From Bacteroidaceae bacterium (GTDB taxonomy: Bacteria > Bacteroidota > Bacteroidia > Bacteroidales > Bacteroidaceae): a DNA stretch of 64,000 nucleotides. Location of the stretch: contig JAFTXN010000002.1 of NCBI GenBank assembly GCA_017461605.1, positions 1-64,000 of the forward strand, read 5' to 3'. The notes below the pieces were generated by a model. That model ran no database searches and was not told the origin of the DNA. It worked only from the letters and a program-made list of their open reading frames with translations. This document shows, in pieces, positions 1 to 64,000 of the stretch. The position numbers and the translations under genes were made by a program. How positions within the stretch are numbered: position 1 is the stretch's first letter; each line of letters starts with the position of its first letter.

Positions 1-191
1 GCTTTGTAAATGTCTCGGTCATTAACAATTGCCGAAACAGCTTTTGCTTCATGCCCTAAAGAATCCAATCGACGCTTAATTTCATCTGCCTCTTGTTTAT
101 TCCTCGCCTGCGGAAGAAACAAAGCTTTCAAATTCTCTACCGCCTCATCAATCTGCTGTTCTGGTGTCTTTTGCATACTATTCATATCCAT
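1..191 (-). CDS. Unknown small protein, N-terminal 63 residues only
   Basis: An open frame enters from the left edge on the minus strand; its ATG is at 191, with a second possible ATG at 185. The visible part is charged and probably helical, with a QQIDEAVENL stretch, then KRRLDSLGHEAKA, then NDRDIYK at the edge. I do not recognise the family. It is divergent from the TIR operon, and a Bacteroidetes -7 box (TATCTTTG on the minus strand, 222-229) lies about 30 bases upstream of the ATG, which supports a real gene. It could be a regulator or a piece of the same island, but its function cannot be named from this fragment. Confidence 0.5.
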   Translation of the reverse strand, partial: MDMNSMQKTPEQQIDEAVENLKALFLPQARNKQEADEIKRRLDSLGHEAKAVSAIVNDRDIYK

Positions 192-296
192 TTCACTATT
201 AAAATTATCATTCTACTTCCGCAAAGATAATTATTCTCTGTTGATAATAACAGATTTGAGAAATTATAATTAACTTTGTAGAAAATAGTTTGTTTT
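192..296. promoter_or_regulatory. Divergent promoter region upstream of the TIR operon
   Basis: This AT-rich gap lies between two divergent genes. On the + strand TAACTTTG (271-278) fits the TAnnTTTG -7 box and lies 18 bases before the first ATG of the six-gene operon. On the minus strand TATCTTTG (222-229) faces the leftward gene. No good -33 TTTG at the usual 19-21 base spacing is seen for either, so both may be weak or activator dependent. Confidence 0.5.
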
Positions 297-764
297 ATGT
301 CTGAAAAAGTAATTAAAAATGTATTCGTTAGCCATTATCATGAAGATGAAGGCGGAATTAATGCTATGAAGGATTTATTGGGCGACAAATATTCTATTAG
401 AAATTATTCTGTTACTTCTGATAAATACAATAATGCCAAAAATGAAGACTATATTAAAACTTTATTACGTCCTCTAATTAAAGAAGCAGGTACATTTATT
501 TGTTTAATTGGACCACAAACGCATGATAGCAAATGGGTTGATTGGGAAATTAGAGAGGCCGAACGTCAAGGGAAACAAATTGTTGGCGTTTATAGTCATG
601 GAGCAAAAGATTCTGATATTCCTCCAGCATTAGAAGAATTTGCTGATGCAATTGTGGGCTGGAATACCAATAATATTGAAAGAGCCTTTGGAGGAGAGAG
701 TATTTTTGTAAATTCTGATGGTTCACCACGAGCATCAGTTACAGGTGGTCGTGGCGTTTGTTGA
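297..764 (+). CDS. TIR-like protein of the ThsB/DUF1863 type
   Basis: This 155-residue protein is a single TIR-like domain. It starts with the strand-loop KNVFVSHYHEDE (about 7-18) and has FICLIGPQT (67-75) followed by WVDWEIREA (80-88); Glu84 sits where TIR NADases and Thoeris ThsB carry the catalytic glutamate. ThsB proteins sense phage and make a cyclic ADP-ribose-type signal from NAD; assigning that activity here is inference from fold and motif. It is first in a six-gene cluster in which the last gene encodes a SLOG domain, the signal-sensor fold of Thoeris ThsA. The Nmad2-like gene starts 7 bases after its stop. Confidence 0.8.
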   Translation: MSEKVIKNVFVSHYHEDEGGINAMKDLLGDKYSIRNYSVTSDKYNNAKNEDYIKTLLRPLIKEAGTFICLIGPQTHDSKWVDWEIREAERQGKQIVGVYSHGAKDSDIPPALEEFADAIVGWNTNNIERAFGGESIFVNSDGSPRASVTGGRGVC

Positions 765-771
765 TAAAATT

Positions 772-1386
772 ATGTCAAAAGCTTATTCGTATATAGTTGC
801 TAGAGATTATGGGTTTGCTCCTAATCCATTTTATGGAGTGCTGACATTAGCAACCTGTAAACCAGAAATAAGGAGAACTGCTAATGTGGGAGATATCATC
901 ATAGGATGTTCAAATAAGGCCCATGGAAATAAACTTATCTATATCGCAAAAGTTTCGGAAATATTGACTTTTGATCAATACTGGAATGACCCCCGTTTTA
1001 TCGTCAAGAAACCAGTAATGAATGGTAGCTTGAAGAAACTTTACGGCGATAATATATATCATCACAATGAAGACGGTAAATGGGTACAAGAGGACTCTCA
1101 TCATACTAACGATGATGGAACAACAAATAAACATAACTTGGATAGAGATACAAAACATACTGATAAGGTGTTAGTTTGCAATGAGTTTATCTATTTAGGG
1201 AAGTCTATGATAGATCTTCCTGTTGATTATGATTCTTGTATATATCGAGGAAGGGGATACTGCCATCCACCATATAATGATGCTAAGAAACTTTGGGAGT
1301 ACCTAAAAGTTATGTACCCTGAAGGCGGTAAAATAGACCAACCTAACCAATTCATTCATTTTAAACGTTATGATGGTGTATCATAA
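772..1386 (+). CDS. Nmad2-like (nucleotide-modification-associated) protein
   Basis: This 204-residue protein resembles the Nmad2 family, predicted from comparative genomics to act with DNA-base modifying enzymes. Visible features are the N-terminal strand AYSYIVARDYGFAPNP, a PFYG...LATCKPEIR segment, GDIIIGCSNKA, and a conserved-looking HHTNDDG...HNLDRDT block. No catalytic residues are established for the family. I chose ATG 772 because an in-frame ATG at 718 would overlap the TIR gene by 47 bases. Its 3' end overlaps the next gene by 17 bases, so the two are probably translationally coupled. The family call is from recalled motifs, not a search. Confidence 0.65.
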   Translation: MSKAYSYIVARDYGFAPNPFYGVLTLATCKPEIRRTANVGDIIIGCSNKAHGNKLIYIAKVSEILTFDQYWNDPRFIVKKPVMNGSLKKLYGDNIYHHNEDGKWVQEDSHHTNDDGTTNKHNLDRDTKHTDKVLVCNEFIYLGKSMIDLPVDYDSCIYRGRGYCHPPYNDAKKLWEYLKVMYPEGGKIDQPNQFIHFKRYDGVS

Positions 1387-2356
1387 ATACAGAACTCCAA
1401 TTCCAGATAAACGCATAATGTATTATTATTTCTACTTTATGCAGGAGCGGATGAATATATTTTGGAAAAAATGTAGTAATAATACCTCTCCTTTGACTGA
1501 AGATCCGATATTGAGGGATTATAAGTTTACTAATGTTTATAGAGCTTGTGATCGTGTTAGCCAGTATTTAATCAGCAACGTTATATATAAACATATAGAC
1601 GGATTTACCCCAGAAGATATGTTACTGAGAATATTGGTGTTTAAGATATTCAATAAAATTGAGACATGGGATTATTTGGAGAAAACATATGGAGATATAT
1701 GTATTGAACATTTTGATGTGGAAGAGATCTGTCGGTTATTATCAAACAAACAGAAATCCTATCCTATTTTCAATAATGCTTATATGATGACAGGTAGCCA
1801 TCGTCGTTACGACTATTTACCAAGCAAACATGCTAAATGGCTACAAATGGTGAAAGATGAATTCATAGGTCAAAAAGTGGTGAATAAAATTCTAAAAGCT
1901 GACTCTATGGAAACTATTTTTAATCTAATGGAGCAGTGTTCTTTTGTAGGTGGATTCCTTGCTTACCAATATACTATTGATTTTAATTATTCTCCGTATG
2001 TGAATTTTGATGAAAATTCCTTTGTTAAAGCAGGAATTGGCGCAATAAGAGGAATCAAAAAGTGTTTTAAATTTGTAGGTAATAATTATGAAGATGCTAT
2101 AAAATATACATACGAACATTTAGATGATTTAAGAAATGAATTTGGGTTAGATAGTTTCAAGCCATTACCTGGTAGAGAACCACATTTAATTGATATTCAA
2201 AACTGTTTTTGTGAAACCGATAAATACCTTAGGGTAAAAATGCCAGATCTGCTTGTTGGTAATGTGAGGATAAAACAGCGTTACAAGAAGTCGACAACCC
2301 CAATAGTATATGAATTTCCTCCAAAATGGAATATTTCTCAAAATATCTTTTTATAA
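1370..2356 (+). CDS. Putative DNA base hypermodification protein (HMUDK helical-domain type)
   Basis: This 328-residue protein matches what I recall of the helical, DNA-glycosylase-derived domain associated with 5-hydroxymethyl-uracil DNA kinases and the alpha-glutamyl/putrescinyl-thymine pyrophosphorylases of phages with hypermodified thymine. Signature stretches are MYYYFYFMQERMNIFW near the N-terminus, TEDPILRDYKFTNVYRA, then DRVSQYLISNVIY, and further on GGFLAYQYTIDFNYSP and GAIRGIKKCF. No P-loop kinase motif is visible, so it is the helical module alone. The thymidylate-synthase homologue begins at the base after its stop, which fits a two-step pyrimidine modification pair. Substrate and reaction are unknown. 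Confidence 0.7.
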   Translation: MMVYHKYRTPIPDKRIMYYYFYFMQERMNIFWKKCSNNTSPLTEDPILRDYKFTNVYRACDRVSQYLISNVIYKHIDGFTPEDMLLRILVFKIFNKIETWDYLEKTYGDICIEHFDVEEICRLLSNKQKSYPIFNNAYMMTGSHRRYDYLPSKHAKWLQMVKDEFIGQKVVNKILKADSMETIFNLMEQCSFVGGFLAYQYTIDFNYSPYVNFDENSFVKAGIGAIRGIKKCFKFVGNNYEDAIKYTYEHLDDLRNEFGLDSFKPLPGREPHLIDIQNCFCETDKYLRVKMPDLLVGNVRIKQRYKKSTTPIVYEFPPKWNISQNIFL

Positions 2357-3325
2357 ATGCATACAGAAACATATAGTGGAATCAACTCATTTCTAAAAGG
2401 AGCATGTAAATTGTTACTTTCTGAAGGGGTCAAACGAGTAACTCGTGGTAAGATATGTTATGAATTGCCAGAACCATTTTTATTTAAGTTAACAGAACCT
2501 AAGGCCCGAATTGTTACAATACCAGAACGGAAATGGAATAGGACATTGCCATATGCCGAATCTCTATGGATAGCATCTGGGCGCAATGATTTGCTTTACA
2601 TATGTCATTATTTAGAGAGGATGAGAGACTTCTCTGATGATGGGATGTTTATGCGAGGAGGTTATGGGCCAAGGTTTCGGGACTATAATGGTTCTAATGA
2701 TGATTATCATATTTCCACTATTAATGAACGAAAGCCCAATTCGGTAGATCAATTGAGATATATTGTAAAATGCTTCTCTAACGATATAGAAACAAGACGA
2801 GCGGTTATATCATTAGGAGATCCAATGAAAGATGATTTTGATCAAAGTTGGAATTTAAAAGATTCTAAAGATATTCCTTGTACTAGAGAATTACATTTCA
2901 TAAAACAATCTACTAATAATAAATTAGATTTGATTGTAAAAATGCGATCAAATGATTTAATATGGGGCGCTAGTGCTGTAAATATATTTAACTATACATT
3001 TATGCAAGAATATGTTTCTGCAATATTAGGATTGGAAATAGGCAATTATTATCACTTGGCAGACAATATGCACTATTATGAAGATTTCAAAGATATGATA
3101 AAAGTCATTGCAAACATATCTGAAGTTAATGATGAAGTTATGAATTTTCACAAGTCTTTTACTTCGTTAGAAGAATTTGATGTTTTAGTATCTAAACTGG
3201 GACATGAAGAAAATTTGATGAGAAAAGATATGTCATCATACAAATATGTACAAATGGGAGACGAATTCTTTCAACATTGGTATGATACTCTTTATAAGTA
3301 TAATTTCCAAAAAAATAATAGATGA
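2357..3325 (+). CDS. Thymidylate synthase family protein (possible dUMP hydroxymethylase)
   Basis: This 322-residue protein has thymidylate-synthase family marks: ESLWIASGRNDLLYI near residue 70, GGYGPRFR (101-108), the nucleophile region DIPCTRELHF with Cys175, the phosphate-binding region RSND (197-200), Asn209 where canonical enzymes read uracil, and the HYYED segment near 239. The retained asparagine suggests a uracil rather than cytosine base. Family members either make dTMP or hydroxymethylate the base; in a base-modification cluster the second is attractive but unproven. It differs from housekeeping ThyA outside these motifs. Its stop overlaps the next start (ATGA), showing coupled translation. 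Confidence 0.8.
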   Translation: MHTETYSGINSFLKGACKLLLSEGVKRVTRGKICYELPEPFLFKLTEPKARIVTIPERKWNRTLPYAESLWIASGRNDLLYICHYLERMRDFSDDGMFMRGGYGPRFRDYNGSNDDYHISTINERKPNSVDQLRYIVKCFSNDIETRRAVISLGDPMKDDFDQSWNLKDSKDIPCTRELHFIKQSTNNKLDLIVKMRSNDLIWGASAVNIFNYTFMQEYVSAILGLEIGNYYHLADNMHYYEDFKDMIKVIANISEVNDEVMNFHKSFTSLEEFDVLVSKLGHEENLMRKDMSSYKYVQMGDEFFQHWYDTLYKYNFQKNNR

Positions 3326-4482
3326 TGAGTTTTAAGTATCAACTAATCTTTTTAGGTGATATTCGGAATAAGGCCTATGAAGAAATCAGAGAAGTATTTT
3401 TAGATAAAGTTAAGGATCTTGGCATACAACAAGATGCCATAGAAGTCATATGTGCATCTGATATAAATAAATATTCAAATAAGCAACCTACATTTGCATT
3501 TTATTTAGGGTGCAAGAATAACTCGGGAGTTGATGCCAATATTCTTGAGCAATTAATAAAAAATGGAGATGTTGTATTCCCTCTTTATTTTGAAAATTTT
3601 GAGGATGAAATTCCTAATGTAATAAAAAGTATGAATGGGACCTTATACATTTCCGAGAAAGTATCCGCTGTTGTTAATTGTGCATTAGAATCATTTAGAC
3701 TTCTTAGAAAATCAAGAAGAGTATTTATTAGTTATAAACGATCTGAATCTACAGGAGTTGCTCAACAATTATTTGATTTGCTTATTAGGAATGGTTTTGA
3801 TCCATTTCTTGATTCTTATTCTATTCGTCCTGCAGATAATTTTCAGGAAGAATTACTGCATAGAATGACAGATTCTGATGTGCTGATTCAATTATATACT
3901 CCAGAATTTTTTGAAAGTCAATGGTGTAAAATAGAAGTTGAAGAAGCTAATTTAAAACAAATAGGTGTAGTTGTCCTTTTATGGCCAGATGTAGAGTTAA
4001 AACCATTTTCACACTTAGTTGCTTCTGAGATTTTGACAGAAGACTGTTTTAATGAGAGACAACCAAATGTGATGAGAACTCTTAAATCTGATATAGCTAA
4101 TAAAGTAGTTAAAACGGTTGAATCCATAAGAGCAAGAAATTTAGCAGCAAGACAAGATAGTATTTGTGGTGAATTTGTTGCAGAAGGGATAAAATATGAT
4201 AAACATATCATTCGCGAGTATAGCTACTTGTTAGAGAAAGATATGTATGGTAATAATATTCGTCTGTTTATTCCTGCAATTGGAATTCCACATGCATATG
4301 ATTGCTACGAATCTAGAGCTTTTAGACGGTTATTAGATACAGACGGTTTGGAAATATATTTGCTTTACGACAGTTTGCGTATACGAAAAAAGTGGATAGA
4401 ACATCTAGACTGGCTTAATGAATCTCTTGATGTTAAAACTATAAAAAGAAAAGATTTTGAACTATGGATAAGTCAACATTAG
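3322..4482 (+). CDS. TIR domain protein with extra N- and C-terminal regions
   Basis: This 386-residue protein has a classical TIR domain at about 131-235: SRRVFISYKRS (131-141), GFDPFLDSYSIRP (158-170) and SQWCKIEVEEA (199-209), where Glu205 occupies the catalytic position of TIR NADases. The first 125 residues resemble a degenerate Rossmann or TIR-like module (QLIFLGDIRNKA...FPLYFENFED), and residues 290-386 form an unrecognised domain. Two TIR proteins of different design in one operon is unusual: one may be sensor and one effector, or both may make signals. It overlaps the TS-like gene by four bases and the SLOG gene by 19 bases. Confidence 0.8.
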   Translation: MMSFKYQLIFLGDIRNKAYEEIREVFLDKVKDLGIQQDAIEVICASDINKYSNKQPTFAFYLGCKNNSGVDANILEQLIKNGDVVFPLYFENFEDEIPNVIKSMNGTLYISEKVSAVVNCALESFRLLRKSRRVFISYKRSESTGVAQQLFDLLIRNGFDPFLDSYSIRPADNFQEELLHRMTDSDVLIQLYTPEFFESQWCKIEVEEANLKQIGVVVLLWPDVELKPFSHLVASEILTEDCFNERQPNVMRTLKSDIANKVVKTVESIRARNLAARQDSICGEFVAEGIKYDKHIIREYSYLLEKDMYGNNIRLFIPAIGIPHAYDCYESRAFRRLLDTDGLEIYLLYDSLRIRKKWIEHLDWLNESLDVKTIKRKDFELWISQH

Positions 4483-5057
4483 AATGTATATTTTTATCAG
4501 CAAGCATTCCTGTACAAGGGAGACATGATGAAAGATATATTAATACTGCGGATGTTATTGCTATTAGAGATGCCGTTATTGCATTTGCTTCAGCTATATT
4601 GCCAAAATTTCATTTAGTTTGGGGAGGTCATCCATCCATTACACCATTGATTGTTAATGTAGTTAAGCATTATGGTATAAATGTTAATGAAAATATAACA
4701 TTATACCAATCAAAACAATATGAAGGGCTATTTCCTGTGGAAAATAATAGTATAGGAAATATAATATTAACTGCAAAAGGAGATGATGCTAATGAAAGTT
4801 TATATATAATGAGGCATCAGATGTTATCTAATCATAAATATGTTGCAGGAGTCTTTATAGGAGGTATGAATGGCGTTGAAGATGAGTACAATATGTTTAA
4901 GACTTTACAACCTAAAGCACAACTTATTCCCGTTGCAAGTACTGGAGCTGCTGCAAAAATAATATATGAACGAGAAAAAGAAGAATTAATGTTTAGTGAC
5001 AGATTGGAATCTGATCTAGCTTATTTCTCTTTATTTAAAGATTTGCTAGGCATATAA
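4464..5057 (+). CDS. SLOG-domain protein, Sir2/TIR-associating (STALD) type
   Basis: This 197-residue protein fits the SLOG (Rossmann-like, LOG/DprA-related) family found with TIR and Sir2 proteins. Visible signatures are ECIFLSASIPVQG at 7-19, TADVIAIRDAV at 28-38, the glycine-rich nucleotide loop LVWGGHPSITPL at 51-62, and GVFIGGMNGVEDEY in the second half, followed by PVASTGAAA. In Thoeris ThsA a fused SLOG domain binds the TIR-made signal and switches on a Sir2 NADase. Here SLOG is alone and no Sir2 is encoded, so its partner is likely another protein of this operon. It is the last gene before a long gap. Confidence 0.75.
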   Translation: MDKSTLECIFLSASIPVQGRHDERYINTADVIAIRDAVIAFASAILPKFHLVWGGHPSITPLIVNVVKHYGINVNENITLYQSKQYEGLFPVENNSIGNIILTAKGDDANESLYIMRHQMLSNHKYVAGVFIGGMNGVEDEYNMFKTLQPKAQLIPVASTGAAAKIIYEREKEELMFSDRLESDLAYFSLFKDLLGI

Positions 5058-5341
5058 ATAGGTGATAGTTCTAGATCAATAATCGATTAATTAAAAAACG
5101 AGCGGAATTTATTTTGAAGAAATGAGGCATGATCATACTTAGTGGTACAATCAAAGAGTCTTGTAAACGCTGTATTCCATACACCTATTTGATGCGCCAT
5201 AAATATAATTGGTAGTATTAAATAATAAATAATACTCAAGATTGTGCTCATGATGGCACTAAGTAGACACCAAGATAGAACTAAGTTGGCACCCAGTCGA
5301 TGTGGTTAATAATTATCAGAAAAGAGACATCTATAATATCA
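5058..5341. other. AT-rich intergenic stretch after the TIR/SLOG operon
   Basis: I see no gene here. Three degenerate copies of a CTAAGTnG(G/A)CACC-like word lie near 5138-5150 (reversed), 5255-5270 and 5281-5295. They could be a decayed insertion-sequence end, but no transposase remains. Confidence 0.3.
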
Positions 5342-5342
5342 G

Positions 5343-5381
5343 CGAACTCGCAAGATTGACTTGCGAGTTCGTTTGTTTTGG
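5343..5381 (+). terminator. Perfect 12-bp hairpin followed by T-rich tract
   Basis: Bases 5343-5354 pair perfectly with 5360-5371 across a five-base loop, and TTTGTTTTGG follows on the + strand. It could end transcription of the TIR/SLOG operon, although it lies 286 bases beyond the last stop codon. It also insulates the hipBA-like genes that follow. Confidence 0.65.
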
Positions 5382-5455
5382 ACTATCAAGCTTTTCTTTA
5401 TAGTTACATTCATGTATTATTTCAATCAACCTATCATAAAATAAAGAAAAAGTAT

Positions 5456-5463
5456 TATATTTG
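5456..5463 (+). promoter_or_regulatory. -7 box of the hipBA-like operon
   Basis: TATATTTG fits the Bacteroidetes TAnnTTTG box and lies 24 bases before the ATG at 5488. No good -33 TTTG is present. The AT-rich near-palindrome just downstream (about 5464-5481) is a plausible binding site for the HTH protein, because HipB-type antitoxins repress their own promoters; that role is inferred. Confidence 0.4.
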
Positions 5464-5487
5464 CATATTATATGATATATTACAGTT

Positions 5488-5808
5488 ATGGCGAAGAGTA
5501 CAATGGGGACTAAATTGCCCCGAAAGTTGGAGCAGAAAATGCAGATTGTTGGCGAGCAAATAAAACTTGCCCGTTTGCGTCGTAATTTGAGTGTTGCGCA
5601 GGTGGCGGAGCGTGCTACTTGTTCGCCACTTACGGTATCACGCATAGAGAAAGGTGCGTCAACGGTGGCAATTGGCATCTATCTACGTGTGTTGTATGCA
5701 CTGCAACTTGATGATGATATTCTCTCATTAGCAAAAGATGACGAACTCGGCAGGGCATTGCAGGATATGAATTTACCCCAACGTGAAAGAGCATCTAAAA
5801 AAGAGTAA
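5488..5808 (+). CDS. HTH XRE-family antitoxin, HipB-like
   Basis: This 106-residue protein carries a Cro/C1-type helix-turn-helix: GEQIKLARLRRNLSVAQVA (about 23-41) then CSPLTVSRIEKG with GASTVAIGIYLRVLYAL. Its length and fold match HipB-like antitoxins, which bind operator DNA and the HipA kinase. The kinase gene begins 6 bases after its stop, the standard antitoxin-toxin order. Base composition is less AT-rich than in the flanking genes, so this module probably entered separately. An ATG at 5503 is an alternative start. Confidence 0.8.
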   Translation: MAKSTMGTKLPRKLEQKMQIVGEQIKLARLRRNLSVAQVAERATCSPLTVSRIEKGASTVAIGIYLRVLYALQLDDDILSLAKDDELGRALQDMNLPQRERASKKE

Positions 5809-5814
5809 TTTGCT

Positions 5815-7077
5815 ATGAAGCAGTTGTATGTATATGCCGATTTTGATTGGCTCAAGGAGATTGAGTTGGTTGGAGAACTTGGCTACGAATCGCTTCGTGG
5901 CTCGGATAGTTATAGTTTCAAGTTTGCCGATAGTTGGATAAAAAAATATAATGCCATCGTTCTCAGCGATGATTTGAATAACTACCCAGGCATTCAATAT
6001 ACTCAGCCGAATAAAGATATTTTCGGATGCTTTGCTGATGCTCTGCCCGACAGATGGGGAAGAACCCTTCTCCTCCGTCGTGAACAAATTTTGGCACAAG
6101 AGGATAACAGACCTATTCGCCGCCTCTCGTCGTTTAACTTCTTAACTGGAATTGATGACTTTTCCCGTATGGGCGGGTTTCGTTTCAGGGAAACTCCTGA
6201 TGGAGAGTTTATAAACGCGGACAGCTCTTTGCGTATTCCACCGTTGACTGACTTACGTAAACTCATTGCAGCGAGTAAGGAGATTGAGAAAAGTGAGGAT
6301 GCTAATACCCTCCCCGAAAAACGATGGATTGCTCAACTTGTGCAGCCGGCTTCTTCGCTCGGTGGTGCTCGTCCCAAAGCAAATGTTGTAGATACGGACC
6401 GCAGTATATATGTCGCAAAGTTCCCATCATTGAAGGATGATTATGATGCAGGACTATGGGAACATTTCTGCCATATATTAGCCAAAAATGCGAGCATAAA
6501 CGCAGCCGAAACAAAGGTTATATTGACGAATGATAAATACCACACACTGCTTTCTCGTCGTTTTGACAGAACAGATGACGGCAAACGAATTCACTTTGCA
6601 TCGGCAATGACATTGCTTGGATTGAACGATGGTGACAATGCAACAACAGGTAACGGCTATTTGGATATTGTTGATTTTATCATTAGCGGTTGTACCGATG
6701 TTGATGCAAACTTACGAGAGCTATTCCGCAGAGTGGCATTCAATATATGCGTAGGCAATAGCGATGATCATTTCCGTAACCACGGTTTTCTGCTCACCGC
6801 AAAAGGCTGGACACTATCGCCTGCATACGATATGAACCCAACGCTGAATGACCATCAAAGTTTGCTAATTAACAGCAAGACCAACGAATCTGATTTGTCG
6901 ATTTTGATCAACTCTTGCGAGGAGTATATGCTCACCCCAGAGGTTGCAAAGAGTATCATCTATGAGGTTGCAACTGCTGTCAAGGATTGGAGAGTATTAG
7001 CAAATAGATTAGGTATTGCCAAGAGAGAAATGACGTTGTTTGAAGGAGTGTTTGATAACAGGATAGATGTTAATTAA
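5815..7077 (+). CDS. HipA-family serine/threonine kinase toxin
   Basis: This 420-residue protein has the HipA plan. An N-terminal subdomain with FADALPDRWGR (73-83) leads to the Gly-rich loop SSLGGARPK (180-188), equivalent to the autophosphorylation loop of HipA, then ATP-site Lys202 in YVAKFPS. The catalytic loop is GNSDDHFRNHG (314-324) and the metal-binding motif SPAYDMNP (335-342). HipA kinases phosphorylate translation targets such as glutamyl-tRNA synthetase and cause growth arrest; the target here is unknown. All key residues look intact, so the toxin may be active. It follows the HTH gene by 6 bases and likely shares its autoregulated promoter. Confidence 0.88.
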   Translation: MKQLYVYADFDWLKEIELVGELGYESLRGSDSYSFKFADSWIKKYNAIVLSDDLNNYPGIQYTQPNKDIFGCFADALPDRWGRTLLLRREQILAQEDNRPIRRLSSFNFLTGIDDFSRMGGFRFRETPDGEFINADSSLRIPPLTDLRKLIAASKEIEKSEDANTLPEKRWIAQLVQPASSLGGARPKANVVDTDRSIYVAKFPSLKDDYDAGLWEHFCHILAKNASINAAETKVILTNDKYHTLLSRRFDRTDDGKRIHFASAMTLLGLNDGDNATTGNGYLDIVDFIISGCTDVDANLRELFRRVAFNICVGNSDDHFRNHGFLLTAKGWTLSPAYDMNPTLNDHQSLLINSKTNESDLSILINSCEEYMLTPEVAKSIIYEVATAVKDWRVLANRLGIAKREMTLFEGVFDNRIDVN

Positions 7078-7128
7078 TAGCCTTCAATATAGCATCTTTT
7101 AGTATGTTTTACATATACCAAAGTACAT

Positions 7129-8505
7129 ATGATAACGATATATCTAGATAAACAAGTCTTTAGTCATTTATTTAATGCAAGAGAGGAAAAGTATTCGCTC
7201 TTACGTGATAAGATATTATCTCATAAGGACGAATTTATCTTCTTTTATTCAAATGCGCATTTATTTGATTTGCAAGATGATAAAACCGACATTAAATATG
7301 CAGAAATGGAGTTTATGCAATCTATTGTTGATGGGAATAGATTAATCTATGAGTTTCCTAGACAAGAAGTGATGAAACAATCTCCACGTGAAGCCTTTGA
7401 AACTGTTGGTAAGGTAGGAGATTTTTCATGGCTTGACAATTTTGATGTTTCTCAACTAACAGATGAACAACTGAATGCAATAAATAACATTGTTGATATT
7501 AGCATTAAGGATTTAAAAGGTGAACTGGATTTTAACTGGTTGACAAATAGAATACCGATTTCGGCAAATGAGTTGCAAGTAGATGTGCCAATTTTTAAAT
7601 CTCTAATGAATTTTATAGCATATAATTTTTACGAAAATAAGAATGCTTATAAACAGGTACGAGATAATACTATAGCGAGATATAACCCTAAGGAGATTAA
7701 AGCGAATGGAGAAGATGTATTCAATGAGCAATTGTCATCGTCGCCACTAGGATTGTCGTTTATAGAGACAATTAAAGCAACTTTGGCTCAAACAGGCTTG
7801 TCTTCTTCAGATTCAGCAATTGTCTATTATATGTCTTATATGTTACTTGATTTATTCGGAGTGAATAAAGAAGCTCGAAAGAAAGTTAAGTTTCAAAATA
7901 TGCAAGCAGATTGCTGTCATAGTTTTTTCGGCTCTTATTGTGATTGCATAGTCAGTGATGATGAAGGACTACGCCTCAAAAGTAAAACATTATATAAGTT
8001 GTTTAATTTTGGCACCATGGTGTATTCAATAGATGAGTTCATCGAAAGATTCGATGAGGCAATTAATAATAACAAGAAATCTGGTCGTAAATATTTTGAT
8101 GAAATTTTTAACGATTATATTGCAAGACAAATACTAAGAACAGAAATAACACCAGAGCATACTTTAACTTATTTGAATACATCTAATAAATTCTTCGGAT
8201 ACTTTAATTGTATGATAGAAAGAAAATCAGACAATGAAACGGTTATAATTCTTCATAAGAATAACGATTTAAATCAGCCTATGCTTGTCAGAGAAATAGA
8301 AATCATAGTCAATAGGATGGTTAAAGTATTTAATGATATGGGGGCAAATTTTACATTGTTTGATGAAGCAGTGGAACTTCCTCAATTGAAGGCTGATAAC
8401 TGGAATAGAATATTAGTACTAAATGATGCGGATATTTGCTTAACCAAATTCAAAGAGACTCCAATGCTATGCTTATGGATTAAGTTGAAACAGCCAATAA
8501 TATAA
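7129..8505 (+). CDS. Large PIN-like domain protein of unknown function
   Basis: This 458-residue protein begins with IYLDKQVFSHLF and FFYSNAHLFDLQDD, and later has YCDCIVSDDEGLRLKSKTLY followed by FGTMVYSIDEFI. Spaced acidic residues at strand ends, a short N-terminal strand with Asp, and a late VSDDE segment resemble PIN-type nucleases, with a large helical insert between. The last 120 residues are a separate, unrecognised region. It is very AT-rich, like the TIR operon, and follows hipA by 51 bases on the same strand. PIN nucleases often act as toxins or defence effectors; that role is inferred and the fold assignment is tentative. Confidence 0.5.
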   Translation: MITIYLDKQVFSHLFNAREEKYSLLRDKILSHKDEFIFFYSNAHLFDLQDDKTDIKYAEMEFMQSIVDGNRLIYEFPRQEVMKQSPREAFETVGKVGDFSWLDNFDVSQLTDEQLNAINNIVDISIKDLKGELDFNWLTNRIPISANELQVDVPIFKSLMNFIAYNFYENKNAYKQVRDNTIARYNPKEIKANGEDVFNEQLSSSPLGLSFIETIKATLAQTGLSSSDSAIVYYMSYMLLDLFGVNKEARKKVKFQNMQADCCHSFFGSYCDCIVSDDEGLRLKSKTLYKLFNFGTMVYSIDEFIERFDEAINNNKKSGRKYFDEIFNDYIARQILRTEITPEHTLTYLNTSNKFFGYFNCMIERKSDNETVIILHKNNDLNQPMLVREIEIIVNRMVKVFNDMGANFTLFDEAVELPQLKADNWNRILVLNDADICLTKFKETPMLCLWIKLKQPII

Positions 8506-8858
8506 CATTCAAATATGTAAGGTAGGGATTCCGAACTTAGGTGGAGCAAAATTTTAATGCAGCTGAGTCTAGTTCAAATATTTTCGCTACCTTTGCATCA
8601 AAGTAGGAACTCGACTCTGCGAGACACTGCAAAATGGTGCAGAATTTAGGTGGAGCAATAGCGGGAGATTACGATTGTTGCGATTCTTTAACGCAAAGAT
8701 ATAGAGCCATTTAGAAATGAAACTCATTTTCTGGTGGCACCACATGAAAAGGAAGTTGATTTTATCAACTTCCTTTTTTATTGGTTGAATTTGAATTTTA
8801 TCTGGGTAGTTATTGATATACAACATATTATGTGTTACTCAAGACGCAATAGCTTGTC
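8506..8858. other. Gene-free stretch with short direct repeats
   Basis: I see no gene. A 17-base word ending TTAGGTGGAGCAA occurs at 8533-8549 and 8642-8658, 109 bases apart and differing at one position. TACCTTTG at 8588-8595 fits a + strand -7 box but has no gene close downstream. The repeats may mark the end of a lost insertion sequence. Confidence 0.35.
8747..8779. terminator. Bidirectional hairpin terminator
   Basis: Bases 8751-8760 pair perfectly with 8764-8773 over a three-base loop, flanked by AAAA on the left and a run of T on the right, so it could terminate in both directions. It is 246 bases beyond the PIN-like gene. Confidence 0.7.
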
Positions 8859-8978
8859 TCATTGTTCATCGGCTTTAGTCATTTGTACAGCACCAATTTC
8901 GCTGCCAAATAGATTCAATATCAGGTTTACCTTATCAAGGCGTAAAGTCTGCTTGCCCTTGAGAATAAGTGAATATAC
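8859..8978 (-). pseudogene. C-terminal fragment of a HipB-like XRE protein
   Basis: Reading the minus strand from 8978 gives about 39 residues including LKGKQTLRLDKVNLILNLFG and a stop at 8859-8861. The GK.TLRLDKVN..L..FG pattern is what I know from the C-termini of HipB-like HTH antitoxins. No start codon or helix-turn-helix is left: the frame runs straight into an alternating CG/TA palindrome at 8974. It appears cut by, or joined to, that repeat element. Confidence 0.45.
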
Positions 8979-9135
8979 GCGCGCGTATACTCGCACACGC
9001 GCGCATCATGGATTTTTCAGGTTTTTGCTGTCATACTGTCACTTTTGGACATAAATCTTTGAGGGCAAAATGGTTGGAGGGTGACAGATGGGGTGACAGA
9101 TGGAGTTTCGGCTGTCACTTCTGTCACCATGGTTG
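8974..9135 (+). repeat. CG/TA palindrome plus TGTCA-repeat element, copy 1
   Basis: The copy opens with a 16-base perfect palindrome of alternating purine and pyrimidine (8974-8989), then a second CG-rich stretch, a T-rich spacer, and TGTCA words in both orientations, ending in TGTCACC near 9121-9128. Copy 2 (9261-9402) and the inverted copy 3 (60391-60523) share this order, and the T-rich spacer of copies 1 and 3 is nearly identical. It is probably non-coding. Confidence 0.6.
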
Positions 9136-9260
9136 GCAATGCCGATTACCATAAATAGAAAATGTGGCTCTCCGATATAAGCATTTCGGTTGTTGTCCGA
9201 TGTCTGATTGTCACCGGTCCACAGATCCGAATAGTGAAAAGTGTGTTTCTAATTAAGTAT

Positions 9261-9402
9261 CGCGCGCGTGTACACGCGCACCATAAATTTTTGATTTTGT
9301 TGCCCTACTGCCATTCTTGCTTGTAAGTGTGCTGAGGATTAGTGGGTTGTGTTATGGCAGATAAGGTGTGTCTTCTGCCATTTTACTGCCATATCTGCCA
9401 GT
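9261..9402 (+). repeat. CG palindrome plus TGCCA-repeat element, copy 2
   Basis: It has the same layout as copy 1: an alternating CG/TA tract (9261-9279) containing a 16-base palindrome at 9264-9279, a T-rich spacer, then repeated words in both orientations. Here the word is TGCCA/TGGCA instead of TGTCA/TGACA, so the iterated motif has diverged while the layout has not. No gene is seen between 9136 and 9520. Confidence 0.55.
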
Positions 9403-9520
9403 CTTACTGTTGTGTTGTTGGAGTGAAATAGGAACATAAAGAAACTCTAAGTGGGTATACGAAGATATCCGACTTGTGCTTGTTTATATATATAGATGTT
9501 ATGTGGCTGCTGTCCCTTTC

Positions 9521-10519
9521 TCAAAACACCTTGTGTGGATATTGTGGTAGGTCTTTACACAAGGTGGCGGAGGTGTGGATGCAACGCAGTGATTCTGCAA
9601 ATTGTGCAGGTGTTCGTGCGCCTACCAGCACCGAGGTTACTCCCTGCTGTGCGAGCACCCAGGCAAGCGATGTGGTGACAATCGTTTCGCCATGTGCAAG
9701 GGCTATGTTTTGCAAAGTGTGGAGATATTCCACGAGTTCGGGCGATCGTTTGTCTTGTTGCAGCGAGCCGGCACGCGCCATGCGCGAATCTTCGGGGATG
9801 CCGTTGAGATAGCGTGGGGTCAGCAATCCCTGAGCCAGGGCTGAGAAGGAGATAAATCCCAATCCCTCGGCTGCGCAATAGGCCGGTATGCCTTCCTCTT
9901 GCACAGCTCTGTCGAGTAGGTTCAGACGGCCTTGAAAAATCAGCGGAGGGCATCCGTGTTGGCGAAGAAAACTGTTGGCATATTTCAGTGCAGCCAGTGG
10001 CCAGCGGGATATGCCGATATAGAGCGCTTTGCCGGCCCGGACGATGTCCACCAGGGCTTGCAGCGTCTCATCAAGGGGTGTCTTCGGGTCGTAACGATGG
10101 ATGTAGAACAGGTCAACGTAGTCGAGTTGCAAGCGGCTGAGGCTCTGATCGATGCTGGCCATCAGATGCTTTCGCGACCCCCAACTGCCGTACGGCCCTT
10201 GCCACATATCATATCCGGCTTTGGTGGCGATGAAGAGTTCGTCGCGGTGTGAGGCAAAGTCGTCCCGAAGCATGCGTCCCACCATTGTTTCGGCAGCGCC
10301 CGGTGGTGGGCCATAATTGTTGGCAAGGTCGAAATGCGTGATGCCGTTGTCAAAGGCTAAGCGAGCTATTGCGCGACAATTTTCCTCATCGGCATCGGCG
10401 CCAAAGTTCTGCCAAAAGCCAAGACTTACTTTGGGCAGCAGAACCCCACTATTACCGCAGCGGCGATAGATGTGATCGGCAGCAGCATATCTTGTGGCTG
10501 AGGCTGTATATTCTTTCAT
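9521..10519 (-). CDS. Aldo/keto reductase, YghZ-like
   Basis: This 332-residue protein is a TIM-barrel NADPH-dependent aldo/keto reductase. Visible catalytic residues are Asp and Tyr in THFDLANNYG, Lys in FIATKAGYD and His in DLFYIHRYD. The sequence resembles the E. coli YghZ (glyceraldehyde 3-phosphate reductase) branch, with the characteristic MVGRMLRDDF and GPYGSWGSRKH segments, and its length matches. Role: reduction of small aldehydes such as L-glyceraldehyde 3-phosphate or methylglyoxal; the true substrate is not known. It lies 33 bases downstream of trkA on the same strand and may be co-transcribed. It is the first core gene after the accessory island. Confidence 0.85.
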   Translation of the reverse strand: MKEYTASATRYAAADHIYRRCGNSGVLLPKVSLGFWQNFGADADEENCRAIARLAFDNGITHFDLANNYGPPPGAAETMVGRMLRDDFASHRDELFIATKAGYDMWQGPYGSWGSRKHLMASIDQSLSRLQLDYVDLFYIHRYDPKTPLDETLQALVDIVRAGKALYIGISRWPLAALKYANSFLRQHGCPPLIFQGRLNLLDRAVQEEGIPAYCAAEGLGFISFSALAQGLLTPRYLNGIPEDSRMARAGSLQQDKRSPELVEYLHTLQNIALAHGETIVTTSLAWVLAQQGVTSVLVGARTPAQFAESLRCIHTSATLCKDLPQYPHKVF

Positions 10520-10552
10520 GTACCTGCTGTTGTGTTCTGTGGGTGAGTTGTA

Positions 10553-11896
10553 TCAGTTGAAGTATTTCTCCAGTTTCTTGATGGCACCTTCGAGACAGAA
10601 AGCCACGACAGTGTCACCGGGGCGGATTTGTGTCATACCGTTGATGAGTTCCCCTTTTCCGTTGCGCACCAGTCCTCCCAGCGTGACGCTTTCCGGCAGG
10701 TGGAGATCCTTGACCGGTTTTCGCGTAACCTTTGCACCTTCGGCCACTTTGAACTCTGCCACATCGGCATTGGCCACGGTGAGACTCTTCACGGTGGTAA
10801 CATCGGCCCGGAGCATCATGCGATAGATATGTCCGGCGGCAAAGGTTTTCTTGTTGATGATGGTGCCGATGTCAAGGCTCTCGGCCATCGATATATAGTC
10901 GGTGTTCTCCACCATGGCCACAGTCTTTCTCACGCCAAGGCGTTTGGCCGCGAGGCAGGCCAGAATGTTGGTTTCAGAATTTTCCGTCAGTGCAGCAAAG
11001 GCCTCTGCCGAGCGTATGCCTTCCTCTTCCAATAAGTTCAGGTCACGGCCATCGCCGTGCAGGATGAGCACTCCGCGGTGGGTGATGATTTCGTTAAGGC
11101 GCAGGCAGCGTCGAGAGTCCGACTCTATGATTTTGGCCTGCATATAGTCGGGCATGAGCGAAACGGCATGCACAGCCACGCTGCCGCCTCCCATGATGAA
11201 TAGGTTCTTAACGTCGGGATAGTCCTCCTTGCCGGCGATTTCGCGAATGTGAGAAATGTGTTCGGGCATCGTCATGAAATAGACCACGTCTCGGTCTTCG
11301 ATGACATCGGCGCCATGTGGAATGAGGGTTTCGCTACCGCGTTTGATGGCCACTACGTGAAAGGGCGAATCCGGTCCGCACAGGTCGCGCAAGGGTTGCC
11401 CCAGAATGTTCGCACCTTGTCGCACCTTCACACCAATCATTACCAGTGTTCCGCCTTGTACTTCCCACCATTGGCGAATCCAGCTTTGCTTGATGTTTTG
11501 CATGATCTCGCCGGCGGCCAGCATCTCGGGATAGATAATGGAACCAATACCCACACTGCGAAAGAATTCTGCGTGTTCGGGTTGTGCATATTCGTAATTG
11601 TCCACACGTGCTACGGTCTTTTTGGCACCCAGCTTGCTGGCCAGCATGCAGCACGTCATGTTGTGTGCTTCGTCGGGGGTAACGCCAATGAAGAGGTCTG
11701 CTCTCCCCACCTCGGCATTGCGCAGGGTGGAAATGGCGGAGGGCGAGGCACAAATGGTGAGCAGGTCGAAATCGTTGCTTACGTTCTCCAGACGTTCGGC
11801 ATCCTCATCGATGAGTGTGATGTCGTGGTTCTCGCGTACCAAGAGTTTGGCCAGATGTGTGCCAACGGCTCCTGCGCCGGCTATGATGATTTTCAT
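10553..11896 (-). CDS. trkA: Trk potassium uptake regulatory subunit TrkA
   Basis: This 447-residue cytoplasmic protein has two tandem RCK units. Unit one begins MKIIIAGAGAVGTHLA, with the GxGxxG NAD-binding loop and acidic LIDED at the end of strand two; unit two begins NLFIMGGGSVAV. Each is followed by an RCK-C domain, the last ending near VVAFCLEGAIKKLEKYF. TrkA binds NAD(H) and gates the membrane channel TrkH, whose gene lies at 21328-22782 in this window rather than next door. The dxs gene is upstream on the same strand with a 79-base gap; dxs-trkA linkage is common in Bacteroidetes. Confidence 0.92.
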   Translation of the reverse strand: MKIIIAGAGAVGTHLAKLLVRENHDITLIDEDAERLENVSNDFDLLTICASPSAISTLRNAEVGRADLFIGVTPDEAHNMTCCMLASKLGAKKTVARVDNYEYAQPEHAEFFRSVGIGSIIYPEMLAAGEIMQNIKQSWIRQWWEVQGGTLVMIGVKVRQGANILGQPLRDLCGPDSPFHVVAIKRGSETLIPHGADVIEDRDVVYFMTMPEHISHIREIAGKEDYPDVKNLFIMGGGSVAVHAVSLMPDYMQAKIIESDSRRCLRLNEIITHRGVLILHGDGRDLNLLEEEGIRSAEAFAALTENSETNILACLAAKRLGVRKTVAMVENTDYISMAESLDIGTIINKKTFAAGHIYRMMLRADVTTVKSLTVANADVAEFKVAEGAKVTRKPVKDLHLPESVTLGGLVRNGKGELINGMTQIRPGDTVVAFCLEGAIKKLEKYFN

Positions 11897-11975
11897 GATG
11901 TTGCGTGAGGATTATCGTTTCTTGTTTGGTTGCAAGGGTGAGGCTTTGTGCCCCTCTGTGGTAACTTATAGCTTA

Positions 11976-13874
11976 TCAGTCTTCGATGGCTTTGCGGATG
12001 GCATTCTTGTCAAGTCCTACCAATTCATAGAGTTCGCAGGGACGGCCATGTTCTACGAACTTGTCGGGCAGTGCGAGGCGTTTCACGATGGGCGAATAGC
12101 CATTGTCGGAGAAGAATTCCAGCACGGCACTTCCCATACCGCCGAGGCGTGCGCCATCTTCCACGGTAATCACCTTGCGGTAGCTTTGGCCGATTTCGTG
12201 CAGCATGGTCTCGTCCAGGGGTTTGAGGAAGCGCAGGTCGTAGTGTGCCACCGACAATTCGGGATTGTGCTTTTCGGCTTCGGCAATGGCATCGGCAGCC
12301 ACGTTGCCTAGTGGCCCAAGGCTGACCACTGCGATGTCGCGTCCGTCTTTCAGCTTGCGCCCGCGTCCCACGGGCACTTCCTCCAATGGGCAGCGCCAGT
12401 CCGACAGGCGGCCGGCACCGCGTGGGTAGCGAATCACGAAGACACCTTTCCCGGGGAGTTGTGCCGTGAACATGAGGCGGCGCAGTTCGTGCTCGTCGTA
12501 GGGCGATGCTATGGTAACGTTGGGGATAGGGCGCAGGGCAGCCAGGTCGAAGGCTCCATGGTGTGTCGGCCCGTCTTCGCCCACCAGTCCGGCCCTGTCC
12601 AGACAGAGCACCACCGGCAGCGATAGCAAGGCTGCATCATGTATGATGTTATCGTAAGCACGTTGTGCGAACGAAGAATAAATGTTGCAGAAGGGCTGTA
12701 ATCCCTCTTTGGCCAGTCCGGCGGAGAATGTCACGGCGTGTCCTTCGGCAATGCCTACGTCGAACGCGCGATGGGGCATGGCTTTCATCAGAATGTTCAT
12801 CGAACAACCGGTGGGCATGGCCGGCGTGATGCCCACAATTTTTTCGTTCTGTTCGGCCAGTTCGAGCAGTGTCTCGCCAAATACGTCTTGGAATTTAGGC
12901 GGTTCGTTGTTGCCGGATTTCACGATACGTTCACCGCTTTCCTTGTCAAACTTACCCGGAGCGTGCCAAATGGTGGCCTCTTCCTCAGCCGGTTTGAATC
13001 CCTTGCCTTTCACGGTATGGATATGTAGCAGCTTGGGACCCCGCATGTCCTTGATTTCGTTCAGGGTGCGTACCAGAGCCTCCACATTGTGTCCGTCCAT
13101 GGGACCAAAGTATCGGATGTTCATTCCCTCAAAGATGTTCTGTTGGTTCGTGAGGAATGATTTCAGCGAATTGTTGAATCTCAAGATGCGTCGACGTCCG
13201 CTGTCGTTGAGCCAGCCCCACGAGGAGAGCTTGCGCGCTATGCAGAAACGCACGCGGTTGTACCATCCGCTGGTCTGCAGGTTGAGCAGATACTCCTTCA
13301 TGCCTCCCACACTGCGGTCGATGCTCATGTTGTTGTCGTTGAGGATGATGAGCATGTTGTTGGGAATTTCGGAGGCATTGTTCAGTCCCTCAAATGCCAG
13401 TCCGCCGCTCATGGCTCCGTCGCCTATCACGGCCACCACGTGGCGGTCCTCCTCCTGCTTTTGTACGGCGGCCAGCGACATGCCGAGGGCTGCCGAGATT
13501 GAATTGGAAGCATGTCCGGCGGCAAAGGTGTCGTAGGGCGATTCTTCGGGCGAGGGAAAAGGCTTGATGCCTCCCAACTTGCGGTTGGTGCAGAAGCGGT
13601 CGCGGCGGCCGGTGATAATTTTGTGCCCATAGGCTTGGTGTCCCACATCCCACACAATGCGGTCGTAGGGGGTGTCAAACACATAGTGCAGCGCCACGGT
13701 GAGTTCCACAGTGCCCAGACTCGATGCGAAGTGTCCGGGGTTGTTGGCCAGTTCTTCGATGATGTCTCTCCGCAACTCGGCACACACTTCGGGCAGTTCG
13801 CTCAGGTCGAGGCGACGCAGGTCGTCCGGACTGTCGATTTTTGTCAGGTATTTGTAGTTTTCCTTATCTTTCAT
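11976..13874 (-). CDS. dxs: 1-deoxy-D-xylulose-5-phosphate synthase
   Basis: The 632-residue enzyme condenses pyruvate and glyceraldehyde 3-phosphate to DXP, the first step of the MEP isoprenoid pathway and a precursor for thiamine and pyridoxal. Seen motifs: [11 protein letters not shown] (about 75-85), the thiamine-diphosphate motif GDGAMSGG...NDNNMSI (about 150-185), the catalytic glutamate in VGIAEGHAV, and the transketolase pyrimidine-domain block [17 protein letters not shown]. Length is normal. The start at 13874 gives a natural [11 protein letters not shown]-terminus without a signal peptide. It probably forms a transcript with trkA. Confidence 0.95.
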
Positions 13875-14026
13875 TGTTTTGTTGGCTTCCGTCGAAGCCT
13901 TTTCCTCAACTTTTCAGACGTATCGTATGAACGTCGCAAATGTAGTAAAAAGGTGTGGCATCCGCATTCTTAAGCTCCGAAAAGCGGTGTGGCGTGCTTA
14001 TGCCGACTCATCGATTGTGCACCGAG

Positions 14027-14671
14027 CTATTGCTCTTGCTGCAGTGATCTCCTGAACTGCTGTTCCTTGAGTGCTGCTAGGATGTAGCGTCGCATCATCT
14101 CGATGGCACGGTCGTTGTTGCCACCATTGGGGATGATGATGTCGGCGTATTGTTTGGTCGGTTCGATAAACTCGTCGTGCATCGGCTTGAGCACATTGCG
14201 GTATTTGGAGATAAGCATTTCCAGAGGATGTCCGCGTTCGGCCATGTCGCGTGTGATGACGCGCAGCAGGCGTTCGTCGGGTTCGGCGTCTACGAAAATC
14301 TTGAGGTCCATCTGCTCGCGGAGTGCCTTGTCGTAGAGGGTCATGATTCCCTCGACGATGATCACTTCTTTGGGCTCGACGTGCACGGTTTCGGACAGGC
14401 GTGTGCAGGTAATGTAGGAGTAGGTGGGTTGTTCGATGGCGCGTCCGGCCTTCAGTTCCTCGATTTGTTGTGCCAACAGTGGCCACTCGAATGCATCGGG
14501 GTGGTCAAAGTTGGTCTGCTTGCGCACTTCCAGCGGCAGCGCACTTTGGTCGTTGTAGTAGGAGTCCTGTGGGATAATAGCCACAGAGCCTTGCGGCAGG
14601 CTTTCCACAATTTTGCGCACCACGGTGGTTTTTCCCGAGCCGGTTCCGCCGGCAATGCCAATGATAAGCAT
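14027..14671 (-). CDS. udk: Uridine kinase
   Basis: The 214-residue enzyme phosphorylates uridine and cytidine in pyrimidine salvage. The N-terminus holds the P-loop GIAGGTGSGKTT (about 5-16); DSYYND follows (about 37-42), then the substrate and lid segments FDHPDAFEWPLL, YSYITCTRL and IIVEGIMTLYD, all typical of Udk. Length matches the family. thiL lies 47 bases upstream on the same strand, so the two are likely co-transcribed. Confidence 0.93.
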   Translation of the reverse strand: MLIIGIAGGTGSGKTTVVRKIVESLPQGSVAIIPQDSYYNDQSALPLEVRKQTNFDHPDAFEWPLLAQQIEELKAGRAIEQPTYSYITCTRLSETVHVEPKEVIIVEGIMTLYDKALREQMDLKIFVDAEPDERLLRVITRDMAERGHPLEMLISKYRNVLKPMHDEFIEPTKQYADIIIPNGGNNDRAIEMMRRYILAALKEQQFRRSLQQEQ

Positions 14672-14718
14672 GGTATGAAGGATTTAGGTTGTCGGTATGT
14701 GTGAATTCTCGTAGGGGA

Positions 14719-15771
14719 TTATGCCTCCTCTTCTGCAGCCAAGGGGTTCCATCCTTGTGCTTTGAGTGGAAATTCCTGTCCGTCGCGAGTGATGAGGTGG
14801 GTGCCCAATTCCCGGCGAGTGATGTGCCCGATTACGCGAACATCGGGCAGTTCTTTCACGCGCTCGTAGTCTGTCAGGGGTACGGTGAACAGCAACTCAT
14901 AGTCCTCGCCGCCATTCAAGGCGCAGGTGGTAACGTTCATGTTGAACTCTTCGGCAGCGCTGGCCGTCTGATAGTCGAGCGGAATGTGCTCTTCGTAGAT
15001 GCGGCAGCCCACGCCTGAGGCTTTGCAGATGTGCAGTGCTTCCGATGAGAGGCCGTCGCTGATGTCGATCATCGCTGTGGGGCGGATGCCGGCCTCGCGG
15101 AGCGACTGCACGATGTCGCGACGTGCTTCAGGCTTAAGGATGCGTTCCAGCAGATACTCACGGCCTGCAAAATCGGGTTGGGCAGCCTCGGCTTCCTTGG
15201 CCGGTCGTGAGTTGAACACCATCTTCTCGCGTTCCAGCAGTTGTAATCCCATATAGGCTGCTCCTAGGTTGCCGCTCACGCAGAGCAGGTCGGTATCCTT
15301 GGCTCCGCTGCGGCGCACGATGTCGTCGGGGGCAGCAGTTCCGATGGCGGTGATGCTGATGGCCAGTCCGGTGAGCGAGGTGGTAGTGTCGCCGCCCACC
15401 AGGTCCACTCCGTGTTGCTCGCATGCCATACGTATGCCGGCATACAGCTCGTCCATGTGCTCCACTCCGAACCGCTTGCCCACGGCCACGCTCACGGTGA
15501 GCTGTCGCGGTGTGGCATTCATGGCGTAGATGTCCGAGAGGTTCACCATCACAGCCTTATAGCCCAGGTGCTTGAGTGGGGTATACACCAGGTCGAAGTG
15601 GATGCCTTCCATCAGCATATCGGTAGTGACGAGTATGTGCTCGCCGTCGGTGTTGCTGATGACGGCACAGTCGTCACCCACACCGGTGAGGGTGGAGGGT
15701 TGTGTGGATTTCAGGTCTTTGGTGAGGCGTTCGATGAGGCCGAATTCACCGAGTTGGGAGATGGGAGTCAT
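14719..15771 (-). CDS. thiL: Thiamine-monophosphate kinase
   Basis: The 350-residue enzyme phosphorylates thiamine monophosphate to the diphosphate cofactor needed by the neighbouring dxs product. It shows the ThiL/PurM-like fold: FGLIERL at the start, TGVGDDCAVI for metal and ATP binding (about 30-39), VTTDMLMEGIHFDL (about 48-61), NLSDIYAMNA (about 76-85), VGGDTT and MIDISDGLSSE. Length is normal for the family. Overlapping function with dxs through thiamine diphosphate may explain the local grouping, which is inference. Confidence 0.93.
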   Translation of the reverse strand: MTPISQLGEFGLIERLTKDLKSTQPSTLTGVGDDCAVISNTDGEHILVTTDMLMEGIHFDLVYTPLKHLGYKAVMVNLSDIYAMNATPRQLTVSVAVGKRFGVEHMDELYAGIRMACEQHGVDLVGGDTTTSLTGLAISITAIGTAAPDDIVRRSGAKDTDLLCVSGNLGAAYMGLQLLEREKMVFNSRPAKEAEAAQPDFAGREYLLERILKPEARRDIVQSLREAGIRPTAMIDISDGLSSEALHICKASGVGCRIYEEHIPLDYQTASAAEEFNMNVTTCALNGGEDYELLFTVPLTDYERVKELPDVRVIGHITRRELGTHLITRDGQEFPLKAQGWNPLAAEEEA

Positions 15772-15864
15772 GGGGTGCTGTTTTCAGAGTTTATGGATAC
15801 GCCGAACGAGATGCGGCACCTTCTCTGCAGAAGGCTTCACATCTCGTTCGGTGTGTGTGGTTGA

Positions 15865-16341
15865 TCAGAAGTAGTAGCCGATACCGATGCGTGCTCCCAC
15901 TGTGCTGTTTCCGCCGAAGTCGTGGAGTGACATCTTGTAGTAGACGGCAGGTTCGATGGTGAGATAATGGTTGATGTAGAAGGCATAGCCCACTTCTACA
16001 GGTATCATCACGTCATTGTTTCTCGGGGTGAAGTGGTTGTATTCAGCACCGGCGCCCAGGTAGATGCCGTTCTGACGGAAGTAGTAGCGTGCCTGTGCAC
16101 CTACGCGCACATCGTCCACATTGCGGGTGTGCTCGTAGCCCACATAGGCCTTGAGCATCACGCAGTCGGCCACGAAGTAACCGGCTTCGGCATCGAGTCC
16201 GAAACGGAATTTCTCGTTGGAACTATAGGAGAGGCCGAGGCCCGAAAGCGAAGCTCCCACGTATTTTGTTCCTTGTTCAAACTGCGCGTGTGCGCTGAGG
16301 GTTGCCACGAAGAGCAACAGCAGGGTGATGCATTTCTTCAT
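15865..16341 (-). CDS. Small outer-membrane beta-barrel protein
   Basis: The 158-residue precursor starts MKKCITLLLLFVATLSAHAQ, a signal peptide with an AHA-Q cleavage region. The rest alternates polar and hydrophobic residues in short amphipathic strands (YVGASLSGLGLSYS, ARYYFRQNGIYLGAG, YFVADCVMLKAYVGYEH) and ends in GIGYYF, an aromatic C-terminus typical of outer-membrane barrels. It resembles OmpW/OmpA-like eight-stranded barrels of Bacteroidetes. I chose ATG 16341, not the upstream in-frame ATG at 16467, because only this start gives a proper signal peptide. Function unknown. Confidence 0.75.
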   Translation of the reverse strand: MKKCITLLLLFVATLSAHAQFEQGTKYVGASLSGLGLSYSSNEKFRFGLDAEAGYFVADCVMLKAYVGYEHTRNVDDVRVGAQARYYFRQNGIYLGAGAEYNHFTPRNNDVMIPVEVGYAFYINHYLTIEPAVYYKMSLHDFGGNSTVGARIGIGYYF

Positions 16342-16565
16342 AATCGGTGTTGTGTTTGGTTGATTGGTTGAAAAAGATGAGTGCGAGGTGCGTCTTGTTC
16401 CTGACATTTCGTTTTGCTTGTCGGGCGTGTCGCACCTTGCCGAAGCAAAAGTAGGAAAAACTTTCATAAGCCTGCGGTGTTTCAGGCATTTTTTGCGGCA
16501 TCGTCTGCAGTTTGGAACAAAGTTGACGGTGCTTGTGTTTTTGCACGCGTGCTTTCAAGAGTTTT
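16342..16565. other. Intergenic stretch upstream of the barrel protein
   Basis: I see no gene here. The minus-strand frame continuing from the barrel gene lacks a credible start. It leads into the 21-bp repeat array. Confidence 0.4.
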
Positions 16566-16733
16566 CTGCAAGGCGTTCAGAATTTTGCAGAAGCACTGCA
16601 AAGTTTTCCGCAGTGCTTGTAAATAATATCTCACGCCGTGAAATATATATTGCAAGTCTTGAGATGAATATTGCAAGTCTTGAGATATATATTGCAAGTC
16701 TTGAGATATATATTTCATGGCGTGAGATATACT
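16566..16733. repeat. Array of eight 21-bp repeat units upstream of clpB
   Basis: Eight consecutive 21-base units fill 16566-16733 without gaps. The first three resemble the GCAGTGCTTGC type found elsewhere in the window; units 4 and 8 are inverted relatives (TCTCACGCCGTGA and TTTCATGGCGTGAGA); units 5-7 are almost identical TTGCAAGTCTTGAGA copies. The repeat period keeps a minus-strand frame open with a seven-residue period, but this is a by-product and not a gene. Confidence 0.75.
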
Positions 16734-16977
16734 TTGTGAGCACTCTCGGCATCTTTGCCGGGCTTTCTCAGCACTTTGGGAGCACCGAAACTGACATTTT
16801 GTCGCATTTTGTCAGTGGCGAAGGCCACGAACGGCTTTTGGCAAGGGTTTTGCCCCTTGTGAGGGCAGCCGGATGGACGATGCACCCTGCAGGGGTGAAG
16901 ATGTCGGCCGAGGTTCGGCTGTTCAGATAACAAGGAATAAACACAAAAACAGAACCTAAAAAAGAAAGGAGAACGAC

Positions 16978-19593
16978 ATGAAATTCGACAACTTTACTAT
17001 CAAGTCGCAAGAGGCCGTGCAGAAAGCTCTCGAGATGGCTGCCAATGGCGGACAACAGGCTGTGGGAACGCTTCACCTGTTGGCCGGAGTCTTGGTTGTG
17101 GGCGAAAATGTGACACAATTTCTATTTGGAAAAACTGGAGTCAACACCGCCTCGTTACAAGAGGTTGTGAACAAGCGTCTGCAGGCCCTGCCGCGTGTGC
17201 AGGGTGGGGGCGAACCATACCTGGAGCGCGACGCCAACGAGGTGTTGCTACGCTCACAGCAGGTGGCCAAGCAGATGGGAGATACCTTTGTGGGACTTGA
17301 ACCTTTGCTCATGGCCTTGCTCGAGGTGAAAAGCGAGGCTTCTGTGTTGCTGAAAGAGCAAGGACTGACAGCCGAGGCGTTGCGCCAGGCCGTGAACGAA
17401 TTGCGCGGTGGGCGGAAGGCCGATTCGGCTTCGAGCGAAGAGACTTATCAGGCTTTGAGCAAGTATGCGCGCAACTTGGTGGACGAGGCGCGTGAGGGCA
17501 AGCTCGACCCCGTGATTGGTCGCGACGAGGAGATACGCCGCGTGCTGCAGATCCTGAGTCGCCGCACCAAGAACAACCCCATCCTCATTGGTGAACCGGG
17601 CACCGGAAAGACGGCCATCGTCGAGGGACTGGCCGGTCGCATCGTGCGCGGCGATGTGCCCGACAATCTGCGCAACAAGCAGGTCTACTCGCTCGACATG
17701 GGTGCACTCGTGGCCGGAGCGAAATACAAAGGCGAGTTCGAGGAACGTCTCAAGAGCGTCGTGGCCGAAGTGGTAGGTGCCGAGGGCAACATCATCCTCT
17801 TCATCGACGAAATCCACACCCTTGTGGGGGCCGGCAAGGGTGAAGGGGCCATGGATGCCGCCAATATCCTGAAACCGGCTCTGGCACGTGGCGAATTGCG
17901 GAGCATCGGAGCCACAACGCTGGAGGAATATCAGAAGTATTTCGAAAAGGACAAAGCGCTCGAACGCCGCTTTCAGACAGTGCTGGTGGACGAGCCTTCG
18001 CCCGAAGATGCCATCTCCATCCTGCGCGGACTGAAGGAGCGATATGAGAACCACCACCGCGTTCGTATTCAGGACGATGCGCTGATAGCCGCCGTGCGAC
18101 TGTCACACCGATACATCAGTGATCGATTTTTGCCCGACAAGGCTATCGACCTGATGGATGAGGCTGCGGCCAAACTGCGTATGGAGCGCGATTCGCAGCC
18201 GGAGGAACTGGACGAAACGGGACGCCGACTGCGTCAACTCGAGATCGAACGCGAAGCTATCAAGCGCGAGGGCGACACCGAGAAACTCGACGCACTGACC
18301 CGTGAAATCTCCGAACTGAAGGAGCGCGAGCATGCTCTGCGTGCCAAGTGGGAGGGCGAACGTGGCGTGTTGGCCCGCATCCAGCAGCACAAGGAGGAGA
18401 AGGAACGTCTGGCCTTCGAGGCCGAACGTGCAGAGCGTGAGGGCGACTATGGACGTGTGGCAGAGATACGCTATGGTCGTATGCGCGAGTTGGAGGAGAG
18501 CATCGCCAAGGCCGAAGAAGAGCTGCACCTGCATCAGGGTGCCGACGCCATGGTTCGCGAGGAAGTGACGGCCGACGACATCGCCGACATCGTGAGCCGC
18601 TGGACGGGGATACCGACCGGAAAAATGCTGCAGGGTGAGCGCGAGAAACTCCTGAATCTCGAAGACGAGTTGCACCGCCGTGTCATCGGACAGCATGAGG
18701 CAGTGCAGGCGGTGAGCGATGCCGTGCGTCGCAACCGCGCCGGCTTGGGTGACCCGGCACGCCCCATAGGTTCGTTCATCTTCCTTGGTACGACGGGCGT
18801 GGGTAAGACCGAACTGGCCAAGGCCTTGGCCGAATGCCTCTTTGACGATGAGAGTATGCTCACACGCATCGACATGAGCGAATATCAGGAGAAGCACAGC
18901 GTATCACGACTTGTCGGAGCCCCTCCGGGATATGTGGGATATGATGAGGGTGGACAGCTCACTGAGGCTGTGCGTCGCAAGCCTTACAGTGTGGTGTTGT
19001 TCGACGAAATCGAGAAAGCGCACCCCGATGTCTGGAACATCCTGCTGCAGGTGCTCGATGATGGAAGGCTTACCGACAACAAGGGCCGTGTGGTCAACTT
19101 CAAGAACACCCTGATCATCATGACCTCCAACCTGGGTAGCGAGTACATCCGTCGTCGGCTGGACGAGGCCGGTGCTTCGGCCAATGCTGCCTCGTCGACA
19201 CTCTATGCCGAAATCGAGCGCCACGTGATGGATATGCTGCGTCAGACGGTGCGTCCGGAGTTCTTGAACCGCATCGACGACATCATCATGTTCCGTCCGC
19301 TCACCCGTGAGGAGACAGCTGCCATCGTTGGTTTGCAGGTAGATGCCGTGGCGCGTCGCCTGGCCGGTCTGAATGTGGAACTGCGCGTGCAGCCCGAAGC
19401 CATTGCACTGGTGGCGGAAGCCGGTTACGACCCCGAGATGGGAGCGCGCCCCGTGAAACGTGCTCTGCAGCAGTTGCTGCTTGACCCCCTGAGCCGAGGA
19501 TTGCTGGCCGGCACTCTGCTGCGCATGCAGCCCATCGTGGTAAGTGTGGAGGGCGACGCGTTGCATTTTGCCAATGCCGAGCCTGAGGGCTGA
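16978..19593 (+). CDS. clpB: ATP-dependent disaggregase ClpB
   Basis: The 871-residue Hsp100 chaperone resolves protein aggregates with DnaK. Order: Clp-N repeats (1-150), first AAA module with Walker A GEPGTGKT (about 202-209) and FIDEIH, the coiled-coil middle domain (about 400-530, rich in E, R and K heptads), second AAA module with GTTGVGKTE (about 600) and [10 protein letters not shown], then the C-terminal small domain with [10 protein letters not shown]. The length and the presence of a middle domain separate ClpB from ClpA and ClpC. A purine-rich AAAGGAGA lies just before the ATG. No CIRCE element is seen; a 21-bp repeat array lies 245 bases upstream. Confidence 0.95.
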
Positions 19594-19643
19594 AAGCACT
19601 TCGGACAATATAAATAGAGCATCAGAAAAGTCCCGACCGACTC

Positions 19644-19675
19644 TCGTGGGAGAGCGGCCGGGACTTTGTGTTGTC
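19644..19675 (+). terminator. Hairpin downstream of clpB
   Basis: TCCCGACCGACTCTC pairs imperfectly with the GAGAGCGGCCGGGA arm near 19630-19664 and is followed by CTTTGTGTTGTCTT. It is placed between clpB and the convergent small membrane-protein gene, so it could serve both. Confidence 0.45.
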
Positions 19676-19712
19676 TTATCGGGGAGAGAATATCGGCGTT
19701 ACCTTGCCGGGT

Positions 19713-19937
19713 TTACCGGAAAGCACGCATCAGCGGTTCGATGAGATGTGTGGAAATGCTCCACCATAAACCGTAGAGCAGGGCACCACCGAAAATAAGT
19801 GTGAGCACCACGGCCCAAAAGGTGGAAAGTGTCTCCGGTTTCGGGGATTCGTCGGGCGTTGCTCCCTCCGCAGTCCGGAGTTCGTGCTCGTCCGGTCTTC
19901 CTTCGTTCTTGGTGTGTGGCTGTTTGTTCATAATCAT
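19713..19937 (-). CDS. Small single-pass membrane protein
   Basis: About 74 residues, beginning MIMNKQPHTKNEG. A hydrophilic, acidic N-terminal half leads to one hydrophobic helix (TFWAVVLTLIFGGALLYGLW) and a short basic tail ending MRAFR. Unknown family. The gene follows the lipoprotein gene on the same strand with only 7 bases between, so they are probably co-transcribed. An ATG at 19931 is an alternative start. Confidence 0.6.
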   Translation of the reverse strand: MIMNKQPHTKNEGRPDEHELRTAEGATPDESPKPETLSTFWAVVLTLIFGGALLYGLWWSISTHLIEPLMRAFR

Positions 19938-19944
19938 AGAGTGC

Positions 19945-20568
19945 TTATATCCAATAGCTATCGACGAAAGCGCGCAGCTCAGCATAGTTGGGCCGACGCA
20001 AGATGTCCTCGATGATGAGGCGCACTTCGGGGCTTTCCTTGAAGTGCAGATACTTGCCGTTCACTTTCTCCTTGCTGACGTAGCTCTTGGGAGTTCCGTC
20101 GCCTTGTTGCACCAACATGTAGCGAGCCTGGGGGTAATCTTTCGGCAGATCGGCAAAGGCGAAGTCGGAGGTAACTGTGCTCTTCATGCGTCCGATTTTC
20201 AGCGTGGCACAATCCAGGGTTGTCCCTTTCTTATCAGGATTCCACATATGCACTTCTACTTCATAAAGTGCACCTTTCTTGGTGAGCATTATTGTGTTGA
20301 AGAAAATCATTAGATTCTTCCCCGGAAGCACATAAGCCATTTTTCCGGTTTTCTCACCGTCGAAGTCGGTGCGGCTTTGCTGTTTGTCGCTGTAGACCAT
20401 GTAGCCCTGCGCGTCGGCAGGCAGCTTGACGGTGTCGGTCATGGGTCTGACCACAGCTCCGATGGTGTCGGTTTTCCCCTCATCGGCCTTGTTGGAATTC
20501 TTGTTGCCGCAAGCCGCAAAGAAGGACACGAGCAACAGCAGAGATGCAATACATGCAATTTTTTTCAT
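19945..20568 (-). CDS. Lipoprotein of unknown function
   Basis: This 207-residue precursor has a lipoprotein signal, MKKIACIASLLLLVSFFAAC, with the lipobox Cys at residue 20 and GNKNSN after it. The mature part has a Lys/Asp-rich linker, then a mixed beta region with DAQGYMVYSDKQQ and an acidic, C-terminal IEDILRRPNYAELRAFVDSYWI. No enzymatic motif is visible; it may be an envelope lipoprotein of a DUF-type family. DUF2461 lies upstream on the same strand. Confidence 0.7.
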   Translation of the reverse strand: MKKIACIASLLLLVSFFAACGNKNSNKADEGKTDTIGAVVRPMTDTVKLPADAQGYMVYSDKQQSRTDFDGEKTGKMAYVLPGKNLMIFFNTIMLTKKGALYEVEVHMWNPDKKGTTLDCATLKIGRMKSTVTSDFAFADLPKDYPQARYMLVQQGDGTPKSYVSKEKVNGKYLHFKESPEVRLIIEDILRRPNYAELRAFVDSYWI

Positions 20569-20605
20569 AATACGTTTATTATTTTGATGGATGTTCGTAG
20601 ATGTT

Positions 20606-21304
20606 TCAGATGTAGTCGTCGATGGTGTCGTTCACGAAGTCGAGAAACGGCTTCATGCGTTCGAATAGTTCGGCCGCCCGTTCGTCCCACCCTGCTTGCA
20701 GGAAGAAACTGTCGGGCAGGGGATGGGCGATGCTGTAGTCCTTGGGACGGATGTATTCCGGATAAGCAAAGTCGCGGGCAAAGCCGGCAGGAAAGGTCTT
20801 GAGCCTCTCTTCGCCAATCACAGGGAAGAGGCGATGAAACTCGGGTTCTTCCACAATGGCGCGAAACTCGTCGATACGATCCACCACGCTTTGGCGGACA
20901 GCTCGCAGCAAGGACGATTCCAAGCAATAAGCACCACAAGCTACCATGCAAGCACCGGGTTGCAGGTGCAGATAGTAGCCGCCATGTGGCGACTTCTTGC
21001 CGCGTGAGTTGATGTAGGTGCCGAGGTGTCGCTTGTAGGGGGCTTTGTCGGGCGAGAAGCGGGTGTCGCGATGAAAACGGTAGAGTGTGCTTGATACCGG
21101 CAGTCCCACGATGTCGGCATCGAAACGGCCGATGTGGCGAATCATTGTTTCGGCCACACAAGTGAAGTCGGCACGCACCTCCTCGTATCGAGGGCGGTTG
21201 GCCTCAAACCACGGACGATTGTTGTTGGCAGTTACGTCAGCGAGAAAGCCGAGGATGCGACTCATGTCGACTTCGCGGATATCTGTGGGTACAGAGGGCT
21301 TCAT
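20606..21304 (-). CDS. DUF2461 family protein
   Basis: This 232-residue cytoplasmic protein shows the DUF2461 pattern: ILGFLADVTANNNRPWFEANRPRYEEVR near the N-terminus, then YRFHRDTRFSPDKAPYKRHLGTYI, PHGGYYLHLQPGACMVACGAYCLESSLLRAVRQ and DYSIAHPLPDSFF. Lengths in this family are typically about 220-230 residues. Function is not established. It lies 23 bases downstream of the trkH stop codon on the same strand. Confidence 0.88.
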   Translation of the reverse strand: MKPSVPTDIREVDMSRILGFLADVTANNNRPWFEANRPRYEEVRADFTCVAETMIRHIGRFDADIVGLPVSSTLYRFHRDTRFSPDKAPYKRHLGTYINSRGKKSPHGGYYLHLQPGACMVACGAYCLESSLLRAVRQSVVDRIDEFRAIVEEPEFHRLFPVIGEERLKTFPAGFARDFAYPEYIRPKDYSIAHPLPDSFFLQAGWDERAAELFERMKPFLDFVNDTIDDYI

Positions 21305-21327
21305 GAGGTATAGGGTGAGAGGGTGGA

Positions 21328-22782
21328 TTAGTTGCTACGCCAAAATGCAGGAACAAAGAGCAGCAGCAGGGAGAAGATTTCCAAGCGTCCGGCCAGCATC
21401 AGGAAACTGTTGAGCCAAAGTGCAGCATCGGGCAGAGCACTCCACGAGTCGAGCGGTCCTACCGCGTAACCGATGCTGGGTCCCACGTTGCTAAATGCAG
21501 ATATGCCCAAGCCAAGCGCGTCGAGCAGGGGCAATCCCATACAACTCATGAGGATGGCCGAGACAAAGATCAGGAGAAAATAGACCACGAAGAACACAAA
21601 CACCGAGCGCGCCACGCCGGGGGCCAAGGTGTTACCGGCGATGCGGACCGGCAACACCGCGTGTGGGTGCAGCTTCTGTCGAAACTCGTTGACCACCAAC
21701 TTAACGGCCGTCAGCACGCGTACGCATTTCAGTCCGCCACTGGTACTGCCGGCACAAGCTCCAATGACCGAAACAATGGAGAGCAACATCCATAGAGCCG
21801 GATGCCACATCATGAAGTCGACGGTCGTAAATCCGGTGGTGCTCTGAAGCGCCACCACGCTGAAGAGAGCTGTGCGCAATGCTTCTTCAACGGCCAGCCC
21901 ATCGAAGCAGAGCACGACGGCTGTGATGATGGACACGAAGAACAATATGGCGAGGAAACAACGAAGCTCACTGTCGGCCCACACATCGCGAAGACGGTGT
22001 TTCACAAGGAGCAGATAGAGCAGCGTGAAGTTGATGGAAGAAACAAACATGAAGGCGATGGATACATACTCTATCAAAGGGGACTCGTAGTAGCCGATGC
22101 TGGCTGTGTGTGTGGAGAACCCACCGGTAGCCACCGTGGACAAAGCATGATTGATGGCGTCGAACAGGTTCATGCCTGCCAAGTGGAAAGCACCTATACA
22201 AGTAGCGGTCAGCAGCAGATACAATCCCCAAAGCCAACGGGCCGTGGTACTGATGCGCGGATGCAGTTTCCCGATTTTCAGACCCGTGCTTTCGGCCGAA
22301 AAAAGGCGCAAATCGCCCTGTCCCATGTTGGGCAGCAAAGCGATGGTGAAGAACACGATTCCCAAACCGCCCATCCAATGCGTCAGACTGCGCCAGAACA
22401 GTATAGAGTGCGGTAGCGCATCGACGTCATCGAATGCTGTGGCTCCTGTAGTGGTGAAGCCGCTCATCGTCTCAAAGAGTGCTACGGCCAAACGCGGTGT
22501 GTGGCCGCCAATAAGGAAGGGTAGCATCCCGACAAGGCTGAACACTACCCAAGCACTCGACACTATGAGGAAGCCATCGCGACGTCCCATGCGGTTGTCG
22601 GCGTGACGACCTTTCACCCGGAGTGCTATGCCAAGCAGCAGTGCCACTATGGTAGGCAGGCCGAAAGAGGCGTAATCGGTTTCGCCGTACAGCAGACCTA
22701 CGCCGAGGCACGTCAACAGCAACAATGCTTCGATGAAAAGCAGAGAGCCGAGTGCCTTGTATACCATCTTGAAGTTGATCAT
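21328..22782 (-). CDS. trkH: Trk potassium transporter channel subunit TrkH
   Basis: This 484-residue membrane protein has about ten hydrophobic helices and the four M1-P-M2 repeats of the TrkH/KtrB family; pore-loop segments such as ETMSGFTTTGATAFDD, STVATGGFST, LQSTTGFTTVDF and FSNVGPSIG carry the selectivity glycines. It imports K+ with TrkA (10553-11896). I chose ATG 22782, since the upstream in-frame ATG at 22884 adds a basic, non-hydrophobic leader and the true N-terminus MINFKMVYKALG fits TrkH. The two subunit genes are separated here. Confidence 0.92.
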   Translation of the reverse strand: MINFKMVYKALGSLLFIEALLLLTCLGVGLLYGETDYASFGLPTIVALLLGIALRVKGRHADNRMGRRDGFLIVSSAWVVFSLVGMLPFLIGGHTPRLAVALFETMSGFTTTGATAFDDVDALPHSILFWRSLTHWMGGLGIVFFTIALLPNMGQGDLRLFSAESTGLKIGKLHPRISTTARWLWGLYLLLTATCIGAFHLAGMNLFDAINHALSTVATGGFSTHTASIGYYESPLIEYVSIAFMFVSSINFTLLYLLLVKHRLRDVWADSELRCFLAILFFVSIITAVVLCFDGLAVEEALRTALFSVVALQSTTGFTTVDFMMWHPALWMLLSIVSVIGACAGSTSGGLKCVRVLTAVKLVVNEFRQKLHPHAVLPVRIAGNTLAPGVARSVFVFFVVYFLLIFVSAILMSCMGLPLLDALGLGISAFSNVGPSIGYAVGPLDSWSALPDAALWLNSFLMLAGRLEIFSLLLLFVPAFWRSN

Positions 22783-22871
22783 TCTGAAATGCGTCTTTTG
22801 TAACGTTTGAACCTTTCGAGGGACAAAAGTAGTGCATTCCGGATGATTTAACCGGCGAACTGATAAAAAAA

Positions 22872-22913
22872 TAAGCGCGGACACAAAATTGGTGGTCCAC
22901 GCTTACGGAATAT
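22872..22913 (-). terminator. Hairpin closing the fucose operon
   Basis: AAGCGCGGAC (22872-22881) pairs with GTCCACGCTT across about a dozen bases. It lies just past the fucP stop codon on the minus strand. Its stem sequence resembles the fucA-kinase hairpin at 26187. Confidence 0.55.
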
Positions 22914-22928
22914 ATATGCCCTATATGT

Positions 22929-24221
22929 TTACGAGGTTCGAGTGGCTCGATAGCAACGTAGTCCGTAGATGGTGATGAAGAGGAAACACAGGAACGGAAG
23001 TATGAAGGATACATTCACGGCCGGGTGTCCGCAGATGCTCTGTTGGTCGATGATGCTACCCTGCAGAGGGGGCATGAGTGCTCCACCCACGATAGCCATT
23101 ACCAGAAATGCTGCTCCCAAGGTGGTGTCGCTTTCTTCAACATTCTCCAAGGCAATGCCATAAATGGTGGGGAACATGAGCGACATGAAGGCAGAGATGC
23201 CGACGAGGCAATAAAGTCCCCAGGTTCCTACAATCAGGATGGCACCGGCTGTGCAAAGCATGGCACCCACTCCGAATATAGCGAGTAGTGCACGGGTATT
23301 GACGTACTTCATCAGGAATGTGCTGATGAAACGGCTGCAGAGGAACATCGACATGGCCAGGATATTATAGTTTTGTGCCGTGGCTTTGTCGATTCCTAAG
23401 TTGTCTGCATATTGAATAATGAAAGTCCAAACCATGATTTGCGCAGCGACATAGAAAACCTGCGTAAGCACTCCTTCGCGATACACTTTGTTATGCCAAA
23501 GACGTGTCAGGATTTCGCTGTTCCGGCCTTGGTTGCCGGTGCTAGCGGTAACTGGCATTTTCTTCAGCGCAATGATAATGAACATGATGAGCACCACAAT
23601 CCCGATGACTACATAGGGGTCGCGAATTACTGCCAAGTCGTGCAGGCGAATGTCTGCCTTTTCGGCTTCGCTCAGCGTGTGGAAGAATGTTTCGCCGGCG
23701 GCATTGCGGCGATCAGACCAAAGGGCCGGAAGTACGATGAGTGAGGCTACGGCCATGCCGCTGAGCGAACCCATAGGGTTGAAGGCTTGCGCAAGATTGA
23801 GGCGGCGGGTGGAAGTTTCCTTAGCTCCGAGCGAAAGGATGAAGGGGTTGGCTGTGGTTTCGAGAAAAGCCAGTCCGAATGTGAGGATGTAGAGCGAGAA
23901 ACAGAAGAAGGTAAAACTCTGTGCCTCTGCGGCTGGAATGAAGAGAAAAGCACCAATGGCATAGAGACCGAGGCCGAGCAGAATGCCACTCTTGTAGCTG
24001 TAACGGCGGATGAATAGGGCGGCGGGAATTGCCATGGTAGCGTAGCCGCCATAGAATGCGAACTGCACCATTGAGGCCTCGAATGCCGAAAGTTCCATTA
24101 CCGTTTGGAAGGCGGCTACCATAGGGTTGGTAATGTCGTTGGCAAATCCCCAAAGCGCAAAGAGCGAGGTGATAAGAATGAAAGTGATGAGATATTTTTT
24201 CTCAACGAGTTTGGCTTGCAT
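22929..24221 (-). CDS. fucP: L-fucose:H+ symporter FucP
   Basis: This 430-residue major-facilitator protein has 12 predicted helices. Diagnostic stretches are FALWGFANDITNPMVAAFQ near the N-terminus, FAFYGGYATMAIPAALF, FLETTANPFILSLG and NLAQAFNPMGSLSG. It imports L-fucose with protons. It is the last gene of the fucose operon, which supplies FucI with substrate. The upstream gap to the mutarotase-like gene is 57 bases, so it is likely part of the same transcript. Confidence 0.93.
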   Translation of the reverse strand: MQAKLVEKKYLITFILITSLFALWGFANDITNPMVAAFQTVMELSAFEASMVQFAFYGGYATMAIPAALFIRRYSYKSGILLGLGLYAIGAFLFIPAAEAQSFTFFCFSLYILTFGLAFLETTANPFILSLGAKETSTRRLNLAQAFNPMGSLSGMAVASLIVLPALWSDRRNAAGETFFHTLSEAEKADIRLHDLAVIRDPYVVIGIVVLIMFIIIALKKMPVTASTGNQGRNSEILTRLWHNKVYREGVLTQVFYVAAQIMVWTFIIQYADNLGIDKATAQNYNILAMSMFLCSRFISTFLMKYVNTRALLAIFGVGAMLCTAGAILIVGTWGLYCLVGISAFMSLMFPTIYGIALENVEESDTTLGAAFLVMAIVGGALMPPLQGSIIDQQSICGHPAVNVSFILPFLCFLFITIYGLRCYRATRTS

Positions 24222-24278
24222 GATGTTGGTTTTTGATTTTTGGAAAGTGTTTCCGGTGATTTATCTGACCTTTTCAGG

Positions 24279-24665
24279 TTAATACAAGTGGAACATACGC
24301 TCCATGAGCTTCCACTTCTCAGCCGACGCCATACCGGCTTTGACGAGTTGGAATTCGGCCATGTAGTCCTCCCATTCGGCTTGGCGTGGCAGGGTGGCGA
24401 GGCGAGACATAGCGGTATTCCAGTCGAAATCGAGCGGTGTCTCAACAATCATGAAGAGGCGAGTCCCGAGAATGTAGATTTCCATCTCAAGGATGCCTAC
24501 TTCGCGGATGCCTTTCAGTATTTCGGGCCATGCATGCTCGCTGCTGTGGCGACGGCGATACTCCGCAATGAGTTCGGGATTGTCGCGCAGGTCGAGCGTT
24601 TGGCAATAGCGTTTTACGGGTTGTGAATAGGGCTGAACAGCGTAGCCCTCTTGTGGAGTTTGCAT
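24279..24665 (-). CDS. RhaM-type sugar mutarotase
   Basis: The 128-residue protein is of the L-rhamnose mutarotase (DUF718) family, with CQTLDLRDNPELIAEYRRRHS, HAWPEILKGIREVGI, EIYILGTRLFMIVE and WEDYMAEFQ. Such enzymes interconvert sugar anomers. It sits in the fucose operon, and no FucU/FucM-type mutarotase is seen in the window, so it probably acts on L-fucose; that is inference. The kinase lies 59 bases upstream and FucP 57 bases downstream. Confidence 0.85.
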   Translation of the reverse strand: MQTPQEGYAVQPYSQPVKRYCQTLDLRDNPELIAEYRRRHSSEHAWPEILKGIREVGILEMEIYILGTRLFMIVETPLDFDWNTAMSRLATLPRQAEWEDYMAEFQLVKAGMASAEKWKLMERMFHLY

Positions 24666-24688
24666 GATGAAGTGCTTTGAAGAATGGG

Positions 24689-24713
24689 CATGCCGGTGGT
24701 GAGTGCCGGCATG
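24689..24713 (-). terminator. Intercistronic hairpin between kinase and mutarotase
   Basis: Bases 24689-24696 pair perfectly with 24706-24713 (CATGCCGG and CCGGCATG) over a nine-base loop. It may stop part of transcription or protect the upstream message. Confidence 0.5.
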
Positions 24714-24724
24714 GGAAGTGAATG

Positions 24725-26149
24725 TTAAGTTAATGTGGGCATGAACACTTGTGGGCTGACGCTGCTACCCACGATAGCACGGAGGTGAGCAATGTCGGTT
24801 ACCTCACCGGCGGCCATGGCTTGCACAAGAATGTTGCCCATGGCTGTGGCTTCCACCGGACCGGCCAGTACGGGCAGACCGGTGGCGTTGGCCGTGAGAC
24901 GGTTGAGCAGCGCATTCTGCGAACCTCCACCGATGATGTGTAACCTCGTAACGGGTTGCGGTAGCAAGGTGTTGAGATGCTGAATGGCTTCGCGATATTT
25001 CTCTGCGAGCGATTGGAGCACGCAGCGTGTCATTTCAGCTTTGCTCTGTGGAACGGTAAGTGCATGCTCCCGACAATAGTTCACGATGGCCTGCTCCATG
25101 GATTCGGGATTGGTGAATGCAGCATCGCTAACGGGAATGATGGTGTCGATTGTGGCTTTCTCGGCTGCAGGTAGCAGGGTATCGAATGCTTGAGGTTCGC
25201 CTTGGGCTCTCCACTCGGCCATGAGGCGTTGCAGAATCCAGAGTCCGGTGATGTTTTGCAGGAAGCGGATGCGTCCGCCCACACCGCCTTCGTTGGTAAA
25301 CTCGGCCAGACGAGCGGCTTCGCTGAGGATGGGTTCCGGTAGTTCCACTCCCAACAACGACCATGTGCCGGAGCTGAGAAAGGCCCATGTGCCATCAGTT
25401 TCCTCTGCCGGGATGGCAGCTACGGCTGAGGCTGTGTCGTGTGAGCCGACAGCCACTACATTGATTTCGCCCAAACCGGTTTCGGTGGCGATATCGCTGC
25501 GTAAAGTGCCGCGAAGCGTTCCCGGCATCACAATCGGGCCGAAAATATGTCGGGGCAGACCGAGAGCTTCAATGGTTTCCCATGACCAATCACGCCGGCG
25601 AGCATCCAAAAGTTCGGAGGTGGAGGCGATGCAATACTCATTGTTGGCCACTCCCGTCAGATGGTAGCTGAACAAATCGGGCATGAAGAGCAGTTTGTGG
25701 GCAGCCTCCAACTGTGCACTGCCTTTGCGGCTGTAGAGTTGGGAGAGGCTGTTGATTTCCATCACCTGTATGCCAGTGGTGGCGTAGTGGGCGGTGGGAG
25801 AGATGAGGCGGCCGACCTGTTCGGGTACTCCTTGGGTGTGGTGATCGCGATAGCACACGGGATTGCCGAGCAGGCAACCATCACGATCGAGCAGGCCGAA
25901 GTCAACACCCCAGGTGTCGATGCCGATGCTCTGCACGGCATATCCTTTGGCTGCGGCAAGCTTCATGCCTTGTTTCATATCCTCAAACAAGGCCGGGAAG
26001 TCCCAATGGAGATATTCGCCGAGTCGCACCTGCCGATTGCCGAAGCGATGCACCTCTTCCATTACCAAACGGCCGTTTTCCAACCATCCGGCAATGACAC
26101 GACCACTGCCACCGCCAAAATCAGCGGCAAGGTATACTTTCTTGTTCAT
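24725..26149 (-). CDS. FGGY carbohydrate kinase (fuculokinase, RhaB-like)
   Basis: This 474-residue protein has the FGGY fold: ATP phosphate-1 motif LAADFGGGSGRVIAGW near the N-terminus, GIDTWGVDFGLLD (about 78-90), GSHDTASAV, AFLSSGTWSLLG and the adenosine motif IIGGGSQNALLNRL. Sequence style is that of rhamnulokinase, but its place in the fucose operon predicts L-fuculose phosphorylation. I selected ATG 26149, which gives MNKKVYLAADFG; the upstream in-frame ATG at 26206 would overlap a hairpin. No canonical FucK is seen in the window. Confidence 0.88.
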   Translation of the reverse strand: MNKKVYLAADFGGGSGRVIAGWLENGRLVMEEVHRFGNRQVRLGEYLHWDFPALFEDMKQGMKLAAAKGYAVQSIGIDTWGVDFGLLDRDGCLLGNPVCYRDHHTQGVPEQVGRLISPTAHYATTGIQVMEINSLSQLYSRKGSAQLEAAHKLLFMPDLFSYHLTGVANNEYCIASTSELLDARRRDWSWETIEALGLPRHIFGPIVMPGTLRGTLRSDIATETGLGEINVVAVGSHDTASAVAAIPAEETDGTWAFLSSGTWSLLGVELPEPILSEAARLAEFTNEGGVGGRIRFLQNITGLWILQRLMAEWRAQGEPQAFDTLLPAAEKATIDTIIPVSDAAFTNPESMEQAIVNYCREHALTVPQSKAEMTRCVLQSLAEKYREAIQHLNTLLPQPVTRLHIIGGGSQNALLNRLTANATGLPVLAGPVEATAMGNILVQAMAAGEVTDIAHLRAIVGSSVSPQVFMPTLT

Positions 26150-26186
26150 GCTGTGATGTTGATTGTGAGCAGATTTTAGAGAGAAA

Positions 26187-26214
26187 CACGAAGCGTGGCA
26201 GTCCACGCTTCGTG
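26187..26214 (-). terminator. Intercistronic hairpin between fucA and the kinase
   Basis: A perfect 12-bp stem, 26187-26198 with 26203-26214, over a four-base CAGT loop. On the minus strand a TTTCTCTCT tract follows. It lies after the fucA stop and before the kinase start. Confidence 0.6.
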
Positions 26215-26221
26215 GAGATAC

Positions 26222-26860
26222 TTATTTTGTCTTCTTGCCGAGGACGTAGATGTCTAAATCCTCGATTTCGCGTGTAGTCAGTACAGAATAATCGCCGCCG
26301 CTCTGAATGATGATGCGACATGCCATCTCAAAGAACATGGCACGCTCGAATGCCTGATCGAAGTCCTTGCCACACACCACTTGTCCGTGATTGGTGAGCA
26401 GCACGGAGTTGTGTTTTCGCATGGCTTCTACCACGGCCTTAGCCAATTCCGGAGAACCGGGACGGAGGTAGGGAATCACCGGAATCTCACGTCCTACATG
26501 ACAGGGCACTTCGGCAGTGACGTTGAAGTTTTCGGGTTTCTCCTTCATGCACGACACAGCCGTGGCATAGGGAGACTGAAAATGCAGCACCACATTTACG
26601 TCAGGCCGAGTGCGGAGTACGCCCAAGTGGAAGCCGCTTTCCATCGAGGGCTTCACCCCATTGAGCACCTCACCCGAGGCGACAACACAATGCGATACTT
26701 TCTCTTTTTGCAAAGTGGGAACCCAAGAACCGGTGCCGGAAACCAGCGCTTCGTCGCCGATACGCCACGAAAGGTTGCCACTGCTGCAAACGGTCAGGCC
26801 GGCTTCGCCCACGCGGTGGGCCTGCTTGACAAATTCTTCAATATGTTGATCGGTAATCAT
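26222..26860 (-). CDS. fucA: Class II aldolase FucA-type (L-fuculose-phosphate aldolase)
   Basis: The 212-residue enzyme cleaves L-fuculose 1-phosphate into dihydroxyacetone phosphate and L-lactaldehyde. Family marks: GLTVCSSGNLSWRIGDEALVSGTG near residues 20-43, the metal-binding His pair in VVLHFQSPYAT, PCHVGREIPVIPYLRPGS, and LLTNHGQVVCGKDFDQAFERA with the third metal histidine. It sits between fucO and the kinase in the operon. Lactaldehyde produced here is the substrate of the neighbouring FucO. Assignment to fuculose rather than rhamnulose rests on context. Confidence 0.9.
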   Translation of the reverse strand: MITDQHIEEFVKQAHRVGEAGLTVCSSGNLSWRIGDEALVSGTGSWVPTLQKEKVSHCVVASGEVLNGVKPSMESGFHLGVLRTRPDVNVVLHFQSPYATAVSCMKEKPENFNVTAEVPCHVGREIPVIPYLRPGSPELAKAVVEAMRKHNSVLLTNHGQVVCGKDFDQAFERAMFFEMACRIIIQSGGDYSVLTTREIEDLDIYVLGKKTK

Positions 26861-26875
26861 AAACTTATGGTTGAG

Positions 26876-28030
26876 TTATAAAACTTGCTTGTACAATTCT
26901 AAGATAATGTCTTTGTTCACTTCACGCGGATTGCCGGGTGTGCAGACATCGGCAGCTGCAGCTGTAGCCAGACGGTCGAGGTCCTCGGCTTTGATTCCCA
27001 ATTCTGACAAGTGCTGCGGAATGCCTACACGCACCGACAGGTCCTTGACAGCATCGACGGCGGCTTGTGCAGCCTCCTCGCGACTCATGCCGGCAGTGTA
27101 TACGTCCATGGCTTTGGCTATTTGTACGTATTTGTCAAGTGCTGCCGGCATGTTGTAGGCCATGATGGTGGGAAGCAACAAGGCGTTGGCCACACCGTGA
27201 GGTATGTCAAAAATAGCACCGAGTGGGTGGGCCATTCCGTGCACCACTCCCAGACCTACGTTCGAGAATGCCATACCTGCGATGTATTGAGCCACAGCCA
27301 TGCCGTCGCGAGCTTCGGCATTCTGCGGTTCGTTGACAGCAGTTTCCAAGTGACGGGCAATCATCTCGATGGCTTTCAGCTCAAACATATCGCTCATCTC
27401 CCATGCCCCCTTGGTAATCAGCCCTTCGATGGCATGGGTCAGCGCATCGAGTCCGGTGGCGGCAGTGAGGCTCTTGGGCAAGGTGTACATCAACTCGGCG
27501 TCGACAATGGCCATCACCGGGATGTCGTTCGGGTCGACGCACACCATCTTCTTCTCATTCACCTCATCGGTAATCACATAGTTGATGGTAACTTCGGCGG
27601 CAGTGCCGGCGGTGGTTGGCAGTGCGATGATGGGCACCGACTTCTTCTTTGTGTCGGCCACGCCTTCCAATGAAACAACATCTGCAAACTCCGGATTGTT
27701 TGTGATGATGCCGATGGCCTTGGCTGTGTCCATGGACGAACCTCCACCAATGGCCAGGATGAAGTCTGCGCCCGATGCAGCAAACGCTGCCACACCGGCC
27801 TTCACATTGGCCACGGTGGGGTTGGGTTTGATATCGCTGAACACATCGTAGGGGATACCGGCGGCATCGAGCACCGTCAACACCTTGTCGGCCACGCCGA
27901 ACTTGATGAGATCCTTGTCGGTGGCTACAAAAGCTTTCTTATAGCCCAGACGGGCAATCTCCTGCGGCAACACTTCGCGTGCGCCCGGTCCGAAATATGA
28001 AACTTCGTTGAGAATAAAACGTCTTACCAT
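26876..28030 (-). CDS. fucO: Lactaldehyde reductase FucO
   Basis: This 384-residue iron-dependent alcohol dehydrogenase reduces L-lactaldehyde to 1,2-propanediol with NADH. Marks: GPGAREVLPQEIARLGYKKAFVATD, the nucleotide-binding IGGGSSMDTAK, AVGG-like GVADTKKK, TAGTAAEVT, and the metal-binding histidines in ATGLDALTHAIEG and NVGLGVVHGMAHPLG. I chose ATG 28030 (MVRRFILNEVSYFG) over an in-frame ATG at 28093, as it gives the expected FucO N-terminus. It follows fucI in the operon. Confidence 0.93.
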   Translation of the reverse strand: MVRRFILNEVSYFGPGAREVLPQEIARLGYKKAFVATDKDLIKFGVADKVLTVLDAAGIPYDVFSDIKPNPTVANVKAGVAAFAASGADFILAIGGGSSMDTAKAIGIITNNPEFADVVSLEGVADTKKKSVPIIALPTTAGTAAEVTINYVITDEVNEKKMVCVDPNDIPVMAIVDAELMYTLPKSLTAATGLDALTHAIEGLITKGAWEMSDMFELKAIEMIARHLETAVNEPQNAEARDGMAVAQYIAGMAFSNVGLGVVHGMAHPLGAIFDIPHGVANALLLPTIMAYNMPAALDKYVQIAKAMDVYTAGMSREEAAQAAVDAVKDLSVRVGIPQHLSELGIKAEDLDRLATAAAADVCTPGNPREVNKDIILELYKQVL

Positions 28031-28049
28031 AGTGTCTTTTATGAAAGGA

Positions 28050-28103
28050 AATAAAGAAGGACCGAAAGTGCTTTCGAAAATAGCTGAGAGCACTTTTAGT
28101 CCT
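28050..28103 (-). terminator. Hairpin between fucI and fucO
   Basis: On the minus strand AAGGACTAAAAGTGCT pairs with AGCACTTTCGGTCCTT, with two mismatches and a loop of about 16 bases, then a T-rich tail. It lies after the fucI stop and would allow FucI to be made in excess of FucO. Confidence 0.5.
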
Positions 28104-28115
28104 TATGGATACACA

Positions 28116-29891
28116 TTATTTATATACGGGGCCGTAAGCCTGACATGCGCGATAGTCGGCTCCCTCCTTGTCCATGCCAAAGGCGTTCCAAGCCGCCGGA
28201 CGGAAAATGGCGTCTTCGGGAACGTTGTGCATGCAGACGGGGATGCGGAGCATGGAGGCCAAGGTTATCAGATCGGCACCGATGTGCCCGTAACTGATAG
28301 CGCCGTGGTTGGCTCCCCAGTTGTTCATCACAGAATAGACGTCCTTGAACGGAGCCTTGGTCTCGTCGAGGCGAGGAACGAACCATGTGGTGGGCCATGT
28401 GGGGTCGGTACGCATGTTGAGCACATCGTGTATCTCGGGTGCTACGTCTGCCGTCCAACCTTCAGCAATCTGCAGCACGGGACCGAGTCCCTTCACCAGG
28501 TTGAGGCGCGACATGGTTACAGGCATTCCGCCCTTGGAGAGGAAATTGCTGGAGAAGCCACCGCCGCGGAAGTAGTCGCGGTCGGCCGGCATCCAATTGG
28601 TGTTCTTGAGACAGGCCTCCGCATCCTTGTCGGTCATTTCCCAACAGGGCTTCATGCAAGCTTCGCCGGCGGCATTGGTGCTGGCACCTGTGGCATCAAG
28701 CGTGGTAGCACCTGAGTTGATGAGGTGAATCATACCACCGGCAGCAAGTCCTGTGAGTTCTTTACCGGTGACGCGCTTCACAGCCTCGGGACTCCAATAA
28801 GTACGCACGTCGGAGAACATCTGTCCGCAGCCGGTCAGCAAGTTTCCGAAGAGCATGGCCACAGCGTTGCAAGCATCGTTTTCGGTAGCCAACACATAGG
28901 CTTTACGAATGCCGTTCCAGTCGAAAGTGCTGCACATCAAGGCTTCTGTAAAGTCGCCATTAGGTTTCCAATCGGTCCATTGGCGTTGACCTTGGAAACC
29001 GCCGGCGATGGCATTGTGGCCGATAGCCTCTTCTTTGAAACCCATATCGCGGAGTTTCGGGTTGCCTTGCATGAGGTCGCGCACGATGAGTGTCATTTTC
29101 ACCACAAACTCCCAATCGGCATCCTTGCCGGCACGGTCTTTCTGCTTCTCGGGGCGATTCTTGTCCCATCCCTCATTGGGCTTGCAGAACTGCTCGGTCC
29201 ATGCCATGGCCTTGGCGTATTCTTCTTTGTCATAGATGCCTTCTTCCATGCGACGCAGTATCTCGGTTTCGTCAACACTCTCGTTGCGCATGCCGAGGTA
29301 GTTTTGGAAAAAGTCTTGGTTCACAATACTTCCGGCGATGCCCATACACTGGCTGCCGATGGACAGGTAGCTCTGGCCACGCATGTCGGCTACGGCAATG
29401 GCGGCGCGGGCAAAACGCAACAGTTTCTCTGCAACATCGGCCGGGATACTGTTGTCGTCGAGGTCTTGAACGTCGTGTCCGTAGATGCCGAAAGCGGGAA
29501 GCCCCTTCTGAGCGTGGCCGGCCAAAACGGCTGCCAGGTAAACTGCACCCGGGCGCTCTGTCCCGTTAAAGCCCCATACGGCTTTCGGCCAGTGCGGATG
29601 CATATCCATAGTCTCGGAACCGTAACACCAGCAAGAGGTTACAGTGATGGTCGCACCGACCCCCTCGCGTTCGAACTTCTCAGCGCAAGCAGCCGTCTCG
29701 GCCACGCGACCGATGGTACTGTCGGCTATGACGCACTCCACGGGAGTGCCGTCTGCATGACGCACATTGGCAGAAACCAACTCGGCCACGGCTTTTGCCA
29801 GTGACATGGTCTTCTCTTCCAGACTCTCACGCACACCGCCCTGACGACCGTCGATGGTGGGGCGTATACCGATTTTGGGATACTTTCTCAT
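28116..29891 (-). CDS. fucI: L-fucose isomerase FucI
   Basis: The 591-residue enzyme isomerises L-fucose to L-fuculose, the first intracellular step. Length matches the family. Recognised segments include [16 protein letters not shown] at the N-terminus, [66 protein letters not shown] and the C-terminal [20 protein letters not shown] with catalytic histidines. It is the first gene of the operon; the 160-base region upstream probably contains the promoter. No fucR-type GntR regulator is encoded next to it. Confidence 0.95.
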
Positions 29892-30054
29892 AGTATGATT
29901 TTTTTAGGTTCGTGTTAAAAGAATATACAAAGGAAAGCAATTTTGTTGGAAGCCGTCGTAGGTTGTAAATATGTTGTGCGGCAGAAAGAAGAAGTAATAT
30001 AGAAAAAAGGGGGATGTGCCAATGCACATCCCCGAGGAACTAATTTAAATTGGT

Positions 30055-30522
30055 TTACTTCTTTGATCTAAATATACGCTTATACCAAGGTTGGGAAACG
30101 TTATACACAGTGCGCTCATGCTCCGGTTGTTCTGTCTTTAGAGCTTCTAAATCGGCTTTTGTCGCTTTCCTGAAGTTCTTAAAAGTAGCAGGATATCCGG
30201 AGATTGTGTATTTGCGTTCACCGAAGCTTGTACGCGAATAGATTATTTGAGGTTCTAATAATACATCCGCACCGGCTTCTTTTAAGATCTCTGCAATCAT
30301 ATTTCCCTTGAGATACTTCATCTTTGGCTCACCAATGTGAAAAGGTCTGAAGTTCCACGTCTTAGTAACTTCTACTTTTTTATGAACCTCTAAATCGGCA
30401 ACAGTAGGGTACTGGGAAATCTTTGCATCAATATTGACTGTGTCTGCAGTCCTCTTGATGGTTGTGCATGATGCCAATCCCAATAGTAGAGCGGTTGAAA
30501 ACAAAAGGAGTTTTATTTTCAT
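30055..30522 (-). CDS. Lipoprotein, paralogue of the next gene
   Basis: A 155-residue precursor with the lipoprotein signal MKIKLLLFSTALLLGLASC and TTIKRTADTVN after the lipobox Cys. The mature domain has AEILKEAGADVLLEPQ and the C-terminal YTISGYPATFKNFRKATK. It shares SCTT.K.TA, the AD-VL-.PQ segment and SGYPAT.KNF with the gene at 30538-30903, so the two arose by duplication. The function is unknown. Confidence 0.7.
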   Translation of the reverse strand: MKIKLLLFSTALLLGLASCTTIKRTADTVNIDAKISQYPTVADLEVHKKVEVTKTWNFRPFHIGEPKMKYLKGNMIAEILKEAGADVLLEPQIIYSRTSFGERKYTISGYPATFKNFRKATKADLEALKTEQPEHERTVYNVSQPWYKRIFRSKK

Positions 30523-30537
30523 GATATTTGAGTGAAT

Positions 30538-30903
30538 TTATTTGACTTTGAAGTTCTTGTATGTTGCAGGATAACCGCTTACAGTTACTTCTTTAATTTT
30601 CTTTCCGAACAATCCGCGACGAATGCGAGTGTCAAATTGAGGTGCTACAAGCACATCGCCTCCTCCGTTGTGACGTAAAGCTTCGCGAACAGCTACATTA
30701 TAGACATTTTGTGTTCCGCCGCGTCGAACTTTCTTGGGGACATCATATTCAAAGGTAATTCTTCTGTCTGAAACATCCAAGTCTGCAGTGCTGACTGCCT
30801 CAATGGAAGTTGCTACGTTCATAGAAGTGGCTGTTTTCTTCACTGTTGTACAAGACGCGAGTGTCAAGCCGGTTACGGCTATCAAAAGGAGTGATTTTTT
30901 CAT
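30538..30903 (-). CDS. Lipoprotein, paralogue of the previous gene
   Basis: A 121-residue precursor with MKKSLLLIAVTGLTLASC as lipoprotein signal. The mature part has STADLDVSDRRITFEYDV, VAREALRHNGGGDVLVAPQ-like residues and VTVSGYPATYKNFKV at the C-terminus. It lies 15 bases upstream of its paralogue and shares the same strand. Both probably face the periplasm on an outer- or inner-membrane anchor. Confidence 0.7.
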   Translation of the reverse strand: MKKSLLLIAVTGLTLASCTTVKKTATSMNVATSIEAVSTADLDVSDRRITFEYDVPKKVRRGGTQNVYNVAVREALRHNGGGDVLVAPQFDTRIRRGLFGKKIKEVTVSGYPATYKNFKVK

Positions 30904-30960
30904 AATGCTTTTACTTAATTGTTTAGTGATTGGAGATTAGTTATTATAGATATATGTGAT

Positions 30961-31725
30961 TTATTTTGCAATGAGCGAATGGAATTGATTAAGAATGTGT
31001 GGTTCTTCACAAACTTTGAAACTCATCTTTTTTGAGGAGAAATTAGTTCTCTGCTTTTGGCTTTTCATGTTGGTTGCGTCGCCTTCATAGGGGAAGTACA
31101 TGACACCTGCATAAAGTACGTCGGAGATATTGTAAAGTTCAACCAAAATAGCGAGTTTCTTATCCATGCTGATGTAGTAAAGACTGTAGTCTTCTTCATC
31201 CTGGCCTAAGAATTCATATCTTTCGGATAAGAATGAATGGAGAGTGCTATAGTAGCTTTCTGCATCCAGCAGGACGAGTGAGGAACTCAATTTGCCATTT
31301 TCAAAGTAATAAGCATACATTTCTGCAATACCATTGCCTGAGTAGAAAACAATGTTTTCATCCTGCTCTAACATGGTATAGCCTTTCATGAATGAATTAA
31401 CGACGTTTGTTGAAGCACCCCACTGCATGCAGGGATCATCGTAGAGATTATATTTGGGGGTTACCGTCAGTGAGAAAGATGCAGTATTGTTTGAAATTTT
31501 GGTTTTGCCAACTCTTAACGCTTTAATGGAGTTACCGGAAACTGTCGCAATGAGTGGGTCGGCGGAGAGCCAATTGGTACCTTTTTCGATGGTGTAGGTA
31601 TCTCCAGCCTTAAGGGTTACGTCCGGCATTCTTAAATCTTCTTCCGCGTCATCGTTACAGGAAGAAAGCACTAACGCGCTGAAACACGCTAAGAGCATAA
31701 TCGATTTGGTGAAAAATTTAGTCAT
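30961..31725 (-). CDS. Lipoprotein of unknown function
   Basis: A 254-residue precursor with a lipoprotein signal (FTKSIMLLACFSALVLSSC) and an acidic NDDAEEDLRMPD linker. Residues about 30-90 look like a BACON- or Ig-like beta domain (TLKAGDTYTIEKGTNWLSADPLIATVSGN). The C-terminal half is a tyrosine-rich mixed fold with repeated acidic and aromatic residues. No catalytic motif is visible. Confidence 0.65.
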   Translation of the reverse strand: MTKFFTKSIMLLACFSALVLSSCNDDAEEDLRMPDVTLKAGDTYTIEKGTNWLSADPLIATVSGNSIKALRVGKTKISNNTASFSLTVTPKYNLYDDPCMQWGASTNVVNSFMKGYTMLEQDENIVFYSGNGIAEMYAYYFENGKLSSSLVLLDAESYYSTLHSFLSERYEFLGQDEEDYSLYYISMDKKLAILVELYNISDVLYAGVMYFPYEGDATNMKSQKQRTNFSSKKMSFKVCEEPHILNQFHSLIAK

Positions 31726-32546
31726 AAATGTTGTTTTAGAATGTTATTAATAAAGTTAATAGAAATCAATATGGTAATCTCTGCAACGGAACAAGCTTTT
31801 CAGATTGATGGGTGACTATGTATAGATGTTCGCAGTGTTTCTTGTATTTAGTCAGTGCGTTGCTTGAGAAATGAAAATCGAGAATTTTGATTGCGTTACA
31901 ATTTTTTTTGTTTTTACAATAGTGTGAGTGAAATATGGGGAAGCTACTTCTATTGGGTGATTGTCCGTTATGAACTATTTATGGATGTGTTTTAAGTTTG
32001 TGGCAGCGTGATTATTATTTTTTTGGTAGTAACCATGTTTTATTAAATTTTATTTGCAAATATGACTCTAAAGTCGGAATTTACCCTCCCTTAATTGCAA
32101 ACAGATGTTAAATGTGTTATAAAACATAAGAAAGCAGTGAAACTCTTTTGTGTATTGATATGGGATTTTCCGGACCGGTGGCGGAGTCAGAGTGATACGT
32201 GTCTGACATCAGTTTGAGATATGTGCTTTGTGTGAAAATAAGTGTGTGAGATATGGCATCGCATGCCATGTATATGTGTACGCGTGTGTGTGCTCCGGTG
32301 TATTGAGCAAATTTGTTGTCACTGCTTTCATAGACGCAGGTAAGGTGTTGATAAGAACCTATTTGCTGTGTAATAATTATGACGATAGATGCAGTGTCGG
32401 AAAGAGTGTAGCAAGGAAACGAAGGATAGAACTTATAGGTTGCTTTAGTGAAATCGTAAGTGTAGTCTGTTTTGTTGTAGTTTTTGCAAGAGGGCTTAGT
32501 GCACTTCTTTGGCTGTTGCCAATGTAGAATGAGAGATATGGGACAT
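31726..32546. other. AT-rich gap, no gene found
   Basis: About 820 bases with no convincing gene on either strand. A short + strand frame (32228-32527) has no family marks and a low-quality start. Stretches such as 31895-31920 and 32020-32060 are A/T-rich runs. It could be the remnant of a lost gene or a long regulatory region upstream of the lipoprotein at 31725. Confidence 0.4.
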
Positions 32547-32589
32547 AAGAAATCCCTTGGCGAGAATTGCTTCTGCCAAGGGATTTCTT
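32547..32589 (-). terminator. Hairpin ending the tRNA-Arg transcript
   Basis: A perfect 14-bp stem (32547-32560 with 32576-32589) starts five bases downstream of the tRNA 3' end and carries TTTCTT in the distal arm. Confidence 0.65.
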
Positions 32590-32593
32590 GTTG

Positions 32594-32667
32594 TGACCCC
32601 GCTGGGATTCAAACCCAGGACCTTCAGAACCGGAATCTGACGCTCTATTCAGCTAAGCTACGGAGCC
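32594..32667 (-). tRNA. tRNA-Arg (anticodon CCG)
   Basis: The minus strand folds as a 74-base cloverleaf. The acceptor arms GGCTCCG and CGGGGTC pair with two G-U wobbles; the D arm begins TAGCTTAGCTGAATAGAGC; the anticodon stem TCAGA/TCTGA encloses the loop TTCCGGT, so the anticodon is CCG, reading arginine CGG; the T arm is CTGGG TTTGAAT CCCAG. CCA is not encoded. Its promoter is the repeat-borne TTTG-N19-TATCTTTG box just upstream. Confidence 0.93.
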
Positions 32668-32683
32668 ATTTCTTTTCGTGGTG

Positions 32684-32935
32684 CAAAGATAGTGCAAGGC
32701 GAGCGGAGAACAAAGGAAAACTTGTTTTTCTTTTTCTCCCGAGGCGCAGCCTATCTTGGGCTGTCAAGCCAAAGTGTGCAAGGCGAGCGGAGAACAAAGG
32801 AAAACTTGTTTTTCTTTTTCTCCCGAGGCGCAGCCTATCTTGGGCTGTCAAGCCAAAGTGTGCAAGGCGAGCGGAGAACAAAGGAAAACTTGCTTTTCTT
32901 TTTCTTCAGAGCCGTAGCCTATCTTGTGAACGCAC
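32684..32935 (-). repeat. Three tandem 84-bp promoter-carrying repeats upstream of tRNA-Arg
   Basis: Copies begin at 32692, 32776 and 32860 (exactly 84 bases apart). Each has GCAAGGCGAGCGG, an A-rich then T-rich middle, then CCGAGGCGCAGCCTATCTTG or a variant. The copy nearest the gene carries CAAAGATA (32684-32691) and CAAA (32711-32714), which on the minus strand read as a -7 TATCTTTG and -33 TTTG separated by exactly 19 bases. The -7 box ends 16 bases before the tRNA. Confidence 0.8.
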
Positions 32936-32988
32936 TCGAAATGTGTGTGGGAGACTTGTCCGTTTTCGGACAGGCTTGTTGGTGAAAT

Positions 32989-33051
32989 CTGCAAGGCGTT
33001 TAGAAAATTCTGCAGTGCTTGTAGAATTTTCTAAACGCCTTGCAGATTTTT
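32989..33051. repeat. Array of three 21-bp units
   Basis: Units occupy 32989-33009, 33010-33030 and 33031-33051. The first and third are inverted copies of each other (CTGCAAGGCGTTTAG and CTAAACGCCTTGCAG) around a CTGCAGTGCTTGTAG middle, so the whole can fold as a long hairpin. It abuts the stop codon of the phosphatase gene and may act as its terminator. Confidence 0.75.
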
Positions 33052-33511
33052 AGGGATGCGGTTTGAGTTCACGCAACTGTTTTTCAGCTGTTTCGCGAGT
33101 GAGGGGAAGATAGCCGCATTCGAGGTTGTAGAGCAGGTGGTTGTGTGCTCCTTTGTAGGAATCCTCCAGGTGTTGTCCGGTCAGCGAGTAGTGGGTGGCT
33201 TCCACCACAAGGCGACTGCGGTGGTTGCCGCACATACAGTGCACGATGGTAGGCACGTTGTTGAGAATGTTGTTGCAGAGCACGTGGACGGCTTGCAGGA
33301 GGTTGTGCCAACCGATATCGTCGGTCTCTTCGCGGAGGGGAAAGTGGTGATAGGCGATGCCGCGTCGCTCGTATTCGGTGATTAGGACCTCGGAGGTGTG
33401 TTCGCTGACATTGATAATGGAGCGGACGTTACCGAAAATCCAAGGATTATCAAGCTCGTGCAGGGTGGGGAACGGGCGTGCCTGTATGGGAGCGAAGGAG
33501 TAGCGTTTCAT
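33050..33511 (-). CDS. Protein tyrosine/dual-specificity phosphatase-like protein
   Basis: This 153-residue protein carries the cysteine-phosphatase P-loop HCMCGNHRS, that is Cys-X5-Arg followed by Ser, near residue 92, preceded by TIV and followed by the helix RLVVEATHYSL. The acidic segment PLREETDDIGW may supply the general-acid Asp. It lacks a signal peptide, so it should be cytoplasmic. Likely a phosphotyrosine or small-metabolite phosphatase. The gene end abuts a 21-bp repeat array. Confidence 0.7.
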   Translation of the reverse strand: MKRYSFAPIQARPFPTLHELDNPWIFGNVRSIINVSEHTSEVLITEYERRGIAYHHFPLREETDDIGWHNLLQAVHVLCNNILNNVPTIVHCMCGNHRSRLVVEATHYSLTGQHLEDSYKGAHNHLLYNLECGYLPLTRETAEKQLRELKPHP

Positions 33512-33545
33512 GGGTTTGGTGATGCGCGGATGCTTTCCTCCTGTG

Positions 33546-34163
33546 CTACAGCGTTTCGAACAATTGCTCGCCCCGTGTTTCGCAGGCTTCGTTCAGGTCC
33601 ATGTAGCGCAGCAGGGCCTTTTGTGCAGCCCGTTGCACGATGCGGTCGGTGCTTCGCAGGTCGGCGGCCAGGTGGTCGAGCAATTCCTGCTCATCGCGCT
33701 CGTTGGGCATCATGCCTTTCATGAACAGGCGCGAGGCGAGCAGCCATCCGCAGAGTCGGTGCATGCTGCTGTCGGCCGCAATCCATTCGAACATCTTGCC
33801 GGAGGCAAATGGCAGGCGGTCGAAGAGGTGCATCACCGTGCATTCGGCTTCCTCGGGGAAGCGCATCTGCTCCACCCATAGTTCGGCCAACGCCTCGTCA
33901 AAGGCTTCGGTGGGCATCAGCATGGCTGCCAGCAGACGGCACTCGCGGATATCCTCTTTCCACAGTTCGGCGGCCAGTGCGTAGGTGTGGGGCAGCTCTT
34001 CGGCCATCTCGCGGAGGCGAGGCAGCTCTACACCGAAATTCACCTTGTAGGCCAGTCCCTTTTCTCGCATCGAAGTGCTGGTGATGCCGTTCATCACGCC
34101 GCGCAATCGCAGTTTGACGTTGCGCACTTGTTCGTGGAGTATGTCTTTTTCGGTTGTGCTCAT
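33546..34163 (-). CDS. DNA alkylation repair (AlkD-like) HEAT-repeat protein
   Basis: This 205-residue protein is a short AlkD-superfamily member made of HEAT-like helical pairs (YKVNFGVELPRLREMAEELPH, ELWKEDIRECRLLAAMLMPTEAF, MFEWIAADSSMHRLCGWLLA). AlkD proteins remove alkylated bases without base flipping; a catalytic Asp/Trp set is not certain here, so activity is unproven. Its promoter is carried by the adjacent repeat, with the -7 box ending 32 bases before the ATG. The phosphatase gene is 34 bases downstream. Confidence 0.75.
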   Translation of the reverse strand: MSTTEKDILHEQVRNVKLRLRGVMNGITSTSMREKGLAYKVNFGVELPRLREMAEELPHTYALAAELWKEDIRECRLLAAMLMPTEAFDEALAELWVEQMRFPEEAECTVMHLFDRLPFASGKMFEWIAADSSMHRLCGWLLASRLFMKGMMPNERDEQELLDHLAADLRSTDRIVQRAAQKALLRYMDLNEACETRGEQLFETL

Positions 34164-34195
34164 ATATTTTGTGATAATGTTTTTGGATGAGTTGC

Positions 34196-34390
34196 CAAAG
34201 ATAGTGCAAGGCGAGCGGAGGGCAAAAGGAAAGTTAGCTTTTCTTTTTCATCCCGAGCCGTAGCCTATCTTGCGTGAAGTGAAAGATAGTGCAAGGCGAG
34301 CGGAAAGAGTGAAAATGAACCTGTGAAATTTTCAAAATCTTTTCCGAGCCGCCTCCTATCTTATCTAAAGATAGTGCAAAAAGAGCGGGG
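34196..34390 (-). repeat. Promoter-carrying 85-bp repeats upstream of the AlkD-like gene
   Basis: Copies start at 34204, 34289 and 34374 (85-base period). The gene-proximal copy has CAAAGATA (34196-34203), read on the minus strand as TATCTTTG, and CAAA at 34223-34226 (TTTG), exactly 19 bases apart. The inner copies read GAAAGATAG and TAAAGATAG, close to but not matching the box. The last copy is partial. Confidence 0.75.
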
Positions 34391-34490
34391 CGCACGAATA
34401 ATTTTCAGCAATGATTTGAAAAAACAAGGGATAATGTGTAGTTTTCGCTGCCGTGTGTGCGTCTAATGGGGTAAACGACCTTTGAAAACG

Positions 34491-34498
34491 TACTTTTG
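34491..34498 (+). promoter_or_regulatory. -7 box of the sigma factor gene
   Basis: TACTTTTG fits TAnnTTTG and lies 30 bases before the chosen ATG at 34529. Because this box overlaps an upstream in-frame ATG at 34496, that ATG would lie before or at the transcription start and is unlikely to be used. Confidence 0.5.
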
Positions 34499-34528
34499 GT
34501 CGGGAATTTTGAAAACAAGATCAGAGGA

Positions 34529-35011
34529 ATGAAACTTACAGAATTGGAATTTACGGAATTGGTGCAGCAGCACAAGGGCACTATCTACACCGTTTGCTTC
34601 ATGTTTGCCGAAGATGCGGCCGAGGCTGACGATTTGTTTCAAGACGTGCTGGTGAACCTGTGGCGTGGGTTGAAGGACTTTCGGGCCGAGAGTGCTGAGG
34701 CTACTTGGGTGTGGCGTGTTGCGCTGAATACGTGCATTTCGCAGCAACGGAAGAAGCGCAAACGCAACTTTGTGTCGCTATCTATGGAAAGCAACTTCTT
34801 CGAGGACAATGACGAGGAAGCGCGACAGGTGCGCCTGTTGCACGAACGCATACACCGCTTGCAACCTTTCGACCGCGCCATTGTGCTTTTGTGGCTGGAG
34901 AACCTGAGTTACGAAGACATTGCGGCTATTGTGGGCATCACGGTGAAAAATGTGTCGGTGCGCCTGGTACGCATCCGCGAGCAACTCAAGAGAATGTCGA
35001 ACCCTGAATAA
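34529..35011 (+). CDS. ECF-type RNA polymerase sigma factor
   Basis: The 160-residue protein shows region 2 (FTELVQQHKGTIYTVCFMFAEDAAEADDLFQDVLVNLWRG) and region 4 (LQPFDRAIVLLWLENLSYEDIAAIVGITVKNVSVRLVRIREQL). Region 3 is short, as in extracytoplasmic-function sigma factors. An RBS-like AGAGGA precedes ATG 34529. It is followed after 12 bases by a membrane protein that may act as its anti-sigma factor. Confidence 0.85.
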   Translation: MKLTELEFTELVQQHKGTIYTVCFMFAEDAAEADDLFQDVLVNLWRGLKDFRAESAEATWVWRVALNTCISQQRKKRKRNFVSLSMESNFFEDNDEEARQVRLLHERIHRLQPFDRAIVLLWLENLSYEDIAAIVGITVKNVSVRLVRIREQLKRMSNPE

Positions 35012-35023
35012 AGAACGAAGAAT

Positions 35024-35629
35024 ATGTTGACGAATATGGAAAATCGGGAATGGCAGGAAATGCGAGGCCGCCTGGAAATTCTCGAACGCAAATTGCAAAA
35101 AGAGAGTATTGTGAACGATCGGCTGATGCGCCGTGTGATGAGTGACAAAGTGTCCGGATGGCAGCGCGACACGCGTGTGCTGAGGTTTGTTGCGGTATTG
35201 ATGATTCCCTACACGGCCTGGTTTTTTCACTGGTTGGGATTTTCGTTGTGGCTCACCGTGGTTACATGTTTGTTCTTTGTGGTGGACATCGCATACGATA
35301 CTTGCAACGCTCGTGTGCTGCTTCCTAAACATTTCTTCTCGGACGATTTGCTGGATGTGCAACGCCGCCTGCTCTGTGCGAAACGTAATTATTCACGTTG
35401 GTTGCACTTTGCCATTCCTTTCCTCCTGGTGTGGCTGATCTGGCTGTGCTATGAGGTGAATGTGGTGTTCGGAGGAAATTCTGTTTATCAGCGTAGCATC
35501 TACATTGGAGTGCTTGTCGGAGGATGTATTGGCGGTTTGTTCGGTTGGTCGTATTATCGGAAAACGCAGCGCATCATCAGAGAACTTTCTGCCGGCATTG
35601 CCGAACTGATGGAGGAGAAAGCTGAATAA
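35024..35629 (+). CDS. Membrane protein, probable partner of the sigma factor
   Basis: This 201-residue protein has a soluble N-terminal coiled-coil-like helix (REWQEMRGRLEILERKLQKES), about four hydrophobic helices (including FVAVLMIPYTAWFF, LWLTVVTCLFFVVDIAY, FAIPFLLVWLIWLCYEV and IGVLVGGCIGGLFGW) and a short C-terminal tail. Location beside an ECF sigma gene suggests an anti-sigma or regulatory role; no RseA-type zinc motif is seen. Unknown family. Confidence 0.65.
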   Translation: MLTNMENREWQEMRGRLEILERKLQKESIVNDRLMRRVMSDKVSGWQRDTRVLRFVAVLMIPYTAWFFHWLGFSLWLTVVTCLFFVVDIAYDTCNARVLLPKHFFSDDLLDVQRRLLCAKRNYSRWLHFAIPFLLVWLIWLCYEVNVVFGGNSVYQRSIYIGVLVGGCIGGLFGWSYYRKTQRIIRELSAGIAELMEEKAE

Positions 35630-35676
35630 ATCCCAAAGGCCTTGCCGAACGGCAAAGCACTATGTTCATAACAACA

Positions 35677-35717
35677 GAAAAGGCGGAGAAATGCAGGGGT
35701 GCATTCTCCGCCTTTTC
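35677..35717. terminator. Convergent bidirectional hairpin
   Basis: Bases 35677-35694 pair with 35701-35717 with one bulge. It lies between the membrane-protein gene and the convergent DPP III gene, with A-rich and T-rich flanks, so it can serve both. Confidence 0.75.
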
Positions 35718-35782
35718 ATATGGCTTGCGTGGCGTGCCGCTCGGAACTTGCCGATTGGTGAATACGCCGGGTGCGTTTTTTC

Positions 35783-37825
35783 TTAGTTCACGTCGGGCAG
35801 CGTGTTGTAGTCGCGGCTATAGCGAAGCATCTGCGCGTCGTAGGCTTCGGTGTAGTCGATGCGTACATCGGTGATGTTGCCGTTGGCATCCTTTGTGACG
35901 GTATACACAGGGTTGATGAAGCCTTTGTAGGGTGAGAGGTTGAGTTTCTCGTAACGTGTCAGAATTTCCTTGTGCAAGGCTGCATCCACCTGTACACCAT
36001 AGGTCTCTACCAAATTGCGAGCTGCCTCATAGTCGCCCTCACTCTTGATGCGTTGGATTTCGGCCAAGAGTTTTCCGAACAGCGTGCGCAGGGCTTCGTA
36101 GTCGTTGATGCGAACGTAGGTCTTGCCTTTACGTTTCACGAGTTCCACCACGTTGTCTTTCTTGCCGTGTTCCAAAGCCCAGCGAGCTATGAGGGCGCGA
36201 TTGCGCATGTGAGCCTCTTCGATGGTGAAGCCCGGCTTGATGCGCACGAGCTGGGTCATGAGGCCGTTCATCATGTATGTATAGTATTGGCTCTTGTAGG
36301 CCTCAAGGTTTGGGGTGAGTCCGAGTTCCACCAACTTGGGGTCGGCCACATAGTAGAGGCCGAAGAGGTCTGCACGAGCTTCTTCGATGGTGCTGCCGTA
36401 GGCTTTGAGCGTATCGGGATCGGTGCCCGGGAGCAGACGGCCCGAACCGTGCCCGAGGCATTCGTGCAAGTCGGTGTGCAAATCGTCGCAGGCCGAACCA
36501 TAGGTCGCGATGAGCGTGCGTGTGGCGTTGTCGATAACAAACTCCTTGTCCATGCCCGAACCTTGGGCTGCCTTGGCGTATGCTCCGGTGAGGTTGCTGA
36601 TGGTTACGCTCTTCGAGCCAAATTCGCGACGCACCCAGTCGGAGTTGGGCAAGTTGATGCCGATGGCTGTACTCGGGTAGAGGTCGCCTCCCAATATGGC
36701 AGCGGTGATTACCTTCGCCGATACGCCTTTGCACTCTTCCTTTTTGAAACGCGGGTCAACGGGTGAGTTGTCCTCAAACCACTGTGCGTTGGCTGACAAC
36801 TTCTCTGCGCGTGCTGTGGCGGCCACATCCTTGAAGTTGACAAGGCTTTCCCACGATGCTTTCATGCCCAGCGGATCGCCGTAGCTCTCTGTGAAACCAT
36901 TGACAAAGTCGACCGAACTCTCGGTGTCCTTCAGCCAATGAATGCAATAGTTGTCGAAAGTGCGCAGGTCGCCTGTGCGATAATACTCAATGAGTCGGTC
37001 GATGACCGTCTGTTGCTCGGCTGTGCAGGCAAAGGGACGCGCCTTTTCCAAGTAGAACACCACGCGCTCGATGGCAGTACCGTAGAGACCACCTACACGC
37101 CATACGCATTCACTCAGGTTGCCAAACTCATCGCGTACCAGGCGGCTGTTCATTCCCATCATCACGGGGCGAGGGTCGCCGGCGGGCTTGCGTTCGGCGT
37201 AAAACTTCTCAGCTTCCTGTTGTGTGATTCCGGGAGCGTAGTAGTTGCAGGCAGAAGTGAGCAGCAAGTCGTCGCCATCTTTCTGGTTGACACGCATGGG
37301 CATCACCGCCGGGTCGAAGATGACGGGGAACACCTCGTCGCAAAGTGCGTCTACCGTTTGACCGGGAGTCAGTGGCAGTTTGGAAGCGTCAACACTCTTC
37401 AGGGCTGCACGGAAGAAGTCGGCCGAAAATTCGGGCTCGAACTTCTCGCATCCGTAATGGTGATGGATGCCTGCGGAGAACCATACGCGCTTCAAGTAAG
37501 TGGTGAGTGCGCGAAACTCCTCCGAGTTGCGGTCGCCGCTGAAGTCGGTGTAGATAGTTTCGAGCATACGGCGGATGCGCAGGTTGTAGCGTCCGTTTTG
37601 ATCGAAAAGGATGTCGCGACCTTGCAGAGCTGCTTCCGAGAGATAGTAGATGAAGGTTTTCTCTTTGAGCGTCAACTGTTCAAATCCCTCCACCTTATAG
37701 CGAAGCATCTGAATGTCGGCAAATTGCTCGTCGGTGTACTTGAAGTCGTCTGTTTGTGCCGTGGCTGTGGTTGGGCACAGCGTGGCGGCAGCTGTGAACA
37801 TCATAGTGGCAAATTTTGTTTTCAT
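35783..37825 (-). CDS. Dipeptidyl peptidase III (M49 metallopeptidase)
   Basis: This 680-residue enzyme cleaves dipeptides from the N-termini of oligopeptides. The zinc motif is HECLGHGSG (HExxGH, M49) with the third ligand in TIEEARADLFGLYY. MKTKFATMMFTAAATLCPTTATAQ looks like a secretory signal, so it is probably periplasmic. I chose ATG 37825; the upstream in-frame ATG at 37861 would give a leader without a typical signal. Bacteroidetes use such proteases for peptide nutrition. Confidence 0.9.
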   Translation of the reverse strand: MKTKFATMMFTAAATLCPTTATAQTDDFKYTDEQFADIQMLRYKVEGFEQLTLKEKTFIYYLSEAALQGRDILFDQNGRYNLRIRRMLETIYTDFSGDRNSEEFRALTTYLKRVWFSAGIHHHYGCEKFEPEFSADFFRAALKSVDASKLPLTPGQTVDALCDEVFPVIFDPAVMPMRVNQKDGDDLLLTSACNYYAPGITQQEAEKFYAERKPAGDPRPVMMGMNSRLVRDEFGNLSECVWRVGGLYGTAIERVVFYLEKARPFACTAEQQTVIDRLIEYYRTGDLRTFDNYCIHWLKDTESSVDFVNGFTESYGDPLGMKASWESLVNFKDVAATARAEKLSANAQWFEDNSPVDPRFKKEECKGVSAKVITAAILGGDLYPSTAIGINLPNSDWVRREFGSKSVTISNLTGAYAKAAQGSGMDKEFVIDNATRTLIATYGSACDDLHTDLHECLGHGSGRLLPGTDPDTLKAYGSTIEEARADLFGLYYVADPKLVELGLTPNLEAYKSQYYTYMMNGLMTQLVRIKPGFTIEEAHMRNRALIARWALEHGKKDNVVELVKRKGKTYVRINDYEALRTLFGKLLAEIQRIKSEGDYEAARNLVETYGVQVDAALHKEILTRYEKLNLSPYKGFINPVYTVTKDANGNITDVRIDYTEAYDAQMLRYSRDYNTLPDVN

Positions 37826-37983
37826 GTATAAAAGTTTAGTTTGTTTCTCGAAGTTTGGCAAAAGTAAGTTTTTCTTTGCGAATGGCCAAACCGGTGTTGC
37901 AGTGTGCCTGAAGGCAGTGTCCGAACAGATGTTTTATGCCTGCCGAATAATGGTGGAAATACGGGTGCGGCATGTGGCAAAAT

Positions 37984-38046
37984 CTGCAGTGCTTGCAGAA
38001 TTTTCTGCGAGCACTGCGGAAAAATCTGCAAGCACTGCAGATTTTC
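37984..38046. repeat. Array of three 21-bp units
   Basis: Units lie at 37984-38004, 38005-38025 and 38026-38046. The GCAGTGCTTGC core of unit 1 is inverted in units 2 and 3 (GCACTGC). It lies between the DPP III start and the DUF5606 stop. No gene is found elsewhere in 37826-38130. Confidence 0.75.
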
Positions 38047-38130
38047 GGCCTGGCGCATGCCGTGAATATGCAATGCGGGCGGACATCCGTAAGTGGAATG
38101 CCCGCCCGCGCGTATATTATATATGTGTGC

Positions 38131-38550
38131 TTATTCGGCTTCGGGAGCTTCTTCTTCCTCCACGAAATTTGTGTAGCCGCAACCCACAAGGATGTTGTAC
38201 CATTGCAGGAGTTTCTTCATGTCGGCCTTGTAAACGCGGTCGCGGTCGTAGTTGGGCAGTGCTGTAGCCATGAAGTCGGCCAACTCAGCATCGGTGGCCT
38301 TGGAGTGGTGCAGGTCAACTGCAGCTCCATTGTGCGCTTGGCTAAGGTTCTGGAACACTTGCATCAGAGGCACATCCTCGTCATCGGTATACATGGAGAT
38401 GTCGTTGAGACTTGTTACGCGATCGCGTGCTCCCACCGGGAAACGTTTTTTTGCCTCGTCGAGAGATTCTACAATGAGCATGTTGCGTCCTTGAGACACT
38501 AAGCGGAAAAGTCCGGGCTTTCCGGAAATGGATAAAATGGTGTCTTGCAT
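38131..38550 (-). CDS. DUF5606 family protein
   Basis: A 139-residue protein that starts MQDTILSISGKPGLFRLVSQGRNMLIVESL, the N-terminal signature of DUF5606 in Bacteroidetes. The acidic C-terminus ends in EEEEAPEAE. Its function is not known. The nusB-yajC-ybbR-coaE cluster lies upstream on the same strand. The ATG at 38550 is 36 bases downstream of a repeat-borne -7 box, so it can be transcribed independently of coaE. Confidence 0.88.
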   Translation of the reverse strand: MQDTILSISGKPGLFRLVSQGRNMLIVESLDEAKKRFPVGARDRVTSLNDISMYTDDEDVPLMQVFQNLSQAHNGAAVDLHHSKATDAELADFMATALPNYDRDRVYKADMKKLLQWYNILVGCGYTNFVEEEEAPEAE

Positions 38551-38586
38551 GTTTTTCGTAATGATTGGTTTTTTAGAATTGCGGAA

Positions 38587-38760
38587 CAAAGATAGTGCAA
38601 GGCGAGCGAAATACAAAGAAAGGCCGCAGGCTTTTCTTTTATTTCCGAGCCGCAGTCTATCTTGGGCGTCAGCCAAAGTGTGCAAGGCGAGCGAAATACA
38701 AAGAAAGGCCGCAGGCTTTTCTTTTATTTCCGAGCCGCAGCCTATCTTGGGCGTCAGCCG
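38587..38760 (-). repeat. Two promoter-carrying 85-bp repeats upstream of DUF5606
   Basis: Copies begin at 38595 and 38680. The gene-proximal copy carries CAAAGATA (38587-38594) and CAAA (38614-38617), that is TTTG-N19-TATCTTTG on the minus strand facing the DUF5606 gene. The inner copy has CAAAGTGTG, losing the TA of the -7 box. Confidence 0.78.
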
Positions 38761-38786
38761 AACGTGGGTTGGGCGGCGGAAAGTCT

Positions 38787-39371
38787 TTATTGCAGCAATT
38801 GCAAGAGCTGAGGCATCAGGTCGGTTTGCCCGTCGTTGTGGATGATGTGGTCGGCGCGGCGACGTTTTTCGCGCTCGGGCATTTGCATCTTTATCCAGCG
38901 CAGGGCTGTGGCCCGATTCACTTTGTCGCGTTCCATCACGCGCCGGATGCGCGTTTCTCTGGGAGCGGCCACATGAATGGTGCGAGTGGTGAGGCGATGA
39001 AAGCCCGACTCGAAGAGCAATGCGCATTCCATGAAAACGAAGCGTTCGGTTTGGGCTTTTTCCCATTGCACGAAGGCTTCGGCCACACGCGGCCACACGA
39101 TTTGGTTCACTCGGTCGGCATTTTCCGGACTGCTGCAAAGGTATGCGGCCAATCGGCTTTTGACCAGCCGGCCGGCGTCATCGTACACGCCTTCGCCCAC
39201 GATGCGCGTGAGGGCTTGGCGCACGTGTTTGTCCGTACGGATGATGTGTTTTGCCGCGGTGTCGCAGCAGAACACGGGGTAGCCCATGTCTTTGATAATT
39301 CGGCATACGTAGCTCTTGCCGCTACCTATACCGCCGGTAATGCCGTAGCTGATTTTTTTTGTAGAGGTCAT
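38787..39371 (-). CDS. coaE: Dephospho-CoA kinase
   Basis: This 194-residue enzyme phosphorylates dephospho-CoA, the last step of CoA synthesis. Motifs: P-loop GITGGIGSGKSYV near residue 10, FCCDTAAKHII (the substrate DxxA), FVFMECALLFESGFH, and the lid segment RVMERDKVNRATALRWI. The length matches CoaE. It is in the nusB-yajC-ybbR-coaE cluster. Confidence 0.93.
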   Translation of the reverse strand: MTSTKKISYGITGGIGSGKSYVCRIIKDMGYPVFCCDTAAKHIIRTDKHVRQALTRIVGEGVYDDAGRLVKSRLAAYLCSSPENADRVNQIVWPRVAEAFVQWEKAQTERFVFMECALLFESGFHRLTTRTIHVAAPRETRIRRVMERDKVNRATALRWIKMQMPEREKRRRADHIIHNDGQTDLMPQLLQLLQ

Positions 39372-39397
39372 GGGATGGGGGCTTGGACTGTGAAAAA

Positions 39398-40393
39398 TCA
39401 GTTTTCGGCTGGGGCTTTTACCTCCTCGATGACAAATTCCACCTCTTCGGGTTCGATACGTACGCGTCCGGCTCCGTCGGGCGTCGACTTGAGGGCGAGA
39501 CGGCAGGTGTTGCCCTGCATGTTAATAAGCTCCTCGTAGTTGACCACCACTACGAAGTTGTCGGCTGTGATGTCGCGGTAGCGGTTCATGCTTACCTGGA
39601 AGGTGATGTTTACCTTTGAGGGAAAAGTGCGCAGCACCTTTGTGGCAGGGAAGTTGACCCCTTGCACAGGTACCTGCACTGTTTTCTCAACCATGCGTTC
39701 GGCTATGACGGTAAGGTCCACTTGCGCGGGCGAAAATCTGGCTCCGCGCACTGGTTGAATGTCAATGCGTTGGCGAAGTGTGTCGGCAACATCAGAAAAA
39801 TAAACAGGCTTCACGTAAGCTCCGGTGATGGTATCAAGAAGGCTCTTCGTGGCATAAACAATCACAGAGTCGGGAGAGAGGGAGATGCCGGATATGTTGT
39901 AGCTCTTCTCGGGACGTATGTTGCCTTGCAGCCGAACGGGCACCCGTTTGTGCAGACCGTAGTTGTAATAATACTCAATGGTGTCGGGATGTGTGGCCAC
40001 GATTTGCGAACCGGGCATCAGTGCTTCCGCAACGGGTTTGAGCAACTCGGAGGTAAGCAGGCGCACATGTCCGGAGGGGTTGGAGTGCTGTTGGTGGTCG
40101 ATGGTGATGCCCGGCAGGATTTTTCCGTAGCGATAGGAGAGCAGCGTGACGCCTTTGTCGCGAATGCGGATGCTCACTTGCTTCGGCAGGTCGGAGGTGA
40201 TGACCACATTGCCCGGTATTCCTTTGGTCTCGATGGGCACCACAAAATCTTCCTCATACACTTCGTTCAGTGTCTGGAATGTCCAAAACATTGCTGAGAG
40301 TAGGAGGAAAAAAAAGAAAATCAGGAACTGCTTGTTCCAAATCTTGGAAAAGCAATTCCTGAGTAGTCTTGGCATGTGGCTGAGCGTCTTCAT
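39398..40393 (-). CDS. YbbR-like / CdaR-type domain protein
   Basis: This 331-residue protein has an N-terminal transmembrane helix (FLIFFFFLLLSAMFWTF, about 23-40) and then YbbR-like beta domains, with patterns such as VPIETKGIPGNVVITSDLPKQVSIRIRDKG and VPVRLQGNIRPEKSYNISGISLSPDSVIVYA. In Firmicutes CdaR regulates the diadenylate cyclase; in Bacteroidetes the role is unclear. It lies between yajC and coaE, as usual in this phylum. Confidence 0.82.
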   Translation of the reverse strand: MKTLSHMPRLLRNCFSKIWNKQFLIFFFFLLLSAMFWTFQTLNEVYEEDFVVPIETKGIPGNVVITSDLPKQVSIRIRDKGVTLLSYRYGKILPGITIDHQQHSNPSGHVRLLTSELLKPVAEALMPGSQIVATHPDTIEYYYNYGLHKRVPVRLQGNIRPEKSYNISGISLSPDSVIVYATKSLLDTITGAYVKPVYFSDVADTLRQRIDIQPVRGARFSPAQVDLTVIAERMVEKTVQVPVQGVNFPATKVLRTFPSKVNITFQVSMNRYRDITADNFVVVVNYEELINMQGNTCRLALKSTPDGAGRVRIEPEEVEFVIEEVKAPAEN

Positions 40394-40483
40394 GGAAAAA
40401 TGAAGTGCGATCGGCGAGTTTCGGCTCTCTGTCGACTTGTGGTCAGAGGGCTTTCCGGCTCGTCGGTCGGTGTTCTCGTCAAC

Positions 40484-40810
40484 TTATTTATTGGTGTTCT
40501 CTGTTCCCTGACCGAGGGGCATGATGGCACTCTTCTCGAATACAATCTTCGTACCGGTGCTCACTTCCAGGGTGATGGTGTTGTCCATTTCGTTGATGCT
40601 GCGGACAGTGCCACGGATACCGCCGATGGTTACCACGTCCTGACCTACAGACAGTGAGTTGCGGAACTTCTGAATTTCTTTTTGTTTCTTGTTTTGCGGA
40701 CGTATCATGAAGAAGTACATGATTGCGAAGAGCGCAACCATCATCACAATCATGGAGGTCATTCCGCCGCCTGCAGATTGAGCCTGCATAAGGATAAGAT
40801 TTGTGTACAT
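40484..40810 (-). CDS. yajC: Preprotein translocase subunit YajC
   Basis: This 108-residue protein has one hydrophobic helix (MTSMIVMMVALFAIMYFFMI) followed by RPQNKKQKEIQKFRNSLSVGQDVVTIGGIRGTV, which is the YajC signature. It is a small accessory subunit of the SecDF complex. The gene follows nusB by seven bases. Confidence 0.92.
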   Translation of the reverse strand: MYTNLILMQAQSAGGGMTSMIVMMVALFAIMYFFMIRPQNKKQKEIQKFRNSLSVGQDVVTIGGIRGTVRSINEMDNTITLEVSTGTKIVFEKSAIMPLGQGTENTNK

Positions 40811-40817
40811 TGTATGT

Positions 40818-41750
40818 TTATTTTAAGAGTTTGCCTTCTGCTTTAAGCTGCTTCACGATGTTGTCCATCGTTCCGTTGATGTAGGATGCGCTGCGTGGTG
40901 TGCTGTAAACCTTTGCAATGTCCAGGTATTCGTTGAAACTCACGCTGAGCGGTATCGAGGGGAAGGTCAGAATTTCGGTCAGGGCAATCTGCATGATGAT
41001 GACATCCATGATGGCAATTCTGCTGAAGTCCCAGTTTCTCGACCCTCCCTTGATAAGTTCGCGTACCTCGTCGGTGCGTGTCAGCGTCTCGCGGAACAAA
41101 GTTACGGCATAGTCGCGATCTTCCTCCGAGGTGTATTCCGGCAGGAGCGGCTGGCTTTCGTCGCTTTCGGGCGTGAAGCGTTTGATGGTCTTAAGTACGA
41201 AGGAATCGATGATTTCCTTGTCGTCGTTCCAATAAAGACTGCGCTCTTCAAGCACGGCATCGAGGTCCTCATTGTTGCATACCAAGTGCTTGTAGAGCTT
41301 GCGCACCAATTCGCGATCAGCCTCATAGCTGAAATCTTCCTTCTCCAAGTATAGCTGGAAAATGTCGCTCTTGGTGAATGTATCGTAGAGCTTGCGCACG
41401 GAAGCATCTTCTTCTTCCCAAAGGTCGCCTTGCTTCTCGCGATATTGCAGCAGCGCGGCGTTGGCACGTAGTTGCAGCAAGAATTGGTTGGCAGCCATTT
41501 GCCCGTCGGGGAATATGCCTGTGCTCTCTTGCTTGAGGCGCTTGTCGCGTTCGATTCGGGCTTCGTTTTTGCGCTCTGCCATTTTCTGCACATCAACGAG
41601 CAGTGTCAGCAAATCGCAATAGAGGTCGTAAGCTTTGTCAAGGCTGAATATAAGCTCCTTCTCGGCTACGTCGAGTGTCTTGCCTTCGTTGTGATAGAAC
41701 GCATACACCAGTTGCACAATCTTAAGTCTGATTAGTTCTCTGTTTATCAT
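40818..41750 (-). CDS. nusB: Transcription antitermination protein NusB (long Bacteroidetes form)
   Basis: This 310-residue protein begins MINRELIRLKIVQLVYAFYHNEGK and carries the NusB helical domain in its C-terminal half (REWD-like NWDFSRIAIMDVIIMQIALTEIL, SVSFNEYLDIAKVYSTPRSASYINGTMDNIV). Bacteroidetes NusB proteins are about twice as long as in E. coli, with an extra N-terminal region, as here. NusB works with NusE on boxA RNA in rRNA operons. A -7-like TACTTTTG on the minus strand (41785-41792) precedes it. Confidence 0.93.
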   Translation of the reverse strand: MINRELIRLKIVQLVYAFYHNEGKTLDVAEKELIFSLDKAYDLYCDLLTLLVDVQKMAERKNEARIERDKRLKQESTGIFPDGQMAANQFLLQLRANAALLQYREKQGDLWEEEDASVRKLYDTFTKSDIFQLYLEKEDFSYEADRELVRKLYKHLVCNNEDLDAVLEERSLYWNDDKEIIDSFVLKTIKRFTPESDESQPLLPEYTSEEDRDYAVTLFRETLTRTDEVRELIKGGSRNWDFSRIAIMDVIIMQIALTEILTFPSIPLSVSFNEYLDIAKVYSTPRSASYINGTMDNIVKQLKAEGKLLK

Positions 41751-41996
41751 GAATGTGCGGATTTATTCAGGGTTTGTAGTTGTGCAAAAGTACAAAAAAA
41801 GCCTCTTGCCGACTATTTTATCACATCTTTTTTTGGTACTTAGGGAATTTGGGTGCAAATTTGCCTTATCGAATGAGCAAAACAGAGGATTGAGCAGGGC
41901 GAATAGAGATGTTTGCCTCCTTTAGCGGGACGCTTGGATGCCGTTCCCGAGAGCTTCATTCGGGTTGTGGCTTGGCCTCATGCTTTCTGTGAAAAT

Positions 41997-42059
41997 CTGC
42001 AGTGCTTGCAGAAATTTCTACAGTGCTTGCAGAAAATTCTGCAGTGCTTGTAGATTTTT
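41997..42059. repeat. Array of three 21-bp units
   Basis: Units at 41997-42017, 42018-42038 and 42039-42059 are near-identical CTGCAGTGCTTGCAG copies. No gene is found in 41751-42173; the array lies between nusB and the DUF3276 gene. Confidence 0.78.
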
Positions 42060-42173
42060 GTTCGGACTGCAGCCGTTTTTGCAGCAAGATGTCAGTGCTT
42101 GCCGGGGAGCTGTTACACTTGAGCGGCTGCGAGGTGGGTGATGCTGACAACAATAGGAAAATGTCTAACTTTT

Positions 42174-42544
42174 ATGATTATAAAAATGCAAGAGAAGAAC
42201 GACAAGGACATTCTGTTCTCAAAGATGGTGAAAGCCGGTAAACGTGTTTATTATATATAGATGTGAAACGCGACCGACGCGATGAGTATTACCTTTCCAT
42301 CACAGAGAGCAAACGCATCAATGCCAGCGGCGAAACGGAAAAGCCGGTTTTCGAAAAGCACAAGATATTCCTGTATCGCGAGGACCTGAACAAGTTTTTC
42401 CACGCCTTTCGCGAAGCTGCCGACTATGCGCTCGAAGCATCGGGCGACGCACCCGTAGGTAGTCCGTTGCCCGTGCCTGAAGAGCCGCATGCCGACGAGG
42501 CTGTTGCGGAAGCCGGAAAGGTGGAAATTGACATCGAGTTCTGA
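42174..42544 (+). pseudogene. DUF3276 / PUR-family nucleic-acid-binding protein, frame-broken
   Basis: The frame from ATG 42174 (or 42186) encodes the expected N-terminus (EKNDKDILFSKMVKAGKRVYY) but stops at TAG 42258-42260. The rest of the domain continues in another frame from about 42260: DVKRDRRDEYYLSITESKRI, FEKHKIFLYREDLNKFFHAF, and an acidic tail to 42544. The join falls on a (TA)4 tract at 42252-42259; three TA units would restore one frame. DUF3276 proteins are small PUR-alpha-like DNA/RNA binders. Either a sequence error or a slippage-controlled switch; a GTG at 42263 could also allow a short product. Confidence 0.7.
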
Positions 42545-42572
42545 ACGCGCGCAAACATTTCGGCCGCTTCTG

Positions 42573-42603
42573 ATTGCCGAAACAAAAGAAATGTGTACCT
42601 TTG
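42573..42603 (+). promoter_or_regulatory. Promoter of rplY
   Basis: TTG at 42574-42576 and TACCTTTG at 42596-42603 are 19 bases apart, a good match to the Bacteroidetes promoter. The rplY start is 95 bases downstream, allowing a 5' leader. Confidence 0.65.
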
Positions 42604-42697
42604 CCGCCGATTTGACCCGACCGGGGCGAAGTGTGCCCCGTGTGTGATGGCGAATTAAGCAAACTTTACAAACACTTAATTTAGAGTAACACAAATT

Positions 42698-43300
42698 ATG
42701 AAGCAGATTGCAATCTCCGGTTCGCTCAGAACCGATCTCGGCAAAAAGGCTACAAAAATGGCTCGCCAGAACGACCTCGTTCCCTGCGTGCTTTATGGTG
42801 AAAAGAAAGGCGAAAACGGACTTCCCGAAGCCACTCACTTCCTCGTGGATGTGAAGCAGATCAACAAGGTGGTGTATTCGCCCGACATCTACTTGGTAAA
42901 CATTACAATCGACGGTACCGAGCACAAAGCTGTGGTTAAGGAGCTCCAATTCCACGCTGTGAAGGACAATGTTCTGCACGTCGACTTCTACGAAGTATCT
43001 GAGGGTAAGCCCATCGTAATGGCTGTGCCCATCGCTCCCCAAGGCTTGGCCGAAGGTGTACGTGCCGGTGGTAAGCTCATGAGCATGGTGCGCAAGCTCA
43101 AGGTGCGCGCTACTTACGACCTCATCCCCGAGAAGCTCATCATCGACGTGACTTCTCTCGGTCTCGGTAAGTCTATCAAATGTGGCGAACTCTCTTTCGA
43201 AGGTCTCGAACTCGTTACTCCGAAGGAAGTTGTGGTATGCACAGTGAAGATGACTCGTGCCGCCAAGGGTGCCGCCGCAGCTGCAGCCAAGGGCAACTAA
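42698..43300 (+). CDS. rplY: 50S ribosomal protein L25 (Ctc form)
   Basis: A 200-residue protein with ISGSLRTDLGKKATKMARQNDLVPCVLYG in the 5S rRNA-binding N-terminal domain and the longer C-terminal beta domain of the Ctc form (HVDFYEVSEGKPIVMAVPIAPQG..., then LSFEGLELVTPKEVVVCTVKM). An Ala-rich tail, AAKGAAAAAAKGN, ends it. pth follows 65 bases downstream, which is the usual arrangement. Confidence 0.95.
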   Translation: MKQIAISGSLRTDLGKKATKMARQNDLVPCVLYGEKKGENGLPEATHFLVDVKQINKVVYSPDIYLVNITIDGTEHKAVVKELQFHAVKDNVLHVDFYEVSEGKPIVMAVPIAPQGLAEGVRAGGKLMSMVRKLKVRATYDLIPEKLIIDVTSLGLGKSIKCGELSFEGLELVTPKEVVVCTVKMTRAAKGAAAAAAKGN

Positions 43301-43365
43301 TTTCGAAAAATCATTGAGGCCGGCAGAACGCTGACAGATGCCTCAACAATTTTGAACAAAACGAA

Positions 43366-43929
43366 ATGAATTATCTGATTGTCGGGCTCGGCAACATCGG
43401 AAGCGAGTATGCTGCCACCCGTCACAACATAGGATTTAGAGTATTGGACGCCTTAGCACAGGCGTCCAATCTCGTATTTGAGGATAAGCGTTATGGTTTT
43501 ATCACCACTCTGAGGGTGAAAAACCAAACGCTCTTTCTGCTGAAGCCCTCCACATATATGAATCTCTCCGGCAATGCTGTGCGTTACTGGATGAACGAGA
43601 AGAAAATCCCTATCGAGAACCTGCTTGTCGTCGTCGATGATATCGCATTGCCCTTTGGACAGCTGCGCATGAAACCGGCAGGCAGTGAGGGCGGCCACAA
43701 TGGCTTGCGTCACATCACCTCGGTGCTGGGAACCCAGCAATATGCTCGTTTGCGTTTCGGCGTGGGCAACGATTTTCCCAAGGGCCGGCAAGTGGATTAT
43801 GTGCTGGGTGAGTTTGAGGCCGAAGACCTCGAGAAAATGGACGAACGCCTCGAAGCCGCCGGCGAAATGGTGAAGAGCTTCGCGCTGGCAGGCATACAGT
43901 TCACCATGAACCATTTCAATAAGAAGTAA
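43366..43929 (+). CDS. pth: Peptidyl-tRNA hydrolase
   Basis: This 187-residue enzyme recycles peptidyl-tRNA. Seen are [28 protein letters not shown] with the catalytic His20-like residue, [46 protein letters not shown], and RLRFGVG. Length is normal for bacterial Pth. hslR lies 17 bases downstream. Confidence 0.95.
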
Positions 43930-43946
43930 ACCCCTCTCCCGAATCT

Positions 43947-44372
43947 ATGGCTACCACGAACGAAGCCCGCCTTGACAAATGGCTGTGGGCTGCCCGCATC
44001 TTCAAAACACGCACATTGGCTGCCGATGCCTGCAAGAATGGGCGCGTAGCCATCAATGGCGCACAAGCAAAACCCTCCAGGGCTGTAAAAGTGGGCGACA
44101 GTGTGTCTGTGCGCAAACCGCCCGTAACCTACACATTCAGGGTGCTGCAGACCATAGAGAAGCGTGTAGGCGCAAAACTCCTGCCCGAGATATTGGAGAA
44201 CATCACAGCCCCCGAGCAATACGAAATTTTGGAGATGAGTCGCATCAGTGGCTTTGTGGATCGTGCGCGAGGCACCGGTCGTCCCACCCAGAAGGATCGC
44301 CGTGCGCTGGACGACTTTGCCGAAACTCCGCTCTACATCCCCGACTTCGAATTTGACGAGGATGACGAATGA
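43947..44372 (+). CDS. hslR: S4-domain RNA-binding protein HslR-like
   Basis: This 141-residue protein has an S4 domain at its N-terminus (EARLDKWLWAARIFKTRTLAADACKNGRVAING) followed by KVGDSVSVRKPPVTYTFRVLQ, and a basic then acidic tail. HslR (Hsp15) binds stalled 50S subunits carrying peptidyl-tRNA, which fits the neighbouring pth gene. Confidence 0.88.
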   Translation: MATTNEARLDKWLWAARIFKTRTLAADACKNGRVAINGAQAKPSRAVKVGDSVSVRKPPVTYTFRVLQTIEKRVGAKLLPEILENITAPEQYEILEMSRISGFVDRARGTGRPTQKDRRALDDFAETPLYIPDFEFDEDDE

Positions 44373-44408
44373 TTACGGCATCTGAAACTCTCAATAAGCA
44401 CTCCGTAA

Positions 44409-44957
44409 ATGATGAAAAACATTGACCCGATGGCTGTTATCCGGAAGTATTATCCGGAAGACAATGCGCTACGTCGCCTCCTGCTTCACCACAGTCGGCA
44501 AGTGGCTGATCGTGCATTGATTGTCGCTGCGAGACATCCCGAATTGGGGTTGGACGAGTCGTTGCTGCAAACCGGTGCAATGCTTCACGACATAGGAGTT
44601 TTCCTGACCGATGCCCCCGGCATTCACTGCCATGGCACGGAGCCCTATCTGCTTCACGGATATCTGGGGGCGCAACTCATGCGTGCCGAGGGGCTGGAGG
44701 CAGTGGCACGCATTTGTGAGCGGCACACGGGCACAGGACTCACGATGGAGCGGATTCGCGAACGTGGACTTACGCTCCCCGAGGGGATTTATGCGCCTGT
44801 GACGCTCGAAGAACAGGTGGTGTGTTACGCAGACAAGTTCTATAGCAAGAGTCATCCGGAGCGCGAGCGCACCATCGAGCAGACGGCGCAGAGTTTGCAA
44901 AAGTTCGGCTCGGAAGGCGTACAGCGTTTTCTGGCATGGGCGGAGCGCTTTGAGTAG
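44409..44957 (+). CDS. HD-domain phosphohydrolase family protein
   Basis: This 182-residue protein carries an HD domain: HHSRQVADRAL near residue 28, then TGAMLHDIGVFL with the HD pair, HGYLGAQLMRAEGL, and ERHTGTGLT. HD proteins hydrolyse nucleotides or phosphoesters using divalent metals; the substrate here is unknown. It follows hslR by 36 bases on the same strand. Confidence 0.8.
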   Translation: MMKNIDPMAVIRKYYPEDNALRRLLLHHSRQVADRALIVAARHPELGLDESLLQTGAMLHDIGVFLTDAPGIHCHGTEPYLLHGYLGAQLMRAEGLEAVARICERHTGTGLTMERIRERGLTLPEGIYAPVTLEEQVVCYADKFYSKSHPERERTIEQTAQSLQKFGSEGVQRFLAWAERFE

Positions 44958-45072
44958 TATTTTTTTGTGCTTTCGGAGTCCCGAAAGTCCTATTTCCGAA
45001 TTTGTGTTAAGCCTCCGGTGGCGAAAAACGTTAATTTGTAAATACCCGGTCGGCTTTCTCGTAATTTATATG

Positions 45073-45080
45073 TACTTTTG
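45073..45080 (+). promoter_or_regulatory. -7 box of the LptD-like gene
   Basis: TACTTTTG, 59 bases before ATG 45140. No good -33 box is seen at 19-21 bases. Confidence 0.4.
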
Positions 45081-45139
45081 CTTCGTTTTGTACGTCTGTG
45101 TGCGTAGCTGAAAAGGCTTTGTGTGCGAACGTCGCAACA

Positions 45140-48040
45140 ATGAAGAAGTATCCGGATTTGAGAACCGTTGTCATATCCCTCTTTTCCTTGCTTGTGGTCC
45201 TGAGCTTCGCGGCCGGTCATAAGCGTTTGGTGTGTCTGCCTGCAGTGGCGGTGGACACGGCCTCGGTGCGCGATAGCGTGGCGGCAGATTCGGTGGTGCC
45301 TGTGGAGCATTCGCAGACGGCTGTGCCCGATACGATTTTCAGTCTGCGCCCGGCCGGAACTTCTGTGGTGCGCGACAGCTCGCAGGCAGAGGATACGAAA
45401 ATTCCCGAAGGCGTAGGCGACAGTTTGCCACAGGTTACCGATACGCTGAGCGTCGACTCGGTGAAAAAGCGCTCCAGTGGTCTGGATGCCCCCGTCAATT
45501 ATAAAGCCGTCGACTCCCTTGTCTACGATGCCGAGAGCGGTTTGGCCATTCTTTACGGCGAAGCCCAGGTGGCTTATCAGGACATGCAGCTCGATGCCGC
45601 TCAGATAACGATGAACATGGACAGCAGCCTGGTGCATGCGCAAGGTCAGCGTGACAGCACAGGTACGGCGAAGGGAAATCCCGTCTATACGCAGGGATCT
45701 GAGGACTATGAGAGCGAAAAGATGAGCTTCAACTTCAAGACCAAGAAAGGCTTTATCTCCAACGTGGCTACAAAGCAGGGCAATGGATACTTGGTCAGTC
45801 AGAACTCAAAGCGCTCTGCCGATGGCACGCTCTACTTGGAGAAAGCCACCTATACCACCTGCGATGCCGAGCATCCACACTTCTACGTGAAGATGTCACG
45901 CGGAAAGGCCCGCCCCGGCAAGGACATTGTTTTCGGTCCGTCGCAGCTTTACGTGGCCGACGTTCCCACGCCGCTGGTCATCCCTTACGGATATGTCCCC
46001 TTCAATAAGAGTTATTCGAGTGGCTTCATCATGCCCACCATCGGCGACGAAACCACTCGCGGATTCTATCTGCGTGATGGCGGATACTATTTCGCGCTTT
46101 CCGACTACATGGACCTGAAATTCCTGGGCGAGATTTACACGAAAGGCTCCTGGGGACTGAGTGGCGAGATGAACTATCGGAAGCGCTATCGTTACAACGG
46201 AAATTTCTACATCAGCTACATCAATACGGTCGAGGGAGAGAAGAATATGCCCGACTATTTGGTGACGAAGAGCCTCAAGGTGCAGTGGACGCACACCAAG
46301 GATTCGAAATCTTCACCCAACACTTCGTTTTCGGCTCGTGTGAATTTTGCCTCCGAAAACTATGAGCGAAAAAACGTTGAAAGCCTCTACAATCCATTAT
46401 CATATACGCAGAGCACTCGTGCCAGCAGTGTGAGCATGTCGCACACGTTCCCGAACATCGGTCTGACGCTTTCGGGGTCGTTCAACATCACGCAGAACAT
46501 GCGCGACTCCTCATTGGCGGTTACGCTGCCCGACTTGAGCATTTCGCTGAACCGTCTGTATCCTTTCCGTCGCAAACGCGTGGTGGGCAAAGAGCGTTGG
46601 TACGAAAAGATATCGCTTTCGTACACCGGACAACTCAGTAACAGCATCACCACAAAGGAGAACAGGCTTTTCAAGTCGAACCTGATAAAGGATTGGCGCA
46701 ATGGCATGCAGCACCGCATCCCTATCGATGCCACGTTTCAGCTTTTCAAATACATCAACGTGTCGCCCAATTTCTCTTTCCGCGACATCATGTACACCAA
46801 CCGCATTACCCGTTCGTGGGACTCCGACAAGCGAGAAGAGGTGCGCGACACCACTTACGGCTTCTACAATCTGTACGATTGGAGCGTGGGTGTGTCGGCC
46901 AATACGACGCTTTATGGTTTCTACAAACCCTGGAAAAAACTTTTCGGAGACAAGATAATAGCCGTTCGACACGTTTTCAAACCGAGCGTAAGCATCTCGT
47001 ACGCTCCCGACTTCACGACAGAGAGATATGGATACATGGACAGCTACGTGAGGACGGAGGCCGATGGCACGGTGAGCACCGTAACTTATTCGCCCTACCA
47101 GCACGGCATCTACGGATACCCTTCCGGTTCGAAGCAGGGGCTTATCTCGATGTCGGTGTCCAATAATCTGGAGATGAAGGTTCGGAGCGACCGCGACAGC
47201 ACGGGAGAGAGAAAAATCAGCCTCATTGACGAACTCTCCGGAACGCTCTCCTACAACATGGCTGCCAAGAAACGGCCGTGGAGCGACCTGAGTATGCGAG
47301 CCCGCCTCAAGTTGACAAAAAACTACACCTTTTCGCTGGCTGCCATCTTCGCGACCTACGCTTACGCCTTCAATGAGCGGGGACAGGTCGTGCAGAGCGA
47401 TCGAACGGAGTGGAGCTACGGACGTTTCGGACGTTTTCAGGGAATGTCGCAGAATATATCCTACACTTTCAACAACCAAAGTTGGCAAAAGCTCCGCAAC
47501 CTTTTCAGCGGCAAGCGTGGGCGGATGAATGACGAGGGTGACGATGCATATTCGGACGATGCTTTGGCCGAAGCCGATGAGGCAAACCTCGATCCGGACA
47601 TCAAGGCCTCGCAACGCCAAAAGAAGAAGAAAGTGAAGGCCGATGTAGATGCAGACGGCTACCTGACGTTCTCAATTCCCTGGTCGCTCTCCCTCTCGTA
47701 TGGCATCTCGATGTACGAGGACCGCAGCCGCGAGATCAATGTGCGCCGAATGCGTTATCCCTATTCGTTCAGCCAGACGCTGAATGCCTCGGGCTTCATC
47801 CGAATTGCTGATGGCTGGAACATCAATTTCACCTCGGGATACGACTTCGAGCTGAAGCGCATCTCGATGACCACGGCTTCACTTTCGCGCGACCTGCACT
47901 GCTTCGAGATGTCGTGCTCGGTGGTGTTGCGACCTTACACCTCCTTCAATTTCAGTTTCCGAGCCCGTTCCAGCGAATTGGCAGACGTGCTGAAGTGGGA
48001 CAAACGCAGCTCCTATAGCACCAACATCGATTGGTATTAA
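45140..48040 (+). CDS. lptD: Putative LPS-assembly protein LptD (Bacteroidetes form)
   Basis: This 966-residue outer-membrane protein has a hydrophobic N-terminal segment (VVISLFSLLVVLSFAAG), a serine/threonine-rich linker, an OstA-like beta-jellyroll (SLVYDAESGLAILYGEAQVAYQDMQLDAAQITMNMDS; RADGTLYLEKATYTTCD) and a long C-terminal barrel with Tyr/Phe/Trp-rich alternating strands, ending SSYSTNIDWY. LptD inserts lipopolysaccharide in the outer leaflet. I chose ATG 45140 (MKKYPDLRTVV) over an in-frame ATG at 45098. The BACON lipoprotein follows by 49 bases. Confidence 0.85.
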   Translation: MKKYPDLRTVVISLFSLLVVLSFAAGHKRLVCLPAVAVDTASVRDSVAADSVVPVEHSQTAVPDTIFSLRPAGTSVVRDSSQAEDTKIPEGVGDSLPQVTDTLSVDSVKKRSSGLDAPVNYKAVDSLVYDAESGLAILYGEAQVAYQDMQLDAAQITMNMDSSLVHAQGQRDSTGTAKGNPVYTQGSEDYESEKMSFNFKTKKGFISNVATKQGNGYLVSQNSKRSADGTLYLEKATYTTCDAEHPHFYVKMSRGKARPGKDIVFGPSQLYVADVPTPLVIPYGYVPFNKSYSSGFIMPTIGDETTRGFYLRDGGYYFALSDYMDLKFLGEIYTKGSWGLSGEMNYRKRYRYNGNFYISYINTVEGEKNMPDYLVTKSLKVQWTHTKDSKSSPNTSFSARVNFASENYERKNVESLYNPLSYTQSTRASSVSMSHTFPNIGLTLSGSFNITQNMRDSSLAVTLPDLSISLNRLYPFRRKRVVGKERWYEKISLSYTGQLSNSITTKENRLFKSNLIKDWRNGMQHRIPIDATFQLFKYINVSPNFSFRDIMYTNRITRSWDSDKREEVRDTTYGFYNLYDWSVGVSANTTLYGFYKPWKKLFGDKIIAVRHVFKPSVSISYAPDFTTERYGYMDSYVRTEADGTVSTVTYSPYQHGIYGYPSGSKQGLISMSVSNNLEMKVRSDRDSTGERKISLIDELSGTLSYNMAAKKRPWSDLSMRARLKLTKNYTFSLAAIFATYAYAFNERGQVVQSDRTEWSYGRFGRFQGMSQNISYTFNNQSWQKLRNLFSGKRGRMNDEGDDAYSDDALAEADEANLDPDIKASQRQKKKKVKADVDADGYLTFSIPWSLSLSYGISMYEDRSREINVRRMRYPYSFSQTLNASGFIRIADGWNINFTSGYDFELKRISMTTASLSRDLHCFEMSCSVVLRPYTSFNFSFRARSSELADVLKWDKRSSYSTNIDWY

Positions 48041-48089
48041 CGCGGAGGGCTTCCACAGAAATACAAACGCTATAACAATAACACTGAAC

Positions 48090-48797
48090 ATGAAAAAGAT
48101 TTCTTCACTCCTCATGCTGGCAGTTGCCCTGTGCTTTGCTGCTTGTTCGGAAAGCTCGTACGAGTTTCACCAGACCTATTTCTATCCGCAACAACCCGGT
48201 GGAAAGGTAATGTATGCTGACCAGACGCTCGACAGTACGCGCGTCGTTTCATACGACTCGTGGACGCTGCAGACCACGTCCGACTGGCTCTCACTCACTC
48301 CCACGGAGCAAAACATCCCTTCGGGTTATGGCATGAACACACTGGTAACGCTTCGCTGCACGCCCAATACAGCCGGCGATACGCGCCACTCTGCCATCCT
48401 GCTCAAGTCGTTCGACTCTTTGGCGATGGACGTGTATCAAACCGGATGGCTCAACATCACTTGGCCATCCCCAGTGTATACCAATAAGCCCGAATCCGAG
48501 GGAGGCGTAGCCACCGGAACGCTGATGGACAAGCGCACCACTTTTGCTATGACGCTCAGTGCTGACACCACGTCGATGAAGGTAAAATTCCGCGTGTATG
48601 CCGATGGTGCCACCCTTGCAAGCGATGCTTCGTGGTTGAGCCATAAGGATACGGTATATGCTGCCGGAGCACACGAAGCCCTGTTGGCAGTCGAGCCTAA
48701 TGCTACACCCGTTGACCGCACAGCCATGCTGACGCTGACCTCCAATGGTGTGAGTACGCCCATCAAGGTAACACAGAAGGGCAAGGTGCAGAAGTAA
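48090..48797 (+). CDS. BACON-domain lipoprotein
   Basis: This 235-residue precursor has a lipoprotein signal, MKKISSLLMLAVALCFAAC, and a mature region of two to three BACON-like beta sandwiches (DSWTLQTTSDWLSLTP, TTFAMTLSADTTSMKVKFRVYAD and DRTAMLTLTSNGVSTPIKVTQKGK). BACON domains are common surface spacers or carbohydrate-binding modules in Bacteroidetes. It may share a transcript with the LptD-like gene. Confidence 0.78.
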   Translation: MKKISSLLMLAVALCFAACSESSYEFHQTYFYPQQPGGKVMYADQTLDSTRVVSYDSWTLQTTSDWLSLTPTEQNIPSGYGMNTLVTLRCTPNTAGDTRHSAILLKSFDSLAMDVYQTGWLNITWPSPVYTNKPESEGGVATGTLMDKRTTFAMTLSADTTSMKVKFRVYADGATLASDASWLSHKDTVYAAGAHEALLAVEPNATPVDRTAMLTLTSNGVSTPIKVTQKGKVQK

Positions 48798-48810
48798 TAT
48801 GTCCTCACAC

Positions 48811-48849
48811 AAAGCGACCGCCGGCAATGCGTTTGCCGGCGGTCGCTTT
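48811..48849 (+). terminator. Strong hairpin after the BACON lipoprotein gene
   Basis: AAAGCGACCGCCGGCA (48811-48826) pairs perfectly with 48834-48849 over seven bases, with TTT ends. It terminates the lptD-lipoprotein transcript. Confidence 0.8.
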
Positions 48850-48862
48850 GTATATGAAAATC

Positions 48863-48988
48863 TTGGTGCGCTTTTGGTGAAAATCCCGGGGCTTCCGAGA
48901 GATTTTCAAGCCCGTCTTTCGAATACTGGCAAGGCTTGCCAAAAAACTGGCAGCCCGTGCCAAAAAAGTGGCAGGCCTTGCCACTTTT
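48863..48988. repeat. Array of about six 21-bp units (TGGCA type)
   Basis: Units at 48926-48946, 48947-48967 and 48968-48988 have the form nTGGCAnnCnnTGCCA plus an A/T spacer; about three degenerate units of the same period precede them from 48863. It lies just before the asnA stop codon region. Sequence differs from the other arrays but the 21-base period and palindromic core are the same. Confidence 0.65.
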
Positions 48989-49010
48989 TCCGGAAGGGGA
49001 GAAAAAACTT

Positions 49011-50048
49011 TTAGATGAGGGGGATGCCGATGGCTGCGCAGTCGCGGCGCATCTGCTCGGGCCAGATGCTTGCCTGGATCTCGCCGATGTGCGCTTTCTT
49101 CAGATATAGCATACACAGGCGCGACTGCCCGATACCGCCGCCCACACTCAGCGGCAGGCTTCCTTCGAGCAGACGTTTGTGGAAGTAGAGTTGGCTTCGC
49201 TCCTCCTTGCCGCTGTCGCGCAGCTGCCGTATGAGGGCTTCGCGGTCCACACGGATGCCCATCGACGAAAGCTCGAAGGCACGTCCCAACACCTCGTTCC
49301 ACACCAGCAAGTCGCCGTTGAGTCCCGGCAACCCGTTTTCGGCCGTTGTCGAATAGTCGTCATAGTCCGGCGCACGCAGGTCGTGCGGTTCGCCATGGCT
49401 CAGCGGACAGCCGATGCCGATGATGAACACGGCGCCATGCTCTCGCGTGATGGCGTCTTCGCGTTCCTTGGGTGTCAGGTCGGGGTAGCGTTGCAGCAGT
49501 TCCTCTGCATGAATGAACGTGATGCTCTCGGGGAGCGACGGAGTGAGTTGCGGGAAGCGTTCGCACACCAGGAATTCGGTGCGAAGCATGGCAGAATAGA
49601 TGCAATGCACCATGCGTTTCAGAAAGTCGAGTGTTCGATCTTCCGGACGTATCACGCGCTCCCAGTCCCACTGGTCCACGTAGAGCGAGTGCAGGTTGCC
49701 CAGTTCCTCGTCGGCGCGGATAGCATTCATGTCGGTGTAGATGCCGTAGCCGGGTTGCACGTCGTAATCTGCCAAGGTGAGTCGTTTCCATTTGGCAAGC
49801 GAGTGCACCACTTCGGCATGGGCATCACCCAAGTCCTTGATGGGGAACGAAACGGGGCGCTCCTTTCCGCTGAGGTCGTCGTTGATTCCCAAGCCGCGCA
49901 GCACGAACAGCGGACCTGTTACACGGCGCAGCCGAAGCCCTGTGGCGAGGTTGTCTTGAAAGAACTCCTTGATCTCTTTAATGCCCTGCTCGGTCTCATT
50001 CATGTTCAGCAAGGGACGATAATTTTGTGGTCGTATCAGATAACTCAT
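49011..50048 (-). CDS. asnA: Aspartate-ammonia ligase (AsnA)
   Basis: This 345-residue enzyme makes asparagine from aspartate and ammonia with ATP; it is related to class II aminoacyl-tRNA synthetases. Marks: VTGPLFVLRGLGINDDLSGKERPVSF, EVVHSLAKWKR, LHSLYVDQWDWERVI, and the C-terminal PLSVGGGIGQSRLCMLYLKKAHIGE. I chose ATG 50048 (MSYLIRPQNY), not the upstream in-frame ATG at 50303. A minus-strand TACATTTG -7 box lies at 50073-50080. Confidence 0.93.
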   Translation of the reverse strand: MSYLIRPQNYRPLLNMNETEQGIKEIKEFFQDNLATGLRLRRVTGPLFVLRGLGINDDLSGKERPVSFPIKDLGDAHAEVVHSLAKWKRLTLADYDVQPGYGIYTDMNAIRADEELGNLHSLYVDQWDWERVIRPEDRTLDFLKRMVHCIYSAMLRTEFLVCERFPQLTPSLPESITFIHAEELLQRYPDLTPKEREDAITREHGAVFIIGIGCPLSHGEPHDLRAPDYDDYSTTAENGLPGLNGDLLVWNEVLGRAFELSSMGIRVDREALIRQLRDSGKEERSQLYFHKRLLEGSLPLSVGGGIGQSRLCMLYLKKAHIGEIQASIWPEQMRRDCAAIGIPLI

Positions 50049-50072
50049 GGTTGCATTTTGATAAATCGGCAG

Positions 50073-50080
50073 CAAATGTA
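50073..50080 (-). promoter_or_regulatory. -7 box of asnA
   Basis: TACATTTG on the minus strand, 24 bases before the ATG at 50048. A T-rich stretch lies about 20 bases further upstream in place of a clear TTTG. Confidence 0.5.
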
Positions 50081-50333
50081 GGTATAATAATGTAAGTAAA
50101 AAATCTTTTTTAGTGATATTTTGGAACCTATGCGGGCTTTGTGTGGTGATTTTGATAGGTCGTGTGGTGTTCCGCATCTGGTCCGACTTGGTTCTTTTTG
50201 CGAGTTGATGTCCGAAAACGCTTAAAAAAAACATCCCGAAGGCTTCCGAAATGTTTACAAAGGTTAACTTTGCACCCGCTAAGGCTCTCTGATAGAGTAG
50301 CAAACGATAGAAGGTTTTTTCTAAACAAAGATA

Positions 50334-50855
50334 ATGATTCCTATGAACATGTTTCAGAGACTGATAGTGCTCCTTTTTGTTTTCTCAATGGCATGCACGG
50401 TTTTTGCCCAGCGTGAGGTGAACAACTGGATATACATCTCAAAACCCGAGTTGCGCCTCTACGTTGTCACGCCCGACGATAGCGTGCTCTACACTTGTCG
50501 CATCGCTTGCGGAGCGGTAAAGGGACACAAGCAGGCCAAGGGCGATTTTCGCACGCCGGAGGGTCGTTTTTTCATCAGTGGCATGTATGATGCCACCAAC
50601 TGGGTGCACAAGACCCGTGATGGCCGCATGGTGAAAGGCTGCTACGGTCCGCTTTTCTTCAGTGTCAACACGTGGCCTTGGTCGGGCATCGGCATTCATG
50701 GCACCAACCAGCCCCGGAGTATAGGGACGCGAGCCAGCGAGGGCTGCATCCGTGTGCACAGCGACAACGTGGTGGTGCTGCGAAAATATGTCTTTGAGAG
50801 AATGCGCGTCGTGGTGTCGGCAGAAGATGCCAAGACACCGGCATTCAAGCTGTAG
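50334..50855 (+). CDS. L,D-transpeptidase (YkuD family)
   Basis: A 173-residue precursor with a hydrophobic N-terminal segment, then the YkuD fold. The catalytic block is GIGIHGTNQPRS...SEGCIRVHSDNVVVL, with the catalytic Cys in SEGCIR and the conserved HGT. YkuD enzymes form 3-3 peptidoglycan cross-links or attach lipoproteins. Several ATGs (50334, 50343, 50349) are possible starts; the hydrophobic segment follows in all cases. TAACTTTG at 50265-50272 may be its -7 box. Confidence 0.85.
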   Translation: MIPMNMFQRLIVLLFVFSMACTVFAQREVNNWIYISKPELRLYVVTPDDSVLYTCRIACGAVKGHKQAKGDFRTPEGRFFISGMYDATNWVHKTRDGRMVKGCYGPLFFSVNTWPWSGIGIHGTNQPRSIGTRASEGCIRVHSDNVVVLRKYVFERMRVVVSAEDAKTPAFKL

Positions 50856-50877
50856 CACTGCAGCGTAACGTAAAAGC

Positions 50878-50915
50878 AAAGCCCGAAACCAGCGAGTGGT
50901 TTCGGGCTTTTTATT
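50878..50915 (+). terminator. Strong hairpin after the transpeptidase gene
   Basis: AAAGCCCGAAACCA (50878-50891) pairs perfectly with 50897-50910 over a five-base loop, then TTATT. It separates this gene from the convergent sulfatase. Confidence 0.8.
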
Positions 50916-50942
50916 GTGTAGAGGCCGGTTGTCGGCAGGGTT

Positions 50943-52502
50943 TTACAACGGGTGTTCTTGCAGGATGGGATCGTCGTATTGCTGTTGCAACTTCTTCAGT
51001 TCCTTCTTCAGTTGCTTGGTGATGCGCTCTGTGCCCGGCTGACCGTAGATGTTGTTCAGCTCCTGCGGGTCGTTCTGCAGGTCATAGAGTTCCCAAGCGT
51101 CGATGTCGCGGTAGAAGTGGATGAGCTTGTATCTGTCGGTGCGCACACCGTAGTGGCGTTTCACCATGTGCTCTGCAGGATATTCGTAGAAGTGGTAGTA
51201 AACGGACTTGCGCCAGTTGCGCGGATGCTCGCCGCGAAGCAGCGGAACGAGTGAGCGTCCCTGGATGTCAGCCGGCACTTCTACTCCTGCCAGCTCGAGG
51301 AAGGTGGGCGCGTAGTCGATGTTCTGCACCATTTCGTTGATATCCCCACGTGCGTCCAAGCCTTTCGGCAGATGCATCACCAAGGGAGTAGACAGCGACT
51401 CCTCATACATGTATCGCTTGTCGAACCATCCGTGTTCGCCCATATAGAAGCCCTGATCGGAGGTATAGACCACGAGTGTGTTCTCCAAGAGGCCTTTGTC
51501 GCGGAGATAGTCCAGCACGCGGCCCACGTTGTCGTCGAGGCTCTTCAGCACCTTGGCGTAGTCGCGCATGTAGCGTTGGAACTTGAATTCGGCCAAGGCT
51601 TTTCCTTGCAAGCCGCGCGAGCGGAAGTCGACAGCGAGTGAGTCGTAGAAGTGGTCGTAGCGAGCGCGCTCTTCGCTGTTCATGCGTCCAATCATGGCAA
51701 GGTAGTTGGCGCGGAGGCGTGTCTGCTCATCGGGATGATACATCTTGACGTCGTAGGCCATATCCATGTCCTTGGCGATGCTCATCTCCTGTGTGGGAGC
51801 GGCATGGCGGGTGGCATAGTCGTCGTAGAAGGTGGCAGGAATGGGGAACGTGGTGTCCTCGTATTCGTGCAGATACTTCAACTCGGGCAGCCAGTTGCGA
51901 TGACATGCTTTGTGGTGAATGAACAGTGCGAAGGGACGACTCTTGTCGCGTTGGTACTCCATCCAGTCGATGCTCTTGTCGGTGATGATGTTGGTGAGAT
52001 ATCCCTCCTCGCGCACCGTCTTTTTGTCCATGGTGATGAAGGACGGGTTGTAGTAGTCTCCCTGTCCGGGCACGATGTTCCAGTGGTCGAAACCGGTGGG
52101 GTCGCTCACCAGGTGCCACTTGCCGATGATGGCCGTCTGATAGCCGGCTTTCTGTAGCAACTTGGGCATGGTCTGTTGCGAACCGTCGAAGATGCCGTGT
52201 TCGTTGTTCGTAAATCCATTCTTGTGGCTGTGTTTTCCGGTCAGCATGCAGGCGCGGCTGGGTCCGGAGAGTGAGTTTGCCACGTAGCTGCGTGTGAATT
52301 TCACTCCGTCGTTGGCAATTCTGTCCAGGTTGGGCGTGTTGACATAGCGCCCGTCGTAGCACGACATCATCTGTGCCGTGTGATCGTCTGTCATGATGTA
52401 GACGATGTTGTAGCGTTGTTGTGCCGTGATGGCTGCAGGTACAAGGCACAAGGCACCGGTGGCCAAACGGGCATAAGGTCTGAAGGATTTGCTCATATGC
52501 AT
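50943..52502 (-). CDS. Secreted sulfatase, serine-type (S1 family)
   Basis: This 519-residue precursor has a signal peptide (ATGALCLVPAAITAQ) and an arylsulfatase domain: NIVYIMTDDHTAQM with metal-binding DD, then NSLSGPSRACMLTGKH. The S-x-P-S-R motif means a serine is converted to formylglycine, a job of the radical-SAM maturase anSME (not in this window). Later IGKWHL, and the C-terminal YTSDQGFYMGEHGWFDK with metal-binding residues. It resembles N-acetylglucosamine-6-O-sulfatases; substrate unproven. The GH84 hexosaminidase lies further along. Confidence 0.88.
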   Translation of the reverse strand: MHMSKSFRPYARLATGALCLVPAAITAQQRYNIVYIMTDDHTAQMMSCYDGRYVNTPNLDRIANDGVKFTRSYVANSLSGPSRACMLTGKHSHKNGFTNNEHGIFDGSQQTMPKLLQKAGYQTAIIGKWHLVSDPTGFDHWNIVPGQGDYYNPSFITMDKKTVREEGYLTNIITDKSIDWMEYQRDKSRPFALFIHHKACHRNWLPELKYLHEYEDTTFPIPATFYDDYATRHAAPTQEMSIAKDMDMAYDVKMYHPDEQTRLRANYLAMIGRMNSEERARYDHFYDSLAVDFRSRGLQGKALAEFKFQRYMRDYAKVLKSLDDNVGRVLDYLRDKGLLENTLVVYTSDQGFYMGEHGWFDKRYMYEESLSTPLVMHLPKGLDARGDINEMVQNIDYAPTFLELAGVEVPADIQGRSLVPLLRGEHPRNWRKSVYYHFYEYPAEHMVKRHYGVRTDRYKLIHFYRDIDAWELYDLQNDPQELNNIYGQPGTERITKQLKKELKKLQQQYDDPILQEHPL

Positions 52503-52579
52503 TTATATAAATGTGGCAATGCAAAGCCTGTTTTTACGTTGCAGAACCGCATTGCCACATGGTGTTAGGGAAATTCAGA

Positions 52580-53974
52580 TTACTTCTGCGTCATGGAGTA
52601 GACCACATCCATGATTTGCTTACCCAATGCGTCGGCTTCCTCCATGCTGTGTGCTTCGGAGTAAACGCGGATGATGGGTTCTGTGTTGCTCTTGCGGAGA
52701 TGCACCCACTTGTCGGCGAAATCTATCTTCACACCGTCGATGTCGGTTACCTGCTCGTGCTTGTATAGCTCCTTCACCTTCTGGAGAATTGCGAAGATGT
52801 CGGTGGTCGGGTCGAGGTCGATGCGGTTCTTTGCGATGAAGTATTTAGGCAGGCTGTCGCGCAGTTCGGTGGCCTTCATACCGGTCTTTGCGAGGTAGGT
52901 GAGCAGCAGGGCAATACCTACGAGAGCATCGCGGCCGCTGTGGGCTGCGGGATAGATTACACCGCCATTGCCCTCACCACCAATCACGGCACCGGTTTCT
53001 TTCATCTTGGTTACCACGTTCACTTCGCCCACTGCTGCGGGGGTGTAGTTGCAACCATATTTCTCGGTGACGTCGCGCAATCCGCGGGTTGAAGAGAGGT
53101 TCGAAACGGTGTTGCCCGGTGTGTGTTGCAAGATGTAGTCTGCCACGGCTACCAATGTGTTCTCTTCGCCGAACATGCTGCCGTCCTCGCAGACAAGTGC
53201 TAAGCGGTCAACATCGGGGTCAACTACGAAGCCGATGTCATGACGACCCTTGCGGAGCAGGTTGCGGATTTCGCTGAGGTGTTCCTTGAGGGGCTCGGGA
53301 TTGTGTGCAAAGTCGCCGGTGGGGTCGGCATTCAAGCCTGTAACCGAGGTTACGCCGAGCTGACCGAGCAACTTGGGAAGGATGATACCGCCTACAGAGT
53401 TGACAGCATCGAAAGCCACGGTGAAGTGAGCGCGGCGAATGGCTTCGACATCCACAAGCTCGAGGTCTTTCACCATCTCAATGTGGCGCTGGTCGTAGCT
53501 ATAGTTATTGATGTAGTGGCCAAGGCTGTCGACGTCGGCAAACTCGAAGTTGCAGTTGTTGGCGAGGCGCACCACTTCAGACGCTTCTTCTGGCGGAAGG
53601 AATTCGCCCTTTTCGTTTAAGAATTTCAAGGCGTTCCATTGACGCGGGTTGTGGCTGGCAGTGATGATGATACCACCGCAGGCTTTCTCCATCGTAACGG
53701 CCAGTTCGGTGGTCGGGGTGGAGGCGAGTCCGATGTTCACTACATCGAAGCCCATGCCCATGAGCGTGCCGCACACAACGTGCGAAACCATTTCGCCGGA
53801 GATACGCGCGTCGCGGCCTACCACGATTTTGCGGCGATAACTGCGGTTTACGACTTTCTCGCGCAAGCTTGCGTAAGCAGAGACTGATTTTGCAATGTCA
53901 ACAGGGTTGAGCGTGTCGCCCGGCTTACCTCCGATGGTTCCACGGAAGCCGGAGATGGATTTGATAAGTGTCAT
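52580..53974 (-). CDS. glmM: Phosphoglucosamine mutase
   Basis: This 464-residue enzyme converts glucosamine 6-phosphate to the 1-phosphate for UDP-GlcNAc. Motifs: GFRGTIGG near residue 9, the phospho-serine loop GIIITASHNPRQWN (catalytic Ser), metal-binding DPDVDRLA, sugar-binding EGNGGVIYP, and phosphate-binding RKSNTEPIIRVYSEA. I chose ATG 53974 (MTLIKSISGFRG); the frame continues upstream to 54289 but through a 21-bp array. Confidence 0.92.
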   Translation of the reverse strand: MTLIKSISGFRGTIGGKPGDTLNPVDIAKSVSAYASLREKVVNRSYRRKIVVGRDARISGEMVSHVVCGTLMGMGFDVVNIGLASTPTTELAVTMEKACGGIIITASHNPRQWNALKFLNEKGEFLPPEEASEVVRLANNCNFEFADVDSLGHYINNYSYDQRHIEMVKDLELVDVEAIRRAHFTVAFDAVNSVGGIILPKLLGQLGVTSVTGLNADPTGDFAHNPEPLKEHLSEIRNLLRKGRHDIGFVVDPDVDRLALVCEDGSMFGEENTLVAVADYILQHTPGNTVSNLSSTRGLRDVTEKYGCNYTPAAVGEVNVVTKMKETGAVIGGEGNGGVIYPAAHSGRDALVGIALLLTYLAKTGMKATELRDSLPKYFIAKNRIDLDPTTDIFAILQKVKELYKHEQVTDIDGVKIDFADKWVHLRKSNTEPIIRVYSEAHSMEEADALGKQIMDVVYSMTQK

Positions 53975-54153
53975 AGTACTATTGTTAAAGTTCAAATTTG
54001 ATGCACAAATATACAAAGTATGAGTGAGAACAAAAGGCTTGCAGTATTTTTTTTGCGCGGAAAGCACTTTTTTGTGCGAAGAAAAGGTCTGTTCGTACGT
54101 TTTGCGAGCGCAGAAGTCGGGGTTGCGTTTGTCGCCGTGCGTGCACCGACATT

Positions 54154-54216
54154 GCGCAGTGCTTGCAGAAATTTCTGCAGTGCTTGTAGAAAATTCTAAA
54201 CGCCTTGCAGATTTCG
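54154..54216. repeat. Array of three 21-bp units
   Basis: Units at 54154-54174, 54175-54195 and 54196-54216. The first two are GCAGTGCTTG types; the last (CTAAACGCCTTGCAG) equals the terminal unit of the 32989 array. It lies upstream of glmM. Confidence 0.78.
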
Positions 54217-54343
54217 CCCCTCGTGGTGGGTGTGATGGTGGCTGCTTTTGAGGGAAAAGGGGGTGCGGTGCCGGAGGAGGCGATGCCACAAAAAAACCTC
54301 GAAGCCGCAGCTCCGAGGTTGAAGAATAGGGTGGGGGATATTC

Positions 54344-55861
54344 TTATTTGTATGTGATGCTCTTGATCGAGGCATCGTCGAGTACCGTCTTGGTGATTTC
54401 CTCCACGCTGAGCGACACAGCATTTTTGGTGAGTTCGGGCACGTTGTAGCTCTTCAGCAGCAGCAAGTTTTGCTCGGGATCCTGTTGCGGCAACATGAAG
54501 GCCTTGTGGTCGCGTCCTTGTTCGTCGAAGTATGCGATGTAGGGTCGTGTGTACGAGCCGTCGTCGCGGCGTGACGAGAACACCATCCATCGGCCGTTGC
54601 TGCTCCATGTGTGGTAGCTGTCCTGCGCCAGGCTGTTGGCGTTCTTGAGTGCACGGAGCTCGCCGGTCTGCAGATCTTTCACGTAGAGGTCGGCCGAATT
54701 GTGCCAGATGTGGAACTGGCCGAAGTCACCCAGTGTGACGAGCAGATAGCGTCCGTCGGGACTGATGCGCGGCACCGATGCACTCATGCCGAGGCTGTCG
54801 CAGTTGATCTCCATGCGAGGGCTGCCAAACTGACGTGTCTCGGGGTCGAAGGCGAGGCTCATTACGTTGTAGTGCAGGCTGTCGTAGTCGAGCATCGTGC
54901 GGCTGATGCGTTTGTTGTTGTCGAGGCCTACCATCTGCGGCACTTGCGCCACGCAGTAGTAGAGGCGCAGGCCGTCGGGCGACCAGCAGGGGAAGGTCTC
55001 GAAGGCATCTTCGGTTTTTAGAATATTGCTGATGGTATAATTGTCGGCGTCGTAGAACACGAGGTCGCTTCCGTAATCGATTACCTCAATTTTCTGAACA
55101 TCGCGGATGTGGAAGGCCTGTCCTGTCTGATTGGAAGAGAAAGCCACAAAGTTGTAGCGCGGATGCCAGGAGGGGTAGACGGTGGACGAGAGTATGGAGT
55201 CGCTCTTCATGTTGAGCTTCTGTGCCTTTCCGTTCTGTATCATCACGGTTCCGCCGTGCTTAGCGCGGACGTGGAACAGCATACGGTCGGTGCTGTAGTT
55301 CTGATAGTTGTGGCAGTTGGCACAATGGTTTTCGTCGGCATCGAAGTCGCGATTGTTCTCATAGATTGTCTGCACGTCAAAGTTGGTCAGGTTGCGCTGG
55401 TAGAGACCCAGCTGACGATAAATCTCGTAGCCGGGTTCGATGAGTCGATATGACAGATAGGGATCGATGGGCTCGGGAGCCACGTGCAGGCTGTAGGCAG
55501 GATAGGCCACCCATCCTTTGTCCGTATGGGCATAGAGCGAAACCTTCAGTTCGCCTCCCTTGTTTTTCTCCAATAATTGGCGCCATGCCAAGGTGTCGAA
55601 CATGAGTTTTCCATCCTCGGCGGCTGCAGCCACAATCTCCGTTCCGTCAGTTCCGCGTATGGCACCCACAAATTCGTCACCTTTCTCGCGCAACATGATA
55701 TTGAGCGGTGCGATGTTGGGTGGCAGTGTGATGTCGCGATAGTCGGGATAGATGGAGGCTTGATGCTTTGCAGGAGTGGCATCGGTCGGTATGACGGCTT
55801 CCGGACGGCAGGCTGTCAGTATCAGCATGGCCGATAGAATGAAGAAGATGCTGTGTTTCAT
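54344..55861 (-). CDS. Beta-propeller (TolB/PD40-like) lipoprotein with a CxxCH motif
   Basis: This 505-residue lipoprotein starts MKHSIFFILSAMLILTAC. After about 170 residues lies ENHCANCHNYQNYS, a heme-c-type CxxCH (about 182-186). From about 225 the protein consists of PD40-like repeats such as YPSWHPRYNFVAFSSN, FPCWSPDGLRLYYC, PRISPDGRYLLVTLG and HTWSSNGRWMVFSSRR, forming a propeller. It may be an extracytoplasmic redox or sensor protein; heme binding is not proven. The DUF6057 gene lies 78 bases upstream on the same strand. Confidence 0.78.
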   Translation of the reverse strand: MKHSIFFILSAMLILTACRPEAVIPTDATPAKHQASIYPDYRDITLPPNIAPLNIMLREKGDEFVGAIRGTDGTEIVAAAAEDGKLMFDTLAWRQLLEKNKGGELKVSLYAHTDKGWVAYPAYSLHVAPEPIDPYLSYRLIEPGYEIYRQLGLYQRNLTNFDVQTIYENNRDFDADENHCANCHNYQNYSTDRMLFHVRAKHGGTVMIQNGKAQKLNMKSDSILSSTVYPSWHPRYNFVAFSSNQTGQAFHIRDVQKIEVIDYGSDLVFYDADNYTISNILKTEDAFETFPCWSPDGLRLYYCVAQVPQMVGLDNNKRISRTMLDYDSLHYNVMSLAFDPETRQFGSPRMEINCDSLGMSASVPRISPDGRYLLVTLGDFGQFHIWHNSADLYVKDLQTGELRALKNANSLAQDSYHTWSSNGRWMVFSSRRDDGSYTRPYIAYFDEQGRDHKAFMLPQQDPEQNLLLLKSYNVPELTKNAVSLSVEEITKTVLDDASIKSITYK

Positions 55862-55939
55862 TATATGAAAAGTGTGTGATGTTTTGTAACTCTTATGAGT
55901 GAAGCTGTGCGAGCCGGGTCTGATTTCTCTCCTCTCGCA

Positions 55940-57571
55940 TCAGTTTACGCCACCTCGGTCGCTTGCCTGGCGCACTTGGTTGGGATTGTTGTTCTCGCAG
56001 TAATAATAGTAGTAGTAAGTGCCGAGCCAACGCTCCTTCAGCTCGCGGCGGAGCGCTTCCTTGTCCTTGACGTAGGGCGCAGCATCGCGGATAAATGCCT
56101 TGGCCTCGTTCTGTATGAATGCACTCACTTCGGGATATTGCTTCAGCACTTCGGGCTGCTTCAGACCGGCAATGGCAATGGCTTGCAAGCAGCAATAGGG
56201 CAACTGCTGCTTGGAGCGAAGCATGGGTAGGCGCATCAGGAACTGTCTCATGTCCTTCGAGTAGAGGCAGGCCGCGATGGAGGTAACGAGCGTGGCATTG
56301 CTGCCCTCGCGTGCCCCCATGTTGTAGCCCAGGAAAGTGGGTTGGCGATAATTCTGAGCGAATGTCTGTTCGCGCGGAGCAAGTTGCAGCACACGTGCCA
56401 TCATGGGGTCGGCTTCCAATAGCTTTCGGTCGTGTAGCATGGGGCGGTAACGCTCGACAAAACTGCTTTCGAAAGGTGTGCTCTCTATCACGTGAAAATA
56501 CTTTTCGGCCAACGCTTTTTCATCATTGAGCAACGCACATAGGCAGAGCCGTTTCAGCCATCGCAGAGAGGGACCGTGCAGCGTCATCTGCTCCATGGTC
56601 GTCTGCTGAGCGATGTTGGGAAGTCCGGCATGGAAGTTGGCTTCAGGCAGATAGTTTCCGCCCTCGTCGATGGAGTTGATGGAGTCGTGAGCAAAGGTGG
56701 GGAAATCGAATGGAAGGTCAAACAGACGTTCCATAAGAATGTTCTGTTGCACCAGAGCACAGGCATAGAAGGCTGCTACGCTTCTGGACGGCCGCTTGGC
56801 CTGCAGCGCAGTTTCTATCATGCTATCCCAATCCTGCTCGGCCTCTGCCAGTTGCATCTTGCCGATGACGCGCTCGTTGTCGTTCCATGTGCAGGCCGAT
56901 ACGTGTAGTGCAATAAACAACACCACGGGGATGAGGAGTCCCGGCAGGGGACGGCACTCGGCAGCTTGCGGCTTGCGCTTTCTGAAACAGCCAATCAGGG
57001 CCGAAATGCCCAAGAGCAGGAATGCGGCAAACATGGTGCAGAGGGGTAGCGTGAATGTTACGCCCGGCTCATGCCGATAGTAGATGAACAGCCCCATGCT
57101 GAGCAGGTAGGCAAGCACTGCCGAGGGCACCACGAAGCCTGCCCCTTTCCATGCTGTGGGCAGCCGTAACGCAGTGCTCACGGCCCATGCCGTGGCGGTG
57201 AGGATGGAGGCCAGCACAAGCGAACCCAGCAATTGACTCTTGTAGGTGAGCAGCAACAAGCGGCCTACCCAATAAGCGAAGCCGTTGTCGCGCTGCAGCA
57301 GAAACTGCATCTGCTCGCTGCTGAAGGTGGCGAAGCTGTTTTGCTCGGCACAGGCGAACACATCGCCATAGGTCCAGAAGCAGAATAACCACATAGACAG
57401 AAAACCGATGAGATAGGTGAGACGGCTCACGTGCCGACTTGACATCAGTGGGTTGAGGCTGCGCTTCTTGCCGGTGCTTGCAGCGGTTCGCCCGGTTGCT
57501 GTTGATGATTGAGGGGTGCTTTTGCCTTTCTGAGCACCCCGTGGCGGATTTTTTTTAGTGTTTTTACTCAT
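55940..57571 (-). CDS. DUF6057 family membrane protein
   Basis: This 543-residue protein has a basic, Lys/Pro-rich N-terminus (about 1-45), then several hydrophobic helices up to about residue 225, followed by a soluble helical region rich in alpha-solenoid-like pairs (SVAAFYACALVQQNILMERLF, SLRWLKRLCLCALLNDEKALAEKYF). The C-terminus includes six tyrosines in a row (GTYYYYYYCE). Length and layout agree with DUF6057. The role is unknown. Confidence 0.75.
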   Translation of the reverse strand: MSKNTKKNPPRGAQKGKSTPQSSTATGRTAASTGKKRSLNPLMSSRHVSRLTYLIGFLSMWLFCFWTYGDVFACAEQNSFATFSSEQMQFLLQRDNGFAYWVGRLLLLTYKSQLLGSLVLASILTATAWAVSTALRLPTAWKGAGFVVPSAVLAYLLSMGLFIYYRHEPGVTFTLPLCTMFAAFLLLGISALIGCFRKRKPQAAECRPLPGLLIPVVLFIALHVSACTWNDNERVIGKMQLAEAEQDWDSMIETALQAKRPSRSVAAFYACALVQQNILMERLFDLPFDFPTFAHDSINSIDEGGNYLPEANFHAGLPNIAQQTTMEQMTLHGPSLRWLKRLCLCALLNDEKALAEKYFHVIESTPFESSFVERYRPMLHDRKLLEADPMMARVLQLAPREQTFAQNYRQPTFLGYNMGAREGSNATLVTSIAACLYSKDMRQFLMRLPMLRSKQQLPYCCLQAIAIAGLKQPEVLKQYPEVSAFIQNEAKAFIRDAAPYVKDKEALRRELKERWLGTYYYYYYCENNNPNQVRQASDRGGVN

Positions 57572-58015
57572 GTTCGGAATGTGATGGCAGGTGTCGGCGG
57601 ATGCCGTCTGCGATTTAGCGTGCCAAATTTAGGGAAAAAAGCTGTGCTTGCGCCCTTTCAGCCTCAAAAATCTTTAATGTTCGGGCTGTGAACGGTTAGT
57701 TGAGAAAGGCGGAGGGGTAGGGCTGCAGGCTCATCTGAGACAAAAGAGGAGTGCACCGCAACAGTATGGGTGCACTCCTCGATGTCTCTCGATAGGTTCA
57801 ACAGAACTTATTTTGGGAACACGAATCGCCGAATTTTATCTCTCAACAAATTAAACACGATTAAACAGTTTGCACAAGCATTCGTGCCATTCGTGAAAAT
57901 CGTGTTCTGATAACGATCTCAGTGTCATCTGTGTAATCACGTTGATATAAAAGGTCTTCGTGTTCTTCTGAATCCCATCGCCTGCCGATGCACGAAAACG
58001 CACACGGTGGTCGGG
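57572..58015. other. Gap between DUF6057 and GH84 genes
   Basis: No gene is seen. It contains a terminator-like hairpin (57746-57780) serving the GH84 gene and T/A-rich sequence with direct repeats of CGTG.CATTCGTG near 57880-57900. Confidence 0.5.
57746..57780 (-). terminator. Hairpin for the GH84 transcript
   Basis: Bases 57746-57757 pair perfectly with 57769-57780 over an 11-base loop; the minus strand then reads TTTTGTCT. It lies 236 bases beyond the GH84 stop codon. Confidence 0.6.
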
Positions 58016-60235
58016 TTATTGCTTCACAAACTTGAAACGCTTGAAGTAGAGTTTCTGTTCTTTTCCGCTCTTGTTGCTGATGCGGATGGCCTGCGCCTTC
58101 ATTCCTCCCAACTCGTTACCGGTGTGGATGGTGGTTTCGTCGGCATTGTAGTGCAACAGCGAAACTTCGCGCCAGTTTGTGCCGTCGAACACTTCCAGCT
58201 TGAAGAGTTCGGCAGTGCGTGGAGCACCAAAGTCAAAGTCCATTCCGGCCAGCGTCACGGGACGCTCAGACTTGATAGTGAACTGTCCGTCGGCAGGCCA
58301 TGTGATGACTTCGAGTGCAGGTGTCACGCTGACATCGCCGCCTTGTGCTTTGACGGGCAGCAACTTGAGCTGCTCGACGTTGCTCTCGAGGGTGAAAGGT
58401 TGGAACTCGGCAACGGGGTCGAACTCGGTGCTGTTGGCCGTGTTATATTTGTTCACAGCGTTGGCAAAAATCTTGTTCAGCGTGGGCAGCAGCAGTCCCG
58501 TGCCCACCTTGATGCCGGGCTGAAGCGGATGACGCAGGTTGCTGTTTTCCAGGTCGTACATCTGCTCCTGCAGACTTCGTGCGTTATTGTATATGTTGCT
58601 GAATTTGTCGACCGGCATATCCTTTGCCATCACAGCCATGGCGCATACGAAAGTTCCGTATTCGGCCACCAGTTTTCCCTGAGCGAGCCAGGGATACAGT
58701 TCACGGCGCAGGGCCGGATTCTTTTTGTCTGTCATCAGTTGGTTGCAGGCCATCATCAGCTTGAGGCACTCGCCGGCGATGGTCTCGATAGCCTCACCGT
58801 TGCCCTCGACAGCCTTGGCGGCAGCCTCCTTGAGGTGTCGGCTCTCTTCGCGACGGAAGCCATGACCGTTGGGGCCGAGGTCCTCATTGTAGACAGCGAA
58901 GGTGCGCAGCACATTTTGCATGCCTGGGTCATCGGGATACATGGCGCGTATGGCGCGTTCCCACGACGTCTTTTGGTCGTAGTGCTTCATGTTCCAGGTG
59001 TAGTCGGCGATGCTGTAGAGCGATATTTTAGATGCTTCGGCATGTTCCATGGGATTGCTCACAAAGCCCGAGAGCAGGGGCGCGATGTCGAGGCCGTTGC
59101 CATAGGTGGGACCCAGCAGAATGTGGTCGCGCACGTAGTCGCTCACAGGATAGTTCCACCAGATGTAACCCTTGCGCTTGATGCGATCGTTGATCCACTC
59201 CATGCTTTCGCGGTCGATGCAGTGCACCACGCTGTTGCCCGTCCACATCACCTCGATGCCCTTGTTGAGGTTCTCGCCCAGGGTGAGCAGATACTTGTCG
59301 CCATTGCCGCTCCATGCGCGGTTGTAGATGGTGGGGCAGAGCACCAGGGGTGCCACGTCGTGCTTCTTCTGCACGAAGTTGGCATCGACGTAGTTCAGCA
59401 GTTCGGCCTGCTTGTCGGCCTTGGCCCCTTCCCCCCAAATGTCGTCAAAGAAGACGGCAAACGAGCGGACACCGAGTTGGTACATCTTCTCGAGCTTGGC
59501 CATCAGTGCGTCGCGGTCCTCGGTGGTCCACTTGATGTCCACACCCGGGTGGATGGCCCAGTAGAAGTTCACGCCGCGCATCTTGGCTCTTTCGAGCAAT
59601 ACCTGCAGTTTCTTTGCTTCGGCCTCGGGATATTCCACACGCCACTTGTCGCGGTGGTAAGGGTCGTCCTTGGGTCCGTAGATGTAGACGTTCATTTTGT
59701 ACTTGCCGTAGAAGTCGAGCTGGCTCAGCCGCGCTTCCTGACTCCACGGTGTGCCGTAGAATCCCTCCACCACGCCACGGAAAGCCACGTCGGGCCAGTC
59801 GGTCACAGTGCAAGGCTGCAATTTTCCCTCAGCCATCGAGGCCAGCAGTGTCTGCACACCATAGTACAGTCCGCGCTCGTCAGCACCTGCCACCACGATG
59901 CCCTTTTCGGAGATGTGCAGGTAGTAACCCTCGGCTTGGGCAGGGATGCGCTTGGCATACTTCTTCACGCATTTGTCGCCCTTCACGCCGAGCACTACGC
60001 GGAGAGGCGCTTCGCCGCTGACCTCTATACCGCTTTCGGCAAGCGCAGCCACGGCATAGCTTCCGGTGCGAGCCTTGTCGGTCACCACGTTCCACGCCGT
60101 GGGCAGAGGCATCCATCCCTGAGCCGTCGCCTCCACCCTCTGCGGCGTGGGGTTGACCAGACTCATCTGTGCCTGCATCTGCATGGCGCCGGCCATGAGG
60201 ACGAGGGCAAGTGCAAGAATCTTCTTTTTCATCAT
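58016..60235 (-). CDS. GH84 beta-N-acetylglucosaminidase
   Basis: This 739-residue precursor has a signal peptide (ALALVLMAGAMQMQAQ). An N-terminal alpha/beta domain (about 30-150) is followed by the GH84 barrel: FRGVVEGFYGTPWSQEARLSQLDFYGKYKMNVYIYGPKDDPYH and the catalytic Asp pair in FFDDIWGEGA, then VVHCIDRESMEW, GYIWWNYPVSDY. C-terminal beta domain with a discoidin-like VTLAGMDFDFGAPR. These enzymes cleave terminal GlcNAc with substrate assistance, as in host mucin and glycoprotein degradation. Confidence 0.93.
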   Translation of the reverse strand: MMKKKILALALVLMAGAMQMQAQMSLVNPTPQRVEATAQGWMPLPTAWNVVTDKARTGSYAVAALAESGIEVSGEAPLRVVLGVKGDKCVKKYAKRIPAQAEGYYLHISEKGIVVAGADERGLYYGVQTLLASMAEGKLQPCTVTDWPDVAFRGVVEGFYGTPWSQEARLSQLDFYGKYKMNVYIYGPKDDPYHRDKWRVEYPEAEAKKLQVLLERAKMRGVNFYWAIHPGVDIKWTTEDRDALMAKLEKMYQLGVRSFAVFFDDIWGEGAKADKQAELLNYVDANFVQKKHDVAPLVLCPTIYNRAWSGNGDKYLLTLGENLNKGIEVMWTGNSVVHCIDRESMEWINDRIKRKGYIWWNYPVSDYVRDHILLGPTYGNGLDIAPLLSGFVSNPMEHAEASKISLYSIADYTWNMKHYDQKTSWERAIRAMYPDDPGMQNVLRTFAVYNEDLGPNGHGFRREESRHLKEAAAKAVEGNGEAIETIAGECLKLMMACNQLMTDKKNPALRRELYPWLAQGKLVAEYGTFVCAMAVMAKDMPVDKFSNIYNNARSLQEQMYDLENSNLRHPLQPGIKVGTGLLLPTLNKIFANAVNKYNTANSTEFDPVAEFQPFTLESNVEQLKLLPVKAQGGDVSVTPALEVITWPADGQFTIKSERPVTLAGMDFDFGAPRTAELFKLEVFDGTNWREVSLLHYNADETTIHTGNELGGMKAQAIRISNKSGKEQKLYFKRFKFVKQ

Positions 60236-60390
60236 GAGAAAATGTGTTTTAAGGTTATTAGAGTGATTTTCGGAGCGAATATAGGGATATTTCGCGAGAT
60301 GCCCAAACAGGCATGGCCTTGTTCGTGAGTTTAGTGAGAAATGAGAGGGAGTGTCGGCGATATTGTTGAGGCAAGCCGAATGTATATAAG

Positions 60391-60523
60391 ATTCTTGCTG
60401 TCACCCATCTGTCACCCTATCTGTCACTCTGTGGATTATTGAGAATCAGTGTGATATGATAGGAAAGTGACAGCATGACAGAAAAAACGGCCAAAAATCA
60501 CTGAGTGCGCGTGCGCGCGTGCG
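60391..60523 (-). repeat. CG palindrome plus TGTCA-repeat element, copy 3 (inverted)
   Basis: Read on the minus strand it has the same order as copies 1 and 2: CG-rich alternating tract (60505-60523), T-rich spacer, TGTCA words in both orientations to about 60399. The CG end sits on the broken edge of the phage head-protein fragment, just as copy 1 sits on a truncated antitoxin. Confidence 0.6.
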
Positions 60524-60529
60524 ATTAGC

Positions 60530-61604
60530 GAGAGGAATTACGACAGAGCAACGGCGTGTTTGCCGCCTTCAAGGTACATTCCATGGCCGAGAAGATTGCG
60601 GCCTTGCTCACCGATGCCGATGGCAAGCTCAAGCCGTTCTATCAGTGGAAGGCGGAGGTGGAAGGCATTGCCTCGCACTACGTCGGGCCATGGCTGCGAA
60701 CGGAGTACAACACGGCGGTGATCCGGGCACACAATGCGGCGGACTGGCTGCAGTTTGAGCGCAACCGCGACATCCTGCCGAACCTGCGCTGGATGCCTAC
60801 CACATCGCCCAACCCTGAAGCCGAGCACAAGCGGTTTTGGTCGGTCAAGCTGACGCGCCCCATTGACGACCCGTTCTGGAACAAACACCGCCCGGGCGAC
60901 TGCTGGAACTGCAAGTGCTCGCTCGAAGCCACCGACGAACCACCCACCGATATCCCCGACGATGCCGACGACGAGAAGCCGCAGCGCGGACTTCGTGGCA
61001 ACCCTGCTAAGACGGGGCAGATCTTCGACAAGTCGCACCCGTACTTCCCCAAGAACTGCGCAAGCTGTGGGTTCAATAAGAGGAAGGGGACTATCACAAG
61101 TTGGTTGAGGGGTGGTTTCAAGGTGCAGCAGTACCAGATTGCTACACATGCAGAATAGCGAACAAGTGTGTCAACAAAACACTTGAGGAGTGCCAAAATT
61201 TTGAAGTCTTAAAAAAAGAAAGAGCGTCAATAGTCAATGATGCTTCGGTTCGTATAAGTAACGAAAAAGAGCCACTCAAGAACGCATACACAAAATACAT
61301 CCTTAGAAGCGGAAAGGCCCTGAAGAGGCTTCTGCATCACTGCATTTCAGTTGAGGAGCTACAGGCTGCAGTGTTTGTCTGGAATAATCTAAGTGTAATA
61401 AAGTACAAAAGAGAAAGCGTGCTGGGGGAAGGAAAGGATATGACACTCCGTAAAAATATCAAAAATGTAACTGAGAAGAAGAAACGCGGAGTTGTGGCTT
61501 ATCAGATCTATGAGTTCAACTATCACAACGAAATGTGGACGCTAAAAATGGAAGAACACAAAAATGGTTTCGAACAAGCATATCATATAAAAAATGCTCC
61601 TTGA
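60530..61604 (+). pseudogene. Prophage minor head (Mu gpF-like) protein fragment with C-terminal extension
   Basis: The frame opens abruptly at 60530 beside the CG tract with NGVFAAFKVHSM, LLTDADGKLKPFYQW, EYNTAVIRAH, then the phage head-morphogenesis marks FERNRDILPNLRW, EHKRFW and PGDCWNCKC. Near 61090 a GGGG run shifts frame: the continuation in the next frame (61101-61604) reads DYHKLVEGWFQGAA, a Cys-rich CYTCRIANKC, and a C-terminal domain ending HKNGFEQAYHIKNAP, which recalls phage toxin-like (PBECR) modules. Truncated and shifted, so not functional. Confidence 0.6.
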
Positions 61605-61665
61605 TCGGTATCACATTACCCTTGACCTAAGGAGCATAAAAGTTTTTCTATTCCACTAAACTTTC
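61592..61665 (+). terminator. Hairpin after the head-protein fragment
   Basis: TGCTCCTT and AAGGAGCA (61593-61637) form an 8-bp stem with a long loop, followed by TAAAAGTTTTTCTATT. Confidence 0.45.
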
Positions 61666-61727
61666 ACCGCAAAAATACAACCTCCCCACGACACTTGCAA
61701 GTGTTTGGGGAAAAAAACAAAAAAAAG

Positions 61728-61882
61728 ATGAGCAAAAGAGGAATTTTCATGCTTGCTGCCGCTGCTGCAATGCTATCCGGAGACCTTCCCTATTCCGCAC
61801 CATGGCAGCTCTGAAGCACCACCGAGAGCGTACCACCATGCCTGTCTGCAAGGTGGAGTTCAAGATATCTGACAACAACTAA
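61728..61882 (+). other. Two small overlapping phage-like frames
   Basis: ATG 61728 starts a 28-residue frame (MSKRGIFMLAAAAAMLSG) ending at 61814, and ATG 61802 a 26-residue frame ending at 61882 (HHRERTTMPVCKVEF). The two look like halves of small phage proteins, in the same decayed block. Whether either is expressed is unknown. Confidence 0.3.
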
Positions 61883-61961
61883 ATCGAGAAGCACTCTCGA
61901 ATAATCGAGATGCCTTAACCAGATACAGACACAAACAAAACAACAACTAAACCCAAAGACC

Positions 61962-62243
61962 ATGACAGTAAAAAACGGTAAAAACGAAAAGCACTACGAC
62001 TACGACGGCTTTGTTGAGAAATTCAAGCCAAAGAATACCACCGACGACTGCTACACGCCGCCGGAAGTGTATGACGTTGTGCTCAAGCATGTGCGAGAGA
62101 AGTACAATATCGCCGACGACGTGCCCATCGTTCGGCCATTCTATCCCGGCGGAGACTATGAGAACTACGACTACCCCGAGGGCAGCGTGGTAGTGGACAA
62201 TCCACCCTTTAGCATCTTCGCCAAGATCATAGACTTTTACACC
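61962..62243 (+). pseudogene. Truncated phage DNA adenine methyltransferase-like gene
   Basis: The first 94 residues include DDCYTPPEVYDVV, PFYPGGDYENYDYPEGSVVVDNPPFSIFAKIIDFY. The DNPPF motif is the (D/N)PPY-type catalytic motif of amino-methyltransferases and TPPEVYD resembles phage N6-adenine methylases. Shortly after IIDFY the frame runs into the promoter-carrying repeat at 62262, so the C-terminal half is missing. It is probably inactive. Confidence 0.6.
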
Positions 62244-62261
62244 TTGGTTTTTTGCTCACGT

Positions 62262-62348
62262 TTCATTATCTTGATAGGCTGCGGCTCGGGAATAAAAACA
62301 AAAGCTTCGCATTTTGTTTTGTATTCCACTCGCCTTGCACTATCTTTG
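62262..62348 (+). repeat. Promoter-carrying repeat upstream of the GH2 gene
   Basis: Single copy in the opposite orientation to the other three loci. It ends ATTTTG at 62314-62321, 19 bases, then TATCTTTG at 62341-62348, an exact match to the Bacteroidetes promoter on the + strand. The GH2 start codon is 79 bases downstream. Its left edge cuts the methyltransferase fragment. Confidence 0.78.
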
Positions 62349-62421
62349 CCTCCCCAAGCGCATGTGTGCGTACGCGCAGCGCATTCCTATTTATTTAAAC
62401 AACAAGAAAACCTAAATCTGA

Positions 62422-64000
<1,579 letters not shown>

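Follow-up and report, generated by a model that had tools for sequence, protein, structure and literature searches.

Why would genes for TIR and SLOG proteins share one operon with relatives of thymine-base enzymes? This question is raised by six genes in a Bacteroidales bacterium, found at positions 297-5057 of the 64,000-nucleotide stretch of DNA analyzed here (the window). As the preliminary description had it, the genes overlap or abut: all six reading frames are intact and lie on the + strand (Table 1), and the families proposed for them agree with Pfam, whose cut-offs are exceeded by the matches of all six proteins. The operon is probably an anti-virus system in which a TIR signaling enzyme is coupled to relatives of the enzymes with which viruses make unusual thymine bases. 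Variants with exchanged parts occur in several bacterial phyla, and we therefore regard it as a novel combination within a type of defense that is only now emerging.

Table 1. Genes of the operon, with positions in the window and proposed roles.
Gene	Position	Strand	Product	Proposed role
TIR1	297..764	+	ThsB-like TIR, 155 aa	core protein; putative producer of an NAD-derived signal
Nmad2	772..1386	+	Nmad2, 204 aa	close neighbor of TIR1; putative sensor or adaptor
HEL	1370..2356	+	stand-alone HMUDK_hel (PF18723) protein, 328 aa	
TS	2357..3325	+	TS-superfamily enzyme, 322 aa	predicted dUMP C5-hydroxymethylase-like
TIR2	3322..4482	+	type III Thoeris ThcB4-like TIR, 386 aa	putative effector
SLOG	4464..5057	+	LD_cluster3, type III Thoeris ThcA-like, 197 aa	putative signal receptor

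The start of Nmad2 was placed at the ATG at 772, from which the Pfam match opens at the first residue; the mechanical ORF starts at 718. G+C content is 30-35% in the first 5 kb, compared with 54-58% at 10-16 kb of the same contig. As the window starts where the contig starts, the sequence upstream of the operon is unseen. Pfam and PADLOC searches of the six proteins gave no match to a nuclease or methyltransferase, and Pfam no kinase.

Proteins encoded by the operon

TIR1 matched the Pfam family ThsB_TIR (PF08937, E 1.7e-20) and the PADLOC model ThsB PDLC00418 (E 6.3e-52, residues 5-155), with no NCBIfam match at E 0.01. Its Glu84 is invariant (42/42 relatives), and weak matches were obtained to the solved chains 8wcf, 8fz9 (TIR), 9b7d (ThsB1) and 6lhy. 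The adjacent protein belongs to Nmad2 (PF18753, E 1.2e-62) and may conceivably be a PUA/EVE-like base reader; a PDB profile search gave no credible solved relative. Both proteins had thus been named correctly from the start.

HEL had been described as an HMUDK-helical protein. The helical domain is indeed there (PF18723, HMUDK_hel, E 3.6e-84, residues 16-294), but Pfam found no kinase domain beside it, so that "HMUDK" should not be read as kinase. Among 64 chosen sequences, the invariant residues include R27, N55, R58, D61, N95, D204, C281, E282 and K285; the PDB profile search revealed no solved relative. Of the HELs scanned, those of L040, L059 and L220 carry a fused thymidylate-kinase domain. 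HEL operons often hold nucleotide-level enzymes (TS, MazG, DUF1599, dCTP-deaminase-like, TMP/dNMP kinase), and an AlkB-type 2OG oxygenase lies near HEL in three loci.

TS matched Thymidylat_synt (PF00303, E 5.8e-16). Its best solved relatives in a PDB profile search were MilA CMP 5-hydroxymethylases (E 7e-23), compared with 1.2e-7 for classical TS. Cys175 and Asn209, both as previously stated, are invariant in all 34 bacterial TS rows, and so are Arg197-Ser198, Asp200, His239 and Tyr241; the 48 viral rows have Cys in 48, Asn in 41 and Asp in 7. By the rule for such enzymes, Asn209 would point to uracil. The enzyme is predicted to be dUMP C5-hydroxymethylase-like, bearing in mind that TS and hydroxymethylase cannot be told apart from sequence alone. 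We rejected a role as the housekeeping thymidylate synthase of the cell because a 264-aa protein aligning as ThyA (assigned by alignment only) is encoded elsewhere in the genome.

The last two genes encode a Thoeris-type pair, as had been proposed. TIR2 contains a TIR_2 domain (E 3.3e-15, residues 134-228), matches PADLOC ThsB PDLC00434 (E 1.1e-97) and scores 359 bits on NCBIfam NF058526 (type III Thoeris ThcB4; cut-off 220). Its Glu205, singled out earlier, is invariant (8/8 relatives). SLOG matched LD_cluster3 (PF18180, E 1.5e-57) and scored 225 bits on NF058525 (type III Thoeris ThcA; cut-off 110). It retains GG54-55 and G133-G134-G137-E141 in 8/8 relatives; no credible solved relative was found by PDB profile search.

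Conservation of gene order

Gene order was surveyed in HEL-anchored loci from the best 80 of 264 genome relatives of HEL, using profiles built from those same loci. L012 (on the contig of L005) and L039 (fragmented HEL) were removed before counting, thinning at 95% HEL identity took out L013, L055 and L090 (81 to 78), and L091, L101 and L103, which repeat L006-L008, were omitted. The alignments A3 and A4 comprised 64 and 32 chosen sequences, fewer than the 152 and 39 references listed for them; for one further tree, 12 of 17 cyanobacterial-class loci were omitted and 16 viral HELs chosen. Within the best 80 of 264, 39 non-redundant HEL loci contain TIR1 or Nmad2, and all locus counts in this section refer to that set.

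TIR1 and Nmad2 are both present in 36 of the 39 loci, and in 34 of these 36 Nmad2 follows TIR1 at a distance of at most 20 nt. TS stands directly after HEL, on the same strand and within 20 nt, in 27/27 TS loci. A radical SAM enzyme (rSAM) follows HEL within 20 nt in seven of eight rSAM loci, and the remaining five of the 39 have MazG in the enzyme slot. Every locus has TS, rSAM or MazG; only L046, counted as TS (within the 27) in the label analysis, has two, the second being a distant rSAM. This single locus with no or two slot enzymes compares with a permutation mean of 16.9, and 0 of 20000 permutations were as low. In the substitutes, the CxxxCxxC cysteines of rSAM are conserved in 11/11 sequences, and many MazG residues each in 31-34 of 34. 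The best NCBIfam matches of rSAM were PqqE-like and far below their cut-offs; viperin was rejected, the PADLOC pVip match being weak (5e-13).

On the HEL tree, the enzyme label requires 3 changes versus a shuffled mean of 11.4, and the output label 10 versus 13.7. The output label thus keeps phylogenetic signal (1/300 shuffles as low), indicating that output exchange is frequent, not free. This test covered 34 of the 39 loci; the five without a labeled output were omitted, and L014 and L052, which have two, were labeled TIR-SLOG. The ThcA/ThcB4 pair occurs in six loci (Bacteroidales, Flavobacteriales and one Fibrobacter genome), in differing orders, and is absent from the other 33; its presence requires 5 changes versus a shuffled mean of 5.7. 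Some TIR-SLOG gene was detected in 18 loci. In the other 21, some of them cut by contig ends, none was found by profile within 6 kb. Alternative outputs are TIR-SLOG fusions in the same operons, membrane proteins and SLATT (L038 and L208). In L207 and L208, TIR1-Nmad2-MazG occurs and HEL was not found genome-wide. Four genomes were HEL-positive and Nmad2-negative, and two of these were examined.

Conversely, five other genomes (L202-L206) have the TIR2 and SLOG pair but not the core. Among 395 genomes, HEL and Nmad2 are absent from all five other LD_cluster3 genomes. Against the TIR1 profile, the additional TIR genes of L202-L206 reach 20-69 bits, compared with at least 182 for core TIR1s, except a short copy in L080 at 138. 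The number in ThcB4 implies further ThcB TIR proteins.

The preliminary description had read the six genes as one system. Under the refuting condition that it had itself set, we rejected them as an indivisible unit, since TIR2/SLOG and the core are found apart; the proposed link of TIR genes to pyrimidine chemistry, in contrast, holds in many genomes, where the order TIR1-Nmad2-HEL-TS is conserved. TIR1 groups with the chemistry genes, not with TIR2/SLOG. The join therefore lies between TIR1 and the chemistry, and TIR2/SLOG is a separable output, one of several exchanged among loci.

A relative in E. coli

A search of E. coli with the window DNA gave no match. Of 5426 E. coli genomes, 16 contain TS-kinase-HEL-TIR1-Nmad2, near mobC and T4SS genes. 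The kinase, beside TS and HEL, has a DNMK match (E 2.8e-10). The same 16 genomes carry a convergent c12-TIR-TIR-TIRSLOG2-SLOG2 operon, and at megablast level neither was found without the other in the 5426 genomes. All copies belong to nearly identical islands (12 at ≥99%, 4 near 94-95%), so this perfect co-occurrence should be counted as linkage within two lineages and not as 16 separate events.

It had also been suggested that the two gene groups had not been described as one system. In the DefensePredictor paper of 2026, as far as its text was accessible, a figure of validated anti-phage systems abbreviates TS, dNMPk, 5hmdUk and NMAD (PMC13092281). From these abbreviations in the figure legend, we infer that the four belong to one system, and that this is the E. 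coli locus described here. The suggestion of novelty is therefore to be taken with caution; the word TIR is absent from the main text of the paper as available (PMC13092281).

Viral relatives

HEL relatives were found in 452 phage records. From the best 80 of 102 viral relatives, 71 non-redundant loci were obtained; in 43 of them TS is found no more than 3 kb from HEL, and none of the 71 contains TIR1 or Nmad2. In viral contig L092, a glycosyltransferase-HEL fusion adjoins TS.

Proposed mechanism and alternatives

We infer the defense role, every reaction, the direction of signaling and the trigger from gene content, gene order and residues, which were observed. On balance, we lean towards a modular, horizontally acquired abortive-infection system of the Thoeris type with thymidine-nucleotide or thymine modification as its input. 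The core TIR1-Nmad2-HEL-TS would form the input module. TS would convert dUMP to a 5-hydroxymethyl-dUMP-type pyrimidine nucleotide, and HEL, the companion of such enzymes in phages, would act on this product, either within DNA or at the nucleotide level. Nmad2 could be the adaptor that links the modified-thymidine state to TIR1. Infection may disturb this state, either through phage DNA with or without the mark or through an altered thymidine-nucleotide pool. TIR1, once triggered, would cleave NAD+ to a cyclic-ADP-ribose-type signal, although it may make another product or none. SLOG (ThcA) would bind the signal and activate ThcB4, which would drain NAD+ and so stop the infected cell. We count in support core conservation, the slot rule, and enzyme versus output labels on the HEL tree; for the pyrimidine route Asn209 (34/34), a hydroxymethylase as nearest solved relative, the DNMK-type kinase beside TS and HEL in E. 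coli, the kinase and glycosyltransferase fusions, and TS near HEL in viral loci; for the output ThcB4/ThcA, the TIR-SLOG fusions in the same operons and SLATT, together with the co-occurring operons of E. coli; and for defense the component list matching the accessible part of the paper on validated systems (PMC13092281). On the other side, TIR1-Nmad2-MazG in L207 and L208, where no HEL was found, means that a DNA mark depending on HEL cannot be the general rule, and the replacement of TS by MazG or rSAM weakens the case for a single common product.

A more specific version is tentative: a thymidine modification made by the host (via TS, radical SAM or MazG, together with HEL) would be read via Nmad2 by a dedicated TIR, whose NAD-derived alarm would reach interchangeable outputs (ThcA/ThcB4, TIR-SLOG, SLATT, TM proteins). 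If true, restriction-modification logic would be wired to nucleotide-signal abortive infection.

The strongest alternative, which we consider possible but doubtful, is that TS and HEL modify thymine in host DNA, Nmad2 reads the mark and TIR1 fires on unmarked DNA, with abortive infection in place of the nuclease of restriction-modification. The HEL-TS pairs in viral contigs (43/71, best 80 of 102), the one HEL-glycosyltransferase fusion and the conserved catalytic residues of TS are in line with this, and the AlkB-type oxygenases near HEL in three loci could offer an in-situ route to an oxidized base. However, TIR1-Nmad2-MazG exists without HEL (L207, L208); moreover, the operon has no polymerase or pool-purging enzyme, and Nmad2 as reader is conjecture.

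The modified pyrimidine could instead be in or on the messenger, with TIR1 joining ADP-ribose to, or acting beside, an unusual pyrimidine nucleotide, and SLOG or TM outputs reading the product. Gating by nucleotides is known or predicted for the SLOG and SLATT families, and HEL operons often include enzymes that act on nucleotides. We nevertheless judge this unlikely, as ThcA/ThcB4 stand elsewhere without pyrimidine enzymes and their ligand need not be pyrimidine-based. Rather improbable, too, is a decoy in which TS and HEL bind without catalyzing and the chemistry genes sense either phages with modified thymidine or the enzymes of such phages. Phage and viral records do contain relatives of HEL and TS, but three unrelated enzymes fill the same role, and the active-site residues of TS, the rSAM cysteines and many MazG positions are conserved. 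Finally, that a type III Thoeris pair merely adjoins an unrelated nucleotide-modification cassette in one defense island is very improbable: ThcA/ThcB4 do exist without the core and are scattered on the HEL tree, but they accompany it in 6/39 loci (best 80 of 264) of several lineages in differing orders, 18/39 have some TIR-SLOG gene, TIR2 overlaps TS in the window, and TIR1 itself stays in the core of HEL-anchored loci.

The preferred reading, a Thoeris-type system with thymidine-related input, bears on how infection is recognized. For Thoeris TIR proteins, recognition is called unknown until recently in the accessible part of a paper on a capsid-sensing case (PMC12578639). Where a TIR gene is linked to enzymes that modify thymidine, and both the enzyme and the output can be exchanged, genetics would offer a handle on a trigger that would lie in the chemistry of DNA or nucleotides. 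The arrangement further suggests that relatives of phage base-modification enzymes were adopted by hosts for immunity.

Comparison with known systems

Type I Thoeris consists of ThsB and the SIR2-SLOG protein ThsA. The window likewise has a ThsB-like TIR and a SLOG, but its SLOG is a separate LD_cluster3 protein, matched by ThsA models only at E 0.0055 or worse. No SIR2 match was found in the six proteins (Pfam, PADLOC), and a TIR protein presumably takes the effector place. With type III Thoeris the window shares SLOG and TIR2, which exceed the equivalog cut-offs for ThcA and ThcB4, respectively. The difference is that L202-L206 have no Nmad2, HEL or TS, and the window adds TIR1 and the chemistry genes. 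Phage thymidine hypermodification involves 5hmdU and a 5hmdU DNA kinase, with phages M6, ViI and phi W-14 as examples in the part of the paper available (PMC6449724). HEL relatives in phages and HEL beside TS in viral contigs recall this cassette, but the window HEL is PF18723 alone, and its operon, free of replication genes, has TIR and Nmad2 attached. With the DefensePredictor system, as abbreviated in the accessible text (PMC13092281), the window shares the TS, HMUDK_hel and Nmad families; the E. coli relative also shares the dNMP kinase and has TIR1, whereas the window dispenses with a dNMP kinase gene and adds ThcB4/ThcA.

The window operon and its surroundings

The six genes attributed to the operon by the preliminary description were recovered as claimed: all are open, overlap or abut on one strand, and give a Pfam match over the cut-off. 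They encode a ThsB-like TIR protein (TIR1), Nmad2, a stand-alone HMUDK_hel protein (HEL), a member of the thymidylate synthase superfamily (TS), a second TIR protein (TIR2) and a SLOG protein of the LD_cluster3 family (SLOG). The pairing of TIR and SLOG as a Thoeris-type module also held, as NCBIfam assigns TIR2 and SLOG to type III Thoeris, under the names ThcB4 and ThcA. The G+C content is 30-35% in the first 5 kb but 54-58% at 10-16 kb along the contig, a difference indicative of an acquired island; the window begins at the contig start, and sequence 5' of the operon lies outside view. HMUDK_hel is rare, occurring in 2/295 genomes of the order and 7/395 of the phylum. A C-terminal Cys of TIR1 (residue 155 of the window protein) is kept in 38 of 42 TIR1 proteins.

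Positions and gene content of features in the window and in compared loci (L-numbers)
Feature	Position	Content
Operon, window	297-5057 (+)	Six genes, TIR1 to SLOG
Box, window	271-278	TAACTTTG, seen by eye a short way 5' of the TIR1 start; similar to the Bacteroides -7 promoter consensus
HTH and HipA-like proteins, window	5488-7077	Downstream of the operon; HipA_C E 8e-46
458-aa protein, window	7129-8505	Low-G+C stretch; no Pfam match at E 0.05
L005, 3' of sister operon	552-5187	KAP NTPase, QueC-like protein (weak, under cut-off), TatD DNase; the group resembles a Qat system
L028	9333-10942	HEL beside or near member of AlkB-type 2OG-Fe(II) oxygenase cluster
L036	7918-10942	As L028
L085	9932-11682	As L028
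L092, viral	6441-9984	Fusion of HEL with group 1 glycosyltransferase, immediately followed by TS gene
L211	8380-9845	Nmad2 of another lineage adjoining Nmad3; neither TIR1 nor HEL present in the stretch; several others of the nine Nmad2 loci without TIR1 similar by eye
Second HEL class (L043, L058, L061, L073, L075, L083, L089, L220, L221)		XRE, IrrE, divergent TS (c9), HEL, MazG or TS; several phyla
Third HEL class (L042, L045, L060, further cyanobacterial loci)		HEL-DUF1643-MazG-dCTP-deaminase-like
E. coli core		TS, 185-aa DNMK-type kinase, HEL, TIR1, Nmad2
E. coli convergent operon		c12-like, two TIRs, TIRSLOG2-like, SLOG2 (labels from L171, L172)

A conserved core among HEL loci

Genome contigs were scanned with a HEL alignment, which gave 264 relatives. 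The best 80, together with the window, L005 (replacing L012) and L006, and excluding L012 and L039, made 81 loci, or 78 once HEL copies 95% alike were merged. L006, from a viral collection, has a gene set identical to that of a Parabacteroides plasmid. In L039, a Candidatus Absconditabacteria contig, HEL is readable only as fragments under table 11, presumably owing to the alternative genetic code of that phylum.

TIR1 or Nmad2 was present in 39 of the 78 loci (core loci; all counts of HEL loci here and below refer to the best 80 of 264). Both occurred in 36, and in 34 of these Nmad2 follows TIR1 on the same strand at a distance of 20 nt or less. TIR1 stood without Nmad2 once, on a 3-kb contig (L026), and Nmad2 without TIR1 twice: L025 has a 150-aa neighbour without a Pfam match, and the TIR1 ORF of L080 is short. 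The other 39 loci lack both genes; in 11, HEL is flanked by an XRE/IrrE/c9 set, usually accompanied by MazG, and another 17 are HEL-DUF1643-MazG loci of cyanobacteria, many with a DCD gene. Profile comparison places cluster c9 in the TS superfamily as a divergent member (hhalign probability 96.7). Loci of the TIR1/Nmad2 class do not form a single clade on the wider HEL tree, where starred branches force at least four changes, this being a quick tree with long viral branches.

The enzyme next to HEL varies. TS follows HEL within 20 nt in 27 of the 39 core loci and a radical-SAM/SPASM enzyme in 7, while MazG lies 5' of HEL in 5 (not adjacent in 2). L046 has TS and a distant radical-SAM gene. A single core locus had none or two of the three enzymes (permutation mean 16.9; 0/20000 as low), and the enzyme label changes three times on the HEL tree (shuffled mean 11.4; 0/300 as low). 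Kinship among the sequences makes the permutation and all tree shuffles, here and below, optimistic.

A probable output that is exchangeable

Output genes were counted within 6 kb of the 39 core loci, in overlapping classes. Any TIR-SLOG gene was found in 18, the membrane protein c12 (1-2 segments predicted by hydropathy) in 12, and c22 in 6; the c22 protein of L011 matches PADLOC PDC-M50A. Five had none of these: L038 carries SLATT_3/SLATT_1, L032 a TPR-S protein, L026 and L035 stop soon past the core, and L025 has no output gene of the counted classes within 6 kb. The output label changes 10 times on the HEL tree (shuffled mean 13.7; 1/300 as low), and ThcA/ThcB4 presence is scattered (5 changes; mean 5.7; 73/300). 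In L046 and L047 one protein carries both TIR and SLOG, a fusion that supports a shared role for TIR2 and SLOG, which are separate proteins in the window.

Searches for each of three families in 395 genomes of the phylum, seemingly the same set each time, found LD_cluster3 in 6, Nmad2 in 14 and HEL in 7; all three coincide only in the window's genome. The five other LD_cluster3 SLOG loci all have TIR genes, matching the TIR2 profile in four (the fifth ends with its contig), and the core is absent from the examined stretch of each. TIR1 adjoins Nmad2 in 5 of the 14 Nmad2 genomes; the other 9 have no TIR1 in the examined stretch. Two of the five, L207 (a 3.6-kb contig) and L208, combine TIR1-Nmad2 with MazG, with no HEL found genome-wide, which speaks against obligatory DNA marking by HEL. 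L208 has a TIR and a SLATT gene further along.

The proposal that all six genes form one system is partly supported: TIR1-Nmad2-HEL-TS is the conserved core, the six are not one fixed unit, and TIR2/SLOG is an exchangeable type III Thoeris output, present as ThcB4 plus ThcA in 6 of 39 core loci including the window.

A relative in E. coli

With the TIR1-Nmad2 DNA of Marinobacterium as query, 16 of 5426 E. coli genomes gave matches, and these same 16 have the core region at 80% query coverage or more. The convergent operon was found in these 16 and no other. Twelve copies are at least 99% identical and four are near 94-95%, so the shared presence reflects linkage on an island carried by two lineages. 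mobC and T4SS genes lie nearby in all three regions inspected with annotation. Single copies of the core (IS1) and of the output operon (IS element) are interrupted, in NZ_CP082056.1 and NZ_CM194533.1.

Predicted pyrimidine chemistry

Among proteins of solved structure, MilA CMP 5-hydroxymethylases come closest to the window TS (7e-23), followed by classical TS (1.2e-7). All 34 bacterial rows aligned keep Cys175 and Asn209, and in the printed alignment with MilA the window has Asn at the Asp position of that enzyme. In TS and dCMP hydroxymethylase, Asn goes with uracil and Asp with cytosine; the residue points to a uracil-type rather than a cytosine substrate. A ThyA-aligning protein is present elsewhere in the genome. 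In 71 non-redundant viral HEL loci (best 80 of 102 viral relatives), TS lies within 300 nt in 20 and within 3 kb in 43, and TIR1/Nmad2 in none. Three bacterial HELs are fused to thymidylate kinase. According to the literature, 5hmdU is put into phage DNA and then phosphorylated by 5hmdU DNA kinase (PMC6449724), and hydroxymethyluridylate synthases are hard to separate from thymidylate synthases by sequence (PMC5977210). Together with the TS relatives and residues, the viral neighbourhoods and the HEL fusions, this makes a 5-hydroxymethyl-dU-type product plausible. The AlkB-type oxygenase near HEL may be another route to oxidised thymine; its three loci come from two Segetibacter and one Mucilaginibacter genome, with a Pfam basis only for L028 and L085.

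Comparison with known systems

In Thoeris, according to PMC11204291 and PMC7272460, ThsB is paired with the SIR2-SLOG protein ThsA. By analogy, TIR1 would most likely produce the signal and ThcA/ThcB4 carry out the response, and Nmad2 and the chemistry genes would serve as input. No description of this operon with ThcA/ThcB4 was found among the literature matches listed. PMC13092281 counts a thymidylate synthase and a 5-hydroxymethyluracil kinase among the defence domains that it newly validated in E. coli, and it credits Burroughs 2015 with having predicted several related domains in defence. A figure legend of the paper gives TS, dNMPk, 5hmdUk and NMAD, which we infer to be components of the E. 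coli locus described above. The operon belongs to a kind of system that is just starting to gain recognition.
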